This document shows, in pieces, positions 1-58,338 of a stretch of DNA of 58,338 bases. The position numbers and the translations under genes are program-made. The stretch lies in assembly GCA_019058425.1 (NCBI GenBank), contig JAHPYZ010000019.1:1-58338 (forward strand), written 5' to 3'. The notes beneath the pieces are model-generated. The model was not told where the DNA came from. It saw only the letters and a program-made list of their open reading frames with translations, and made no database searches. Position 1 is the first letter of the stretch, and each line of letters begins with the position of its first letter. The stretch comes from Promethearchaeota archaeon (GTDB lineage: Archaea; Asgardarchaeota; Lokiarchaeia; Sigyniarchaeales; SOKP01).

Positions 1-274
1 CAATTAAGGCTATAAAAGGAACCCATATCCAAGTTAATATACCAACTAAACCATATGGGTTATCAATATTTTTCTCAGTGAAAATTACAAATAAAAAATC
101 GAATGAAATAACCGAATAAATGAGTCCAGCAAAAATTATTTGTAAACTCAAATTAGAAAGAAGTTTAGCGTGTGTCTTTTTTGCCTTTATGTAAAAAACT
201 AATCCAAGAATTATACCAAATAGAAAATCCACTAATGTAAATACACCCTTAAAGAAATTTATATAAGAAAGCAT
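1..274 (-). CDS. Partial integral membrane protein (N-terminal part)
   Basis: An open frame starts at ATG 274 and runs off the left edge of the window without a stop, giving 91 visible residues. It begins MLSYINFFKGVFTLVDF and is strongly hydrophobic. Three membrane segments can be seen, at roughly residues 8-30, 45-65 and 76-91, separated by a short KAKKTHAK loop that is probably cytoplasmic and a charged EKNIDNP loop. Upstream on the minus strand the region 283-300 is a TATA-like AT run close to the ATG, so the transcript may have a very short leader. The family is not recognised. The reading frame and membrane character are clear; the function is not. Confidence 0.6.
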   Translation of the reverse strand, partial: MLSYINFFKGVFTLVDFLFGIILGLVFYIKAKKTHAKLLSNLSLQIIFAGLIYSVISFDFLFVIFTEKNIDNPYGLVGILTWIWVPFIALI

Positions 275-428
275 AATTCGAACGTATTATATATTTAAAT
301 TACACATTTAAATTCAATAAAGATTGAATTTTCACCATGATCTGATTAGACCTATGTAAAAATATTACAGTTAATTATATAAAACTATCAATCTCTGAAA
401 AAATGATAATCGAGTAAATATATATCTG

Positions 429-459
429 ATTAAAAAGTAATAAAAAAAAATAAAAAATA
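429..459 (-). terminator. T-rich terminator after the GAPDH gene
   Basis: Read on the minus strand, this stretch just after the GAPDH stop codon holds several runs of 4 to 9 T, the usual form of an intrinsic archaeal terminator. No strong hairpin was seen. This is inferred from base composition only. Confidence 0.35.
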
Positions 460-472
460 ATAAGATAAATTT

Positions 473-1480
473 CTATAATTTTTTTATAATCAATTCAGCC
501 ATACGGTTAGAGAATCCCCATTCATTATCATACCAACTTAAAACAAATACCTCATCCTCAATCACTCTAGTCCAAAGACTATTGAATATTGAGCTATGGG
601 GATTTCCAATAATATCGCTACTTACAATAGGGTCATCAACATAATCCAAGATGCCCCTTAAACTATTATTAGAGGCTTCTCTCATCTTAGAATTAATATC
701 ATCAGCAGTGCATCTATTTTCTACTACTACTTTTAAATCAACAACACTACCATCAATTGTCGGAACTCTTATTGCGATACCGTCTAATTTACCTTTGAGT
801 TCTGGAAAAACTAATCCAATTGCTTTAGCAGCACCTGTGGATGTTGGGATCATATTTTGGGCAGCAGCTCTTCCACGAATCATCTTTTCAGGAGTACCTG
901 CTCTTGCAATATCTCCTGTCGTTTGGTCGTTAGTATAAGAGTGAATCGTTGTCATAAGACCATATTTGATCCTGAAATTTTCATTTAATACTTTAACAAC
1001 TGGAGCTAAACAATTGGTTGTACAAGATGCGTTTGAGATGATTTTATGATCACTTGTTAATTTGTCATCGTTACATCCTAATACAACTGTAATATCCGGA
1101 TCTGTAGCAGGGGCACTTATTAAGACTCTTTTCGCACCAGCAGTAAGATGTTTACTTGCTCCATCTCTATTAACAAATCGACCAGTACATTCAGCTGCAA
1201 CATCAATACCATTACTACCATGTGGTAAATTTGCAGGATCTCTCTCAGCAGTAATAGGGATATTTTTACCATCAATAATTAATGAATTATCAGTAGAATC
1301 TACTTTACCTTTAAACTTTCCGAAAACTGAATCATATTTTAAAGCATAAGCTAAATATTTTGGTTCAAAAAGATCATTGATAGAAACAACATCTATATCG
1401 TTCCAGTAATTATCGTATACAGCTCTAAAAAATAATCGACCGATTCTTCCAAATCCATTAATTGCGATTCTTTTTGCCAT
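473..1480 (-). CDS. gap: Type I glyceraldehyde-3-phosphate dehydrogenase
   Basis: Phosphorylating GAPDH, converting glyceraldehyde-3-phosphate, NAD+ and phosphate to 1,3-bisphosphoglycerate in the cytoplasm. The protein has 335 residues, the normal length. The Rossmann motif NGFGRIGR lies at 8-15, the catalytic Cys is C153 in SNASCTTNC, and the catalytic His is H180 in TTIHSYT. The Asp in VVSIND (about residue 36) favours NAD over NADP. The sequence is the bacterial/eukaryotic type I form, not the archaeal type II enzyme. The ATG at 1480 is preferred over a GTG at 1489 because GTGAT, a Shine-Dalgarno match, lies just before it and the protein then begins MAKRIAINGFG, as the family does. The gene is monocistronic by spacing. 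Family assignment is firm. Confidence 0.96.
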   Translation of the reverse strand: MAKRIAINGFGRIGRLFFRAVYDNYWNDIDVVSINDLFEPKYLAYALKYDSVFGKFKGKVDSTDNSLIIDGKNIPITAERDPANLPHGSNGIDVAAECTGRFVNRDGASKHLTAGAKRVLISAPATDPDITVVLGCNDDKLTSDHKIISNASCTTNCLAPVVKVLNENFRIKYGLMTTIHSYTNDQTTGDIARAGTPEKMIRGRAAAQNMIPTSTGAAKAIGLVFPELKGKLDGIAIRVPTIDGSVVDLKVVVENRCTADDINSKMREASNNSLRGILDYVDDPIVSSDIIGNPHSSIFNSLWTRVIEDEVFVLSWYDNEWGFSNRMAELIIKKL

Positions 1481-1721
1481 CTTTATCACTTTTTTTAAAT
1501 TTTGTTAGATTTGACAATCTAATTATGTGGTAGATAGTTTTTTAATTTTATAGTTTTATATTTTTCCACATCAAAGAATAATATATTGAGAATTTTATGG
1601 GGATACAAATGGAAGAGTTTGAGGAAATAGTATAAAAAAGAATTGGATGATATGAGAAATGAAATTATCTAAAATAAAATATGGTTTAAGGAGTTATTAA
1701 GTAAGGATAAAAGTATGATTT

Positions 1722-4091
1722 TTATTCTTTTTTTTTTTCCTTTGCGTGTTCAATATTTCTTATAATAGTTTGTGCGAGTGGACTTTCACTTAAACCAATA
1801 TGTTGTAAAATTTGTAGAGCTTCTTGATATTTTTGTATTGCAGCGTCATAATTTTTTTCATAAAAATCAATAGTTCCAATATTGTGAATAACTTCTGCCA
1901 TTCCAACAGGATCACCTATTTGTTTGTATAATTCAAGTGCATTTTCATACATTGTAAGAGCTTCAGACAAATTACTCTGATCTTCTAAAATCATTCCAAT
2001 ATCTTCTAGACATTTAGCTTGTAAATTCAGTTGATTCATCTTTGCACTTAATTCTGAGGCCTCTTCGAAAGCTTTAAGAGCTTTTTTGAGATCTTCTTTT
2101 TCACGATAAATTTTTCCTAAATTTATAAGTGTATTTGCTACTCCAAGTTGATATCCTACACGCTCAAATATTTTTAAAACCTTTTCCCAAACTTTCATCG
2201 CTTTTGGTTGATTTCCCTGATAGAAATATACTAAGGCTATATTACTGAGGTTTGTACCTTCTAGAATAGGATCATTTAATGAATCTCCTAATTTCAATGC
2301 TTCATCAAAATAGTTTAGAGCTTCAGTAAAGTTGTTAAGATTTGTGTAGATTAATCCAATGTTATTAAGTGTAGATACTCTTTTTGATAAAGCACCAATC
2401 TTAATTGAAATATCAAGGGCATTTTTGAAATATTCAAGTGCTTCATAAAATCTACCAATGGCACGAAAAAGCTCACCAATTGTATTTAAACAAGCAACTT
2501 TCGCATCAAGATCGGATAATAAATCATTAATTCGTAATGATTCTTCATAACTCTTATAAGCAGCATCAACATTACCTAAACTTAATTGAATCATCCCGAT
2601 AATCATGAGCATATCTGCTTTATCTGAAAGTTTTCCCATTTGGTTAAAGATTTGTAATGCTTCAGTAGCTTTTTCTAATGCTTCCAAGTTGTTTCCCATA
2701 TTTTTCATAATAGAACTCATATTTCTCAGAGTTATAGCTTTAGAAAAGTAATCATCAATTTGTTCGAATAAGGGAATTGCTTCATTAAAATTATTTAAAG
2801 CATCATCGTATTTCCCCCACGCATTATAAATGTTTGCGATATTATTATAACAAGCAGCTTTCCATTCAGGGATCTCTATTTTTTCAGCAGATTTTAATGC
2901 TTGATTATATAGTTTTAAAGCTTCAGAGTAGTTACCTTTTTCATAATGTATCTTGCCGATTAGATTTAGAGATTTTACAATCATAATATCGTCTTTTATT
3001 TGTTCTGAAATCTGAAGTAATTTTTGCGCACACCGGAGTGAGTCATCCATCAAATTAAAATCAAAATATATTGTTTGAGCGATAAAATATCTCATTAATT
3101 CATTAGGAGGGTTAATATTTTCTTTTAACCACTCTAAGGGTGGAATTGAAAAGTTTTCTTGACTTAAATTCGGAGAAACACTTAACAACTTTTGAACTAA
3201 TCTTGATGTATTCACGTCCAGGCGATATACATTTTTTGCATTATTCATTTGTTTAATTTCTGAAAGAATCTGATCAACCTTTTCCGTATTTGATGACTGT
3301 CCAATATCAGATGATTCAATTTCATAAATTTCTTCCTTTCCATTATCGTCCCAGACAAAATTAATCCATATTATATTATCGATATTTTGAAGTTTCTTCA
3401 ATGTAGGAACAATATCAAAATCATCACTTCCAGAATACCCCATAATAATTAGAGACCGTCCGTTTGATATATTATCAAACAGTGCTTTCTTAAAAGGTTC
3501 AACTTGAAAGACACTCATTCCCTCTTTATTTGAACCAAAGGCTTGAATAGTCGCCACTAAAGTATCTCTTGTATTTTCATTAGTAATTATGTTTTTTGTA
3601 GAACCATGAACTTTATAAAGCGTTTTTATTCCATTTGAATACAACTCAAAAGGATTAGGATAATTTTCAAAATCATTCTTGGTAATAATAATTTTAATTT
3701 GTTCTTTAGGAAAGCCTAATTGAAGTAAAGCTTGTTCTATTAAAAAATCAAAATTGGTTGTCATGACAAAGTGTCCTTGATTTATCTTTTCGGCAAGATA
3801 AAAGTGCTGAGTGTTAGGTTTATCGCAGAGTCCATAATAATCAATTATCTTCAAGTTGGGATCTAAATTGTCTCTAATAATTTCTACTAAGCCTTCAAAC
3901 CTTAGTTCGTTTATTTTAATAATATTTTCTACTTCCGATTCAGCACATGCAAATTTTATCATTGCTTCCATCATTGAACGTCCGGCAGGTTGGGAAGAAG
4001 GAACATCGATAGAACACCCAGCACCTACCAAAAATGTCAAATTTTGGTCATTTCCTAATAGATCTTCTATTTTCAAATTGGCTTTTTTCAT
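1722..4091 (-). CDS. SIR2-like domain protein with C-terminal TPR array
   Basis: A 789-residue soluble protein. Residues about 1-300 form a SIR2-like NAD-binding domain: GAGCS at 23-27, TTNFD near 112, KVHGS near 163 and GYSGSDDF near 220. The Asn of TTNFD and the His of KVHGS match the catalytic pair of sirtuin and SIR2 NADase domains. From about residue 340 to the end there are around ten tandem 40-residue tetratricopeptide repeats of the A..Y..AL..Y..AL type, a protein-binding superhelix. There is no signal peptide or membrane segment. The ATG at 4091 is preferred to the TTG at 4100. SIR2 domains joined to repeats are known as NAD-cleaving effectors in antiphage systems, but no partner defence gene is adjacent, so a signalling or deacylase role is equally open. 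Confidence 0.85.
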   Translation of the reverse strand: MKKANLKIEDLLGNDQNLTFLVGAGCSIDVPSSQPAGRSMMEAMIKFACAESEVENIIKINELRFEGLVEIIRDNLDPNLKIIDYYGLCDKPNTQHFYLAEKINQGHFVMTTNFDFLIEQALLQLGFPKEQIKIIITKNDFENYPNPFELYSNGIKTLYKVHGSTKNIITNENTRDTLVATIQAFGSNKEGMSVFQVEPFKKALFDNISNGRSLIIMGYSGSDDFDIVPTLKKLQNIDNIIWINFVWDDNGKEEIYEIESSDIGQSSNTEKVDQILSEIKQMNNAKNVYRLDVNTSRLVQKLLSVSPNLSQENFSIPPLEWLKENINPPNELMRYFIAQTIYFDFNLMDDSLRCAQKLLQISEQIKDDIMIVKSLNLIGKIHYEKGNYSEALKLYNQALKSAEKIEIPEWKAACYNNIANIYNAWGKYDDALNNFNEAIPLFEQIDDYFSKAITLRNMSSIMKNMGNNLEALEKATEALQIFNQMGKLSDKADMLMIIGMIQLSLGNVDAAYKSYEESLRINDLLSDLDAKVACLNTIGELFRAIGRFYEALEYFKNALDISIKIGALSKRVSTLNNIGLIYTNLNNFTEALNYFDEALKLGDSLNDPILEGTNLSNIALVYFYQGNQPKAMKVWEKVLKIFERVGYQLGVANTLINLGKIYREKEDLKKALKAFEEASELSAKMNQLNLQAKCLEDIGMILEDQSNLSEALTMYENALELYKQIGDPVGMAEVIHNIGTIDFYEKNYDAAIQKYQEALQILQHIGLSESPLAQTIIRNIEHAKEKKKE

Positions 4092-4239
4092 ATTGATCAA
4101 TTAAACTTCTATTAATATTTAAGATTTTTTGCCTTAACTTAAAAGTAGAATAAGATCTAGGAGAATTGAAATCCAAAAGTCCTAATTAGAATAAATGTTT
4201 TAAAAAAGGGTAAAAAAAGAGTTTTCAATAAAAAATTAT

Positions 4240-5013
4240 TTAGGCTTCCTCTTCTTCTTCAAATTCTTTTCCCATTAACCTCATGACGGCATCAGCAAGT
4301 TTATTTTGACTTCGACTCAAAATACCTTTAACTTTACCTTCTTTTCCGAGCACTCTCAACATGATACCATTCCATACAGAAGAAGGTTCTCCTTTTATAT
4401 TCATGAATCTATCACGATGGACTTCAACACTTATATTATCGTAATTCTCAGCAGCTTCAGTACATTTGAAACATAGAATACATTTGTCTCGATCTACTTC
4501 AATTTCATTATCCTTTCTTTCCATAGCACTCACAGCACATTCATCGCAAAAGGTATCTAAAATCTTTTTATCCTTCTCAGTGCTAGTAATCGTTATGGAT
4601 CCTTCTACAACTTTCCTAACCTTATTTCCATTTTCTAAAGTTCTAACTTCTTCCTCAAATTCAGGTAATGAGCCGTTTTCAACTAAATTTAATTTCTTTT
4701 CACCATTAATGAAAAGCTCTAATGTATATCCGGGACATATCCATGTACAACTACCACACCATACACATTTTTCAGTATCCACAACAATCTTTTTATCAGA
4801 TTCAATTTTCATTTCTTTTGGAGTTCCAATTGCGGTTCTTTTCAAGACTTCATCATATATAGAGACAGTCACAGGACAAACTCTATGACAGAAACCGCAT
4901 TCTATACATTTATCCTCGTGGTAAACCAGCGACATAACATGATTTAACATCTTATATTCGTAGTTTACTGTATTTTCATCAACTTGTATAGCCTTCTTAG
5001 ATGGTAGACTCAT
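4240..5013 (-). CDS. Polyferredoxin-like 4Fe-4S protein
   Basis: A 257-residue cytoplasmic iron-sulfur protein. It holds two classical 4Fe-4S motifs, CIECGFCHRVCP near residue 37 and CVWCGSCTWICP near 83, and a later region with FCDECA near 152 and CILCFKCTEAAE near 177. In that region the second cluster motif lacks the final Cys-Pro, so at least two and perhaps three clusters are bound. The layout resembles polyferredoxins that feed formylmethanofuran dehydrogenase or Hdr complexes, but no partner enzyme adjoins it. The tail is very acidic (EFEEEEEA). The ATG at 5013 follows a purine-rich AAGAAAGAAA leader. The gene is divergent from the membrane protein at 5165, with a 150-base shared promoter region. 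Electron carrier function is likely; the partner is unknown. Confidence 0.8.
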   Translation of the reverse strand: MSLPSKKAIQVDENTVNYEYKMLNHVMSLVYHEDKCIECGFCHRVCPVTVSIYDEVLKRTAIGTPKEMKIESDKKIVVDTEKCVWCGSCTWICPGYTLELFINGEKKLNLVENGSLPEFEEEVRTLENGNKVRKVVEGSITITSTEKDKKILDTFCDECAVSAMERKDNEIEVDRDKCILCFKCTEAAENYDNISVEVHRDRFMNIKGEPSSVWNGIMLRVLGKEGKVKGILSRSQNKLADAVMRLMGKEFEEEEEA

Positions 5014-5117
5014 TTTCTTTCTTCTTAGTAATGAATTTTAGATTAATTATTTATAATTCATATAAGATAATAAACGTTTCAATTAAGTATATCTTATAAG
5101 AACTGCTGATATCATTG

Positions 5118-5140
5118 ATTAAGTATATATTTATATAAGA
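5118..5140 (+). promoter_or_regulatory. TATA-box region for the gene at 5165
   Basis: An AT-only block with TATATATTTATATA lies about 25-45 bases before the ATG at 5165, at the spacing expected for an archaeal TATA box with a short leader. A near copy of its left part (ATTAAGTATAT) lies at 5082-5092 and could serve the divergent ferredoxin gene. Confidence 0.35.
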
Positions 5141-5164
5141 CTATCTTTTTTTTCTAATAATTCA

Positions 5165-5916
5165 ATGTTTTCAAAAAAGCCAATAATAAGATTGTTTTCT
5201 TCTGAATCAATGAGAATGTGCCAAAAATTTATTTTTTTTCTTTTCATTCTACTCTTTGGATATTGTATTTCCTTTTTTCAGGGAGTATTCAATGTACAAG
5301 CTATTAACTATTCCATCTTTCAACAACCTAATTTAGATTGTGATGATGAAATTGAGTTAGCATATGGAGTTCCAACTCTAATTTCGGAGATATCTGTTCC
5401 TTCTGGTAATATCTTTGGAGGACAAATCATTGATTGTTTATATCTGAAAACCAATTTCTCTAATAATAATGGTTCAATATGGATAAATGACCAGATTAAC
5501 GATACGATATGGCAGGATTATCTCAATAGGACAATTGAAAAATTCATTAATACAAATTCATCATCTATTCTGAAATACAGTCTATGGGCAAATTCTTTCA
5601 CATTAGGAAATATTACTTTACATTTTACTTTCAAAGCAAGAATAATTCATGTGGACAATATTGGTTTAGGTATTCTCCTTGTTTTATTACCAATAATAAT
5701 TGTGGGGAGCATAATTTTTGGGATATTATATTGGAGAAAAAAAGATTCTCATTCTGTTAGAGTTGCTCGCAGAATAGGAGAACGATTAACACAAAAATTT
5801 GAAGACAAGTTTAAAAATGATAAGAATATATATTGTCCCATTGTGGAATTGAGATATTTAATAAACACGATAAATTTTGCACAAATTGTGGTTCCGAGTT
5901 AAGAAAGAAGCAATAA
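5165..5916 (+). CDS. Membrane-anchored protein with C-terminal zinc ribbon, frameshifted
   Basis: The uninterrupted frame (5165-5902, 245 residues) has an N-terminal hydrophobic segment (about 20-38), a 120-residue extracellular-looking region rich in Asn and Ser with several N-glycosylation-like sites, a second membrane span near 172-192 and a basic cytoplasmic tail. The last 25 residues make no sense as read. If one C is added to the CCC run at 5837-5839, the tail becomes a perfect zinc ribbon, CPHCGIEIF followed by KFCTNCGSEL, ending at TAA 5914-5916. The end given here is for the restored frame. Either the assembly lost one base of a CCCC run or the gene carries a real frameshift. ATG 5210 is an alternative start that puts the signal anchor at the very N-terminus. 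Function unknown; possibly a surface sensor with an internal zinc-ribbon contact domain. Confidence 0.6.
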
Positions 5917-6018
5917 AAGAAAGAAAAAATGAATTTATAAAACTTTAGCGAAATGTATAATAATAATAACTTTATTAAATATTTTGATTGCTTACTAGTG
6001 ATTTTTGTGGTAAGAAAT

Positions 6019-6040
6019 CAATTATAAATATACTATAATC
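6019..6040 (+). promoter_or_regulatory. TATA-like promoter of the sensor kinase gene
   Basis: ATTATAAATATACTATAAT lies about 30-50 bases before the ATG at 6071 in otherwise mixed sequence. The spacing fits an archaeal TATA box with a leader of roughly 10-25 bases. This is inferred from sequence form only. Confidence 0.35.
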
Positions 6041-6070
6041 AAAATTTATAACTAAGGGTTGGATCTAGAG

Positions 6071-9000
6071 ATGTTAACTATAAAAGAAGCGTATTTTAAT
6101 CATCTTGAAGAAATCTTTGAAACTCCCATTGATTATATTTACCTTCACGATAAAAAAGGCAATATTCTTGATGTAAATGAAGTAGTTGTTAAAAATCTTG
6201 GATATTCTAAGAAGGAAATACAAAAAATGAAAGTATCTGATTGCCTACTTGAAGAAATTTCATCTAAAGTCTTCGATGAAATCAAGCAAACAATGGAAAC
6301 TGGTGAAGTAAATTCACCTAAAATATTTAGAGTAAAGAAGAAAAATGGAAATTCTATTTATCTTGAAGCTAATACTATCTCTCTGAAAAAAAATGGAAAA
6401 TTTTATGCTATTCTTGTTATTGGACATGATATAACTAGGTATATCGCGATAGAACGAAAATTAAAAGAATCTGAAGAGAAGTATTACCATTTGTTTAATA
6501 AATCACCCTATAATATTTCTTTATTTGATATAAATGGAAATCTAGTTGAAACGAATGGAACTATCATTCGAAAATTGGCTGAATACGCTAATATAGATTT
6601 TAAAGGACAGAATTTTATTGAAATTGCTTCACACTTTGCAAATTCAAAAGAGATCATCCAATTATTAGTAAATAGATTTAAGGACATACGTGAAGGTAAA
6701 ATCCTAGAACCGATAGAATTTTCTATCCATACTATAACTGGGAGAAAAATTTGGTTGCATTGGCAAAGTTCTACAGTAGAAATTAATAAAAAGCTATTTG
6801 TACAGGTTATGATACGAGATATAACTGAAAGAAAAGAAACCGAGCAGAGATTAAAAGAAAATGCCAGAATGCAAAATTGTTTAAATAAAATAATCACCTT
6901 GGGAAATGAGTCAACTAGTCTTCAAGAGTTCTTATCAAAATCCTATGATGAAGTCTTGGAAATTGTCGGTTTCGATAGAGGAGGAGTCTTTCTTTACAAT
7001 GCTAATACTCAACATAATATCTTAGTACATCATAAAAATGTTCATCCTGACTTTATAGCTGCAGTTAAGGATGTAAACATTTCAAAAGGAAGCCCTGCTG
7101 AAATATTTGACAAAATTAAACCATTATATTTCGAAGATTTCTCAGAATTTATGAAAGATTCAAAACAATTGGGGATATATTCTGCCATAGTTGTTCCTCT
7201 CCGTTCAAAAGATCAATATGTTGGAAGCATGAACATTGGTTCTGCTGTCTGTCAATCTCTTCCTCAGAAAGAATTAGAGATATTATTAGCGATAGGTAAG
7301 CAAATGGGAATAATAATTCAAAAGTTTGAATCAGAGAAATTACTCATGGAATCTGAAGAACAATATCGACGTATTTCAGAAAATGCTAATGACTTAATTT
7401 CAATTATTAATAATAAATTTGAATTTGAATATGTTAATGAGAAGATTCACAAAAGTCTAGTTGGCTATACTAAAGAGGAGCTTATTGGTATGAATGGAAT
7501 TCTCCTAATTCATCCTGACGATAAAAATATAGTTTTGCACGCAATGAAAAATATAATTGAATCTGGTGATGGATTAGTAATAGCTAGAATTAAACATAAA
7601 AATGGCGGATATATATGGACAGAAATAAAGGGGAAGAAGTTTACAGATAAAGAAAATGAAAGAAAAATATTAATGATTACAAGAGACATTTCTGATCGTA
7701 AAGAAATCGAGTCTAAATTAAAGGCTCATGCTCAAAAATTAGAGTTTCTAAATGAGATTATAATAGGTGGAACAAAAGCTTCAGATTTGAACTCATTATT
7801 AACCAATGTTTTAAAAATTTCTCTAGAAATGCTAGATTTTGATGCTGGAGGAGTTTATTTGATTAAGGAAGAAATTAATAAAGCAGAGTTAATATATCAT
7901 AAAGATCTACCATTAGATTTCGTTGATTTGAACCAATATGTACCAATTGATAAAAATCCTTATAAAATTATTTTCAAGGACATTGAACCCCTTTTCATTG
8001 AAGATTATCGTGAAATAGATCCTGATGTGAATAAAAAATGGGGTTTTTCAACTGTTGCTAGTATTCCTCTTACTTCAAAAACCAATGTGATTGGAGCATT
8101 AAATATTACTTCAAAAAGAAGATATCAATTTTCAGAAGAGGAGAAAGAAATATTTAAATCTATTGGAAGACAAATTGGTACTACAATTGAAAAAATCCAA
8201 GCAGAAATTGAGTTAAAAGAATCCGAAGAAAAATTTAGAGTAATAACGGAACAATCATTTATGAGTATCATGGTTATACAGGATGGAGTTTTTAAATACT
8301 TTAATGAAAGATTACCGAAAAGATTAGGGTATTCAGCTGAAGAAATAAAAAACTGGGGTCCATATGAATTTGCAAAGGTGATTCATCCAGATGATAAACA
8401 TTTTGTATTAGATCAAGCTAGAAAAAAGCAATCTGGTGAAGAGGATGTTATAAATAACTACATTTATCGTTCAATACGAAAAGATGGGACAATTGGATGG
8501 GTTGAGAATTTTTCAAAAACAATTAATTATGGGGGAAGACCAGCAGATTTAGTCATGTCTATAGATATTACTGATAAAATAGAAGCTGAAGAAATCTTAA
8601 AAGAATCAGAAGAAAAGTTTAGAACTCTTGCTGAACAATCGTTTATGGGAATTGTAATTGTACAAGATGGAGTAATTAAATATTTCAACGAGCAAGCAGC
8701 TATGATAAATGGTTTGACAACTGAAGAAATGCAAAATTTAAAACCCTATGAATTTCAAAATCACATTTACCCAAAGGATAGAGAATTTGTTATGGAACAA
8801 GTAAAAAAGAAACAAGTTGGTGATGCTGATGTTGTTACTAATTATAAATATAGAGTGGTAAAAAAAAATGGAGATATAATTTGGGTTGAGAACTATTCAA
8901 AAACTATACTCTACAAAGGAAAACCTGCTGATTTTGTGATGACAATTGACATTAGCGACAAGATTAAAGCAGAGCAAAAATTAAAGGAATCTGAAGAAAA

Positions 9001-10093
9001 ATTCCGAAATATTACTGAACAATCATTTATGGGAATCCTTATAATTCAAGAAGGAAATTTAAAATATTTAAATAAAGCTATAGTTGAGATCTCAGGATAT
9101 TCTTCTGAAGAAATTTTAAAATGGTCAACAGAAAATATAACTAAAATGATACATCCCGAGGATTTAGATAATATTGTAAACCGGTTAGAAAGAAATATTG
9201 AAGGTACAATGAGTCCTTATTCAAGTAATGTATTTAGAATAGTAAATAAAAATGGAGAAGTAAAATGGTTAGAGGATTATACAACTAGAATACTTTATGA
9301 AGGGAAACCTGCAAATTTAATATCTATTGTTGACATTACAGAGAAAAGAAAGGCACAAGAACTTATTATTGAAGAGAATAGAAGACTTCTAGAACTTAGT
9401 GAATTAAGGAGAGATCTAATAACACGGGTTTCACATGAGATAAAGACTCCAATAACTGCAATATATGGTGCTATCCAAATGATATTAAAAATACATATTA
9501 AGGAATTGAATGATGAAGTTCTAAGATATGTTGAAATTGGCCACCGAGGATGTTTAAGATTAAAAGAACTGGTAGATAATCTATTAGATGTCTCAAGATT
9601 AGAAGAAAAAAAATTCCAACTCGAGTTACGAAAAGAAAACCTTGTGGAAATAATAATTGATTGTGCTAATGATATGAAGTATTTATCTTCTAACCGTCAA
9701 CTTATTATGGATTTAAATCTTCCACATGAGCTGTATATAAATATTGATAAACTTAGATTTAGACAAGTTCTCACAAATTTAATTTCTAATGCTATTAAAA
9801 ATACACCAAAAGAAGGTAAAATTGTAATAGATTTAACTGAAGAAGAGAAATATATTGATGTAAAAATAAAAGACTCTGGTGTTGGCTTTACTTCGAAAGA
9901 AAAAGAGATGATATTTGAAAAATTCGGTAAAATAGAAAGATACGGAATGGATTTAGATGTTGATATAGAAGGTTCAGGACTCGGATTATTTATTTCAAAA
10001 GAGATTGCAGAATTACATGGCGGTCAAATTTTAATGGAATCTGAGGGAAGAAATAAAGGTTCTAAATTTACAATTAGGCTTTTTAAGAAATAA
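6071..10093 (+). CDS. Multi-PAS/GAF sensor histidine kinase
   Basis: A 1341-residue cytoplasmic sensor kinase without membrane segments. The order of domains is roughly PAS (1-130), PAS (135-265), GAF (280-420), PAS (428-550), GAF (560-715), PAS (722-845), PAS (850-972), PAS (978-1100), HisKA (1110-1180) and HATPase (1225-1340). The phospho-acceptor His lies in RVSHEIKTP near 1122. The ATP-binding boxes are NLISNAIKN, DSGVGF and GSGLGLFISKEI. The last three PAS domains are close copies of one another, each starting ESEEKFR..TEQSFM and ending DI(T/S)(D/E)K, so they arose by tandem duplication. No receiver domain or response regulator gene is adjacent, so the output partner lies elsewhere. ATG 6071 is chosen; an in-frame TTG at 6059 would add four residues. 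Ligands are probably small molecules or redox cofactors. Confidence 0.93.
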   Translation: MLTIKEAYFNHLEEIFETPIDYIYLHDKKGNILDVNEVVVKNLGYSKKEIQKMKVSDCLLEEISSKVFDEIKQTMETGEVNSPKIFRVKKKNGNSIYLEANTISLKKNGKFYAILVIGHDITRYIAIERKLKESEEKYYHLFNKSPYNISLFDINGNLVETNGTIIRKLAEYANIDFKGQNFIEIASHFANSKEIIQLLVNRFKDIREGKILEPIEFSIHTITGRKIWLHWQSSTVEINKKLFVQVMIRDITERKETEQRLKENARMQNCLNKIITLGNESTSLQEFLSKSYDEVLEIVGFDRGGVFLYNANTQHNILVHHKNVHPDFIAAVKDVNISKGSPAEIFDKIKPLYFEDFSEFMKDSKQLGIYSAIVVPLRSKDQYVGSMNIGSAVCQSLPQKELEILLAIGKQMGIIIQKFESEKLLMESEEQYRRISENANDLISIINNKFEFEYVNEKIHKSLVGYTKEELIGMNGILLIHPDDKNIVLHAMKNIIESGDGLVIARIKHKNGGYIWTEIKGKKFTDKENERKILMITRDISDRKEIESKLKAHAQKLEFLNEIIIGGTKASDLNSLLTNVLKISLEMLDFDAGGVYLIKEEINKAELIYHKDLPLDFVDLNQYVPIDKNPYKIIFKDIEPLFIEDYREIDPDVNKKWGFSTVASIPLTSKTNVIGALNITSKRRYQFSEEEKEIFKSIGRQIGTTIEKIQAEIELKESEEKFRVITEQSFMSIMVIQDGVFKYFNERLPKRLGYSAEEIKNWGPYEFAKVIHPDDKHFVLDQARKKQSGEEDVINNYIYRSIRKDGTIGWVENFSKTINYGGRPADLVMSIDITDKIEAEEILKESEEKFRTLAEQSFMGIVIVQDGVIKYFNEQAAMINGLTTEEMQNLKPYEFQNHIYPKDREFVMEQVKKKQVGDADVVTNYKYRVVKKNGDIIWVENYSKTILYKGKPADFVMTIDISDKIKAEQKLKESEEKFRNITEQSFMGILIIQEGNLKYLNKAIVEISGYSSEEILKWSTENITKMIHPEDLDNIVNRLERNIEGTMSPYSSNVFRIVNKNGEVKWLEDYTTRILYEGKPANLISIVDITEKRKAQELIIEENRRLLELSELRRDLITRVSHEIKTPITAIYGAIQMILKIHIKELNDEVLRYVEIGHRGCLRLKELVDNLLDVSRLEEKKFQLELRKENLVEIIIDCANDMKYLSSNRQLIMDLNLPHELYINIDKLRFRQVLTNLISNAIKNTPKEGKIVIDLTEEEKYIDVKIKDSGVGFTSKEKEMIFEKFGKIERYGMDLDVDIEGSGLGLFISKEIAELHGGQILMESEGRNKGSKFTIRLFKK

Positions 10094-10285
10094 CTAACTT
10101 TATCATATTTTTTATATCTTTGCAAAAGAGTTTATGAGTGCTATATATAAAATCACAATATTTTGAATAATCGACTTAATCAAGCTATATAGATGTTTAA
10201 CTATATTTGCTTAAAAAGAAAAGAAATTTAGTTTATCCAACCTTTTCAAATAAAATAAATTTTTAAAACAAATCGGTAATATAAT

Positions 10286-11272
10286 TTGAAAGAAAAAGAA
10301 TTCATAGAATATCTTATAAAAAATAAAATACCTCAAGAACAATCTGATATTTTCATTTCTAGATTAAATGAATTTAGTAATTTTCTTGAAATAGGTAATA
10401 ATGATATTGATACAATTCCAAGTGGAGAAATTATTAAGTATGCAGATATTTTGGCTGAAAAAAAAAGTGATTATGTATTAGATTTCCTAAGGGCATTAAT
10501 CAATTACGCTAATTTTATAAAAAAATATGATTACATAGTAGAGATTATTGATATCTCAGAATCTTATAATGCAATGGATAATCTTTATCAAAGAGTTGCT
10601 GAAGAACATGGTGAACATATACGAGATGAAATTTTTAAAGATCTTAAAATCCCTCCATTAGGGACTCATCCTGAAAAAAAACCAGAATTTACTAAAATAG
10701 TTTTAGAAAGATTGAAAAACAAGATTGGAGAAGAAAAAACTATAGACCTATTAAAGCCATGCTTACACGGTCGACCTGGGGATCTTAAAAAAGATAGAGA
10801 AGATTTCTTAAGAATAAATGATATTGATGAATTTTTAAGAATAAAAAAACAAGAGTTAATTGAACGACTAAAAAAACACCAACAGGAGGGAACTCTGGAG
10901 TTTGCACAATATATAGATGATGAAGTAATGGAATTCATAATAAATACGCCCTCAATTAATCCTGGAATCAGAGAAGGGGATAGGATAATTGAAACTAAAA
11001 TGCCTTATCAAACAAAAAAACATTTGCAAGCAAAAGATAAGAGAATGAAAGGCTTTTATAGCTGTTATTGTCCTTGGGTACGAGGTGCAATTAAAAATGG
11101 TACTGAAAAAGAACTATTTTCTCACTTCTGCCACTGTAGTGCTGGGTACACTAAGAAATATTGGGATGTAATTTTTGATCAACCTGTGAAAGTGGAGCCA
11201 ATCGAAACTCCTCTTACAGGAGGATTACTCTGCATGTTTGCTGTTCAGATACCGGAAGAATTTCAAAAATAG
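10286..11272 (+). CDS. Conserved hypothetical protein with Cys-rich C-terminal domain
   Basis: A 328-residue soluble protein. The first 120 residues are helical. The last 90 contain a compact Cys/His set, CYCPWVRGA near 260 and FCHCSAGYTKKYWD near 280, then GGLLCMFAVQIP at the end. This C-terminal pattern resembles a family of uncharacterised archaeal and clostridial proteins (DUF6144-like) and is loosely like the Cys pattern of aminothiazoline-carboxylate hydrolase-like domains; I cannot decide between them. The Cys cluster could bind a metal. The start is a TTG with GGTAAT upstream, because no in-frame ATG exists before residue 95. The DUF2785-like gene follows after 45 bases on the same strand and may be cotranscribed. 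Confidence 0.55.
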   Translation: MKEKEFIEYLIKNKIPQEQSDIFISRLNEFSNFLEIGNNDIDTIPSGEIIKYADILAEKKSDYVLDFLRALINYANFIKKYDYIVEIIDISESYNAMDNLYQRVAEEHGEHIRDEIFKDLKIPPLGTHPEKKPEFTKIVLERLKNKIGEEKTIDLLKPCLHGRPGDLKKDREDFLRINDIDEFLRIKKQELIERLKKHQQEGTLEFAQYIDDEVMEFIINTPSINPGIREGDRIIETKMPYQTKKHLQAKDKRMKGFYSCYCPWVRGAIKNGTEKELFSHFCHCSAGYTKKYWDVIFDQPVKVEPIETPLTGGLLCMFAVQIPEEFQK

Positions 11273-11317
11273 ATTGAATTTTAATTTTTAATTTTAAATA
11301 AAATGAAGTAAAACATT

Positions 11318-12247
11318 ATGGATTTAACAATAGAGCAAATAAAATCAATTATGGAAAATGATTTTCAGATCCCTTCAGAATCTTCTCTCATGGAGATAAC
11401 CTCTGTATTGATTGAAAAATTAGGTAGTATCGATTCTGATATTCGAGAAGGTTGTTTGGAAATTTTGTATGCGTGGATAATGAATGGAGAATATGATAAT
11501 ACGACTCTTATTTCGCTAGGTGATCAATTTGTATCATTAATACATAGAGGATTAGATCAGGAAACGTCCGATCTCGTGTTTTTAAGGGCATTTGCGGCAT
11601 TAGAAGTAGCAGGAATCCTATTTTTTGATGAAAGGTGTGATAAAGGAGAAATTGAAGGAAGAAATGCGTTTTTAACAACAGAAATTGTAAAGGGATGGTT
11701 TAAAAAAGCACTAGAATATTATCAACAAGAAAGAGATTATAGATCTTATGTAATTGGGAAAGGTTGGGCACATTCAATTGCTCATGGTGCTGATTTATTT
11801 AGGGATTTTGCGAAACATCGATTAATTCAAAAAGAGGAAATTCTCCAAATAATCCAACTCTTTAAACAAAAATTAGCTACTCCTTCCCCCATAATATTCA
11901 ATGGCAAAGAAGAGTTAAGAATAGCCTCAGCAGTTTATACTGCCTTATTACGAAATAAACTTGATATTCACGAGATTAATAACTGGTTATCTTCAATAAT
12001 TAATCCTTTCCAAGAAAAAGACTTTTGGGAATTTGTAAAAGAACCGGAGAAATTGAATGGTTTTTTAAATGTAGAGCGATTTTTGAAAGATTTTTATTTG
12101 ATGATCAAATTTGGAATCTCCCGAAAAGGAGCAGGAGTACATCCATATTATGATGTTTCTCTCCCAAATCGAGATGAATTACTTAAATTATTAGAAAAAA
12201 GTATTCTAAAAGTAGATAATAATTCATTTTACTACAAACCTGATTAG
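11318..12247 (+). CDS. DUF2785-like all-helical protein
   Basis: A 309-residue soluble, all-helical protein. The central GKGWAHSIAHGADLFRDFAK stretch (near 145-165) is the hallmark of DUF2785, a family of unknown function found mostly in Firmicutes. The His residues of AHSIAHGADL are invariant in that family and could form a metal or catalytic site. The ATG at 11318 has no clear ribosome site. The gene lies 45 bases after the Cys-rich hypothetical gene and is followed by a T-rich terminator. No mechanism can be assigned; the family call rests on one motif and the overall length. Confidence 0.6.
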   Translation: MDLTIEQIKSIMENDFQIPSESSLMEITSVLIEKLGSIDSDIREGCLEILYAWIMNGEYDNTTLISLGDQFVSLIHRGLDQETSDLVFLRAFAALEVAGILFFDERCDKGEIEGRNAFLTTEIVKGWFKKALEYYQQERDYRSYVIGKGWAHSIAHGADLFRDFAKHRLIQKEEILQIIQLFKQKLATPSPIIFNGKEELRIASAVYTALLRNKLDIHEINNWLSSIINPFQEKDFWEFVKEPEKLNGFLNVERFLKDFYLMIKFGISRKGAGVHPYYDVSLPNRDELLKLLEKSILKVDNNSFYYKPD

Positions 12248-12251
12248 TAAA

Positions 12252-12272
12252 TACCTTTTTTTGTTTTTTTTA
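12252..12272 (+). terminator. T-rich terminator after the DUF2785-like gene
   Basis: Two T runs (7 and 8 T, split by one G) start a few bases after the TAG stop, a typical archaeal intrinsic terminator. Confidence 0.5.
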
Positions 12273-12326
12273 TTAATGATTATCAAGAATTCTATTATTA
12301 CCATATTTATCATTTTAAATCCATGG

Positions 12327-12606
12327 GATTAGATTGCGAATTGATATTATTCAACTTTTAGAATCATAATCCTTTTAGTAAAAATTTTCTAAATCAATTA
12401 TACAAGAATTTTTATATTTTTAACAAATTTGATTCAGATGTTTTAAGTTTAAATATTTAAACGATCAATTTAACTCAGAAATCCACTCCACATAGATTTT
12501 TGATGAAGCTGATGTAGTTAATAAATAATTTTCCGTTGGAATGAGTTATGATAATCAAAATAATGAAATTAATAGTTCAGACTTAAACAAAAGCGAAATG
12601 ATAATG
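12327..12606 (+). pseudogene. Decayed partial copy of the acetyltransferase gene at 14550
   Basis: This otherwise empty stretch aligns on the same strand with 15059-15320 inside the intact GNAT gene (about codons 170-257). Shared blocks include AATTTGATTC, TTTTTGATGAA and GGAATGAGTTATGATAATCA. The copy has scattered substitutions, one insertion of about 20 bases near 12370, several one-base indels and in-frame stops, so it no longer codes. It is the remnant of a duplication of that gene, whose intact copy lies 2.5 kb downstream. The remaining bases of the 12248-12649 gap show nothing else of note. Confidence 0.75.
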
Positions 12607-12649
12607 ATGATGTGTAAAATAGTATGTATAAAATTGTAAAAGATATTTC

Positions 12650-13369
12650 CTATTCAGAAGAAATCTCAAGATGATCTAAAATCTGGATTTGGTCTTTGAA
12701 TAGCTGCATTGCTTCGGGATTTTGAGATTTCTTATAATATATTCCGTGGGTCTTAGAAAACTTAAAAGAAATACCTTGTATTGCCGTAATTAAGACCCAG
12801 AATACTATAAGAGCTCCCACTATCCATTCTAACATATTATATCTTGTGATGAGAAATATTGTTAATAAAACACCAATAAAAATACCAAAGAACACTAGAT
12901 ATTTTTTGAATATTGGTCCTTGAGATTTAATAGGTTTAGAACTTCGGTGCATCATTATACTGTAAAATACAATAAGAATTGAAGATCCTAAAAAACCACC
13001 AATTGATACAAATGCATGAAAAGCTTGAAAAACCGCTATATTTCTTGGGTCTGGAGGTACTCCAACTCCAGCAACACATGCATTAGTAAAAATAGCTACA
13101 GCCGTGGTGATTCCTCTAACATTATCTTTTACATTTAATAATACTTTTTCCAAATAAACATAAAAAGGGATTAATAAGATACCACCTACCATTAATCCAA
13201 TACCAAATAACAAATTTACAGCGCTATATCCTAAGGAACTAATAGGATGACTAAAAGGGGTAAATCCTGGTGTAAGAAATGCTGTTAATAGGAGAAAAAT
13301 TATAATAAATAATGAGCCACAAAATCCCAGTACTACTCCAATTCTTATATTTTTTACAAGTAATGAAAT
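12650..13369 (-). CDS. DUF998-like multi-pass membrane protein with unusual start
   Basis: A membrane protein of about 239 residues with six or seven membrane spans. The N-terminal part reads GFCGSLFII, then TPGFTPFSHPISSLGYSAVN and LLFGIGLMVGG, the recognisable signature of DUF998 membrane proteins. The family domain begins well upstream of the first usable TTG (13213). The frame is open back to a stop at 13373-13375, yet contains no ATG or GTG there. The position given uses ATT at 13367-13369, which has the ribosome site GTGAT exactly five bases upstream. Either ATT initiates, or the start codon was lost by mutation or sequencing error. If only the TTG were used, the first span and the family signature would be missing. 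Substrate or role unknown. Confidence 0.55.
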   Translation of the reverse strand: MSLLVKNIRIGVVLGFCGSLFIIIFLLLTAFLTPGFTPFSHPISSLGYSAVNLLFGIGLMVGGILLIPFYVYLEKVLLNVKDNVRGITTAVAIFTNACVAGVGVPPDPRNIAVFQAFHAFVSIGGFLGSSILIVFYSIMMHRSSKPIKSQGPIFKKYLVFFGIFIGVLLTIFLITRYNMLEWIVGALIVFWVLITAIQGISFKFSKTHGIYYKKSQNPEAMQLFKDQIQILDHLEISSE

Positions 13370-13501
13370 AAGTTATCACGATAGTTAGTTATATATTAAA
13401 ATACATTTGAGATTAATAAAATGATCATTTATTTAATAAAATCAGATAAAAAATCTATTAAAGATTAAGAGATCTTACATTTTTGTCTGGTTTTAATCCT
13501 A

Positions 13502-14440
13502 TTATTTAATCTTCACGAAATTTTTTGCAATACTCTCTATATGAGTATTGTTCGTGCCACAACATCCTCCAAGTACTTTAAAATTAGATTTTAAATACAA
13601 GTCTATCATTTTCTTTCCCCAGGATTTTGGACTTTCAGATTCTGTTTTATCTAACAAAACTAATTCTTCAGGACTCTTAGCAGAACCATTTGCTTGTAAA
13701 CCAATAAGTCGAGTTCCTACTAGATCCGTATGATTTAGTGTATTATTAATCACCATCATACAATGAGTTGGATGGATGCAATTTAGCATAAAATATAATG
13801 GTTTTGGAGAAATGGATTTATCAATGGTAGAAATTGCTTCTTTAAGTAATGTTCCATCTAATAATGTCCCATTTGGGCGAATTATAAAGCTTAAGACATA
13901 ATTAATTTTTGACTCTGCCATTATTTTAGCCATACCTAATGCTTCTGAAAACGCAGGTAACGTAGTACCTAATAAAAAATCCACCCCTGCTTCAGTTAAT
14001 ACTTTCACTTGGAATTTGTGAAAATTATATGCCTCTTCACTTGATATTGCCTCTTCAGGATTATATGCATTGCCTTTACAACCCATAGTACCTCCTATTA
14101 GTATTTTATTTGCAAAGTTTCCGTAATTATTTCGAATTTCATTTAAAAAATTAAAGCAATCAGAATTAACATTTTTATCTTGAAGTCTAGCTAATTTCAG
14201 ACATTTTTGATTTGCTCTCCATGTAGGGGTTAGGATAAGAATTGGTAAATTGTACTCATTTGCTACAGAAATATATTGATTATATACTTCTTCAAGTATC
14301 TTTTTTCCTTTTTTATCATATATCATACTCGCATTTGCAATGTTTTGATCCAAATCATATTTGAATTCTCTTTTTACTCTTTCTATAACGGCTCCTTCGG
14401 TAAGAATTAACTCATTTTCAGAAATAAATTTTCTAGACAT
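13502..14440 (-). CDS. Homocysteine S-methyltransferase family protein
   Basis: A 312-residue TIM-barrel protein of the homocysteine/betaine S-methyltransferase family, which moves methyl groups from a donor such as S-methylmethionine or betaine to homocysteine. N-terminal ILTEGAVIERV replaces the usual 'DGa.gt.L' opening. GGTMGCKGNAY (near 113), EAGVDFLLGTT (near 152), FMLNCIHP (near 218) and GGCCGTNNTHI (near 293) are all in place. The Cys of NCIHP and the paired Cys of GGCCG are the three zinc ligands of the family, so the active site looks complete. It is a single gene on the minus strand, divergent from the GNAT at 14550 with a 110-base AT-rich gap. The methyl donor cannot be told from sequence. 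Confidence 0.88.
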   Translation of the reverse strand: MSRKFISENELILTEGAVIERVKREFKYDLDQNIANASMIYDKKGKKILEEVYNQYISVANEYNLPILILTPTWRANQKCLKLARLQDKNVNSDCFNFLNEIRNNYGNFANKILIGGTMGCKGNAYNPEEAISSEEAYNFHKFQVKVLTEAGVDFLLGTTLPAFSEALGMAKIMAESKINYVLSFIIRPNGTLLDGTLLKEAISTIDKSISPKPLYFMLNCIHPTHCMMVINNTLNHTDLVGTRLIGLQANGSAKSPEELVLLDKTESESPKSWGKKMIDLYLKSNFKVLGGCCGTNNTHIESIAKNFVKIK

Positions 14441-14549
14441 AATATTTTACACGTTGTACACTAAGAATTAATTTTATAAAAATTTAGTGTGAAATTTTAT
14501 CTAACCAGAATGTAAAAAAATTGAAATAAAGCTATTTATTCTTAGAGTT

Positions 14550-15821
14550 ATGGAATATGGAAGAGGGTATAGTGAAAAAATCGACGATCATTTCAGTATT
14601 CATATTGCTACCGAAAACGAAGAGGAATTAAAAGCTATCGTTAATTTAAATTTGAAAGTTCATCAAAAGGAGGTATTAGAGACTTATATTCCTCATATAT
14701 TTTTAGTATTTCCGCGAAGAAGTGAAATGTTATGCTTATATATTAAAGATGATATTGAAAACAAAATAGTATCATCTATATGCTTAATTCCATCAGAATG
14801 GCAAATTGAAAATATTACATTACCTGTATGTGAAATGGAGTTTGTTGGAACTCTTGAAGAATATAGAGGAAAAGGATTTATTAAAATTTTAAACAAGCTA
14901 TATGAAGATGTAATAGCCCAAAATGACTATATTCTATCATTCATTAAAGGAATACCTCATTTTTACCGTAGTTTAGGATATGAATATATTTCATCTCTAG
15001 ATGAGAGAATTACGATTCCAACATCTAATATCCCTAATGAGAAATCTAAAGACTTAAATATTAGATTAGCTAATCTTGATGATATTCCATTTATTGAATC
15101 AAAATATACTCAATTCCACGATAATTTTTATATCTTTACTAAATTTGATTCTGAATGTTTTAAATTTATGTATTTAAATAATCAGTTTAATTCAGAAGTA
15201 CGTTCTACATATATTTTTGATGAATCTGGGATAGCTAAGAATTACTTCTCCTTTGGAATGAGTTATGATAATCAGAATTATGAAATTATTTGTCCAGACC
15301 TAACTAGAAATGAAATGATAGCCTTGCTTCAATTCATTAAAACTATGGGAAACTATACTGATGATGATATCATCACTTTAAGTATTAGTGAACATTCGTC
15401 TTTATATAGTTTTATCAAAACTTTAGGAGGAAAACCTATTTCGACTTATGGATGGCAAGTAAAAATTCCAAATTTGAAAAAATTTTTTAATTTAATAAAG
15501 GAAATAATTGAAAAGAGAGTAAAATATTCTGAATTTAAAGGACTAACTAAAACTATAAGAATTAGCAATTATCATGAAACGATTCTACTAGACTTTATCA
15601 AGGGAAAAATCGAGAAAATTGAAACTGTAAAAGAGCATCCAAACCCTGAAATAACTGATCTCATGATTCCAGAAGCAGTTTTATTTAAACTAATATTGGG
15701 AGACAGAACTATCGATGAAATAAATTACATCGTTAAGGATGCTATAGTGAATATAGCGTCTAAATTGCTTATTGAAGTTTTATTTCCCAAGAAAGTAAGT
15801 CTTCTTAGTTCATACCTATAA
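14550..15821 (+). CDS. Eis-like GNAT acetyltransferase, two GNAT modules
   Basis: A 423-residue protein. The first GNAT module (about 15-150) has VCEMEFVGTLEEYRGKGF, with the R/Q-x-x-G-x-G/A acetyl-CoA loop in YRGKGF, followed by FYRSLGYEY. A second, degenerate GNAT-like half follows (about 165-300). The C-terminal 90 residues (GLTKTIRISNYHETILLDF onward) look like the sterol-carrier-like domain of Eis-type enzymes. This three-part layout is typical of Eis-like N-acetyltransferases that modify amines or protein lysines. The substrate is unknown. A broken copy of codons 170-257 lies at 12327-12606. ATG 14550 is the only sensible start. Confidence 0.82.
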   Translation: MEYGRGYSEKIDDHFSIHIATENEEELKAIVNLNLKVHQKEVLETYIPHIFLVFPRRSEMLCLYIKDDIENKIVSSICLIPSEWQIENITLPVCEMEFVGTLEEYRGKGFIKILNKLYEDVIAQNDYILSFIKGIPHFYRSLGYEYISSLDERITIPTSNIPNEKSKDLNIRLANLDDIPFIESKYTQFHDNFYIFTKFDSECFKFMYLNNQFNSEVRSTYIFDESGIAKNYFSFGMSYDNQNYEIICPDLTRNEMIALLQFIKTMGNYTDDDIITLSISEHSSLYSFIKTLGGKPISTYGWQVKIPNLKKFFNLIKEIIEKRVKYSEFKGLTKTIRISNYHETILLDFIKGKIEKIETVKEHPNPEITDLMIPEAVLFKLILGDRTIDEINYIVKDAIVNIASKLLIEVLFPKKVSLLSSYL

Positions 15822-15975
15822 AAGAAAAAGAAAAAAAATAGAACATTCTATTTTAACTTCTTGGTAGATTTTTTATCTGACTGACTGCAAAAAAAATTAA
15901 AATAAAGAAATTCTCTAAGTAAGATATTTATTATTTTAATAAAATTATAAAATAAAGAATTTAAAATAATTAGTT

Positions 15976-17115
15976 TTATGTTTTTTCTAATTCCATCTGA
16001 GAAATTGCTTTTCCAGATCGAAATGGAATATCTTCGAGAGACATCCCTGCTTCATAGTCAAATTTTTCCTTAAAAACTTCATTCAAAGATTGAAAATAGA
16101 GCGAAAGGGGTAAGTTTTGGGGGCAATTATTATCGCAGTTCCCACACTCAACACAACGATCAGCATCGTGAGCTACTCTCGTCAATTGATATGTTGCTTT
16201 ATCAATAGTTTTATCTTTTCGCTTTTTCATTAATATGCAATCCACGCAATAACAAACAGGACATCCACGAATACAAGTGTTGCACATTGTACATTTAAGA
16301 AGTTCTGCAATTTTTTCATCTTGTGAAAGTTTATCCCATTCTTCCAAGTCTTTTGCTCGCTTTTCTTTTGCTTTTTCGAGTATTTCATTATATTTATCTA
16401 AATGAGCTCTTTTCTCTTTATCGGGGAGTGATTTTTTACTAATTCCTGATTTATCTAAAATTTCACTCCCTTTATCTGAATAAACTTTTAGGATTATCTC
16501 ATCTGAATCAACTGGAATTCCAAGATCACTCACAGTTAAATCAGCGACTACAGGAATTTTACGATAGCATCTTAGACAATTTTCTGCTACTGTTAGATTA
16601 AGTTCTTTTAAGCTTCCATCTTCCAGTTTTACAATAAGACCGTTGTCTCCTACTTTTTCTTTCACAATTTTAGTTGGATCAACATCCTTGATCGCTCTCA
16701 TTTCTCGTCCTGCTTTTGGAAGCATCCCCCGATCTTCAATACCTATTACAAAGAGATTATTTAGGTTTACTTGTCGAATCTTTGCTAGTTCTATTAAGGC
16801 TCTTGTATCGCACGGACGAGCAACTAATCCTACTTTTTCATTCATAGCACCTGCAACTGATTTGTGCAGATATTTTGAAGCAGAGTCTGTTCTTGCGTAT
16901 CCAAATGCAATTAGAGGAGTTAAAGGAAAATCTTTAACATCTTCCTCTTTTTCTGCTAATTTAGGTTGAACAGTAAATCGGTCTATAGCACCAGATTTTT
17001 TATCCACCCTAAGTTCAGCACCTATGAATTTATCTACAGCTTTTTCCTTTAATAAAGTCGTTAAGATTTTAGGAAAATCTTCAATCTTTATTAAGTATTC
17101 TGCCATGACTTCCAT
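15976..17115 (-). CDS. FrhB/FdhB-like iron-sulfur flavoprotein subunit
   Basis: A 379-residue subunit related to the beta subunits of F420-reducing hydrogenase and formate dehydrogenase, which pass electrons between F420 or another donor and an Hdr complex through FAD and Fe-S clusters. The central VGLVARPCDTRALIELAKI (near 95-113) is the FrhB signature. A Cys pair in ENCLRCYR (near 180) follows. The C-terminal part carries two ferredoxin-type motifs, CTMCNTCIRGCPVC (near 277) and CVECGNCDNNCP (near 322). It is the last gene of the hdrA-mvhD-fdhB cluster, 180 bases after mvhD, with the proposed SECIS hairpin in the gap. A second ATG at 17106 gives MAEYLIKIEDF and is an equally good start. The electron donor (F420H2, formate or NAD(P)H) is undecided. 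Confidence 0.82.
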   Translation of the reverse strand: MEVMAEYLIKIEDFPKILTTLLKEKAVDKFIGAELRVDKKSGAIDRFTVQPKLAEKEEDVKDFPLTPLIAFGYARTDSASKYLHKSVAGAMNEKVGLVARPCDTRALIELAKIRQVNLNNLFVIGIEDRGMLPKAGREMRAIKDVDPTKIVKEKVGDNGLIVKLEDGSLKELNLTVAENCLRCYRKIPVVADLTVSDLGIPVDSDEIILKVYSDKGSEILDKSGISKKSLPDKEKRAHLDKYNEILEKAKEKRAKDLEEWDKLSQDEKIAELLKCTMCNTCIRGCPVCYCVDCILMKKRKDKTIDKATYQLTRVAHDADRCVECGNCDNNCPQNLPLSLYFQSLNEVFKEKFDYEAGMSLEDIPFRSGKAISQMELEKT

Positions 17116-17213
17116 GAAATTCCAACTCTAACTATATACTATACTATTTTTTAAATTTCCCAAATTTATGAATCAAATTTTTAATACTTTTTTTTAATTA
17201 TATAAAACTTTTT

Positions 17214-17288
17214 ATGTGTTATATGGTGCACCCATTTCTTCAACTGAGTTCTCATTTTTTTTAACTCAGTTTCATTAGTAAACACATT
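17214..17288 (-). promoter_or_regulatory. Eukaryotic-type SECIS element in the mvhD 3' region
   Basis: Read on the minus strand just after the mvhD stop. A lower helix pairs ATGTGTT (17287-17281) with AACACAT (17220-17214). Then comes the core ATGA (17275-17272), next a perfect nine-pair helix AACTGAGTT / AACTCAGTT (17271-17263 with 17250-17242), closed by an A-rich loop (17262-17251). The 3' side continues directly with GA (17241-17240). ATGA opposite GA at the base of an apical helix with unpaired A's in the loop is the eukaryotic SECIS layout, and Lokiarchaeota are known to have eukaryote-like SECIS. The lower 3' side is long and holds a small ATGG/CCAT hairpin. No folding program was run. 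Confidence 0.75.
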
Positions 17289-17293
17289 ATTTT

Positions 17294-17752
17294 TTAAGCC
17301 TGAGCTTTCGCTTTAGCTTTTTCTTTTTTAGGTGTGGTTTTTGTACGTAGAGGACTGGGTCCTAATTTTCTAATTGTTTTGTCAATTTCTATAGCTTCAT
17401 TCTGAAATTTCTGACCTTCAGCTGCGGTACAGTAGATAATTTTTATTCTATCAGGGCTTATACCAACAACTTTCAAAATCTCTTTAACATACTCAACTTG
17501 TCTATATGCATGGTAGTTTCCAGTTTCATAATCACATTCACCAGGGTATCAAGCATTAATTACTACACCATCTGCGCCTCTTCCAAATGCTCGCATTATT
17601 AAGTCAGGACCTACACGTCCAGAGCAAGGTACTAAAACATTTCTAATTGAGTCTGGATATTGCGCTCGAATTGTACCCGCCATATCCGCTGATCCGTAAC
17701 CTCACTTCCAGCAAGCAAAAACAATTATTTTGATATCATTTTCTTCTGCCAT
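17294..17752 (-). CDS. mvhD: MvhD/VhuD-like Fe-S subunit, two selenocysteines
   Basis: A 152-residue electron-transfer subunit that links HdrA to hydrogenase or other donors. It is coding only if two in-frame TGA codons are read as selenocysteine. The N-terminus reads MAEENDIKIIVFACWK, then TGA at 17704-17702 (U17), then GYGSADMAG. Family members have WC.Y at this place. ADGVVINA is followed by TGA at 17551-17549 (U68), then YPGECDYETGNY, where relatives have Cys. Both TGA codons replace conserved Cys residues that bind the 2Fe-2S cluster. Translation stays homologous on both sides, so this is not decay. The ATG at 17752 has GAGAGGT upstream, inside the hdrA end. The tail is Lys/Ala-rich. VhuD selenoproteins are known in Methanococcus and Lokiarchaeota. 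Confidence 0.9.
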
Positions 17753-17765
17753 TTTTCTTACCTCT

Positions 17766-19742
17766 CTACTCCTCTAATGGTAATAATACATCTACGAATG
17801 CCATATATTGATCATCTCTAAAATATGTCAGTTCAATTGCTTTTGAAGGACACAAGGATGCGCAAGTTCCACACCCTCGACAATTGATTAAGTTAACTAC
17901 AATGTTTCCATTTTCATTTATCGATATTGCTGTATATGGACATGCTTCTATGCATTTATAGCATTTAGCGCATCGTTCATCTGATGGAGTAGCTCGAATT
18001 AACTCCATAGTATATTCTCCTTTTCCCATTGGTATACCTGCTACCGACGCTGCTCCTCTTGCTTGACTTACTGCTTTATCGATTTCTTTTTGTCCTTGAG
18101 CAGAACCACAAATATAGATTCCGGGTACCTTTGTACTAATTGGATCAAGCCGAGCATGATATTCTTTTAAGAATCCATCAGGACTTTTTTCCATGTTTAA
18201 TACTTTAGCAATTTGAATTGTTCCTTGAGACGGAAGGGAAGCTGAAGATAATACAACCATATGGAATTCCATAGAAACCACGGAATCTGTTCCAACTGGT
18301 TCAAACTGCACATTAAGGTTTTTTGTTAATGGATCTTCCTCAATTTTTCCAACTAATCCTTTAACAAATATTATTCCTGCTTCTCTTGATCTTCTATAAT
18401 ATTCTTCATAATCTTTTCCAGCACACCGCATATCTATATAGCAACAAAGAATTTGAGAATCGGGATACTCTGATTTGATTAGTTTTGAGTTTTTAAGCGA
18501 AAGGTTGCAACATATAACACTGCAATGAGCATTTTTATTTACATCCCTTGATCCAACACAGTTAATGAATAGAACCTTAGTAGGACGTTTTCCATCAGAG
18601 GGTCGTTTTAAGTGTCCATAGGTCGGACCGTTTGGGGCTAGAATCCTCTCTAATTCTATTTGATTAATTACGTTGTCAAAAGTTCCATAGCCATAGTCAT
18701 CTCCTTGGTAGAGATCCCAACCTGTAGCAACTATTATAGTTCCTACTTTGAGCTCTACTATCTCATCCTGCTGACTAAAATCTATTGCTTCTTGTTCACA
18801 TGCGTCTACACAAGCAAAACATTCAATACATGTTTTTCTATCAAGTTGTGATATTGCAGGTACAGCTTGGGCAAATGCAATATCAATAACCTTTCTTGCT
18901 GATAAATGTTCATCAAAATAATTACTCGTATAAACAGGGCATACATCTGTACATGTACCACAACCGGTACATTTGTCTTCAAGGACAAATCGAGCTTTTC
19001 TTCTAACTTTAACCTCAAAATTCCCTATATATCCATCAATTTCAGCTACTTCACTGTAAGATAAGATATCTATGTTAGGATGGCGATTTGCTTCAAGCAT
19101 TTTTGGACCCAAGATTCATATCGAACAATCATCTGTAGGGAAAGTCCTATCAAGCTGGGACATACGCCCACCGATAGTTGTATTTTTTTCAACTAAGTAG
19201 ACTTTATATCCAGCATCCCCTAAATCAATTGCTGCAGATAAACCCGCAATTCCTCCTCCTACTACTAGAGCTGCTGGTTCTACAGGTACAGTTTTAGTAG
19301 GCACATCTTCCAATAATTTTGATCGAGCAATACCAGCCTTAATTAATTCAATAGCTTTTAGGGTAGCCTTTTCACGTACTTCTGGAGCCTGATGTACAAA
19401 GGAACAATGTTCTCGAATATTTACAAATTCTAAGTATCTTGGAGGTAATCCCATCTCCTTTAATATGGCATGGAAAACAGGTTGATGAGTTTTTGGAGTG
19501 CAAGCAGCGACCAAAACCCTATTAAATTTAATCTCTTCATGTTTCTCTTTGATCTCAGAAGATCCGCCTTCAGTACATAAAGATAAATATGGATAAGCCC
19601 AAACATTTTCTAATTTATCTATCTCTTCAACAATCTTCGGAATATCTAAGATTCCTGCAATATTGATACCTCAGTGGCATACGAACACACCTATTCTTGG
19701 TTGATCTTCGTTATTGTTTTCATTGGTCTGTTTATCAGACAA
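17766..19742 (-). CDS. hdrA: HdrA-like flavin/iron-sulfur subunit, two selenocysteines
   Basis: The FAD-containing core subunit of heterodisulfide reductase-type complexes and the likely electron-bifurcating site. It has 658 residues if two TGA codons are read as selenocysteine. RIGVFVCH is followed by TGA at 19673-19671 (U24) and GINIAG; the family has CHCG.N here. FPTDDCSI is followed by TGA at 19118-19116 (U209) and ILGPKMLE; the family has a Cys. FAD motif VVGGGIAGLSAA lies near 150. Ferredoxin motifs are CTGCGTCTDVCP (near 250), CIECFACVDACE (near 285), CAKCYKCIEACP (near 590) and CRGCGTCASLCP (near 622). The start is TTG 19742, five bases after GGTGA. mvhD begins 13 bases downstream. 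HdrB and HdrC are not in this window. Confidence 0.92.
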
Positions 19743-20128
19743 ATTTCTCACCTTTAGTTAGACTAACCTCCTAACTTTTAAAGATCTATCATTTCTTGGA
19801 TTAGTCTTTTATCCTAATCCCTGAAATTCTAATGATAAAGTAAATAGTCTATATTATTAAAATTAAATTATTATGAAATTTCCGTATTATTATCAAATTC
19901 TTTCAGTATTTCGATATTTAATTTTAATATCCAAAGCGAAATTAGTCGATTTTAAACAAAAATTATTGTTTACCTTTCTATTTCAATTATTTACTCATAT
20001 TTTTTTATCAATTTTGATCATTATCTTCATGATTTTTGTTTCATTTTAATTAAGAATCATTCATCTATAATAGTACAAATAAATACCTTTTTTAAGGTAG
20101 GTTCCTATTTTAGAGATAGGTGTTTTCC
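19743..20128. other. Intergenic region between divergent hdrA and a membrane protein gene
   Basis: This 386-base AT-rich gap holds no gene I can support. On the minus strand near hdrA it contains the GGTGA ribosome site (19752-19748) and a seven-pair hairpin GGATTAG/CTAATCC (19820-19798, nine-base loop) in the presumed hdrA leader. At the other end a six-pair hairpin TACCTT/AAGGTA (20084-20099) and a five-pair CCTAT/ATAGG hairpin (20104-20120) precede the gene at 20129, and the second overlaps its AGGTG ribosome site. Confidence 0.5.
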
Positions 20129-20686
20129 ATGAGTGAAGAAAAAAGCAGAGAAGTAAATTATTTTGGATTTAAACTAAATCAAACTTCAGCTATCATCCTC
20201 TTCTTTTTAGCATTATCATCAATAATCAGTGCAATAAGTCCGATGTATAATTTTCTTTCTATGCTTATTGGAATGATACCAACACTACAGATAGAAGATT
20301 TGATGATGTGGTTAATTAATATTACATTTTTCTCGATAATATTATCTATAAATATTTTCACAGTAGTGATTTGTTCAAGAGTAAGAAATAATCACATTAA
20401 TGATGAGCATGGAGAAATATACTGGTTTGGTTTTGAAATCTCTGAAACTACTGCTACTGTTCTTTTTATTCTCTCTTTAATTGGTTTAATTGGATTTTTC
20501 ATGGCATTCTATGGATTTATTACCTCTCTAATAACACTTTGGCATTTATATAGTGGATTAGATGTATATTTTATAGTTTATCTTCTTGTTCCCCGAATTC
20601 TGAGTATCAGCATTTCTGTAGTCTTCCTTGCTATTGATATTTATACAATTCGAAAATGTATATTTGTAAAAAGAAAATTAAGATAA
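20129..20686 (+). CDS. Four-span membrane protein with internal duplication
   Basis: A 185-residue integral membrane protein with four membrane segments (about 15-45, 60-85, 105-135, 147-170). The two halves are related: EVNYFGFKLNQTSAIILFF near residue 9 and EIYWFGFEISETTATVLFI near 94 each open a two-span unit, so the protein arose from a duplicated hairpin. ATG 20129 is chosen because AGGTG sits six bases before it; a GTG at 20120 would overlap that site. The family is not recognised. It is followed by another small membrane protein on the same strand, which may be a functional partner. Confidence 0.6.
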   Translation: MSEEKSREVNYFGFKLNQTSAIILFFLALSSIISAISPMYNFLSMLIGMIPTLQIEDLMMWLINITFFSIILSINIFTVVICSRVRNNHINDEHGEIYWFGFEISETTATVLFILSLIGLIGFFMAFYGFITSLITLWHLYSGLDVYFIVYLLVPRILSISISVVFLAIDIYTIRKCIFVKRKLR

Positions 20687-20831
20687 CTTCAAGCTTTTAG
20701 ATGAACTCAATTATTATGAATTTACATCTGATTCTTATTAAAATTTAAATATGATAATTAAATTTTCAAGCTAAAATAGAACTAATGTAGATGAATTAAA
20801 AAATAATAAAATTTTATAGAGAAATTCAATT

Positions 20832-21320
20832 ATGAGCAATGTTAATAAATTCTATTGGATTTTACCAATAATAGGTGGAGTTATATCGATAATTGGCATT
20901 TTTATCCCAGTATGGTACTCTCCTCCGCCTTGGACTGAGTATGTTTGGATTATAGGGTATATTCATCATGTTACTGGAGGAAATGTAATAGCTAAAGCTC
21001 CTACTGAAATGTTTATTCCAAGTATTATTCCTACAATTTTGATATCAATAAGTTCTTTAATCGTCATTGTTAGTACGATAGTTAAATTAATAGGAAAGAA
21101 TTTCCTTCGTAATCCTGAAAATTTATGGATAATTATGGCTGTTTTAGAATTATGTGCTATAATTGGATATATTTTTGGGATACAATACGGCTTTTATTTG
21201 CATACTGATATTAATTTTTGGACAATATATCAAGTTCAATTTGGACTTTTCATACCATTCATCGGAGCTGGCCTTATTATTATTGGAACAGTATTAGGTA
21301 AAAGTATAAAAAGAGATTAA
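20832..21320 (+). CDS. Small four-span membrane protein
   Basis: A 162-residue membrane protein. Segments lie at about 8-27, 62-84, 97-115 and 132-152. The first loop (28-60) is Trp/Pro/Tyr-rich (WYSPPPWTEYVW) and is probably outside the cell. No motif of a known transporter or enzyme is visible. It lies 145 bases after the preceding four-span protein on the same strand and converges on the methyltransferase gene ending at 21341. The frame is real by hydrophobic pattern and codon use; function unknown. Confidence 0.55.
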   Translation: MSNVNKFYWILPIIGGVISIIGIFIPVWYSPPPWTEYVWIIGYIHHVTGGNVIAKAPTEMFIPSIIPTILISISSLIVIVSTIVKLIGKNFLRNPENLWIIMAVLELCAIIGYIFGIQYGFYLHTDINFWTIYQVQFGLFIPFIGAGLIIIGTVLGKSIKRD

Positions 21321-21340
21321 TAAATAAAAATAAATTAAAT

Positions 21341-22921
21341 TTAACTCATTAGAGTCATTATATTTGCTAATTCTTTCATTTTTTTCGCTCCTTTAACCTT
21401 TAGCTTCCCAGAAAGCATTTTACCTATCATTGCAATTTTTGATAATTTACCACCACTAAAATCAAAAAATAAACCTGCTGGGCATGCAAGTAAACCATCA
21501 ACCCTCAGATTTTTTAATGTTTCCTCATCATTCCTTACATGGTCTACTTCCAATCTTCCATTTTCTACCTTAATTAAAGCACCATATCGTTGGTCAGTGA
21601 GATTATATAAGAAGCTCATCTTTGCGTCTGCATATTGTTCCTTAAATTTAGGGCTATCATTAATTTTTCCCATTTGTCCCCATAATAAACCTGCTAGGCC
21701 CTTTCTCTCTTTTTCTTTAGGAGGTTTTTTCTTCGCCTCTTCAGTATTTACCCATTCATCAAAAGCCTCTCTCTTTGGCACTACAAAATTTATGTCATCC
21801 AAGTTATCTGCGATCGGTAATTTTCCATATGTATGAGTAGCAGCTACAGCAGCATGGATATGATCTGAAGGAGTATCATAGGGTACATTCATAAGGAAAA
21901 TACTTAAATTATGATCACGAGCAAAGGCATCAATATATCTCTTAACCGTATCTACAATTTTATCAATTGGACCATCACGTAGTAATCGGGCATTTATACC
22001 CGCAGTTACAGTAACAGACTTCCCTTCTTTGCGAAATTTTTCTGTGTAATCACGAACTGCTTCAAGGGGATACTCGTGCCAACGTCCCATACCTAAAAAT
22101 ATGGCAGGAGTTCCTCCCATGCTAGCAATTTCTACATCAAAACTGTCATGAAGGATTTTAGGATCAAATTTTTCTATCCTCTCTTCACAATAATCCCCAC
22201 TTACATTCATTGTAGTAACCCCGATTCTTTTTGCATTCTTCTCAAGTCTTTCATTATAGGGGACTACCCATTCTTTCATCTCATCAGGGGACAAATTTGG
22301 TATACAAGCCCAAGCATCAGCTCCTATTCCCATTAAAGCATCAGTAGCTTCATTTTGAGCCTTAACCGAAGGGGTTAATACATCATCAACGATAAATTTA
22401 AATACCTCATGAGCAAAATCTGGTTTTTTTCTCATCGCTTTAATAAGTGCTGGAAAGCCCATCAATCCTACTGCTAAACTAAAGGGTGAGCAAAATGCAA
22501 CCATTCCCATATCGGTTTGGGCTAATCCACCCGATTTCAATAATGACGGATATCGACCAGCTGTATGGAAATCAACTTTTTTCATTTTTAGTTTTCTAAG
22601 ATCTTCTGGACTCTTAATTAATGGATCACGAAAATCTATAGTAGGCATCGAATTTTCACCATAAATTAACTTTCCCCCTAATGCTTCTACTTCAAGATCA
22701 TACATATCAAATCCTCCTGCAGGACTATCCAAATTATAATAACGACCTACTATTTCACCCATTTCGAAATTAAAGTTAAAATCGGTATAAAATCTTTTAG
22801 CGGGTGATTTTGTAAGATACATTACATGATCATGACATTGAGCTCCAATAGTTAATGTTCCTTTATCTCCTCTTGAAATGAGACTTCCTAAATCTTTTTT
22901 AACTTCTCCTGTCTGAGACAC
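21341..22921 (-). CDS. UroD-family corrinoid methyltransferase fused to SCP2-like domain
   Basis: A 526-residue fusion. Residues 1 to about 375 are a uroporphyrinogen-decarboxylase-type barrel as in MtaA, MtbA and CmuA, enzymes that move methyl groups between a corrinoid protein and a thiol or other acceptor. Residues about 430-526 (YGALIKVENGRLEVDH to the LSGKLKVKGAKKM end) match a sterol-carrier-protein-2-like fold that can hold a hydrophobic ligand. At the place where MtaA has the zinc motif HxC before Gly, this protein has MNVSGDYC, so the usual ligands are changed and the acceptor may differ. The GTG at 22921 lies one base after the stop of the corrinoid gene, with GGGGGTG upstream, so the two are translationally coupled. 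Confidence 0.82.
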   Translation of the reverse strand: MSQTGEVKKDLGSLISRGDKGTLTIGAQCHDHVMYLTKSPAKRFYTDFNFNFEMGEIVGRYYNLDSPAGGFDMYDLEVEALGGKLIYGENSMPTIDFRDPLIKSPEDLRKLKMKKVDFHTAGRYPSLLKSGGLAQTDMGMVAFCSPFSLAVGLMGFPALIKAMRKKPDFAHEVFKFIVDDVLTPSVKAQNEATDALMGIGADAWACIPNLSPDEMKEWVVPYNERLEKNAKRIGVTTMNVSGDYCEERIEKFDPKILHDSFDVEIASMGGTPAIFLGMGRWHEYPLEAVRDYTEKFRKEGKSVTVTAGINARLLRDGPIDKIVDTVKRYIDAFARDHNLSIFLMNVPYDTPSDHIHAAVAATHTYGKLPIADNLDDINFVVPKREAFDEWVNTEEAKKKPPKEKERKGLAGLLWGQMGKINDSPKFKEQYADAKMSFLYNLTDQRYGALIKVENGRLEVDHVRNDEETLKNLRVDGLLACPAGLFFDFSGGKLSKIAMIGKMLSGKLKVKGAKKMKELANIMTLMS

Positions 22922-22922
22922 T

Positions 22923-23570
22923 TTAAGACACCCCCATCAATTTCTTTGCTTTTTCTACAGCATCAAATGCATCTTTACCCCAAGCATCAGCACCTATTTC
23001 GTTAGCATATTCTTGAGTACAGGGGACTCCACCTATCATCACTTTAATTTTATCTCTTAAACCTTCATTATTAAGTCTGCTCATTATTTCTTTCATTTCT
23101 AACATCGTGGTTGACATATAACAACCTAATCCCAAAATGTTAGGATTCACTTCTTTTACTTTTTGTATAAAAGCATCTTGAGATACATCTTCCCCTAGAT
23201 CAATAACTTCAAAGCCTCCGCCTCGTAAAGTTGCGTTAACCATAATCTTACCAAGATTATGCATATCTCCTGCTACTGTTCCTATTACAATTTTCCCTGA
23301 TTTTGCAAGCGCTCCCGCTGACAATTTTGGTTCTATGACTTCCATAGCCAATCGGAAAGCTTCAGCACATAATATTATATCTGTGTGAAAATACACATTT
23401 TGTTTCCACAATTCACCAGCTTCTTGTATTCCGGGTACAATTCCTTCATTAACAACTTTAAGTGGTTCTATTTTTTCCTTTAATGCTTTCTTAGCAAGTC
23501 CTTGAGCTATTTCATCATCTCCTTCAAGAACTGCTTTTTTTAATTTATCTAACGTACTTGAAACACTCAT
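22923..23570 (-). CDS. Corrinoid-binding methyltransferase protein (MtaC/MtbC-like)
   Basis: A 215-residue cobalamin-binding methyl carrier. Residues 1-85 form the helical cap domain. Residues 88-215 are the Rossmann-like B12 domain with GDMHNLGK (near 107), matching DxHxxG, whose His is the lower ligand of cobalt. GCYMSTTM and IGGVPCTQEYANEIGADAW follow as expected. The partner methyltransferase is the next gene. No substrate-specific methyltransferase (MtaB, MtmB or MtbB type) lies beside it, so the methylated substrate is unknown. The pair is a two-gene operon. Confidence 0.92.
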   Translation of the reverse strand: MSVSSTLDKLKKAVLEGDDEIAQGLAKKALKEKIEPLKVVNEGIVPGIQEAGELWKQNVYFHTDIILCAEAFRLAMEVIEPKLSAGALAKSGKIVIGTVAGDMHNLGKIMVNATLRGGGFEVIDLGEDVSQDAFIQKVKEVNPNILGLGCYMSTTMLEMKEIMSRLNNEGLRDKIKVMIGGVPCTQEYANEIGADAWGKDAFDAVEKAKKLMGVS

Positions 23571-23724
23571 TAAATCATCACTATAATTTTATTTTAAAGA
23601 AGATATAAAACTTTTAAAATTTGAATATCTCCATTTCAAAATTCAACTTCTTTATTTATATAGTTTTAAATCTTTTTAAGAAAAATCAACACCAAGATTT
23701 TCTTCTGAGAAATTTTATCTATAT

Positions 23725-24201
23725 TTATAATTTTAAGATCATTTCTTTATCTCCATCATTTTCTCGAAAACCATATTTCTCATATAAGTGTCTTCCACCA
23801 AGAGTAGTATGTAGAACTATTGATTGAATCCCTCTACTTTTTATTTCTTCAAACAGTTTCTCAAGTAATGCTGAGCCGATACCTTTTTTACGCCATTTAG
23901 GTTTTGTATACATGTTCATAATATAAGCAAATTTACCCGTTATATTAACAAAGTGGGGTGGTTTTTGGAGAAAAGATAAACCACTTGTAGCAATGATCTC
24001 ATTATCAAATTCTGCAAACCATGCTATAAACTCATTGGATTTCATATTATTTAAAAAGAAATCTTTTAAAGAATTTTGAAATATCTCGAATTCCTTATTG
24101 GGCGGATATTCTTGAATTTCCTTTAAAAACTCAATACGAAATTCTATCAATTTGTCTATATCATTAAGATTAGCTTTTCTTAGTGAATACATACTTATCA
24201 T
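23725..24201 (-). CDS. GNAT family N-acetyltransferase
   Basis: A single-domain GNAT of 158 residues. YSLRKANLNDIDKLIEFR opens the fold, MNMYTKPKWRKKGIGSALL (near 95-113) contains the acetyl-CoA loop RKKGIG, and HTTLGGRHLYEKYGF closes it. The length and motifs are complete. ATG 24201 or ATG 24192 could start it. It is a single gene between the corrinoid pair and the aldehyde oxidoreductase pair. Substrate unknown. Confidence 0.88.
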   Translation of the reverse strand: MISMYSLRKANLNDIDKLIEFRIEFLKEIQEYPPNKEFEIFQNSLKDFFLNNMKSNEFIAWFAEFDNEIIATSGLSFLQKPPHFVNITGKFAYIMNMYTKPKWRKKGIGSALLEKLFEEIKSRGIQSIVLHTTLGGRHLYEKYGFRENDGDKEMILKL

Positions 24202-24324
24202 TTAATTAGAGTTATATTTAATCCTTTATGATAATCAATGGAGTATTCTTAATATTTTATCTACTCGGATCGAAAATATATAAAAAAATAGTATAATAAA
24301 TAAAAGAAATTTAAAAAAATTAGT

Positions 24325-24882
24325 TTATGCTTTTGTTTCTTCTAAAATGTCACCAAAGAGTCGTTTTACAGCATCAATTCGCTTCTCTTCACCAATTTGT
24401 TCTACATCTTTTAATGAGATAGCTTCTTTTGGACAGACATCAATACAAGCTGGATATTTTTCACCCCTTTCGGGATCGATATAATCTTCCTTCATTGTTT
24501 CACAAAGATCACAGATTAAGGCTTTTTGAGATTGTATGTGTAAACTTAAAACTCCAAAATCGCACGCACGAATACAAAAGGCACAACCATTGCACTTATC
24601 ATCATCAACGATAATTGAGCCTGTTTCTTTATCTTGTTCTAAAGCTTTTTCTGGACAACTTCGAACACATGGGGCATCATCACATTTTTGGCATGCTAAT
24701 GCGACATTTAATATAGGTTCAATCCTTACTCTATGAATTCTAGTGTTTATAGGGTTAAACTCACCATCATGCACGAATGAACAAACAGATTCACATGTTT
24801 CGCAACCCGTACATAAATTTGGGTCTACAATAATAAATTGGTGGACAACACCACCTCTTTTTTTCGTTGCACTTTTTGACAT
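24325..24882 (-). CDS. Four-cluster ferredoxin partner of aldehyde oxidoreductase
   Basis: A 185-residue iron-sulfur protein of the DmsB/HycB type with four 4Fe-4S motifs: CTGCETCESVC (near 24), CQKCDDAPCVRSCP (near 65), CNGCAFCIRACD (near 97) and CDLCETMKEDY followed by CIDVCP (near 123-150). It starts just after the stop of the aldehyde:ferredoxin oxidoreductase gene. GGAGGT in the end of that gene is its ribosome site, so either TTG 24885 or ATG 24882 begins it. It most likely accepts electrons from that enzyme. Confidence 0.88.
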   Translation of the reverse strand: MSKSATKKRGGVVHQFIIVDPNLCTGCETCESVCSFVHDGEFNPINTRIHRVRIEPILNVALACQKCDDAPCVRSCPEKALEQDKETGSIIVDDDKCNGCAFCIRACDFGVLSLHIQSQKALICDLCETMKEDYIDPERGEKYPACIDVCPKEAISLKDVEQIGEEKRIDAVKRLFGDILEETKA

Positions 24883-24885
24883 CAA

Positions 24886-26805
24886 CTATTTACCTCCAGT
24901 AGGTTTTAATTTTCCAATTACAAAATCTAATCCAAGAGATTTTAATGCTTCATCAGTTGGAATTCCTGTCTTAGGATCCCAACCTCGAGCTTCATAATAA
25001 CCGCTCAGTAGTTTCTGATATCCATCTTCCTTTAAAGTGACTCCCTTCGCAGGTCCTTTTGTATGTGCTTCTTTAAAGAACCTCTCAGGAGGATGATCGT
25101 CATCTCTTGTCCATCCTTCTCGAATGTTAAAGCATTTAGAAAGAGTAACAATAGCATCTCCTCTATTCTGTATAAATTTATCAGTTACCGGAATTCCAGT
25201 GACAAGTTCAAAAACTTTTGCCATCTCCGCGTCGTCTTCATAGATACCTCGAGTAAACTTACATACAATATAGGAATCGATAATAGCGTAAATATCTTCT
25301 AATTCTTTGATAGCTTTTCCTCTTTCAACGGGTTTATCATAAGCAAATCTATCAAATTTTCCTTTTGCATCTAATCCATAAGCTCCATTTCTTAAATGGC
25401 ATGCTCCTCTGATTGATACACTTTCTCCGACAGCAAATGAAGACATTCCATGAAGATCAAAAGCAGGCATTTCCAAACCCTTAATATGCATACCATAATA
25501 ACCAGCTTTTTTCTTACCCATTTCTTCTAATCGTATACCTGCTTGTCTTGTACCATCACCGAAAATTTTTCCAGCAAATCCTTTACCTAAAATCATTTCT
25601 TCGGTAAATTTTGCTAAATTCACTGTAGACCCAAAAGGTAATTCATAACCTAAGTCTTCCTTAGTAACAATACCTTCTTCATAAAGCTCGCAACACATAG
25701 CACTTGTTACCCCACCACTTATCGCATCTATACCCAAATCATCACATAATTGAACGCACTTAAATACTGTTGGCCAATCTGAACATCCTGTGGCAGTACC
25801 GAACCCATAACAAAGTTCTACATCTATACTGGCATATAAGTTAGGCCAATGAGGATGTGTTTTTGGTACTTTTGTAATATGATCACAGGCAATGGAACAT
25901 TGAGAGCATGCAACCTTTTTTACTACCCAATCATTATTAAGTGTTTCTCCTGTAAACGTTCCATCATCAATTTTTTCCCAGGTTCCTTCTCGGTAATTAT
26001 GTGTAGGCATCATTCCAAGTTTATTATAACTTGTAAGGCCCGCTGGAGTTCCCAAATCTCTATATTTAGCTGTAGCAGGACCATTAGCAACTTTAATTAA
26101 TTTTCTAGCTAATTTATAAAACTCAACTGGTTTTGCTACTTTCACGCCTTTAGTACCTCTAAAGCATACAGCTTTAAGGTTTTTCGATCCCATGACAGCA
26201 CCCATCCCAGTCCGTCCTGCTTGTCGATTACGATCATTTGTTATGCACGCCATTCTGCTCATTCGTTCTCCGGCAGGTCCAATTGCCATAACTGCTAGCC
26301 TATAGTCTTGAAATTCTTCTCTCAAAAGTTCCTCTGTATCCCAACAACCTTTTCCCGCCAGATCTGGACAGGGTACAAGATAATAATCATCATCATCTAT
26401 CACCATATATGAAAGTTCTGGTGCTTTCCCTTTGAATACAACCATATTGATACCAGCGCGGCGAGCTTGAGCTCCAACAGATCCAGAGGATATTGCCATA
26501 CCAAACATATCAGTTAGAGGAGATTTAGCAAATACACCATATTTAGAACTTGTTGGTAGTATAGTAGCTGGAAATGGTCCATGTGCATATACGAACACAT
26601 TCTCTGGACTTAAAGGATCAACTCCCGCAGGACATTCATCCCATAGGATTTTAGCAGCAAAACCATATCCCCCAATCCAGTCGCGACAGAATTCATTAGA
26701 TAAAGTCGATTTACTTATCTTTCCATCAGTTAAATTTACATCAAGTCTAACTTGTGAATAACCTGAAATCTTATCAGGAATAGGTATTTCTTTAGTTTTA
26801 CTCAT
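24886..26805 (-). CDS. aor: Aldehyde:ferredoxin oxidoreductase, tungsten type
   Basis: A 639-residue tungstopterin enzyme that oxidises aldehydes to acids, or the reverse, with ferredoxin. GGYGFAAKILWDE near the start, NRQAGRTGMGAVMGSKNLKAV (near 195) and GIDAISGGVTSAM (near 350) form the pterin-binding framework. The 4Fe-4S ligands are CSQCSIACDH (near 300) and a late Cys in IVCKF (near 512). The length is normal for the family. A GTG at 26814 is possible, but ATG 26805 with GTGA upstream fits better. The ferredoxin gene follows directly. The exact aldehyde substrate is unknown. Confidence 0.93.
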   Translation of the reverse strand: MSKTKEIPIPDKISGYSQVRLDVNLTDGKISKSTLSNEFCRDWIGGYGFAAKILWDECPAGVDPLSPENVFVYAHGPFPATILPTSSKYGVFAKSPLTDMFGMAISSGSVGAQARRAGINMVVFKGKAPELSYMVIDDDDYYLVPCPDLAGKGCWDTEELLREEFQDYRLAVMAIGPAGERMSRMACITNDRNRQAGRTGMGAVMGSKNLKAVCFRGTKGVKVAKPVEFYKLARKLIKVANGPATAKYRDLGTPAGLTSYNKLGMMPTHNYREGTWEKIDDGTFTGETLNNDWVVKKVACSQCSIACDHITKVPKTHPHWPNLYASIDVELCYGFGTATGCSDWPTVFKCVQLCDDLGIDAISGGVTSAMCCELYEEGIVTKEDLGYELPFGSTVNLAKFTEEMILGKGFAGKIFGDGTRQAGIRLEEMGKKKAGYYGMHIKGLEMPAFDLHGMSSFAVGESVSIRGACHLRNGAYGLDAKGKFDRFAYDKPVERGKAIKELEDIYAIIDSYIVCKFTRGIYEDDAEMAKVFELVTGIPVTDKFIQNRGDAIVTLSKCFNIREGWTRDDDHPPERFFKEAHTKGPAKGVTLKEDGYQKLLSGYYEARGWDPKTGIPTDEALKSLGLDFVIGKLKPTGGK

Positions 26806-27010
26806 ATTTTTCACTATTGTTTATGAGATATTTTTTGTAGAAATTAATTATGAAAAAATAAAGTATCAAAATTTTAAAGGTTACTTGTTGATCATAGAAA
26901 TCTCTCACTTTTAAATTATTAACTAGCATATTTATCTAATTGGGAGAAAAATAGACAAGATTTATTAACAAATTTGTAAATTATTAGTAGTGAAAAAAAA
27001 TATACAACAG

Positions 27011-28792
27011 TTATTTTACGAGTTTTTCTAACTCATCAACAAAATCCTCATATTGTTTCATTCCGAGTTGCCAAAATTCAGGTTTAGTTACGTCCAAATC
27101 AATAAGCTTACCTAGTTCTTCTGGAGATAAACTGCCGCCAGCGCTCAATAGCTTTTTAAATTTTGGAACGAATACTTCACCTTCATATTTAAAAGTTCGA
27201 TATAATGCATAAACAAATAGTTGAGCATAGGCATAGGGGTAATTATAGAAACGAAAGTTTGGAATGAAATAATGTGGTGTGGTAATCCAAATCCATTTTA
27301 TTTCATCAAACCACTCAACAACATCTCCATATACTTTATCTCTAGCAGCACACCAGTACTGAGATATTGTTTGTCCATCTAAGAACTCTCCTACATTTAT
27401 TGCGTTATAAAGATTCTGTTCAAATCTAAATCTTGCACTATGCCGAAAAATATAACTCGCAATATTTATTTGGTTTGTTAATAATGAAATTTTTTCATTT
27501 TTAGCTTCGATTGTATTAAATAAATGGTCAGTTAATAACAATTCACCGAATTTTGATGCTGTCTCTGCTACGACCATTCCTGGAGAATAATTTAAAAATG
27601 TTTGTTCTCTAGATGATAGACAACTATGAATTCCATGACCCATTTCATGAGTGAGAAAGACAATATCACTAATCAAACCTTTAAATGATGTGAAGACAAA
27701 GGCAGATTTTCCTTTATACCAAGGAGAACAGTAAATTCCCCCCGTTTTACCTTCTCTCGTACTAGCATCAATATGATTTCTAGTAAACATGTCGTTTACA
27801 TATTCTCCAAATGTTTTACAAAATTCACTATAAACTTGAACAATAAGCTCTTTTGCTCCTTCCCATGTATAGATTTTCTCAATAGGGAGGAATGCCCATA
27901 AGTCAACGCCATTTAATTTCGGTAAATTTAGTAGTTTTCCTTTAATTTTTAAGAATCTTTGATAAAGTTTAGTACTATCCTCGATTGTCTTAATTAAATT
28001 GTCAATAATATCTTGATTAGTATCATTATCAAGGAGACTTTGATGGAGAGGGTTATCATAATGTCTCCGATTAACAATTTTCATCCAGTCACTGCAAATA
28101 TATCTTAGTGCTGAAGAATATATTTCTTCCTCTTTCTCTAATGAACTGCAAACTGCTTTAATTACAGATATTCTGGTACTTCTATCTGGGTGATACAGCA
28201 ATGGAAGAAAGTCGCTAATAGTTATCATCTTTTCTTTACCTTCAACTATAGCTTTAAATTTCCTAGAACTCATCCATGAATCTTTTAATTGCTCCCACGC
28301 GATAACACCAGTTTCATCTTTTTCTATAATTATTTGTTCTTCAGTTTCTGATAGTTTATACGGAGATCTTGCTTGTATCTTTTCAAGGTAATTTTTGTAA
28401 TTAACAAGGTTTTCGTTCTCTATTATCTGTGGATTACTTATCAATAAATTACCAATTTCCAATTCAATGAATGCTAGTTTTTTCGAAATGGTTGCCTCAA
28501 AATCTTTATATTTATTAACTAGAGCTTTATTTTCTGGGATAGTCGTATTTGCATTAAACAAATCCCAACAATATACTCCTAATTCTTCTTGACCTGCTAA
28601 GATTTTTTCATATTTTTGTAAGAGTACGCTTAAATTTTTTGATGAAAAGTCTGGTATATTTATTTTTCCTCTGTATTCATTGACCATCTTATCAGCATCT
28701 TTCAAAAGAGCATTTATAGTTTCTAAAATTTTGGGATCATCCCAACCTGAAAAAATCTCGCTTAAATCCCACGCAATTTCTTTTTCACTCAT
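27011..28792 (-). CDS. M3-family oligoendopeptidase (PepF-like)
   Basis: A cytoplasmic zinc metallopeptidase of 593 residues that cuts short peptides. The zinc motif HEMGHGIHS near residue 385 is HExxH, and the third ligand is the Glu in VVAETASKFGE about 25 residues later. The N-terminal helical region and the C-terminal YPYAYAQLFVYALYR match PepF-type oligoendopeptidases. ATG 28792 is favoured over an in-frame TTG at 28801. The gene stands alone on the minus strand. Its likely role is peptide recycling, fitting a peptide-using anaerobe. Confidence 0.93.
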   Translation of the reverse strand: MSEKEIAWDLSEIFSGWDDPKILETINALLKDADKMVNEYRGKINIPDFSSKNLSVLLQKYEKILAGQEELGVYCWDLFNANTTIPENKALVNKYKDFEATISKKLAFIELEIGNLLISNPQIIENENLVNYKNYLEKIQARSPYKLSETEEQIIIEKDETGVIAWEQLKDSWMSSRKFKAIVEGKEKMITISDFLPLLYHPDRSTRISVIKAVCSSLEKEEEIYSSALRYICSDWMKIVNRRHYDNPLHQSLLDNDTNQDIIDNLIKTIEDSTKLYQRFLKIKGKLLNLPKLNGVDLWAFLPIEKIYTWEGAKELIVQVYSEFCKTFGEYVNDMFTRNHIDASTREGKTGGIYCSPWYKGKSAFVFTSFKGLISDIVFLTHEMGHGIHSCLSSREQTFLNYSPGMVVAETASKFGELLLTDHLFNTIEAKNEKISLLTNQINIASYIFRHSARFRFEQNLYNAINVGEFLDGQTISQYWCAARDKVYGDVVEWFDEIKWIWITTPHYFIPNFRFYNYPYAYAQLFVYALYRTFKYEGEVFVPKFKKLLSAGGSLSPEELGKLIDLDVTKPEFWQLGMKQYEDFVDELEKLVK

Positions 28793-28931
28793 AATAATCA
28801 AGCTGTTTCTTTATTGAAATCTACCCATTAACTTCTCAGTAAGTTATTATTCTTTTTAAATTTATACGTACAATGCGGAGAAAAAATCATAAAGTAAGAA
28901 ATTTATAAAAAAGAATGTAAAAATAAATATA

Positions 28932-31694
28932 TTACAACAAAAAGAGTAATTTACCAAGAAAACTTACGATATCGATAACTTTTATTTTACTTTTTAATTC
29001 TCTGTTTTCATTGAGATAACAATTCAAATGAGCTATACATTTAGGGCACGCGGTTATAAGGTATTCTGCTCCAGTTTCTATTGCCTGTAATATTTTTTTT
29101 TCCTGTAATTTTTTTGAATCCTGATTACATGAAATATATGCATTGACGCCACAGCATTCTGCATCTTCTTTAGAATCTTCCATTTCGACTAGTTCTATAA
29201 ATGGAATTTGGTTTAATACTTCACGAGGAGCATCAAAAACTTTACTCATTCGTCCCAATCTACAGGGATCATGATAAGTCACTTGAATTTTATCAATAAT
29301 GGGAAATGCTGTATCTTCTATAAGATGTTCTTTTAAAATATATTCTGTAATATGGTAAATTTCAAAATCGAAATCTTCTTTTCCTTTAAATAGATTGCTA
29401 TATTCATATTTCCAGGTATAATATCCTTCCGCACAGCTAAAGATTAGGATTTTAACTCCTGCATCCTTAAAAAGTTTCACATTATATTCTGCTAACTTTT
29501 TGAAACTATTGACATCTCCACGCCAAAGACTATCATGTCCACAGCATTTTTCTTCAGGTAAAACAACCGGAACAATATCATTTTGATTTAAAATTCCAAT
29601 TACACTTTTCGGGATTTCTAAGTAATTGGTGGTATTTATTGAGCTCCAGTTATCTTGACTTCCATAATCACAAATCATAATTCCAGAAGCATCTAATGCT
29701 TTTTCAAAGTCTTCTGGTTTTAGATCAGAATTACAGCATAGATTACAGTTCAGACATCTATTTGCTTCTTTTTTCGCTTGTTCTTCAGTATATCCTAATT
29801 CCATTTCTTCGAAACAAACAAGCCTTTCATTCCCAGGCATAAAATTCATTTCTTGACATGATTGCGTTTGAATGTACTTTTTAGGTATTGTTGAGCGCTT
29901 CAAATCATTCTTTCTTATTCTTCCTTCTTTTAGATCAATGCCTCGAAGATACCTAACTATTGAAAAAGCTGCTTCCCTTCCATCTCCAATCGCATCAACA
30001 GCGCACATTAAAGAGTCAAATATTATATCACCACCCGCAAATACTCCAGTGATCCCAGTTTCATAAGTCAAGTTATCCACTACAATTTTACCTCTTTCAA
30101 TTTTTATTTGATTATTTGTAGCAGCATTAATAGGTTCTGGATCTAGGCCCTGACCAATAGCTATAACAATATTATCAACTACAATCTTAAATTCTGAACC
30201 TTCAATTTTACTTAAGGGTCTTCTGCCAGTTTTGGGATCGGGATCACCCCATTCAATTTTATAACAGTTTAATGCTAATTTTCCATCTGGCTCTTGCGTA
30301 ATTTTAGCTGTTGAAGTTTCAAAATGATATTCCATCACTTCTCTCTCAGCTTCATGTAAATCGTCAAGTACAGTCTGTAAAGCTTCTTGAGTTAGTATAT
30401 CAACAAGATCAACTTTAGCTGCTCCTAGTCGAAGTACTGTTTCTCCAACATCTACAGCAACAGCGCCTCCTCCAATAATACCAAAAGTTTTACCTTTAAA
30501 TTCATCTGGATCTTCAGAACAACTATATTTTCGTTCCAAAAGAAAATCAATCGCAACATCTACATTAGGTAGGTCTTCTCCTTCAAGTCTTAATGTTTTT
30601 GGTACATATAAGCCTATAGCTATAAAGACTGCTTTATATCCTAAGTTCCAAATATCTTCCAAAGTAAATTCTGGACCAAATTCTTTATTTAAAACAATCT
30701 CTACTCCCATACTTTTTATAAATTCAACATCATGATCAAGAGCTTCATCAGAGAGCCTGTATTGTGGTACACCATATCTCACTACACCACCAGTTTTATC
30801 TCCTTTCTCGAAAATAGTTGATTTATATCCCATTCTTGCAAGAAAATAGGCAGCGGATAATCCCCCTGGTCCTGCTCCAATAATAGCAACCTTCTCCTTA
30901 TTCTGGGGTACTGGTTTAATTTTACTTTGATTTGGATTCTTAGCTTCCCAATCACATACAAACCGTTTAAGTTCACGTATAGCTACTGGATCGTCAAAAT
31001 TTTGGCGGTTGCAATTTAATGCACATTGAGCCGTACAAATTCTTCCACATAAATATGGTAATGGGTTTGTTTCTCTTATCAAATCAAGAGCTTCTTGATA
31101 TTTGCCCTCTGCTATAAGTGATACATATCCTTGTACATCAACTCCTGCAGGACATCCAACAACACAAGGTGCTGTGCCTGTTAAGAAAGGAACACACCCC
31201 ATAAAGTATCCAATCTCACCTTTATCAGTTATTTTTAATCCAGTTCCTTCAAGAAATCCTGTCTTATTAGTAAATTTAACTTTATCTTCAGCCATTAATT
31301 TTGGTAAACTCGAATAAACTCTCTCATGATTACAGCTTAATAATCCATCTTGTAATGGTTTGTATTCTGAAGCAAGAGAGCGAAGATCTTTGATAATTTG
31401 ATTGAAATTTACTCCCGTTTTTTCTTTTGTCATTGGACAGTAAATAGAACATAACCCACAAGTAAGACATTTCCATATATCATTATTTTTCAAAGCTACT
31501 TCTGGGGTTTCGAAAGTTAAATCAGTTATTAAACTTCGTGGATAGAAAATATCGAGAAAAGCAGTTGGACATACATTATTACAACGATTGCAATTATAGC
31601 AATAATTTGCAGCAGTATTTACTTTTTTAAGCAACTCTATAGAAGTCGTTCCCTTGATTTTATCCACAGCTACTTCTTTATTAGATTCAGTCAT
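28932..31694 (-). CDS. HdrC-GltD-HdrB-like nested fusion oxidoreductase
   Basis: A 920-residue protein built of known parts. Residues 30-90 hold two HdrC-type clusters (C32-C35-C38-C42 and C76-C79-C82-C86). Residues about 177-590 are a GltD/NfnB-like domain with its Cys-rich opening, FAD motif GAGPGG (273-278), NAD(P)H motif GGGAVAVDVG (408-417) and VFAGGDI (551-557). Residues about 685-900 form HdrB/HdrD-like CCG domains with CCG at 717-719 and 847-849. The first CCG domain seems to begin at GYFMGC (C167) before the GltD part, so GltD is inserted inside it. SCAEGYY (754) has Gly where the second Cys of CxxC is expected; the second domain has intact CPKC. It probably moves electrons between NAD(P)H, ferredoxin and a disulfide or quinone-like acceptor. 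Confidence 0.85.
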   Translation of the reverse strand: MTESNKEVAVDKIKGTTSIELLKKVNTAANYCYNCNRCNNVCPTAFLDIFYPRSLITDLTFETPEVALKNNDIWKCLTCGLCSIYCPMTKEKTGVNFNQIIKDLRSLASEYKPLQDGLLSCNHERVYSSLPKLMAEDKVKFTNKTGFLEGTGLKITDKGEIGYFMGCVPFLTGTAPCVVGCPAGVDVQGYVSLIAEGKYQEALDLIRETNPLPYLCGRICTAQCALNCNRQNFDDPVAIRELKRFVCDWEAKNPNQSKIKPVPQNKEKVAIIGAGPGGLSAAYFLARMGYKSTIFEKGDKTGGVVRYGVPQYRLSDEALDHDVEFIKSMGVEIVLNKEFGPEFTLEDIWNLGYKAVFIAIGLYVPKTLRLEGEDLPNVDVAIDFLLERKYSCSEDPDEFKGKTFGIIGGGAVAVDVGETVLRLGAAKVDLVDILTQEALQTVLDDLHEAEREVMEYHFETSTAKITQEPDGKLALNCYKIEWGDPDPKTGRRPLSKIEGSEFKIVVDNIVIAIGQGLDPEPINAATNNQIKIERGKIVVDNLTYETGITGVFAGGDIIFDSLMCAVDAIGDGREAAFSIVRYLRGIDLKEGRIRKNDLKRSTIPKKYIQTQSCQEMNFMPGNERLVCFEEMELGYTEEQAKKEANRCLNCNLCCNSDLKPEDFEKALDASGIMICDYGSQDNWSSINTTNYLEIPKSVIGILNQNDIVPVVLPEEKCCGHDSLWRGDVNSFKKLAEYNVKLFKDAGVKILIFSCAEGYYTWKYEYSNLFKGKEDFDFEIYHITEYILKEHLIEDTAFPIIDKIQVTYHDPCRLGRMSKVFDAPREVLNQIPFIELVEMEDSKEDAECCGVNAYISCNQDSKKLQEKKILQAIETGAEYLITACPKCIAHLNCYLNENRELKSKIKVIDIVSFLGKLLFLL

Positions 31695-31798
31695 TTATAG
31701 TCAAGAAAATTAAGTTTTATATATTTTATTATAAAGATTATTTTAATTTGAATATAATTGTTATAATTTCTTCATGAAAAAAAAATTTTAAAAAAATT

Positions 31799-32659
31799 TT
31801 AGGGATGCCTTGAGGGCATACATATTTTTAAGCAATAACTACAGTAATTATTATCTAAAATACTTTGAATACATTTTGATCTATCTATATGAGTGATTAC
31901 ACCATTCTCTTTCTCGATTGGAGTTTCCAAAACAGAGCCCCCCTTACATTCTCTTACACAAGCACCACATTTCTCACAGAAGTCCTTTAACTCACTAAAG
32001 TCTCTTTTTTTTTTTTCGGGAATTTCTGCATCTGTAGTAATTATACTCCATCTTTGTCGAGGACCAAATTCAGGTGTAATTATCAATCCATTTCTGCCCA
32101 TAATACCCAAATTCGCAGCTTTAACATGAGGACCAAACAAAAGTTTTCCTCCAAAGGGATGGTGTGCTTCACTTTTATATCCTAATTCTTTCATATATTC
32201 AGCTAATTCAATTGTTACATCTCCTAAAACTTTATAAACTCGAAAAACTTCTATTTCACAAATAGCTCCTGGAGCTTCCTTTATTTTATCCCACTTCATT
32301 TCCATACCAAGCACAATAGCATTCTTTCCATAGACTTTTAAACCTTTAAAAATATAATTTTCATTCACAGGGGTATAACCTATGAGATCTACATTAAGTT
32401 CTTTTGCTTTATTTTCAAACGCCTCCCAAAAATCCACTGGAACCTCAATTTTCATATTTTTTTCATTACCATATTTCGTTTTCCTAGCTAGATTAAAACC
32501 TTTAAAAGTTCCTCTGAGATATTTACTAAATAATTTCGCAGTTTCTTTATCCAAGACTTCTGCTGGACCTAAACTCATGCTGAATAGTTCTTTTGGAACA
32601 ATGAAGATAAGATTTTCATTTTTACCAATATACGTTGGCTCAATTCCTGCATCTGACAT
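31799..32659 (-). CDS. QueG/reductive-dehalogenase-like Fe-S protein
   Basis: A 286-residue cytoplasmic protein. The middle part, ANLGIMGRNGLIITPEFGPR followed by RWSIITTDAEI, is the hallmark of the corrinoid-binding fold of epoxyqueuosine reductase and reductive dehalogenases. The C-terminal ferredoxin region has CEKCGACVRECKG (near 230), then CIQSILDNNYCSYCLKICMP, matching the double-cluster domain. There is no Tat signal, so it is not a membrane dehalogenase. QueG itself acts in tRNA queuosine synthesis, but archaeal members of this group are mostly uncharacterised. It lies 105 bases upstream of the fusion oxidoreductase on the same strand and may be cotranscribed with it. Confidence 0.78.
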   Translation of the reverse strand: MSDAGIEPTYIGKNENLIFIVPKELFSMSLGPAEVLDKETAKLFSKYLRGTFKGFNLARKTKYGNEKNMKIEVPVDFWEAFENKAKELNVDLIGYTPVNENYIFKGLKVYGKNAIVLGMEMKWDKIKEAPGAICEIEVFRVYKVLGDVTIELAEYMKELGYKSEAHHPFGGKLLFGPHVKAANLGIMGRNGLIITPEFGPRQRWSIITTDAEIPEKKKRDFSELKDFCEKCGACVRECKGGSVLETPIEKENGVITHIDRSKCIQSILDNNYCSYCLKICMPSRHP

Positions 32660-32791
32660 TTATTATCACTTTGAGTTCAAAATACTAAAATTTTTACTTG
32701 TTTTTATTTTAAATACAATATAAAGATACTGATTTTACTGAAGATAACTTCAAATTACAATAATTTCATTCAAAGAAAAGAATAAAAATCA

Positions 32792-33556
32792 TTACTTCTT
32801 CTTGACAACACCAAAAATCCGGCACCAATCTTTTAGTAAGGGAAGTCTTGTTGTTGCTTCTTCAATCCATGGAAGAGCTCCCTCTTTTCCCATATCTTCA
32901 ATCAGAATGTCTTTTGATTCAATAATTTTCTCGTAAACTTCACGTTGTCTGTGTTCCCAATTTAGTATTTCCCTATAAATAATAATTTCAAAACCTGCTT
33001 CTTGAAGAATAGGTTGGTAATCGGTTATTGTGGTTGGCGTTTCCCAAGCGGTAAATATAAAGGACGCATCTAAACGTAGAATTCTTAAAATTTCATTAAT
33101 ACCTTTTACTTTATCCTGTACATATGTAAGAGTATCAATACATATCGCCCCATCAAAATAATTATTTGTAAAGCTTGTTGAACATAAATTCATTACATAG
33201 AATTCAACTTTAAATTTTAATCCAAACTCCTTTATCCTTTTCTCTGCTAATTCAATAGCAACTTCTGAGAGATCAATCCCAACATAATTTGTTCTCTTTT
33301 CACGTGCTATCCACAATCCCGGTCCTGCTTTTCCACATCCTATATCAAGAAAAGTTTTTCCTGGTTTAATATTAAGAAATTTAACAATATTCCGCAAATC
33401 AGTCATACTAACAAAACTGTCAATATCCAATTCCTCTGGATAATCTTTCCCATAAATCTCTCGGTAAATCTCTTGCACAACTTTACCTTTTTTTTGTTTA
33501 TACCAAAAATTAGCTCTTTCTTTCTGTTTTAAGATCTCGAGGTTCTTTTCATTCAA
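32792..33556 (-). CDS. Class I SAM-dependent methyltransferase
   Basis: A 254-residue Rossmann-type methyltransferase. Motif I is FLDIGCGKAGPGLWIAREK (near 75), followed by YVGIDLS (motif II), a DGAICIDTLTYV post-I segment and ILRLDASFIFTAWE (motif III). The start is TTG 33556, with GGGAT six bases upstream; no in-frame ATG exists nearby. It is divergent from the helicase gene at 33639. Substrate unknown, possibly a small molecule. Confidence 0.85.
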   Translation of the reverse strand: MNEKNLEILKQKERANFWYKQKKGKVVQEIYREIYGKDYPEELDIDSFVSMTDLRNIVKFLNIKPGKTFLDIGCGKAGPGLWIAREKRTNYVGIDLSEVAIELAEKRIKEFGLKFKVEFYVMNLCSTSFTNNYFDGAICIDTLTYVQDKVKGINEILRILRLDASFIFTAWETPTTITDYQPILQEAGFEIIIYREILNWEHRQREVYEKIIESKDILIEDMGKEGALPWIEEATTRLPLLKDWCRIFGVVKKK

Positions 33557-33638
33557 TCTATTATCCCTTAAAGAACTCCTTTAATTAAAAAATACGAAAA
33601 CTTTTACTTCTATTTATATTAGATACAATGTAAAACTA

Positions 33639-36600
33639 ATGGTTTTAAAGATAAATCCCTTAAGTTCAGTTTGTCCGTTCTGTGGAAAGGAATTAGAATC
33701 GAGATTCTCTAAATGTTTTAATATTTATTGTCAAGGACAAAAGTTTAATGTAGGCAATCTAGTTATATATAGGTTAAATCCAAATCTAGGGATTGGACGT
33801 GTAATAAAAAAGTTAGAAATACCCACTTCGAAATCTTTGGACGAGGAAGATACTTATTTTATAACAAAATTCAAAGTATCTTTTAGAAATAATATAGTCA
33901 AGATTATCCATCCAATTGATCTTATCCACTATATCTATGAATTTAATGAAAAGATCCATACTAAACAAGGAATAGGTTTTATTAATACAAAGGATTTTCT
34001 TTTTAAAGATGGAATAATATCTTATGAATTTCTTATGGAAAATGGTAAAGTATCTCAGGTTTTTGAAAATGAAATTTATTCTAAATATGAAACTCCTATA
34101 GAAAATCTGATTTCAAAACAGTTAATCGATCCTCCAAAGAACTTTCTTGTTAAATATTGGGCAAATCTATTCTATTCTTATTATAAATCATATCAAATTA
34201 AGTGTATTACCAATTCTCGCTTATCTTTAATGCCTCATCAAATAAATGTCACCCATAGATTATCTGAAGAACATTTTCCAAGGATTATATTAGCTGATGA
34301 GGTTGGTCTTGGAAAAACTATTGAAGCGGGTATCTATATTAAGGAAATAATGGCAAGAGATTTAGCAGAACGCATTTTGATTATTGTCCCTGCCTCATTA
34401 GTGATTCAATGGCAATTTGAAATGCAAAACAAATTTAATATTAATTTTACAATTTACGATGGAAAGAAAATCAAAGAGTTAAGAAGAAAGGGTAATTATA
34501 AACACCCGGAAATTCTACAGAATCCTTTTTATTATAATAATTTAATTATTTGTTCACTTCAATTTGCAAGAAATAGTAAATATATTGAATTGCTTTCAAG
34601 TATATCATGGGATATCGTTATTTTTGATGAAGCACATCATTTAAGGAGATATTTAATCAATGCAACAACTGGAAATTATAGAGAAACTCTTAATTATGAA
34701 TTAGCGAGAAATTTAAGTGAAAGATCAGAAAGTATGCTGTTATTAACAGCTACCCCTCTTCAACTCCACTCTTTTGAATTATTTTCTTTAATTGAATTAA
34801 TCCATCCAGAAAGCTTTGAAAACTTTAGTGACTTTGAACATTTTCGTAAGAATATGCCCTTCATAAACTTGTTAACTACAAACTTGAATAATATTGAGAA
34901 GTTAAACAATTTTGAACTGAAGAACACCATAAAACTTCTAAAAGATCTTAGATATGTAGAAAAAAATAAAAATCTTAATGAAATTCTTTCAAAACTTAAA
35001 GATGACTCTTTTAAATTGAATTTACTGAAAAAAATTGCAGAAGATCATACGTTATCAAAATTTTTAATTAGAAACCGCAAGAAGAATGTGTTTACTGAAG
35101 ATGTACTTAATAAAAGAATTGTAAACACAATTATGGTAAATCCTACAAGAGAAGAATTAGAACTCTATAATGAAATTCGTCTCTACTTAGCGAAAATCTA
35201 TAATTCCTCAATTAGTAAAGAAAATGTGGGGATTGGATTTGTAATTACAACTCTTCAAAAATTATTAACAAGTTCAAAATATGCATTTCTCAAGAGTCTT
35301 GAACGAAGATTAGACCAGATTGATAGGTATAGAGATATATTTCTTGATACTAACGTCATACGAGAGGGAAATCCTGAATATTATGAATCAGAATTGGAAG
35401 AACAATTTTTAGATGCGGATGATATTTTTAATCACAAAACTGAGAAGGAAAAAAAAGAAGAAGAAATCGACCTTCTTAATCAGGAAAAAATTTTAAAAGA
35501 ATTTTATAATAAGTTAAAAGCGATACCTTATGATTCAAAATCAGATAAATTAATGGAATTACTAAACAATATTTATTTCCAAAACCCAAATGAAAAAATC
35601 ATAATTTTTACTCAGTTTGTTGACACATTAAACCATTTAAAATCTTTAATAGAGACTTTTAATCACCAACCTAGTGTTGAACTATTTTTTGGTGGATTAG
35701 ATAATATACAAAAAGATAAAGCCGTTGAGAGATTTAGAAGTAGTACGAAATTTTCTATTTTAATCTCTACCGAAATTGGCGGTGAAGGTCGGAATTTTCA
35801 ATTTTGCCGCGTTCTTATCAATTATGACCTTCCATGGAACCCTATGAAACTTGAACAACGGATTGGCAGATTAGATAGAATCGGACAAGAATCCCAAGAA
35901 ATTTATATCTACAATATTTTTTTAGAAGGCACAGTCGAGACTGATGTAATTCACGCGTTAATTAAAAGAATAAATCTCTTTGAGGAATCTATTGGAATTT
36001 TAGAGCCAATTATTGGAAGAGTTGAAAAGGATTTTAAAAGTGTAATTTTTGCTGAAGAAGATGGGAAAAAGCGAAAGAGATTAAATGAGTTTTATCGAAC
36101 TCTGGATGATGAAATAAGAAAAGCAAAAGAAATTGAAATGCAGTTAGATGATTTGATGATTGATAAAAGGTCTTTTCAGATGGAGGGGCTTGTAAGTTCA
36201 TTAGCATCATGTATAGAAGTAAAACTTACTCATAATGAATTATATTTGCTAATGAAAACTTTTTTTAATCTCAATAATAAAAAATATGGAATTCTCGAAG
36301 ATATCCAAGATATCCAAGAAAGAATTACACCAGATTTCGGTTTTCAGTCAAAAATCAAATTAAAAGATGCTTTGTCAAACAATTTTAAATATAAATTTAA
36401 AGTTGAATATACAGGAACTTTTAACTTAGAACTCGCGAGAAAAAGAGAAGAAATTGAATTTTTTGCATTAGGACATCCCCTAATTAACAACCTTCTAGAT
36501 TTTATAATTTCTGATGAATTTAAAGGAAATTTTAGTGTATTAAATCTAAACAAGAAGGAATTTGAGAAAAAATTTGATCGAGATTTAATTGGAGATAATG

Positions 36601-37241
36601 AATTATATCTTTTTATTTTCTCTGTTAAATTTCAAGGATATATAATTGAAAATCAAATTCTTACTACGATTGTAGATAAAAAGGGAAATGAAATAAACAA
36701 TTTAGCAGATTTTATATTGGATATTAACAGTTTCAATAAGATTTTTCTATTCAATTTGGATGCTAAGAAAATCAATATAGATTATAATTTTATTCATAAC
36801 ATTCAACAGAGTGCTAAAAGATACATTAAATCAAAGACTTCAAACTGGAAAAGGGAGATTAAAATCCTGAATGATAAGATTTTTAATCAAGAAAAAAAGA
36901 AAAAAGACAAAATTTATTCTCACAAAAGAAGAATCTTAAATCTTAAGCTAGAATCTATGAATATGACATTAGAGAAAAATAAAAATAAACGCCCTAGTCC
37001 ACGACAACTTCAAAATATTGAAACTAGAACAGACTTAAAAAAAAAGCAAGAACGGTTAGACAATCTTAAGAAATTGGAAGAAGAAATTGAATTCAATAAA
37101 AGAGATATAAAATTAATAGAAAGAAAGTTAGATGATCTAGCATTTGAATATGAAGATTTAAGAAATGAAATGAATAGAAGGAATTTAGCTAAGTTTTACA
37201 CAAATTTATTATCTTTTGCTATAATACGGATACAAGAGTGA
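33639..37241 (+). CDS. SNF2/RapA-like helicase-family ATPase with zinc finger
   Basis: A 1200-residue DNA-dependent ATPase. An N-terminal zinc knuckle has C12, C15, C26 and C31. Residues about 195-400 are the SNF2 N-terminal ATPase domain with DEVGLGKTIEAG (near 219), the DEAHH box (near 329) and LLTATPLQ (near 370). Residues 620-790 are the helicase C-terminal domain with IIFTQFVDTL and GRLDRIGQ (near 743). A charged coiled coil fills about 1060-1185. The order resembles bacterial RapA and related stand-alone SNF2 enzymes, which free stalled RNA polymerase, or defence helicases such as DrmD. No methylase or nuclease gene adjoins it. The stop is TGA, showing that TGA also ends genes here. The gene ends 3 bases from the convergent GTPase gene. 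Confidence 0.88.
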   Translation: MVLKINPLSSVCPFCGKELESRFSKCFNIYCQGQKFNVGNLVIYRLNPNLGIGRVIKKLEIPTSKSLDEEDTYFITKFKVSFRNNIVKIIHPIDLIHYIYEFNEKIHTKQGIGFINTKDFLFKDGIISYEFLMENGKVSQVFENEIYSKYETPIENLISKQLIDPPKNFLVKYWANLFYSYYKSYQIKCITNSRLSLMPHQINVTHRLSEEHFPRIILADEVGLGKTIEAGIYIKEIMARDLAERILIIVPASLVIQWQFEMQNKFNINFTIYDGKKIKELRRKGNYKHPEILQNPFYYNNLIICSLQFARNSKYIELLSSISWDIVIFDEAHHLRRYLINATTGNYRETLNYELARNLSERSESMLLLTATPLQLHSFELFSLIELIHPESFENFSDFEHFRKNMPFINLLTTNLNNIEKLNNFELKNTIKLLKDLRYVEKNKNLNEILSKLKDDSFKLNLLKKIAEDHTLSKFLIRNRKKNVFTEDVLNKRIVNTIMVNPTREELELYNEIRLYLAKIYNSSISKENVGIGFVITTLQKLLTSSKYAFLKSLERRLDQIDRYRDIFLDTNVIREGNPEYYESELEEQFLDADDIFNHKTEKEKKEEEIDLLNQEKILKEFYNKLKAIPYDSKSDKLMELLNNIYFQNPNEKIIIFTQFVDTLNHLKSLIETFNHQPSVELFFGGLDNIQKDKAVERFRSSTKFSILISTEIGGEGRNFQFCRVLINYDLPWNPMKLEQRIGRLDRIGQESQEIYIYNIFLEGTVETDVIHALIKRINLFEESIGILEPIIGRVEKDFKSVIFAEEDGKKRKRLNEFYRTLDDEIRKAKEIEMQLDDLMIDKRSFQMEGLVSSLASCIEVKLTHNELYLLMKTFFNLNNKKYGILEDIQDIQERITPDFGFQSKIKLKDALSNNFKYKFKVEYTGTFNLELARKREEIEFFALGHPLINNLLDFIISDEFKGNFSVLNLNKKEFEKKFDRDLIGDNELYLFIFSVKFQGYIIENQILTTIVDKKGNEINNLADFILDINSFNKIFLFNLDAKKINIDYNFIHNIQQSAKRYIKSKTSNWKREIKILNDKIFNQEKKKKDKIYSHKRRILNLKLESMNMTLEKNKNKRPSPRQLQNIETRTDLKKKQERLDNLKKLEEEIEFNKRDIKLIERKLDDLAFEYEDLRNEMNRRNLAKFYTNLLSFAIIRIQE

Positions 37242-37244
37242 AGA

Positions 37245-37775
37245 TTATTTACTATTTATATTTTTTAACATTCTCTGAGTTAAATCCAGAAAAGCTTCTT
37301 CGACATTTTCTCCAGTTTTAGCAGAGGTCTCAACATAATATGTTTTCTCTTTCTTAGCAAACACTTGAGCATTCTCTCTTTCGTAAAGTTCATCACTTTT
37401 TTCAACTAAGTCTAGTTTATTCCCAATTAATATAAATGGTATATTTGCACCCGCGTATTCATGCAAATCTTCTAACCATTCTTCAAGTTCTTCAAATGTA
37501 TGCCACCTTGATAGATCAAATACGATTAATGCTCCATTTGCTCCATCAAAAAAACTTGATCTTAAAAATTTATATCTATCTTGTCCACCAATATCCCAAA
37601 TTTGCAATTTTATTTTAGTATTAGGTTTGTAATCAATAATTTTTGATAAAAAATCAGCACCAATAGTTAATTTGTATCTAAAGGAGAATTTATTCTCTAC
37701 AAACCGATGTAGAAGTGAAGTTTTACCGACAGCCCCTGGACCGATAATAATTACTTTGAAAACAAAAAGTGACAT
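37245..37775 (-). CDS. Ras/Rab-like small GTPase (third of three)
   Basis: A 176-residue small GTPase, Ras superfamily, Rab-like. G1 is GPGAVGKTS (12-20), G2 the Thr of KLTIGADF, G3 is WDIGGQDR (near 61), G4 is GNKLDL (near 119) and G5 is ETSAKTG (near 150). The Gln of DIGGQ needed for hydrolysis is present. The C-terminus, KNINSK, has no Cys for lipid attachment, so the protein is not prenylated in the usual way. It is more diverged than its two neighbours. Asgard archaea hold many such GTPases; roles are presumed in membrane or cytoskeletal signalling. Confidence 0.93.
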   Translation of the reverse strand: MSLFVFKVIIIGPGAVGKTSLLHRFVENKFSFRYKLTIGADFLSKIIDYKPNTKIKLQIWDIGGQDRYKFLRSSFFDGANGALIVFDLSRWHTFEELEEWLEDLHEYAGANIPFILIGNKLDLVEKSDELYERENAQVFAKKEKTYYVETSAKTGENVEEAFLDLTQRMLKNINSK

Positions 37776-37889
37776 AATGGAAGATCAATTAATAATACAG
37801 TTCTAATAAATAATCTCCATCAGATATTTAAATATTTTCGAAAAGATCGAGTTTATATAGAATAACTTTTTGAATAAAACGCTATGTAT

Positions 37890-38420
37890 TTATGCAGAAT
37901 CAAGTGTTTTTATAATCCTCTGAGTAATATTAACGAATGCATTTTCTACATTATCACCTGTTTTAGCTGATGTTTCCATATAAAAACAGTTTTCATTATC
38001 AATATATTGAGATAATTCATCTCGATCGACCACTTCACCTATTTCAGAAATCAAATCAGATTTATTTCCTATCAGTACAACTGGAATATCTACTTCAATT
38101 AATTTTTTCATATCGGAAAGCCATTCTTTCATTTTTGAAAACGTTTGAGCTCTTGAAAGATCAAAAACCACTAGTGCGCCATTAGTTCCATCATAAAAAT
38201 TACGACGTAATGATTTAAACCGATCTTGGCCCCCAATATCCCATATTAATAACCTAGCTTTCTTATCTTTCTTATATACGATATTTTTACTTAAAAAATC
38301 TACTCCAATAGTGAATTTGTATTCGAGGGAAAACTTATTATTTACAAATCGGCGTATAAGAGATGATTTTCCTACCGCTGCTGGACCAATAATGATAATT
38401 TTAAATGTATAATCTTCCAT
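37890..38420 (-). CDS. Ras/Rab-like small GTPase (second of three)
   Basis: A 176-residue small GTPase starting MEDYTFKIIIIGPAAVGKSS. Motifs: G1 GPAAVGKSS (12-20), G2 Thr in KFTIGVDF, G3 WDIGGQDRF, G4 GNKSDL, G5 ETSAKTG. An upstream in-frame ATG at 38489 would add 23 hydrophobic residues not seen in the sister proteins, so ATG 38420 is preferred. There is no C-terminal Cys (ends KTLDSA). It is very like the gene at 38581, about two thirds identical by eye, pointing to recent tandem duplication. Confidence 0.93.
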   Translation of the reverse strand: MEDYTFKIIIIGPAAVGKSSLIRRFVNNKFSLEYKFTIGVDFLSKNIVYKKDKKARLLIWDIGGQDRFKSLRRNFYDGTNGALVVFDLSRAQTFSKMKEWLSDMKKLIEVDIPVVLIGNKSDLISEIGEVVDRDELSQYIDNENCFYMETSAKTGDNVENAFVNITQRIIKTLDSA

Positions 38421-38580
38421 TTTGCTAATACTTAAGAAATATTTATATATAGTCATCATATAAAAGTAAAATAATAAATATAGTTCCAATTCGAAAATCT
38501 TATAAGGGTAAATTATACTAAAAAAAGCAAAAAAATTGAGAATACAAATATCCAGAGTATTGAATTTTTTTTTATTTAAG

Positions 38581-39111
38581 CTATGAGAATTTATCTACCA
38601 TCTTTCGAGTTAGATCCAGAAAGGCATTATCAACGTTATCGCCTGTTTTCGCCGAAGTTTCAATATAAATGCAATTTTCGGCTTGCGCAAACTGAAGGGG
38701 CTCTTTTCGATCAATGATTTCCCCAATTTCTGGTATTAAATCAGATTTATTTCCAATAATTATAACTGGAAAATCTCTTTCAATAGATTGGCGTGCATCT
38801 GAAAGCCATTCCTTCATTTTCGTAAAAGTATTTGCTCTTGAAAGATCAAACACAACTAAAGCACCATTAGTTCCTTCATAAAAGCTCCTACGTAACACTT
38901 TAAACCGTTCTTGTCCTCCTATATCCCACAGGGTTAGTTTAGCAGATTTTCCTGGCTCATAATCCAATGTTTTAGTCATGAAATCAACTCCTATCGTGAA
39001 TTTGTAATGTAGAGAAAACTTATTTTCTACAAATCTACGGATGAGACTGGATTTCCCTACTGCGGCAGGACCAATTACAATCAATTTAAATGTATATACT
39101 GGTTCAGACAT
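38581..39111 (-). CDS. Ras/Rab-like small GTPase (first of three)
   Basis: A 176-residue small GTPase. G1 GPAAVGKSS, G2 Thr in KFTIGVDF, G3 WDIGGQERF, G4 GNKSDL and G5 ETSAKTG are all intact; GGQERF is the Rab-type switch II form with the catalytic Gln. It ends RKMVDKFS without a prenylation Cys. Gaps of 91 and 114 bases separate the three GTPase genes, and each has its own AT-rich upstream region, so they may be transcribed separately. No GAP, GEF or roadblock-domain gene is seen nearby. Confidence 0.94.
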   Translation of the reverse strand: MSEPVYTFKLIVIGPAAVGKSSLIRRFVENKFSLHYKFTIGVDFMTKTLDYEPGKSAKLTLWDIGGQERFKVLRRSFYEGTNGALVVFDLSRANTFTKMKEWLSDARQSIERDFPVIIIGNKSDLIPEIGEIIDRKEPLQFAQAENCIYIETSAKTGDNVDNAFLDLTRKMVDKFS

Positions 39112-39267
39112 TTTTTATTGACACTTCCTATCATTATATTGGTTTCTACAAAATTATAAACTTTTTGAATATTCAGATAACAATTTTGAACTAATTAGTC
39201 TTCTATAAAATGAATTTTATTATGTATAAATCTATTATACCAAGTAATTTTCTAGTATTAAAACAAC

Positions 39268-40083
39268 TTAATCCTTAATTAAGTTATATTTTTTTCCATA
39301 CTTTCTAAATAATTTAGTACCTCCACCTTCTTGTAAGACTCGTATTGTGGCTTCTGAATTAAAGATTTCCATTCCACCAACTATATCTATACCATAATCA
39401 AATAAAATATCAGGTATCATACTAGCAGTAGGGCCAACTAAAATTATTTTTCGAGCCCATTTTTTTAATTTTTCTAAAATTGTCTCAATAGTATTATTGA
39501 TTAAGGTAGTTCCAGTACAAATTAGAATATCAGTTGTAAGTTCTTCATATTTCAGTTGATCAATATTATGTTTGAAAATAATATTCTTGAATTCAGGTGG
39601 GATTGAAAGTGTATCCTCTATTACTATAACTGAAGGAGTTTTTTTATAAACCTCTCTTATTAATGGTCTGATTAAACCTATAAAGGTGACTTTTGTATCT
39701 CTATTAAGATTTACAATATTAAACAGGCTTTCCTCTTTTATTTTTCTATAAGGGTTTACAATTTTTAAAATATGTTGAGAGACTCCATTTAAAGTGGCGA
39801 TTCCAATTATTTTTTTAAGACTTGGAGGTCTAAAAGACCACTTTAAAATTTCACTTATAGGACGATCTGTCAGTTCTCCAGCAAAATCGATTTTGCTACA
39901 ATCAGTTTTTTTTAATACATTTTGCAATGTTGAAGCTAAACCTAAAAAAGGTTCATACGCATAAGCAGTTACCTCTACTCCTGTATATCCTAATCCTATT
40001 ACAACTCTTGTAATTTGAGGGGGTACAATCTTATGAATTTTATAAATTTGTTTAACCAAATCAACCGTTTTTTCTAAAATCAT
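39268..40083 (-). CDS. DUF364-like putative metal-chelation protein
   Basis: A 271-residue cytoplasmic protein. ICTGTTLINNTIETIL (near 190), then VGPTASMIPDILFDYGIDIVG (near 215-235), and RVLQEGGGTKLFRKYGKKYN at the end are characteristic of the DUF364 family, whose structures suggest heavy-metal or small-ligand chelation. The N-terminal portion is the companion DUF4213-like half. It starts 32 bases after the small hypothetical gene ending at 40116 on the same strand, so the two form an operon. The ligand is unknown. Confidence 0.75.
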   Translation of the reverse strand: MILEKTVDLVKQIYKIHKIVPPQITRVVIGLGYTGVEVTAYAYEPFLGLASTLQNVLKKTDCSKIDFAGELTDRPISEILKWSFRPPSLKKIIGIATLNGVSQHILKIVNPYRKIKEESLFNIVNLNRDTKVTFIGLIRPLIREVYKKTPSVIVIEDTLSIPPEFKNIIFKHNIDQLKYEELTTDILICTGTTLINNTIETILEKLKKWARKIILVGPTASMIPDILFDYGIDIVGGMEIFNSEATIRVLQEGGGTKLFRKYGKKYNLIKD

Positions 40084-40115
40084 AGTTTAGAACATTATTA
40101 AAATAAAATTTAATC

Positions 40116-40553
40116 TTATATCTCATAAATAGTATCGCAGTAGGGGTCTCCATCTGCAACTGTTTTCAGAATTTTGAGTTTAATCTTATCATCAACAGCT
40201 TCACGAAAGTATTCATGATCAATAACCATTACAGCTTCACATAATTCTCTAGAAGTATTCTCAAGACCAAATGGACATTTGGTGCCACGAATATGGAACT
40301 TTTCATCTGATATTGAAACTATTTTAACAAACTTCTGATCAAAACTCTTAGAAAATGCTTTAGCAACAGTTGTTAAATTGTTCTTTGTAAGTTTGTTTTT
40401 AATTTTTAGCCCTAATGCTTTTCCTTGTTTTTGACAAACAGTTCTTATTATGGGTAAAGCTTCTTTATCAAACTTCTTGTAAACAGCTTTTATTAACAAT
40501 CCTTGAGCTTCTATTGGATTTGCAGGTAGTTTATCATTATTCCTTTTTATCAT
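40116..40553 (-). CDS. Small Cys-containing protein, possibly ATC-hydrolase-like
   Basis: A 145-residue soluble protein. The C-terminal half, GTKCPFGLENTSRELCEAVMV followed by DHEYF and TVADGDPYCDTIYEI, has three or four Cys spaced as in proteins annotated as L-2-amino-thiazoline-4-carboxylate hydrolase-like or related Cys-ligand sensors. I cannot choose between these. It lies upstream of the DUF364-like gene in a two-gene operon, and the shared metal or thiol theme suggests they act together. ATG 40553 is the natural start. Confidence 0.5.
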   Translation of the reverse strand: MIKRNNDKLPANPIEAQGLLIKAVYKKFDKEALPIIRTVCQKQGKALGLKIKNKLTKNNLTTVAKAFSKSFDQKFVKIVSISDEKFHIRGTKCPFGLENTSRELCEAVMVIDHEYFREAVDDKIKLKILKTVADGDPYCDTIYEI

Positions 40554-40652
40554 TTTATAAAACTCTATTGCTTTATTTGTAAATTATATTTATTTTGTTT
40601 AAATATTAGTGATTATTATATATTGTTAAAATTATAATTTTGAGGGTATACA

Positions 40653-41036
40653 ATGAGTTATATAATAATAGAAAATGAAAAAATTGGAGAAGTAAAGGCA
40701 AAATTATTACCTGAAAAAAATCCTAAAACATGTCAAGCAATTTGGGATGCTCTTCCATTTGAAGTAAAATTATCAAGATGGGGAGAGGAGCTTTATGGGG
40801 ATTGTCCTGTTAAAATTCCTACAGAGAATTCACAAACAGAATGTGATGTCGGGGATGTAGGATATTGGATTAGTGGTCAAGGCTTTTGTATTTTTTGGGG
40901 GCCTACTCCCGCAAGTTCTGGTGATAAACCTGTTGCTGCGAGTCCTGTTAATATCTTTGCTAAAATCGAGGGTGATACTAAAGCACTTTTTAATCAATTT
41001 TCTTCATTTCAAGGAAATATCAAAAGGGGCGAATAA
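40653..41036 (+). CDS. Cyclophilin-like fold protein
   Basis: A 127-residue protein of the cyclophilin-like family (PF04126 type). APxT-like KNPKTCQAIWDALPFE, SRWGEELYGDCPV, GDVGYWISGQGFCIFWGPTP and ASPVNIFAKIEG are the conserved blocks. These proteins share the cyclophilin barrel but lack the known prolyl isomerase residues, and their function is unknown. TTTTGAGGG upstream includes a GAGG ribosome site about 8 bases before ATG 40653. A T run at 41048-41056 follows the stop. Confidence 0.8.
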   Translation: MSYIIIENEKIGEVKAKLLPEKNPKTCQAIWDALPFEVKLSRWGEELYGDCPVKIPTENSQTECDVGDVGYWISGQGFCIFWGPTPASSGDKPVAASPVNIFAKIEGDTKALFNQFSSFQGNIKRGE

Positions 41037-41046
41037 CCAGTTTAAT

Positions 41047-41057
41047 CTTTTTTTTTA
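41047..41057 (+). terminator. T-run terminator after the cyclophilin-like gene
   Basis: A run of nine T shortly after the TAA stop at 41036, of the kind that ends archaeal transcripts. Confidence 0.4.
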
Positions 41058-41096
41058 GTATATGATAATTTGTTAAGTAAATGAGTGAATGATTAA

Positions 41097-41954
41097 ATGA
41101 AAAAGAAATGGTATAAAGGAAAGGTATTTGTAATCACTGGAGCTGGTGGTGCTATTGGAAGTGAAGTGTGTCGTAGATTTGCTTCCTTAGGGATGAGAAT
41201 ATATTTGTTGGATCTTCCTAATACGCCACTAGATAATCTAAAGGAGGATCTCAAAGATTTAGGAGCAGAATATGTAGAAAGTTTTGAATTTGATGTTAGT
41301 AATCGAAATCAAATTGAAGAAGTTATTAAGAAGATTGGGGAAAAAGAAAAATATATAGATATTTTATATAACAATGCGGGTATAGGGACTACTTGTTCAA
41401 TAACCAACGGTGGAACATTTGAAGAATATCGAAAAATTATGTCTATAAACGTTGATGGTATGTGGTTGGTACTTCAAGCAGCCTTACCATATATTGGACG
41501 ACCCGCTCCTACTAATAAATACCCAGATAGAAAAGAAGCACAATTGATATTTACTTCAAGTTCAGCAGGAAAAACGGGGATCCCTAATATGGCCGCATAC
41601 TCAATGAGTAAGTTTGCTATAGTTGGTTTAGCAAACTCTCTTAGATTAGAATATAAAATGCAAAACCATAATATTCAAGTCATAACAATCTGTCCTGCAC
41701 CAGTTAAGACAAAATTTTGGGAATCTACTCCTGAAATGAAAAATTGGGTCAAAATGTATCAAAAACGGGGTCATTTATATAAATATGTGGAGGTAAAAGA
41801 TGTTGGAAAAGTAGTAATGAAAGCTTCACGCAAATATAAGAGAGAAGTTTTTATACCTAGATGGTGGTGGTTATTAGCTTGGTTACAACTTACAAGTCAT
41901 AAAGCGGTAGGAAAATTGTTAATAAAAATAGAAAAAAAGAAAACAAAAATGTAA
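41097..41954 (+). CDS. Short-chain dehydrogenase/reductase
   Basis: A 285-residue NAD(P)-dependent oxidoreductase. TGAGGAIGSEV (near 13) is the cofactor motif, and the Asp ending YLLDLP favours NAD. NNAG lies near 93, Ser of SSSAG near 154, and the catalytic Tyr and Lys are in YSMSKFA (near 167). The C-terminal part, FIPRWWWLLAWLQ, is hydrophobic and may associate with membrane, as in SDRs that act on lipids or steroids. It is followed 36 bases later by a methyltransferase on the same strand. Substrate unknown. Confidence 0.9.
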   Translation: MKKKWYKGKVFVITGAGGAIGSEVCRRFASLGMRIYLLDLPNTPLDNLKEDLKDLGAEYVESFEFDVSNRNQIEEVIKKIGEKEKYIDILYNNAGIGTTCSITNGGTFEEYRKIMSINVDGMWLVLQAALPYIGRPAPTNKYPDRKEAQLIFTSSSAGKTGIPNMAAYSMSKFAIVGLANSLRLEYKMQNHNIQVITICPAPVKTKFWESTPEMKNWVKMYQKRGHLYKYVEVKDVGKVVMKASRKYKREVFIPRWWWLLAWLQLTSHKAVGKLLIKIEKKKTKM

Positions 41955-41989
41955 AAAGATTAAAATTTTCATCTTACTAGAATACTATT

Positions 41990-42709
41990 ATGACAAAAAA
42001 AGCATATGAACCTTTTGGTGTAGCTCTTGAGGATTTCTATAATGGTAAAAAAGGAATTGAGGTTACATTATTTCGAGATGATGGGATAGAATGGAATGTA
42101 CCTATTGAATATTTCTTCAGAGGGCCTAAAAATTTTTCAAATATAGAAAAACAAGCACTACAATTATGTAAAGGTAGAGTCTTAGATATCGGAGCAGGAG
42201 TTGGACCACATGCCTTGGAACTTCAAAAATTAGGTCTTGAAGTTTATGCAATTGATATATCCTCTCATGCTTGTCGTATAATGAAAAAAAGGGGGATAAA
42301 AAATGTTCAATGCACAGATTGCTATAATTTAAAAATGGATTCATTTGATACGATTCTTTTACTAGGACGTTCAATCGGGTTTGTGGAGAATTTAAATGGA
42401 ATGAAAAAATTCTTATCTTACTGTAAAACTCTCCTGAATCCAGAAGGAAATATAATTCTTGATTCAATAGATTTTCCTTCAATTAAAGAACAAATTATTG
42501 TTGATTATCAGGAAAGAAACCGAAAGTTAGGAAAGTATAGTGGTGTGACAATATTTCAGATGAAATACAAAAATAACATTGGAGATAAAATCCAAAATTT
42601 ACAAATAGATCCTGATACACTTAAACAAATTACATTAGAAATGGGATTATCATGTAAGATCCTTGGTAAGGATGAAAATGAAAATTATTTAGCTATAATT
42701 TCCCCCTAA
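41990..42709 (+). CDS. Class I SAM-dependent methyltransferase
   Basis: A 239-residue methyltransferase with motif I VLDIGAGVGPHALELQKLG (near 61), motif II VYAIDIS, post-I DTILLLGRSIGFVE and motif III LLNPEGNIILDSID. The fold is complete. It probably shares a transcript with the SDR gene upstream. Substrate unknown, possibly a small molecule. Confidence 0.85.
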   Translation: MTKKAYEPFGVALEDFYNGKKGIEVTLFRDDGIEWNVPIEYFFRGPKNFSNIEKQALQLCKGRVLDIGAGVGPHALELQKLGLEVYAIDISSHACRIMKKRGIKNVQCTDCYNLKMDSFDTILLLGRSIGFVENLNGMKKFLSYCKTLLNPEGNIILDSIDFPSIKEQIIVDYQERNRKLGKYSGVTIFQMKYKNNIGDKIQNLQIDPDTLKQITLEMGLSCKILGKDENENYLAIISP

Positions 42710-42762
42710 AGAGACTTAATTTTTTTTATCAGAGATTAACCTTTTGGTTATTTCAGATAAAA

Positions 42763-43368
42763 TCATTCCTTTTTCTTCCTTTTAAACTTGAGATATCTTT
42801 TATAAATCAAGACACCATAACTAAGAATTATCATGACTGTGAAGATAATTAAAATTCCTAGATTTTGAAAATCTGTACCTATGAGAACTCCGTGAACATA
42901 AGCTAAGAATAATGCAATGTAATTTAATGCATGGATTATTCTCCAGCCCTTGATAAACTTTTTCCTCAAAAGTGATCCAAAAATAGCAAAATATATTAAA
43001 ATAAGTGCTAATCGACCCCCTAAAGACCAAAAGCCGTACCAAGAACTAAAATCTGGAACAAACACTTCTATGTTATCTACAGAAACAGCAAATATCAAAG
43101 GATGGAGTGTTACCAATAAAAGCCCTGTTAATGAATAGACATGATGTATCTTTACAAATGGTTTTCCAAACATTTTATACAACTTAACTACAAAGGGAGT
43201 CATCATTGTCGCCACAAACATTGAAGTAAATCCAAATATCGCTCCAAACCTAATAAAAAAATCAGCAACACTATTAAAAGGGGTGGAAAGGAATAATATT
43301 AAGATTAGAATATACAATCCAACTGTCGGTAAAATAATATATATAGCTTCTTTCTTTAGAGGAGACAT
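42763..43368 (-). CDS. Ferric-reductase-like transmembrane cytochrome b protein
   Basis: A 201-residue membrane protein with about six spans, related to the ferric reductase/MsrQ transmembrane domain. The likely haem ligands are His in FVKIHHVYSLTGLLLVTLHP (near 73-91), and His in RIIHALNYIALFLAYVHG (near 143-160). It lacks the flavin and NAD domains of full ferric reductases, so a partner would have to supply electrons. It is a single gene on the minus strand, convergent with the methyltransferase at 42709. Electron transfer across the membrane is inferred from the family. Confidence 0.8.
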   Translation of the reverse strand: MSPLKKEAIYIILPTVGLYILILILFLSTPFNSVADFFIRFGAIFGFTSMFVATMMTPFVVKLYKMFGKPFVKIHHVYSLTGLLLVTLHPLIFAVSVDNIEVFVPDFSSWYGFWSLGGRLALILIYFAIFGSLLRKKFIKGWRIIHALNYIALFLAYVHGVLIGTDFQNLGILIIFTVMIILSYGVLIYKRYLKFKRKKKE

Positions 43369-43482
43369 ATTTTTTATACCATATATTTAGTTTTAAGATT
43401 TGGTTTTATAATTTATCGATTCTTTTTAAAATTTGTATTACTGAAGATAACATCTAGATGTTAACCTCATAATATGATTAAT

Positions 43483-43502
43483 CGTGAAAGACGGGTTTCA
43501 CG
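43483..43502 (-). terminator. Hairpin in the gap after the AhpD-like gene
   Basis: CGTGAAA and TTTCACG form a perfect seven-pair stem with a six-base loop, 16 bases after the stop of the minus-strand AhpD-like gene and 115 bases before the ferric-reductase-like gene. No T run follows directly, so it may be a terminator, an RNA-stability hairpin or an operator palindrome. Confidence 0.4.
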
Positions 43503-43517
43503 AAGTAATAATAATCT

Positions 43518-43853
43518 CTAGATTATTTTTTGCTCTTTTAGAACTTTAAATGAATATCTCACATATGGATAACTTACTGATCCACTTGCCATCATTCCCA
43601 TTTTAATTGCTTCAATGATCTCTTTTTTGCTTGACTTAGCACTTAAACATTCTTTTATGTGGTATTCAATACACTCTTTACATTTTGAGACAATTGAGGC
43701 AGTAACCATTGTTAGTTCCTTATATTTTTTGGGAATGCTTCCACCTGAAAATGCATCGTCATCAATTCTACCAAATTCGATGTAAAATCTATCTGAATTT
43801 TTCATTAAATCCATTAGATACTTTCGTTCTTTACCAAAATCATTTTGTTCCAT
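43518..43853 (-). CDS. AhpD/carboxymuconolactone-decarboxylase-like protein
   Basis: A 111-residue all-helical protein of the carboxymuconolactone decarboxylase family. The redox-type motif SKCKECIEYHIKECL (near 63) has the CxxCxxxH of AhpD-like peroxidase partners. The following KKEIIEAIKMGMMASGS block is typical. It may take part in thiol peroxide defence. It stands alone with its own promoter region. Confidence 0.85.
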   Translation of the reverse strand: MEQNDFGKERKYLMDLMKNSDRFYIEFGRIDDDAFSGGSIPKKYKELTMVTASIVSKCKECIEYHIKECLSAKSSKKEIIEAIKMGMMASGSVSYPYVRYSFKVLKEQKII

Positions 43854-44205
43854 ATTAAATCACTCCATGATAAGTCTAAAACTTTGAGAAAACATAATCA
43901 ATTTTTATAATCTTAAGATTAATGAAAGTTTTATCTTTCTTCAAAATAATTATATTACTTAGATGTTCGAAAATGATGATTAATGCGGTTTGAGTAATTA
44001 GTTTAGATGAAATAATTGTATGAAGGAAGAAATACAGAATAAATTATCATTATTAGATTTTAAAGACGACAAAACAAAAAGATCTTCTGATTGCAACCAA
44101 GTATTTTTAAAAAATACATAGATGAATTTTTATAATTCAGATTTGTTGAACTTAATTAATTTCAAATTCACATACACTTAAATATTAGAAAATCTTATTG
44201 AATTT

Positions 44206-44235
44206 TGGACAAAAGGGTCCATAAACTTTTTTGTC
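44206..44235 (+). promoter_or_regulatory. Overlapping alternative hairpins before the operon
   Basis: TGGAC (44206-44210) can pair with GTCCA (44217-44221), while GACAAAA (44208-44214) can pair with TTTTGTC (44229-44235). The two stems share GAC and cannot form together. Such exclusive pairs occur in attenuators, but they may lie upstream of the transcription start. Confidence 0.25.
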
Positions 44236-44281
44236 AATAATTGAAATATAATAAAAGAGCGAAATTCGACATTCTGAAATA

Positions 44282-44294
44282 TTAAATATAAATT
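44282..44294 (+). promoter_or_regulatory. TATA-like box of the nine-gene operon
   Basis: TTAAATATAAATT is centred about 30 bases before ATG 44318, which would put the transcript start within a few bases of the start codon. Only composition and spacing support this. Confidence 0.35.
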
Positions 44295-44317
44295 GTTAAT
44301 CTACAAGTGCAAATATT

Positions 44318-44929
44318 ATGAGTGGACCATTGATTAATCTAGAAGATGAATACCTTCTTTCAATTGATGACATTATTAACCAAATTGCTCAAGGTGTTGC
44401 AAATGCTCAAAGAGCATTAGATGAACAATCGCTAGAATTACAGAGAAGACTATATACAGACGAAAACCTTAAACATTTAAGGGAAGTAGGAATTCAAGCA
44501 ACTTGGTATAGAATTCCTGAAGTTACCGCAAGTATAAAAGTATGTATTTCTACACATATTGAAAAAGACGAACAAACGCAGAAATTGAGGCCATTTCTCT
44601 TATTCACCCCCTATAATGCAACTACTAAAAGTACCTATGAATTAGATTATGAAGGAACGAGTGAAGTGAGTTTCAAAATCATACCTATTCCAACACCCTC
44701 TTCAGCTACATATACAACAGTTCCTAAATTGCTTGGTCAAAAACTTGGAGACGGAGAAGGAATAAAAAGTATACTTGAAGAAGCAGGATTAATTTTAGGA
44801 ACTATAACTAAAGAAACAAGTGATCAGCCTGAGGACACAGTGATTAAACAAGATCCAGAACCTGATTTCAGTACTTACCTTGGTAACTCTGTAAATATAA
44901 CGGTTTCTGAAAAGCAAAATCCTTCGTAA
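44318..44929 (+). CDS. Operon protein 1: helix/beta domain plus PASTA domain
   Basis: A 203-residue soluble protein, first of nine genes. Residues 15-50 (IDDIINQIAQGVANAQRALD) match the N-terminal helix of operon proteins 3 and 4. A beta region follows (ATWYRIPEVTASIKVCIS to LDYEGTSEVSFKIIPIP, 58-130), ending with the strand and P[VI]P motif shared by proteins 2, 3 and 4. Residues about 137-200 are a PASTA domain (TVPKLLGQKLGDG, ILEEAGLILG, DTVIKQDPEPD). PASTA domains usually sit outside the cell and bind peptidoglycan or related ligands, but no signal peptide or membrane span is present, so here it is probably a binding or assembly module inside. Function unknown. Confidence 0.7.
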   Translation: MSGPLINLEDEYLLSIDDIINQIAQGVANAQRALDEQSLELQRRLYTDENLKHLREVGIQATWYRIPEVTASIKVCISTHIEKDEQTQKLRPFLLFTPYNATTKSTYELDYEGTSEVSFKIIPIPTPSSATYTTVPKLLGQKLGDGEGIKSILEEAGLILGTITKETSDQPEDTVIKQDPEPDFSTYLGNSVNITVSEKQNPS

Positions 44930-44945
44930 AAAAAAGTGAGAAATT

Positions 44946-45359
44946 ATGGCAGATGAAGAAAAAAGTAATGAAATTGAAAAATTAAAGAAGGAATTAGAAG
45001 CAGTTAAAAAAGAACGGGATGGATATAAAGAAGATCTAAAAAGAATCCAGGTAACAAAAGCCCAAAAAGCTTCACCTACATTATTAGCAAGTTCTTTTGT
45101 AAATGCAATGGAAACGATGAGAAAGGAAATAAAAAGACCTGAGGAATCTCCAGTTGATTATAGAATTAAAAATTTTGATGTTAAGCTAAAATCTGGTGTT
45201 GGAGTAGATAAAAATAACGAATTAACATTCATACTTCCAAAAGCAGAAGAATTAACACCCGATAAATTAAGTACGATAAAATTTTCAATAAATCCTGTCC
45301 CTAAGTATAAACCAAGAATTAAAAAGGAGAAAAAGGAAAATGGAATGTCGGATGAATAA
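44946..45359 (+). CDS. Operon protein 2: coiled coil plus short beta domain
   Basis: A 137-residue protein starting 17 bases after protein 1, with GTGAG before the ATG. Residues 5-40 form a Lys/Glu-rich coiled coil (EIEKLKKELEAVKKERD). A beta region follows, YRIKNFDVKLKSGVGV to STIKFSINPVP, that keeps the final strand and PVP motif of proteins 1, 3 and 4 but lacks the long hairpin and the LAKGIA-type helix. The tail is very basic (KPRIKKEKKE). Perhaps an adaptor that joins the paralogous subunits through its coiled coil. No known family recognised. Confidence 0.65.
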   Translation: MADEEKSNEIEKLKKELEAVKKERDGYKEDLKRIQVTKAQKASPTLLASSFVNAMETMRKEIKRPEESPVDYRIKNFDVKLKSGVGVDKNNELTFILPKAEELTPDKLSTIKFSINPVPKYKPRIKKEKKENGMSDE

Positions 45360-45397
45360 GACTAAATTAATAAAAAATATATTATGGAGGTAAAATT

Positions 45398-46519
45398 ATG
45401 TTTTATCCACGTTTGATGCCTCGAAATTCAGCTGGAATTGAAGCTCGTAGAGTAGCAGGTGCTATGACTAGCATGCGTATTGATGAACTTATCGCCAATC
45501 TAGCAAAAGGTATTGCTGCGGGACAATTAGAATTAGATAAAGTGTGTATGGAGATTGCTGTATTCATGGGAGACGCCCAAATTGAATTCGGTAAGAAGCC
45601 AGGAACAGATGAACCAGATTTATTAAGCCTGATAGAATTGGGATTTACCCCTAATTTTTACCAGTTTGTTGATACTATTTTAGAAGTAAGAGTTGCTATA
45701 TCATCAACCTATGAAGAAACTAGAGAATATGACTATAGTACCACCCAAATTCAAAACAATGAATTAAAAAAGCAGAATGATTATGCAAATAAGAGAAATC
45801 AAAGTACTTCAGGACTCGGATTCATTTGGGGCGGATTTGGACTAGGACTAGGAAGAACAAGGGCAACAAGTTCTTCTGAAACTTCTGGTTCTTCTTCATA
45901 TAAAAGTACAAATTTATATGTACGTACCGTAGATGCCGCCTATTCTTCTACATATAACTATTCTGTAGAAGGTTCTTCACTCATAAAAACTAAGATATTA
46001 CCTGTTCCCCCACCGACAGTATTGGAAGAAATAATAAGAGCTAAACTAGCCCAGCGACGAGAAGAAATAGATTATGAACAAAATTTAAATTATTTAACTA
46101 AGGTATTACCTGAAATTAAAATTTTAGTTGACAACCTAATTATACCAGAAAATTCAATAACTCTTACAAAATCAAGAATGAATCAACTTAAAGATGGAAT
46201 TACTAAGATAAACAACAAATATTATGGAATTAAACCTGAACAATGGATAATTATAGCTGACCTTGAAGAGCGTGAAATTGCTGATGGAGCACTGGAAGTT
46301 AGTAACGATAATATGGATAAATTACTTGGACTATTTTCACCTGGAGAGGATAATGTGAGTGATATTGGTGCTGGAAATACTTGTCTTGGAACAATTAAAG
46401 AAAATCTTAAAACAATATTTAAAAATAGTCTTGATCGAATGGAGAAAGGATTACCACCTATAAAAGAAGAGTCGCAAGAGGAAGCTGTTATTGCGGAACC
46501 AGAAACGGGAGGAGTTTAA
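45398..46519 (+). CDS. Operon protein 3: paralogous subunit with long Gly/Ser-rich insert
   Basis: A 373-residue protein with GGAGGT before the ATG. The helix RIDELIANLAKGIAAGQLEL (27-46), GFTPNFYQFVDTILEVRVAIS (83-103) and VDAAYSSTYNYSVEGSS ending in TKILPVPPP (near 205) are shared with protein 4. Between them lies a Gly/Ser/Thr stretch (about 134-170) rich in GFGLGLGR and SSSETSGSSS that could form a long beta hairpin. The C-terminal 170 residues are helical and not shared with protein 4. There is no signal peptide. It is probably a structural subunit of a cytoplasmic assembly; a pore-forming hairpin is one possible reading. Confidence 0.7.
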   Translation: MFYPRLMPRNSAGIEARRVAGAMTSMRIDELIANLAKGIAAGQLELDKVCMEIAVFMGDAQIEFGKKPGTDEPDLLSLIELGFTPNFYQFVDTILEVRVAISSTYEETREYDYSTTQIQNNELKKQNDYANKRNQSTSGLGFIWGGFGLGLGRTRATSSSETSGSSSYKSTNLYVRTVDAAYSSTYNYSVEGSSLIKTKILPVPPPTVLEEIIRAKLAQRREEIDYEQNLNYLTKVLPEIKILVDNLIIPENSITLTKSRMNQLKDGITKINNKYYGIKPEQWIIIADLEEREIADGALEVSNDNMDKLLGLFSPGEDNVSDIGAGNTCLGTIKENLKTIFKNSLDRMEKGLPPIKEESQEEAVIAEPETGGV

Positions 46520-46523
46520 ATAG

Positions 46524-47270
46524 ATGGCAATGAACTTTAGTAATCGATTTGATATAGCTGAGGAAACTCTAAAAGTAGGTAATGCGTTAGCAAGCGTAAA
46601 ACTTGATAGAATGATTGTAAATTTAGCTAAGGGAATTGCATATGGACAATATGAATTAGATAAAGTTGGAATTAATATCACTAAATTAATGGGTGTTCCT
46701 GGAGTAGTATCAATTGGTGATGACCGTTTATCAATGTTGGAGTCAGGTTTTATACCATCTTTTTATCATTTTGTTGATACCATCATTGAATTAAAAATGG
46801 AAGTAAATATTCGTGAGGAGGATAATCGAGGGCTCGCTACCAGAATAGCTACCTCGACAGAAGTCACAACAGACATCAATACAGAGGTTAGTGCAAAAGC
46901 AGGAGGTGGGTTTGGACCATTCACTGCAGAGGCGGGTTTTAAATCGAGTTTTGGTATTAAATCTACATCAGCATATTCAAGAGCTGTCGATGCAACATAT
47001 AGTCAAAAATTTTCTCAGGATCTTTCTGCTACGAGTTTAATGCGAACAAAGATAACTCCTGTTCCTGCACCAGAATTATTAATTGAGCGAATCAAGATTT
47101 TACTAGAAAAATTAAGAGAACAAGCAGAAGATGAATCTAGAAATGAAGATGGATCATTAGATAATGAAAAGTTGAGTAAAGTACTGATGAGAAAGATAAA
47201 AGATAAAATCATTACAGGTGCTGAAAGTATGATCTCAGGAATCCTTCCATCTTCAAGTAGTCCGAGTTAA
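46524..47270 (+). CDS. Operon protein 4: paralogous subunit with amphipathic hairpin
   Basis: A 248-residue paralogue of protein 3, beginning 4 bases after its stop with GGGAGGAG as ribosome site. KLDRMIVNLAKGIAYGQYEL (27-46), GFIPSFYHFVDTIIELKMEV (71-90) and AVDATYSQKF ending in TKITPVPAP (near 180) align with protein 3. The middle part, TEVTTDINTEVSAKAGGGFG then PFTAEAGFKSSFGIKSTS, alternates polar and apolar residues around a Gly tip, the pattern of an amphipathic beta hairpin. The C-terminal helix ends in a Ser-rich tail. Same inferred role as protein 3. Confidence 0.7.
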   Translation: MAMNFSNRFDIAEETLKVGNALASVKLDRMIVNLAKGIAYGQYELDKVGINITKLMGVPGVVSIGDDRLSMLESGFIPSFYHFVDTIIELKMEVNIREEDNRGLATRIATSTEVTTDINTEVSAKAGGGFGPFTAEAGFKSSFGIKSTSAYSRAVDATYSQKFSQDLSATSLMRTKITPVPAPELLIERIKILLEKLREQAEDESRNEDGSLDNEKLSKVLMRKIKDKIITGAESMISGILPSSSSPS

Positions 47271-47353
47271 CATTTAGGACATAAAAATTTAAAATTTTTT
47301 ATTTTTAATTAATCAAATTATAGCTAATAGTCATATTTCGGGAGATTTACTAT

Positions 47354-47755
47354 ATGGATCCATTAGAACGTTTATTTGGGGCATATCTCAAAGATATTCC
47401 AAAAAATTTACCTGATAAATCTAGAATTATAAAAGAGAAGATATTATACTCCAGCTATGGACAGAAAGATCCATTAGAACGCTTATTTTGGGAATATTTT
47501 AAAGGGATACCAAAAGTTTTAACTGATCGTTATAAACTGGTATTAGAAAGAATACTATATGACCCATCCATCAGAAAATGTCCTATAGAACAAATAATAG
47601 GCTTAGGTTCATTTAATATCCCTTTCAACATTTCAAATCGAACTAAATTAATAAAAGAAAAAGTTATTTTCCAGTATACTCAAGAAAAAAGAAAATCAAA
47701 CGAAAAAGATGTCCATATTTTAAATGAAGATATTTTCCAATTAAATGTTGAATAA
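47354..47755 (+). CDS. Operon protein 5: triple-repeat protein
   Basis: A 133-residue protein made of three repeats of about 37 residues: DPLERLFGAYLKDIPKNLPD (2-21), DPLERLFWEYFKGIPKVLTD (39-58) and a weaker CPIEQIIGLGSFNIPFNISN (near 76-95), each followed by a basic helix such as KSRIIKEKILY. The repeats are helical and probably serve protein contacts. A related copy seems to open protein 6. GGGAGAT precedes the ATG by about 8 bases. Not a known family. Confidence 0.65.
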   Translation: MDPLERLFGAYLKDIPKNLPDKSRIIKEKILYSSYGQKDPLERLFWEYFKGIPKVLTDRYKLVLERILYDPSIRKCPIEQIIGLGSFNIPFNISNRTKLIKEKVIFQYTQEKRKSNEKDVHILNEDIFQLNVE

Positions 47756-47779
47756 ATTCGATTAAGTAGGTATGTTTAA

Positions 47780-48784
47780 TTGAAGGAAAAAAAAAATCAT
47801 AAAATTGAAGTACCTAATATATCCATTGAAGAAGCTTTAAGACTCTATTTATCTCTAATTTATCCGAAGGGATTACCCACTGGAGTTGATATAGATCAAT
47901 TACGAGCTTTATTAGTTAAAAAAATTGCAAAAGATCGTCCTGATTGGGATAATAAGTTTAGGAGAAAAGAAGAATCAAAAATTATCAATACAGAAAAATC
48001 TTATTCACAATTAAAACAAGAGTTGATCCAAAAATCTCGTGAATCTGAGGTTCCTTCTGATCCAGATGAAAAATTTTTTTACTTTAGAGCTCAAGAAGCT
48101 CTTCGCAATAGAATAATGAGAAAAGAAGAAGAAAAAGAAAATAAGAAAAAGAATGAATTAATTCAGAGGCTTATAAATAGTAAAAAAGGTAAAATATATA
48201 AACCATCTTTAGAGAAAATTTTAGAAATTAAACAGATCTACGAAGCTATATTAAGAAACAAAATGATCTTTCAAAAAGATTTACCTGCATCAGTAAAGGA
48301 AATCCTACTAAATTTAGAACATCCCCAACTTGAATATAGTTCATATATAAAACTATTTTCGCCCTCTTCTAACAATTCCTCTCATTTCGATCAAAATAGG
48401 CGAGAAATGAATAATTTATTCTCAAATCCAAAAGAAAAACCTAAAGATTATCCCGAATTAAAAAAAACTGAGACAGGTTCCCAAAATTTATACACAAAGG
48501 ATAAAAAATCACCTATTAATCCTCTTAGTAGGGAAAAGAATTTATCCATTAAAGACAAGAAAGGGGATATAAAATCTCTGAATAGTTCAAAAAATCTAAC
48601 AATTAGGGAGAAAAAGTCCAGATTTGAAACTCTGCAAAATGAGAGATTCTTCAGCCCTAAATTTAATCCGAAACCTCTAAAAATTACAAGTATGGAAATG
48701 TATGAAATTGATGAAAATTTAAAAATTATATTCAGAATTGATAAGGAAAAAGATGTAAAATTAGATAATATAGAAATATTTTAA
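47780..48784 (+). CDS. Operon protein 6: repeat-like helix plus charged linker protein
   Basis: A 334-residue, very charged soluble protein. Residues 13-52 (ISIEEALRLYLSLIYPKGLP then DIDQLRALLVKKI) look like the repeat of protein 5. The middle is Lys/Glu-rich helix, residues about 200-300 are a low-complexity Ser/Lys/Asn linker, and the last 30 residues (SMEMYEIDENLKIIFRIDKE) form beta strands. The start is TTG 47780, with TAGGT eight bases upstream; the next in-frame ATG lies more than 100 codons inside. A flexible tether or scaffold role is possible but not shown. Confidence 0.6.
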   Translation: MKEKKNHKIEVPNISIEEALRLYLSLIYPKGLPTGVDIDQLRALLVKKIAKDRPDWDNKFRRKEESKIINTEKSYSQLKQELIQKSRESEVPSDPDEKFFYFRAQEALRNRIMRKEEEKENKKKNELIQRLINSKKGKIYKPSLEKILEIKQIYEAILRNKMIFQKDLPASVKEILLNLEHPQLEYSSYIKLFSPSSNNSSHFDQNRREMNNLFSNPKEKPKDYPELKKTETGSQNLYTKDKKSPINPLSREKNLSIKDKKGDIKSLNSSKNLTIREKKSRFETLQNERFFSPKFNPKPLKITSMEMYEIDENLKIIFRIDKEKDVKLDNIEIF

Positions 48785-48811
48785 AATTAAAGTAATAAGT
48801 TCGAATTTTCG

Positions 48812-50110
48812 ATGAATTTTTCTCAACTTGAACAAGAAATATTTACTTTTAGAAAAGAAATTGATTCCAATCCTTCAAAGAATTGGTGGATTAAGGAAAA
48901 ATATATCAATTTGGGGCGTAATAATCTCCCAATTTATATAATCGAATTTTCTGATAAAATAGATGTATTAGGTGATGATTTACTCGATGAACCACTCATT
49001 GCTTCAAATCATCCATTTCTTCATTTCAAATCAATATCAAGTCTACAATCTGAAGTAAAAAGAATGTATTGGCAACCAGTTGAGAAAATAGAACTTATAA
49101 CCCGACTTTATCGATTCTTATCAATGTATAAAGAAGATTATCTGCAACCCCCAGGGACTCGGTCTATCACTAAAGGAATTCATAGACCACATCCACGGTT
49201 AAGAGGATTATGTTTTACTTATAAAATTTCTTCTCCAGGACATACAATTATAGGGATTGGTCCTAAAAAGTGTTCTGAGAAATTGGGTGCTGTTACAGGA
49301 AGAGTCCTAGATGAATCAAAAAATCCGTTGAATGGGATTCAAGTAATACTAAGTGTAGTAAAGGCAGAAAAAAGTATACTGTTCTTCAAACAAGAAACTA
49401 ATAAAAATGGAGAATTTTGGTTTTCCAAAATTCCTTCTGGAGATAACCTCCAATATTTTATTTGTATAGAAGGAAAACAGTTTAGAAATATTGTTATTGA
49501 TCAAAAACCTTTTGGAAAAATACAGGGTAAAATATATAATGCAAAATTAAATCCTCTTATTTTGAGTATTAATTTCTGTTCCCCTGATGGTGAAATATTC
49601 AAAGCCCTAAGTGATCACTCTGGACAGTTTATAACTGAATTTCTCCCACCATTCTCATATAATTTGAAAGTAGAGGGTTTTGAATTTTATTTTAGTTTTA
49701 ATTATTCCGGTGATACACTTATCTCAGGAATAATAAAAGATGTCTATAGTAATCCTATAAAAAAAAGACAAGTAAAACTAAAGTCAAAAGGGAAGCAAAT
49801 TCAAAAAACAACAACAGATGTGAATGGTTTCTTTACATTCGAAAATCTCTATCCTGGAGAATATACTCTTGAAATTCCTAATATTGAAAGTTATTTATCA
49901 GGAGAGGGAACAATTAGTGGTAATATTAAAAACTTAGACAAAAATCCAATTAGAAACCAATGGGTGCATTTGGTAAGCAAATCAGGTAATAAAATTATAG
50001 ATATTGCCAGAACGGATGAAAATGGGAACTTCAGATTCTTTGAGTTGGAATCAGAAATGTACACTATCCGAGTTCCTAGTTATGAATTTTTAATTAAACG
50101 AGGTGAATAA
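48812..50110 (+). CDS. Operon protein 7: Cna/carboxypeptidase-regulatory-like beta modules
   Basis: A 432-residue protein. Residues 1-165 are a unique N-terminal domain with SKNWWIKEKYINLGRNNLPI. From about 165 on come four beta-sandwich modules: GAVTGRVLDESKNPLNGIQV, GKIQGKIYNAKLNPLILSIN, TLISGIIKDVYSNPIKKRQV and GTISGNIKNLDKNPIRNQWV. Three of the four go on into T..NG.F.F..L..G.Y.L, the repeating pattern of carboxypeptidase-regulatory-like or Cna-B domains. These normally form stalks on secreted proteins, yet there is no signal peptide here. It is probably a spacer or fibre within the assembly. Confidence 0.7.
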   Translation: MNFSQLEQEIFTFRKEIDSNPSKNWWIKEKYINLGRNNLPIYIIEFSDKIDVLGDDLLDEPLIASNHPFLHFKSISSLQSEVKRMYWQPVEKIELITRLYRFLSMYKEDYLQPPGTRSITKGIHRPHPRLRGLCFTYKISSPGHTIIGIGPKKCSEKLGAVTGRVLDESKNPLNGIQVILSVVKAEKSILFFKQETNKNGEFWFSKIPSGDNLQYFICIEGKQFRNIVIDQKPFGKIQGKIYNAKLNPLILSINFCSPDGEIFKALSDHSGQFITEFLPPFSYNLKVEGFEFYFSFNYSGDTLISGIIKDVYSNPIKKRQVKLKSKGKQIQKTTTDVNGFFTFENLYPGEYTLEIPNIESYLSGEGTISGNIKNLDKNPIRNQWVHLVSKSGNKIIDIARTDENGNFRFFELESEMYTIRVPSYEFLIKRGE

Positions 50111-50115
50111 ATCAA

Positions 50116-50430
50116 ATGAGAGAGAATAATTTATTTAAAGATGAACATCAAATAGAAGTAAAAGCGGGTCAAACTTTGGTTTTAGAAATTATAGCAAGAC
50201 CTAAACGTCCATTATATGATGTATCATCATCAGTAAAACCTGCAAATATAAGGATCAAGTTACATGAATTCAAATTCAGAAGACCTGCAAAGATTAAAAA
50301 GTTGAAGCTTTTTAATCCTAAAAATTCTTATATCATACCAATTAAGGATGGTGTTGGTGAGCTAGTAGGGATAGAACCCGGAACATATTCTTTATCTTCT
50401 GAAATTGAAGATAATAATAAAAATGATTAA
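50116..50430 (+). CDS. Operon protein 8: small beta protein
   Basis: A 104-residue protein that begins 6 bases after the stop of protein 7, in another frame, with GAGGTGA overlapping the end of that gene. The early part, EVKAGQTLVLEIIARPKRP, looks like the last strands of a Cna-type module, and the end, ELVGIEPGTYSLSSEIED, repeats the 'L..G.Y' pattern. It may complete the last module of protein 7 as a separate chain. A basic middle part, KFRRPAKIKKLKLF, stands out. Function unknown. Confidence 0.55.
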   Translation: MRENNLFKDEHQIEVKAGQTLVLEIIARPKRPLYDVSSSVKPANIRIKLHEFKFRRPAKIKKLKLFNPKNSYIIPIKDGVGELVGIEPGTYSLSSEIEDNNKND

Positions 50431-50473
50431 ATTATGGAGAATTAATTCTAAAATTATTGGAGTCGAATAAAGA

Positions 50474-51037
50474 ATGAATGTAAGCAACGTTAGGGAGGAA
50501 TTTTTTGCCGAGAAAGATCGAGTTTATGAAGTAATCCATAGTCTGGGAGCATTCAAAAAGTATACAATCTCAAATATAGAAAATCCAATTAAACCAGTTA
50601 TTCGCATACAGGTGAAGATGGGTGAAAAAATTGAGGGAGAGAGAATATTATCAGATAGAATCTATGAACTTGAAAAGGGAGATCGTATTAAAATAATAGA
50701 AAATATTCGTCACGTTAAAGCTGTAACTCAAAATGGAAATGAACATGAAGTTGATTTATGTCAGATAATTTGGAAAGATGGAAAACAATTTAATGATTTT
50801 TCTAATTATTATTGTTGGACAATATTTAAAGCAGAAAAAAAAATCAAACCTTTTGTACCTATAGACCTTCCACAAGTTACTCTGAATTCACAAATGCTAA
50901 CAAAAGTAGATCTGCAAGTTTCAGATGAATATAAAGGATTAATAATTTTAAAAATCGAAAATGTGCCTATTCGGATGAAAAACCGATCATTAAAATTAGA
51001 GAAACCACACAGAATTAGTTTTCGAAAAAAAAATTAA
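50474..51037 (+). CDS. Operon protein 9: unknown beta-rich protein
   Basis: A 187-residue soluble protein, last gene of the operon. Mixed helix and strand; GEHEV-like NGNEHEVDLCQIIWKDG and FSNYYCWTIFKAEKK are its most distinctive parts. The tail is basic (RKKN). No family recognised, no signal peptide or span. A 200-base gap with an AT-rich stretch follows before the next gene, so the operon ends here. Confidence 0.6.
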   Translation: MNVSNVREEFFAEKDRVYEVIHSLGAFKKYTISNIENPIKPVIRIQVKMGEKIEGERILSDRIYELEKGDRIKIIENIRHVKAVTQNGNEHEVDLCQIIWKDGKQFNDFSNYYCWTIFKAEKKIKPFVPIDLPQVTLNSQMLTKVDLQVSDEYKGLIILKIENVPIRMKNRSLKLEKPHRISFRKKN

Positions 51038-51245
51038 ACTGTATTGAAATTTTAAAGCTTAATCTCGAAAGAATTCCCTCCAAGAACAGAAAAGAATTAC
51101 ACATATATGAACTAATTAAACATTTTTGGTAATATACTATTTCACATTACATAATCAACTAATAATTATATATTTATTCCATAATTTATGATTTTTAATA
51201 CCAACAAAGTATTAATATTTGAACTTTTATTTATTCTCTCTCTCA

Positions 51246-51809
51246 ATGATATCAAGATCGATTAATTTTAGGAAGGCTACTATTTTAGATTTGAGTGAAA
51301 TAGTAAAGGTTAATATAGATACTTGGAAAACAACGTATAGAGGGATAATATCAGAGAAATATCTTCAAAATTTATCTTATAAAGACAAAGAAGAAAAATG
51401 GAGACAAAGATTAGAAAATCCATCCCATGGGGCAATAATATATGTTGCTGAGATATATCTTCATGGAATAGTAGGATTTGTGTTAGCGACTCTAGAAAAA
51501 TATAATCCTATCCTCATGATACCAAAACTGGAGAGGTTTCAAGGGGAATTATGTGCGATATACATTATAAAAGATTTTCAACGTGAAAAGATTGGAACTG
51601 AATTAGTTAAATTAGTAGTAAAATATTTTGAAGTGAATAAGATTAATAGTATGATTACTTGGGTATTAAAAGAAAATCCTTCACATAGATTCTATGAAAA
51701 ATTAGGAGGAATAGTCTTAGGAGAACAATCTATTGAAATAGGAAGAGACAGATATACAGAAATTGCATATGGTTGGGAGAATATTAAAAATATTCTTTCA
51801 CATTTTTGA
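51246..51809 (+). CDS. GNAT family N-acetyltransferase
   Basis: A 187-residue GNAT. INFRKATILDLSEIVKVNID opens the fold, TYRGIISEKYLQNLSY is typical of the ribosomal-protein or aminoglycoside acetyltransferase-like subgroup, and ELCAIYIIKDFQREKIGTEL (near 105-125) carries the acetyl-CoA loop QREKIG, followed by SHRFYEKLGG. ATG 51246 is preferred to a TTG at 51219, which would add nine hydrophobic residues. It lies 200 bases after the nine-gene operon and probably does not belong to it. Substrate unknown. Confidence 0.88.
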   Translation: MISRSINFRKATILDLSEIVKVNIDTWKTTYRGIISEKYLQNLSYKDKEEKWRQRLENPSHGAIIYVAEIYLHGIVGFVLATLEKYNPILMIPKLERFQGELCAIYIIKDFQREKIGTELVKLVVKYFEVNKINSMITWVLKENPSHRFYEKLGGIVLGEQSIEIGRDRYTEIAYGWENIKNILSHF

Positions 51810-51929
51810 TAAAAATTTGAAGAAAACTAATTAATTACTAAATAGTGTGAAAATTTATATAGATTTAAGGATATTAAGGTTAATATCTTATTTAATTTAA
51901 AAGATCTAATTAAAAAGGGTTAAAAAATT

Positions 51930-52868
51930 ATGACTGTTCAATATTCAAAAATGATCTTACATGGAATTCTTGCAGCGATATCTTACTTAGTTATTCCCTT
52001 TATTTTGTTTTATTTTCTTGAGTTTTACAACATAATGACATTTTCCGCTAGTTTTCGAACCTCAATCATTATTTTTGGGATTATTGGTATCATTATTTCT
52101 ATTTTGAGACATGCATTTCCAGAAGATACATCAGCGAATCGACTTATAAGGTTTGGTGTCACTGTTTATTCAGGAATTTTCCTTTTCTATATATTTGGAG
52201 GTTTTGATCCGGGGAGAAGTTTAGGATCATACTATATTAACACGCCTATGATTCAAGCTCTTTTAGGTTTAAAACTGATTGCTTGGTTATTTTTAGGTGC
52301 TCTTATAATCAAAGGGCTTCAATACTTAGTAGAAGCTGTTGAATTACGTAAAAAGAAAGAATATCGAGTTAAAGTAAAAAAAGAATTTAAATTAAGTAAA
52401 TTTTTCAAAGTTTTAGGAATATTGGCAAGCATTGGAATCGCTGGTTATTTTGGAACTTTAATATTTAGTGGACTAAACCTTAGAATAAATCTTCATGATT
52501 CTTTTGATTATGATTATGTTCCAGGATCCTTAAATTTCACAATAACATTTGATGTAAGGAATATGGGATTGTATGCAATAAATAATGTAGTACTAAATGC
52601 TGAAATTCACACATTAACAACTGATAATGCTTCTGCTCTTCCTTGGGATACAAAAATAGGTAGTGCGCCTAATGCATATCAAAATACATTCCATTCATTT
52701 ACAGAAACGTTAAATCAAGACATTATTCTAAGTATTGATACTACTTATATCGCAGGATTAGTAACTACTAACGGTAATTTGCTGTTAAAGATTTCATTTT
52801 CAACTTTATATGCTTTAAACTTTATTAGTGTAAACGTCTCACTGGCAGTCCCATGGACACATCCTTAA
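51930..52868 (+). CDS. Membrane protein with extracytoplasmic beta domain
   Basis: A 312-residue protein. Membrane segments lie near 10-32, 40-58, 74-92, 107-130 and 160-178, with a Lys-rich loop before the last. Residues 180-312 form a beta-rich outer domain (GSLNFTITFDVRNMGLYAIN), rich in Asn and Thr, like CARDB/LEA-type domains that sit outside archaeal cells. No known family is sure. It has its own AT-rich upstream region and a long T-rich tract after the stop. Confidence 0.6.
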   Translation: MTVQYSKMILHGILAAISYLVIPFILFYFLEFYNIMTFSASFRTSIIIFGIIGIIISILRHAFPEDTSANRLIRFGVTVYSGIFLFYIFGGFDPGRSLGSYYINTPMIQALLGLKLIAWLFLGALIIKGLQYLVEAVELRKKKEYRVKVKKEFKLSKFFKVLGILASIGIAGYFGTLIFSGLNLRINLHDSFDYDYVPGSLNFTITFDVRNMGLYAINNVVLNAEIHTLTTDNASALPWDTKIGSAPNAYQNTFHSFTETLNQDIILSIDTTYIAGLVTTNGNLLLKISFSTLYALNFISVNVSLAVPWTHP

Positions 52869-52874
52869 ACCTAT

Positions 52875-52903
52875 CTATTTTTATTTTTCTTGTTTTTTTT
52901 TTA
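52875..52903 (+). terminator. T-rich terminator after the membrane protein gene
   Basis: T runs of 5, 5 and 10 bases lie just after the stop at 52868, a strong intrinsic archaeal terminator by composition. Confidence 0.5.
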
Positions 52904-52982
52904 ATCAATATTCATGAGAATAGCGACAAAACTAATTTTTTATATCAAATTTATAATAAATATATACATTTTTTGATCTCAT

Positions 52983-53798
52983 ATGAAAAATAATAAATCT
53001 GTAAAAGAATATGCCAAATTACAATATAGCTCTCATGAAAACTTAACTAACCGAATGAACCTTTGGTCATACGGTTCAAATCCCGAAACCCTTCCGAAAT
53101 GGATTTTTTCACATTTTAAACTTCAAGGAAAAGAAAAATTATTGGAATTAGGATGTGGAACAGGTCAATTATGGCTCGAAAATTATAAAAAAATTCCTTC
53201 GACTTGTTCAATTGTATTATCAGATTTTTCTCAAAAAATGTTGAATAAAGCTAAAGAGAATTTGGAACCACTCAATCTCCCAATAAATTTTAAAGTTATA
53301 GATGCACAGAAAATTCCTTACGGAAATCAGAATTTTGATGTTGTAATAGGATGTCATATGTTATATCACATTCCAAATATTGATAAAGCTCTTGTAGAAA
53401 TAAGTCGTGTGTTGAAACCAAGTGGCAGATTTATCTCAACAACAGTTAGTAAAAATCATATTAAAGAATTGAAAAACTTTCTTTCTAAATTTGGATTATA
53501 TTCGGACGAGAAATTAAAATTATTTAGTGAATTCAGAAATGAAACGGGGAATGATGTCTTAAAACCCTTCTTCGAAGAAATTTTGTTCAATGAGTATCTT
53601 AATTATGTGAAAATAACCTCTGTTACTCCGATAATAAATTATATTGATTCAATGTCTCTAAAGGAAAGATATCCTAATTATCAAGAAATAAAACCTCAGC
53701 TTGAGAATGCATTCAAAAAAATTCTTGAGAAGAAATCTAAATTCGAAATTACAGGGATTTCTGGTATGTTTATAGCAAAAAAACCTATAAGAACATAA
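52983..53798 (+). CDS. UbiE-like SAM-dependent methyltransferase
   Basis: A 271-residue methyltransferase with motif I LLELGCGTGQLWLE (near 54), IVLSDFSQKML (motif II), IPYGNQNFDVVIGCHMLYHI (post-I) and RVLKPSGRFISTTVS (motif III). The UbiE/Methyltransf_11 subgroup is likely. It converges on another methyltransferase gene, with 7 bases between the stops. Substrate unknown. Confidence 0.87.
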   Translation: MKNNKSVKEYAKLQYSSHENLTNRMNLWSYGSNPETLPKWIFSHFKLQGKEKLLELGCGTGQLWLENYKKIPSTCSIVLSDFSQKMLNKAKENLEPLNLPINFKVIDAQKIPYGNQNFDVVIGCHMLYHIPNIDKALVEISRVLKPSGRFISTTVSKNHIKELKNFLSKFGLYSDEKLKLFSEFRNETGNDVLKPFFEEILFNEYLNYVKITSVTPIINYIDSMSLKERYPNYQEIKPQLENAFKKILEKKSKFEITGISGMFIAKKPIRT

Positions 53799-53805
53799 TC
53801 ATCTT

Positions 53806-54621
53806 TTAAAATTTCTTATGTGTTTTAATTGAGAACATCATAGGTACAGTGTATTCGTAATTTATAAACTCCCAATAACCATCTTCCCTTTTTTTCATAT
53901 CTGGGTGTATGCTGAAGAATGTAAATGGAAATTCGTGAAGGAATTCTATTTCCAAATTAGCTTTAATCAATGAATTAATAATCTCACTCATAGGATGGTC
54001 CCATTCAAAAGTAGCTTGATTCTTTAGATCTGCTAAAGGATCTGCATAGGCAGCATTCTCATCGAAAAAAACCGGTTTTCCCTCAGAAAAATAATTGAAT
54101 CCTACATTAAATGGATTTTTTTTTTCATCAATTATAAAGCCAAAAGGATGTCCATCGATTATATAAAAGATTCCACCTGGATTTAAGCAATCGCTGATTA
54201 TTTGAGCCCACTGAACTAAATCCGGTAACCAACAAATCGTTCCATATGAAGTAAAAACAATGTCGAATTTTTCTTCTAAAACTTCAGGTATATCATAGAC
54301 ATTCGAAAGTATGAACCTCGCAGGAATATTTAGTCTATTACTCAAATCTTTTGCTAACTCTATCGCTTTATTTGAAAAGTCTACACCAGTAACTTTTGCT
54401 CCTAATCTTGCCCATGAAAGTGTATCCATTCCGAAATGGCATTGCAGATGTAATAATGTTTTTCCCTTAACGTTTCCTATTTCCTCAACCTCTATAGGAA
54501 ATAAAGATGAATTTCCCTCTAAAAAGCCTGGTAAATCATAAGATTTAGATTTAGCATTAATTTCTACGAGTTCATTCCATCTTTTTAGATTTGTCTCAAA
54601 ATATTTTTTATTATTCAACAT
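53806..54621 (-). CDS. Class I SAM-dependent methyltransferase
   Basis: A 271-residue methyltransferase. LLHLQCHFGMDTLSWARLGA (near 55-74) is motif I in the variant HLQCHFG form, followed by VTGVDFS, DIVFTSYGTICWLPD and CLNPGGIFYIIDGHPFG. This variant is typical of a bacterial and archaeal methyltransferase subfamily of unknown substrate, often annotated Methyltransf_25-like. The motif I Gly set is reduced (QCHFG instead of GCGxG), but the fold is complete. Last gene of the minus-strand block from 57.8 kb. Confidence 0.82.
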   Translation of the reverse strand: MLNNKKYFETNLKRWNELVEINAKSKSYDLPGFLEGNSSLFPIEVEEIGNVKGKTLLHLQCHFGMDTLSWARLGAKVTGVDFSNKAIELAKDLSNRLNIPARFILSNVYDIPEVLEEKFDIVFTSYGTICWLPDLVQWAQIISDCLNPGGIFYIIDGHPFGFIIDEKKNPFNVGFNYFSEGKPVFFDENAAYADPLADLKNQATFEWDHPMSEIINSLIKANLEIEFLHEFPFTFFSIHPDMKKREDGYWEFINYEYTVPMMFSIKTHKKF

Positions 54622-54668
54622 TATTCCTCGTATTGATCTAACAAAAATTAGTTGTAGGATTGAAAAAT

Positions 54669-55103
54669 TTACTTGAATTTAAACATAATTTTATAAAGTT
54701 CTTCTTTTGTTTTCACATCTCCAATTATTACACAATTATCTATACTAATATTTTGGCTACTTAAAGAAACATCTTTTCCAATAATACATTTATCCATCTT
54801 AATGTTTTCGGCTATTATAACATTATCATAGATAATTGAGTTTGAAATTTCTACATAATCCTTTATTTCTGAATTTTTTCCTATATATACATTTGGACCT
54901 ATGAGTACATCGTCTCCAATTTTAATATTATCTTCTAAATAGACAGGTTCTATGAATGTTGGATAATCTCCTATGAAATTGTCCACTTTACTTCGCTTAA
55001 CATGAGTTTGCAAGAAAATAGTTAATAATTCCTTGATTTGTGATTGAGAATTTAACTCTAAATTGTCTATAATTTTTTCAATTTCTTTTAAATCTTTTTT
55101 CAT
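54669..55103 (-). CDS. Left-handed beta-helix (hexapeptide repeat) protein
   Basis: A 144-residue protein. After a 45-residue helical part, hexapeptide repeats run from about 50 to 130: VYLEDNIKIGDDVLIGPNVY, IGKNSEIKDYVEISNSIIYD and so on, the [LIV]Gx4 pattern of acyl- and nucleotidyl-transferases such as the C-terminus of GlmU or sugar-nucleotide pyrophosphorylases. The catalytic nucleotidyl domain is absent, so it is either a stand-alone helix protein or the remains of a larger enzyme. It starts 23 bases after hypB and is probably cotranscribed. Confidence 0.75.
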   Translation of the reverse strand: MKKDLKEIEKIIDNLELNSQSQIKELLTIFLQTHVKRSKVDNFIGDYPTFIEPVYLEDNIKIGDDVLIGPNVYIGKNSEIKDYVEISNSIIYDNVIIAENIKMDKCIIGKDVSLSSQNISIDNCVIIGDVKTKEELYKIMFKFK

Positions 55104-55126
55104 ACTTACTACAACTCTTCTAATTC

Positions 55127-55843
55127 CTATAATTCCAAAACTTCAATTAATTGATCAATATTTGTATCCGTTTTAGCGCTTGTTGTTATTACTTTTATAT
55201 TAGAATTGAATTTTTTAGCATCTTTTTTCATTTTTTCGATATTAGTTCCTAATCTCTCTATAAGATCTATTTTATTAATTACAGCAACATCAGACATTTT
55301 AAAGAGCATTGGATGTTTTTCTATTACCCATTCACCTTCAGTAATCGATACTACCGTGATTCTTTTATCAGTTCCAAGTTTGAATTCAGAGGGACAAATT
55401 AAGTTTCCTACGTTTTCTACAAAAATTAAATCATATTTATTTAAATCTTGATTTTTGATAACTTGGTAAATATGATAAGCATTAAGAGCACATTCTCGTC
55501 CTGTATTTATTTGGATTGTTTTTGCATTATGTTTCTCAATTCTATCAGCATCAACTCTAGTAGTTATATCACCACAGATCACTAAAATTCGATATTTTTT
55601 TGACAATTTTTCTACAATTCTCTCAAGAAGAGCTGTCTTCCCTGCCCCAATTGCTCCAACAATATCTACAGATTTGATCCCCATATTATTAAGCTCATTA
55701 TTTATCTGCTGTGCTAAAGAATCATTGTCTTTTTCAACTTCTTTTTTTGTTTCTATAACGAGATCTCTTATATCCTCTCTTGCTAAATTGATGCTTTCAA
55801 GTTCTTTAATCCGCTGAATTTCCTGTTTTCTTTTTTCTGGCAT
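55127..55843 (-). CDS. hypB: HypB-like nickel/GTP protein
   Basis: A 238-residue GTPase of the HypB/UreG family, which inserts nickel into NiFe hydrogenases. P-loop VGAIGAGKTALLERI (near 61), CGDITTRVDADRI, ENVGNLICPSEFKLG, NKIDL (near 190) and TSAKT are in place. In HypB the metal-site motif after NTG is usually CH; here NTGRECALNAYHI has Cys followed by Ala, so one nickel/zinc ligand is missing or replaced by a nearby His. No hydrogenase or other hyp gene is in the window. It forms an operon with the hexapeptide protein. Confidence 0.88.
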   Translation of the reverse strand: MPEKRKQEIQRIKELESINLAREDIRDLVIETKKEVEKDNDSLAQQINNELNNMGIKSVDIVGAIGAGKTALLERIVEKLSKKYRILVICGDITTRVDADRIEKHNAKTIQINTGRECALNAYHIYQVIKNQDLNKYDLIFVENVGNLICPSEFKLGTDKRITVVSITEGEWVIEKHPMLFKMSDVAVINKIDLIERLGTNIEKMKKDAKKFNSNIKVITTSAKTDTNIDQLIEVLEL

Positions 55844-55916
55844 CAGTATTACTAAATAAAAATAAGTCTATAAGAATTACTTCTTTAAATTAAAAATCTA
55901 AAAAAAATTATATGGT

Positions 55917-56750
55917 TTAATACTGGTAAAAACCTTTTCTTGTTTTTACCCCTAATTCGCCTTTTTCAACTAAATCCTTAAGAGAATCTGGCGGTTTATC
56001 ATCTGCTAAGCCACTATTTTTAAAATAAGACATCTCTATATCATAGATTACATCCAAGCCAATTCGATCCATAAATTTAAAAGGACCGTAGTCATTGGTG
56101 ATGAAATATTTACAAAAAATAGGCCAAGCTTTATCGACAGTTTCAAGATCAGCGTATCCTTCTGCCCAGATCTTTAAACAGTCTTTTTTAATGGTTCTCC
56201 ATATTCTATTAAGAACAAATCCATAACACTCTTTTTTAACCTCTAGTGGTGTTACTTCAATACTTTCTACCCAAGATTTCCCCTTTTGGAACGTTGTATC
56301 ACTTGTTTGAGTTCCACGCATGATATCCGCCAATGGCATTGTAAATAGGTTGTAGAAATGAATGTTCATTACTTTATCTTTGCGTTCAACAACATCCTCT
56401 AATTTTGAAATCGGAATGGAGGAACTATTTGTAGCAATTATTGCATGAGGTGGAGCTGACTTATCAATTTGGGGAAAAATTTCTCTTTTTAATTCAAGCT
56501 TCTCAGGAACAGCCTCAATGATTAAATCTGCATTTTTTACGGTTTCAGAAATACTATCATAGACATTAATATCAATTTTAACCTTTTTCTCTTCAATCTT
56601 TTTTTTTACTTCATTTAGAAATTCCTCTAGTCCTTCAGAACTTACATCAAAAACATTTATATTATATCCAAATAAAGCAGATTTTTCAATAATTTGGCGT
56701 CCCATATATCCTGCTCCAATTATAGAGATAACAGTAATTTTATCATCCAT
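55917..56750 (-). CDS. 3-hydroxyacyl-CoA dehydrogenase
   Basis: A 277-residue NAD-dependent dehydrogenase that oxidises 3-hydroxyacyl-CoA in fatty-acid or butyrate-type metabolism. ISIIGAGYMGRQI (near 8) is the NAD motif, EAVPEKLELKREIF near 80, ATNSSSIPISKL near 107 with the catalytic Ser, MNIHFYNLFTMPLADIM near 132 with the catalytic His, and a C-terminal helical dimer domain. The ribosome site AGGTGAT precedes ATG 56750. Enoyl-CoA hydratase or acyl-CoA dehydrogenase partners are not in view. Confidence 0.9.
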   Translation of the reverse strand: MDDKITVISIIGAGYMGRQIIEKSALFGYNINVFDVSSEGLEEFLNEVKKKIEEKKVKIDINVYDSISETVKNADLIIEAVPEKLELKREIFPQIDKSAPPHAIIATNSSSIPISKLEDVVERKDKVMNIHFYNLFTMPLADIMRGTQTSDTTFQKGKSWVESIEVTPLEVKKECYGFVLNRIWRTIKKDCLKIWAEGYADLETVDKAWPIFCKYFITNDYGPFKFMDRIGLDVIYDIEMSYFKNSGLADDKPPDSLKDLVEKGELGVKTRKGFYQY

Positions 56751-56838
56751 ATAATCACCTAAATTTCAAGATTAAGCATTTTATAAAATAATAATTTTAA
56801 TAGAAAAGATTTTGTTATTATTATTAATAAAACTATAA

Positions 56839-57822
56839 TCAATCCTTAGCATTAATTATAATGCTTTTGAGAGTTTCTAAGAAGAAATCATTTTCTTTTC
56901 TTGAGCCTATACTAACTCTAAAATATTCTGGTCCTAGTTGATTTGTTACATCGTGAACTAACACTCCACGTTTTGCTAACCTTTCTGTAATATCCTGTAA
57001 TCCTGTTCTCATGAGTAAAAAATTTGTATAACTTGAATAAACAGAAATCCCTAATTCTGAGATAATGCGGGTAATTCTTTCCTTTTCAATCTCAACTTCT
57101 CTAATGTAATCTTCCATATAATCTTGATGTTCTAATGCTTTTATTCCAGCGAGGACACTCGGATAGGGAAGCATGATATCTAATCCATGGAACTTTTTAC
57201 GTATTATTTCTCCCGCAATTAAATACCCGATTCCTGATCCAGCTAATCCAAAAGATTTACTTAACGTTCTTAAAATTGCGAGATTAGGATATTTCTCTAC
57301 TAATTCAATATAACTTATTTTAGAGAATTCAAAATAAGCTTCATCAAGTAATAAGATTACATTTTCATGTTTTAAAATAGTCTCAACATCTTTTTGAGTT
57401 ATTACTATACTTCCAGTTGGATTATTAGGATTATCAAATACAATTAAAGTGGGAGTTTTCAATTCATTAATTAAAGCTTCTAAGGAAATTTTAAAATTTG
57501 GTTCATTTAATTTGATTTTGAGTAAAGCTGAGTCTGTTTTTTGGGCAGCATTATTTATTACAATAAAGGTTGGATCTGAAATTATTATTTGCCTATTATT
57601 TGAAAATAAAAAGATAAATTCTTTAATTAAGAGATCTGAACCAGGACTTAGAAAAAGTGACTCATGAGCAACTTTTGTATAATGTGACAAGTGTTCCACT
57701 AAAAGATCAACATCTTTTTTAGAAGTATATCGATTAATTTGATCAATAGATTTTTTTACGGGATTAATTATATCTTTTGGAGGAGTTTTATACATTTCGT
57801 TCATATTCAATCTTGCTTTCAT
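56839..57822 (-). CDS. HisC-like PLP aminotransferase
   Basis: A 327-residue fold-type I aminotransferase. LNMNEMYKTPPKDIINPVKK opens as in histidinol-phosphate aminotransferases. FDNPNNPTGSI (near 142), LLDEAYFEFS (near 167), and LRTLSKSFGLAGSGIGYLI with the PLP-binding Lys (near 197) are complete, and FRVSIGSRKEND near the end has the carboxylate-binding Arg. It could be HisC or a related CobD- or phenylalanine-type aminotransferase; no histidine pathway gene is adjacent. It is divergent from the alcohol dehydrogenase gene at 57982. Confidence 0.85.
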   Translation of the reverse strand: MKARLNMNEMYKTPPKDIINPVKKSIDQINRYTSKKDVDLLVEHLSHYTKVAHESLFLSPGSDLLIKEFIFLFSNNRQIIISDPTFIVINNAAQKTDSALLKIKLNEPNFKISLEALINELKTPTLIVFDNPNNPTGSIVITQKDVETILKHENVILLLDEAYFEFSKISYIELVEKYPNLAILRTLSKSFGLAGSGIGYLIAGEIIRKKFHGLDIMLPYPSVLAGIKALEHQDYMEDYIREVEIEKERITRIISELGISVYSSYTNFLLMRTGLQDITERLAKRGVLVHDVTNQLGPEYFRVSIGSRKENDFFLETLKSIIINAKD

Positions 57823-57981
57823 AGTTTTAACACCAAGGAATATTATTGAATTCCAATAATCATTTTCTTATTTATGATATTATCGAAAAATGATATTAAA
57901 AATGTTTTTTTATTGAATTAGCTTTTACTATTTATTATTCTAAAAAGTAATAGAGTACGACAATAAAGGGGATATATTAGA

Positions 57982-58338
57982 ATGCCTACTTGGTATGAAT
58001 CACAAATAATTAAAGATCTAATGCCAATTTTGGGAGCTAGAGCTGTTAGAGGTTTGGAAACTAATTTTTTCTTATCAAGAATATATACAGGTAAATCAGC
58101 TTTGCTTAAAGTTGCTAGATATTTAGAAGCAACTATTGTTAAGGAGGAAAGAAAAGCTTTAATTATCACTGATTCATTTACAAAGAAATTTGTTAAAAAT
58201 GTAGAAGAATTTTTAGAATTAATAGGTATGGACTATAAAGTTTGGTCAGGTGTTTTACCAGAAGTTCCAATTTCGACTATAGACGAAGGAGCAAAAATTT
58301 GTGAAGAATATAAACCAAAAGTATTATTTGCTATTGGA
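57982..58338 (+). CDS. Iron-containing alcohol dehydrogenase, N-terminal part
   Basis: An open frame from ATG 57982 to the right edge, 119 codons, no stop. MPTWYESQIIKDLMPILGAR and then LITDSFTKKFVKNVEEFLE and VWSGVLPEVPISTIDEGAKI match the NAD(P)-binding first half of group III iron-type alcohol dehydrogenases, where the 'PEVP' segment precedes the cofactor motif. The metal-binding C-terminal half lies beyond the window. It is preceded by AAAGGGGATATATTAGA with GGGGAT as ribosome site. It could act with the aldehyde oxidoreductase in fermentation; this is an inference. Confidence 0.85.
   Translation, partial: MPTWYESQIIKDLMPILGARAVRGLETNFFLSRIYTGKSALLKVARYLEATIVKEERKALIITDSFTKKFVKNVEEFLELIGMDYKVWSGVLPEVPISTIDEGAKICEEYKPKVLFAIG

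What the first reader, a model, noticed from the sequence alone, without database searches (positions are those of the whole stretch)
44318..51037. Nine-gene operon of unrecognised proteins: likely undescribed intracellular assembly
Nine same-strand genes with small gaps and good ribosome sites encode proteins none of which I can assign to a characterised system. Four (44318, 44946, 45398, 46524) share a beta domain ending in the P[VI]P motif, two others (47354, 47780) share helical repeats, and two (48812, 50116) carry Cna-like beta modules. None has a signal peptide or membrane span. The mix of paralogous subunits, repeat proteins, a PASTA domain and stalk-like modules is what a multi-subunit structure would need.
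Basis: partly seen in the sequence, partly recalled or inferred. Interest (0 to 1): 0.9.

Follow-up and report, generated by a model that had tools for sequence, protein, structure and literature searches.

The report
Cross-domain operon of DUF2589-like proteins
One archaeon carries a nine-gene operon, not found in its relatives, whose core genes stand in the same order in one bacterium; it probably makes an unstudied multi-protein structure inside the cell, but what that structure does is not known.

Summary
The nine-gene operon is real. P1, P3 and P4 are one protein family; P2 is not shown to belong. P5 and P6 share no repeat. P7 carries Cna-like modules; P8 has no detectable domain. The operon is an insertion: its P1/P3/P4 family was found in none of 226 other genomes of the phylum searched, and in one same-genus genome, G002, the flanking genes lie about 1 kb apart without it. 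Composition and codon usage match the flanks, so it is not recent or a bin contaminant. The order P3-P4-P5-P6-P7 recurs in one Cytophagales bacterium, the P5 match being weak. Short tandem pairs of the family occur in three further genomes and on a Sphaerotilus plasmid. Profile comparison points weakly to Pfam DUF2589, which is nearly unstudied. Most likely this is a horizontally spread cytosolic hetero-oligomeric assembly. Insertion and paralog pairing are shown; assembly, direction of transfer and function are inferred or unknown. Both structure predictions failed.

The parts
44318..44929 (+). P1, 203 aa: P3/P4-family domain (about 1-132) followed by a PASTA domain (134-197)
   Evidence: Pfam PASTA 1.1e-7; hhalign against the P3/P4 + ChlA/ChlB profile prob 97, E 1e-10
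44946..45359 (+). P2, 137 aa: coiled-coil-like start plus small C-terminal part; possible counterpart of the coiled-coil gene (ChlD) of the five-gene operon
   Evidence: only sub-cut-off matches, many to coiled-coil families; C-terminal part scores 16.8-18.2 against ChlC, ChlD and DUF2589-partner C-termini, shuffle maxima 12.5-16.1, 0 of 40 shuffles reach it, but prob only 2-3
45398..46519 (+). P3, 373 aa: family member with a long insertion in the beta domain and a C-terminal extension
   Evidence: 42% identity to P4 over the matched part, E 2.8e-28; Cytophagales ortholog 40%
46524..47270 (+). P4, 248 aa: family member, tandem partner of P3
   Evidence: Cytophagales ortholog 53-59% identical
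47354..47755 (+). P5, 133 aa: three repeats of about 37 aa
   Evidence: repeat z-scores 17, 13, 6, none of 500 shuffles reach them; weak similarity to the gene in the same position in L004, z 3.3, 3 of 500 shuffles reach it
47780..48784 (+). P6, 334 aa (TTG start): conserved N-terminal ~60 aa, then charged and by reading probably flexible
   Evidence: ortholog in L004 28% identical, z 24
48812..50110 (+). P7, 432 aa: unknown N-terminal domain (about 1-155) plus CarboxypepD_reg/Cna-like modules
   Evidence: Pfam CarboxypepD_reg 4.6e-27, 3 stretches; L004 ortholog 29% identical, N-terminal part included
50116..50430 (+). P8, 104 aa: unassigned; by eye its start reads like the last strand of P7's final module, in another frame
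   Evidence: no Pfam match at E<=1; sequence of the junction
50474..51037 (+). P9, 187 aa: unassigned
   Evidence: no family; in 30 related genomes one marginal match, E 0.0097; nothing convincing in the PDB; not searched in bacteria

Best explanation
A horizontally spread accessory operon that makes a cytosolic hetero-oligomeric protein assembly. Shown: the nine genes lie at a place where a same-genus genome has none of them; P1, P3 and P4 are paralogs; P3 and P4 each have their own ortholog side by side in a bacterium, so the pair is older than the parting of the archaeal and bacterial cassettes (moderate tree support) and both copies were kept. Inferred: P3 and P4 (probable N-terminal helix plus a beta domain ending in P[VI]P) co-polymerise or form a hetero-oligomer; P1 carries the same domain with a PASTA module and acts as cap or adaptor; P2 and the repeat or linker proteins P5 and P6 join subunits; P7 (with P8), a chain of Cna-like modules on a conserved head, is a stalk or surface arm. 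Cargo or target unknown. The archaeal copy is most likely an old acquisition from a bacterial source.
For: Same order P3-P4-P5-P6-P7 in L004, Cytophagales MAG contig JANQHS010000348.1, the one relative confirmed among 133 candidate stretches. Adjacent pairs of the family in 6 of 6 loci found: window, L004, L021, L022, L023, L052. P3 orthologs group together and P4 orthologs group together (supports 89/95 and 86/87; 40% and 55% identity, against 26-33% between P3 and P4). Family profile: 0 of 226 other genomes of the phylum at E<=0.01. P6 profile: only 7 weak matches in charged stretches of 226. Empty site in G002: orthologs of the genes at 42763 and 51219 lie 1052 bp apart, and none of the nine proteins matches there at E<=1e-6. 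Operon GC 0.309 against 0.304 and 0.286 in the flanks; codon distance 0.102 against 0.082-0.138 for 30 flank subsets. No membrane-strength stretch in P1-P9. No enzyme family above its cut-off in any of the nine.
Against: No structure supports assembly: AlphaFold gave mean pLDDT 44 (P4) and 53 (P7), unusable. No P1- or P2-like gene precedes P3 in L004, and the profile that includes P1 finds only P3 and P4 in that bacterial genome; P8 and P9 cannot be judged there because the contig ends in P7. P5's counterpart is weak. The bacterial cassette is known from one short MAG contig, so the direction of transfer is not proven. Only one of the five same-genus regions fetched (G002) shows the empty site; in the other four the upstream flank gene was not found near. 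In the tree 1 of 10 inner branches has full support. PASTA and Cna-like modules are usually extracellular (recalled), which sits badly with a cytosolic site.
Confidence: 0.45

Rival explanations
1. A coat or docking layer on an intracellular body (storage granule, lipid or mineral inclusion): the N-terminal helices bind the surface, the beta domains and low-complexity insertions form the layer, P7 projects from it.
For: N-terminal motif with AQ..LD invariant in 11 sequences; Gly/Tyr-rich insertion in the bacterial P3; no membrane-strength stretch and no enzyme family above cut-off. A cluster of DUF2589-related genes (AF0414-AF0417) rises on lactate in Archaeoglobus (PMC3949148, one passage seen), so expression follows nutrition there.
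Against: No granule enzyme or known coat protein recognised in the operon. That the helix is amphipathic was not computed. The Archaeoglobus link rests on the weak DUF2589 relation.
Confidence: 0.18
2. An accessory conflict or defence module: a core of DUF2589-like proteins senses or scaffolds, and partner genes differ between hosts.
For: Patchy distribution, insertion at an otherwise conserved site, plasmid copy. Canonical DUF2589 operons stand beside a subtilase (L056, 8 bp downstream, same strand), a patatin gene (L057) and a CHAP gene (L058).
Against: Of six window and four related proteins scanned against PADLOC, only the PASTA part of P1 matched (PD-T4-6 kinases); no toxin or nuclease family above cut-off among the nine.
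Confidence: 0.15
3. Remains of a virus or particle: structural proteins (fibre-like P7, beta-domain subunits) of an integrated element.
For: Fibre-like module chain without a membrane-strength stretch; insertion at a clean site. Sub-cut-off matches of P1's PASTA stretch to Gp5_OB (E 0.018) and of a P7 module to the tail protein J Ig-like domain (E 0.0083).
Against: No relative in IMG/VR by three pattern-based scans, nor of P4 or ChlB in 50,697 phage records; PHROGs matches all weak and of unknown function; no integrase, terminase, portal or capsid family above cut-off among the nine.
Confidence: 0.07
4. Assembly or binning artefact: bacterial DNA joined to an archaeal contig.
For: The genome has 7.44% estimated contamination, and the nearest relatives are bacterial.
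Against: Flanks on both sides on one contig, with 17 of 22 flanking genes at 67-86% identity in the same order in G002; GC and codon usage equal to the flanks, not to the bacterial locus (0.31 against 0.45).
Confidence: 0.03

Closest known systems
Cytophagales cassette on contig JANQHS010000348.1 (L004), no annotation held
   Same: P3, P4, P5-position gene, P6 and P7 in the same order and strand; 40, 55, 26, 28 and 29% identity, the 26% of P5 being barely above chance
   Different: No P1/P2 upstream; contig ends within P7, so P8/P9 unknown; GC 0.45
Five-gene operon (ChlS, ChlA, ChlB, ChlC, ChlD; my names) of three Chlorobium-like genomes (L021-L023) and of Sphaerotilus sulfidivorans plasmid pSna507_unt10 (L052), all five 'hypothetical protein' on the plasmid
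   Same: Tandem pair of the same protein family (P3/P4 profile against ChlA prob 98, E 2e-14; against ChlB prob 97, E 5e-11), followed by a small gene and a coiled-coil-like gene
   Different: Short family members without the long insertion or the PASTA domain; no P5-P9 seen. 'Chlorobium-like' is my reading of gene content; the tools give these genomes no names
Pfam DUF2589 (PF11655) operons
   Same: Soluble tandem genes, N-terminal part with an AQ motif, beta domain with a P-x-P motif (by reading). Profile-profile prob 37-53 depending on the rows used, E about 1e-4 to 4e-4, above reversed and column-permuted controls; P1 resembles the N-terminus of the DUF2589 partner gene (prob 78)
   Different: No match of P1-P9 to PF11655; P3/P4 alone and ChlB alone give prob below 1; no separate partner or helical third gene recognised in the window
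PASTA Ser/Thr kinases; SdrD/Cna-type adhesins
   Same: One kind of domain each in P1 and P7
   Different: No kinase domain and no membrane-strength stretch found

Membership tests
DUF2589 (PF11655) | whole-protein score above the Pfam cut-off of 23 bits | tested here: not met
   no PF11655 row for P1-P9 at E<=1; own genome no match
DUF2589 (PF11655) | homology by profile-profile comparison | tested here: inconclusive
   P3/P4+ChlA+ChlB profile: prob 45, E 2e-4, score 36.0, reversed target 24.7, maximum of 20 permuted targets 14.6; with P1 added prob 38, reversed 27.9, permuted maximum 23.7; P3/P4 alone and ChlB alone prob below 1. Another run gave prob 46 but aligned only 46 N-terminal columns. 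P1 alone prob 0.2
DUF2589 operon | partner gene and helical third gene next to the DUF2589 gene | tested here: inconclusive
   seen in L045 and L056-L058; in the window no separate partner gene recognised, but P1's N-terminal domain resembles it, prob 78, while the family profile with P1 added gives only prob 12
Five-gene operon of L021-L023 and L052 | tandem pair of the P3/P4 family | tested here: met
Five-gene operon of L021-L023 and L052 | small first gene (ChlS) and third gene (ChlC) | tested here: not met
   no pair of a window protein with ChlS or ChlC above prob 20
Five-gene operon of L021-L023 and L052 | coiled-coil gene (ChlD) | tested here: inconclusive
   P2 C-terminal part against ChlD C-terminal part: prob 2.9, yet 0 of 40 shuffles reach its score
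PASTA Ser/Thr kinase (NF033483, PD-T4-6) | kinase domain | tested here: not met
   only about residues 124-200 of P1 match; 25.9 bits against a cut-off of 450; PADLOC likewise
Cna/Sdr-type surface adhesin | exported: signal peptide or membrane anchor | tested here: not met
   best 19-residue hydropathy mean in P7 1.15; a proxy only, no signal-peptide predictor available
contractile injection system / phage tail | sheath, tube, baseplate or AAA ATPase gene in the operon | tested here: not met
   no such family above cut-off; below it Gp5_OB on P1's PASTA stretch (E 0.018) and the protein J Ig-like domain on a P7 module (E 0.0083); PHROGs matches all of unknown function

The most novel reading that the evidence does not exclude
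A previously undescribed class of self-assembling intracellular structure, built from paired DUF2589-like subunits with a PASTA-bearing cap and Cna-like arms, passed as a cassette between bacteria and an Asgard-type archaeon.
Probability: 0.3. Interest if true: 0.88.

Novelty: new variant of a known kind. Interest (0 to 1): 0.6.

Why it matters
If the assembly reading holds, one cassette gives a testable entry to a protein family group found in archaea and bacteria and almost absent from the open literature searched (one paper for 'DUF2589'; none for 'PF11655'). It also gives a case, with an empty site, of a multi-gene structural-looking operon shared by a bacterium and an archaeon that is probably of the Asgard group.

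Tried and rejected
AlphaFold of P4 with four sequences: mean pLDDT 44, pTM 0.22. AlphaFold of P7 with two sequences: mean pLDDT 53, pTM 0.33; only the beta-sandwich part is passable. I ran no fold search on either, because matches would mean nothing.

Rows set aside before counting: own-genome third hit C28:16563 (E 0.11), by reading a CheC-like gene beside chemotaxis genes; G139 (E 0.009, 894-aa frame) and G344 (E 0.0066, stops inside), treated as chance; seven other genomes (E 4e-4 to 6e-3, frames of 549-603 aa, charged middle of P6), treated as low-complexity matches; G011 for P9 (E 0.0097), marginal; G042 for PF11655 (E 0.91, below cut-off). None of these five sets was followed further, except C28.

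Not searched: P2, P5 and P8 were given to no genome or contig search of their own, and P9 only to 30 related genomes and the PDB. The scans of genome contigs and viral contigs work from short peptide patterns and find close relatives only.

P2 as fourth paralog: not supported. P5/P6 common repeat: rejected. Virus origin: no support. Plasmid search with P3: none. RNA families and tRNAs: none in the window. Promoter and terminator scan: as many as in shuffles. The tree does not resolve how the P3/P4 set joins the ChlA/ChlB set, and P1 has a very long branch. PDB sequence searches gave nothing convincing. Paper searches: 'DUF2589' (one paper, one passage read), 'PF11655' (none), Asgard + Bacteroidetes + horizontal gene transfer + operon (10 of 18 listed, listing and abstract starts only), AF0414-AF0417 (10 of 22 listed, listing only). 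The operon was not seen in these; the library holds open papers only.
Full report
THE OBSERVATION. I call them P1-P9. Upstream, 464 bp separate P1 from a divergent carboxymuconolactone-decarboxylase-like gene; downstream a GNAT gene follows after 181 bp. Library searches give a PASTA domain in P1 and CarboxypepD_reg/Cna-like modules in P7, and no match above a curated cut-off for the other seven; PHROGs give only weak matches of unknown function. PADLOC, given six of the nine, matched only the PASTA part of P1. No protein has a membrane-strength hydrophobic stretch.

WHICH PROTEINS ARE RELATED. P3 and P4 are clear paralogs (42% identity over the matched part, E 2.8e-28). P1's first 132 residues belong to the same family when compared with a profile of P3, P4 and their bacterial relatives (prob 97, E 1e-10). 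Ten positions are invariant in 11 sequences: A, Q, L and D of an AQ..LD motif near the N-terminus, G and Y in the middle, a serine, and three prolines (P-x-P-x-P) at the end of the beta domain. P2 could not be tied to the family: against its profile 6 of 40 shuffles score as high. The C-terminal part of P2 resembles parts of partner genes elsewhere a little (0 of 40 shuffles, but prob 2-3), which I count as a lead only. P5 has three repeats of about 37 residues; they do not recur in P6.

WHERE ELSE IT OCCURS. P4 has no match at E<=0.01 in 57 related genomes, 18 of the same genus and 18 of the same family. An 11-sequence profile of the family finds nothing in 226 other genomes of the phylum, of which 45 in the set are at least 90% complete and at most 5% contaminated. 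The P6 profile gives seven weak matches in charged stretches among the same 226, which I do not count. P2, P5 and P8 were not searched on their own, P9 only in 30 relatives, with one marginal match. The pattern scan of the 84,980-species genome collection, which reaches close relatives only, confirmed one relative among 133 candidate stretches: a 10.4-kb contig of a Cytophagales MAG. That contig carries P3, P4, a gene in the P5 position, P6 and P7 in the same order, at 40, 55, 26, 28 and 29% identity. The P5 counterpart is weak on its own (3 of 500 shuffles reach its score). No P1-like gene was found in that genome with a profile that includes P1. In 395 genomes drawn from its phylum 5 gave a match at E<=0.01: that genome, three genomes with short tandem pairs, and one probable chance hit. 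In 390 genomes of its order only that genome matched. The P7 N-terminal domain gave that genome plus one chance-like hit in 395. The three genomes with short pairs share a five-gene operon; the same operon lies on a Sphaerotilus sulfidivorans plasmid, all five genes annotated as hypothetical. In 6 of 6 loci the family stands as an adjacent pair. No relative was found in viral contigs or, for P4 and ChlB, in phage records.

IT IS AN INSERTION. In G002, a genome of the same genus, 17 of the 22 non-operon window genes tested between 28932 and 57822 have orthologs in the same order, at 67-86% identity. Missing are 32792, 41097, 41990, 43518 and 52983, and all nine operon genes. The genes next to the operon, at 42763 and 51219, are 1052 bp apart there; between them lies a 178-aa ORF with an overlapping 98-aa one on the other strand, and no operon protein matches. 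Of five same-genus regions fetched, only G002 keeps both flanks together, so the empty site is seen once. The genes at 41097, 41990 and 43518 may have come separately. GC, GC3 and codon usage of the operon equal those of the flanks and the GC differs from that of the bacterial locus. So the operon is very unlikely to be bin contamination or a recent arrival. Direction is inferred: the family is found in several bacteria and in a single genome of this phylum, so a bacterial source is likelier.

RELATION TO KNOWN FAMILIES. From memory I suspected Pfam DUF2589. No window protein matches the Pfam model. I took DUF2589 proteins from Bacteroidota (7 of 118 genomes have one) and one Vibrio plasmid, and compared profiles. 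The P3/P4+ChlA+ChlB profile reaches prob 45, E 2e-4 over 160 columns, above the reversed target (36.0 against 24.7 in score) and 20 permuted targets (maximum 14.6). With P1 added it falls to prob 38, with a permuted maximum of 23.7. P3/P4 alone and ChlB alone show nothing, while ChlA alone gives prob 46. P1 alone reaches prob 78 against the N-terminus of the gene that follows DUF2589, but the family profile with P1 gives only prob 12 there (all), and P1 alone shows nothing against DUF2589 itself. A further comparison gave prob 46 but aligned only the N-terminal part. I therefore say 'DUF2589-like', not 'DUF2589'. The one paper found says that a cluster of DUF2589-related genes in Archaeoglobus is up-regulated on lactate (PMC3949148; one passage seen).

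HOW IT MAY WORK. P3 and P4 have kept their identities since before the archaeal and bacterial cassettes parted (supports 89/95 and 86/87). Kept, adjacent paralogs without enzyme families or export signals are what a hetero-oligomer would need. The insertion-rich beta domain, the PASTA-tipped paralog, the coiled-coil-like protein, the repeat protein and the chain of Cna-like modules fit a structure with body, cap, linker and arm. This is inference; neither structure prediction succeeded. A granule coat, a conflict module and a particle remnant are the rivals, in that order.

VERDICT. The finding stands as an unassigned, inserted, structural-looking operon whose core order is shared with one bacterium.

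Noticed in passing
window 50100-50160: P8 starts 5 bp after the stop of P7 in another frame, and its first residues read like the missing last strand of P7's final Cna-like module; P7 and P8 may once have been one gene.
   Followed up: partly
L056 5076-8522, L057 6053-9671, L058 5578-8414: Canonical DUF2589 operons in Bacteroidota: DUF2589, partner, helical gene; a subtilase follows 8 bp downstream in L056, a patatin gene lies near in L057, a CHAP gene in L058.
   Followed up: partly
window 41097-42709 and 43518-43853: SDR, methyltransferase and CMD-like genes beside the operon also have no ortholog at this place in G002; the site may be an insertion spot.
   Followed up: no
window 37245-39111: Three tandem paralogs of 176-199 aa that cross-match each other's orthologs; G002 has three tandem copies too.
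   Followed up: no
L052 11646-14425: Sphaerotilus sulfidivorans plasmid pSna507_unt10 carries a five-gene operon of the same family, all genes annotated as hypothetical protein.
   Followed up: yes
L004 5575-6738: The bacterial P3 has a Gly/Tyr/His-rich insertion inside the beta domain.
   Followed up: no
L021 2293-3618, L023 1202-2815: The coiled-coil-like gene of the five-gene operon differs in length between near relatives (441 and 537 aa), by reading through the number of internal repeats.
   Followed up: no
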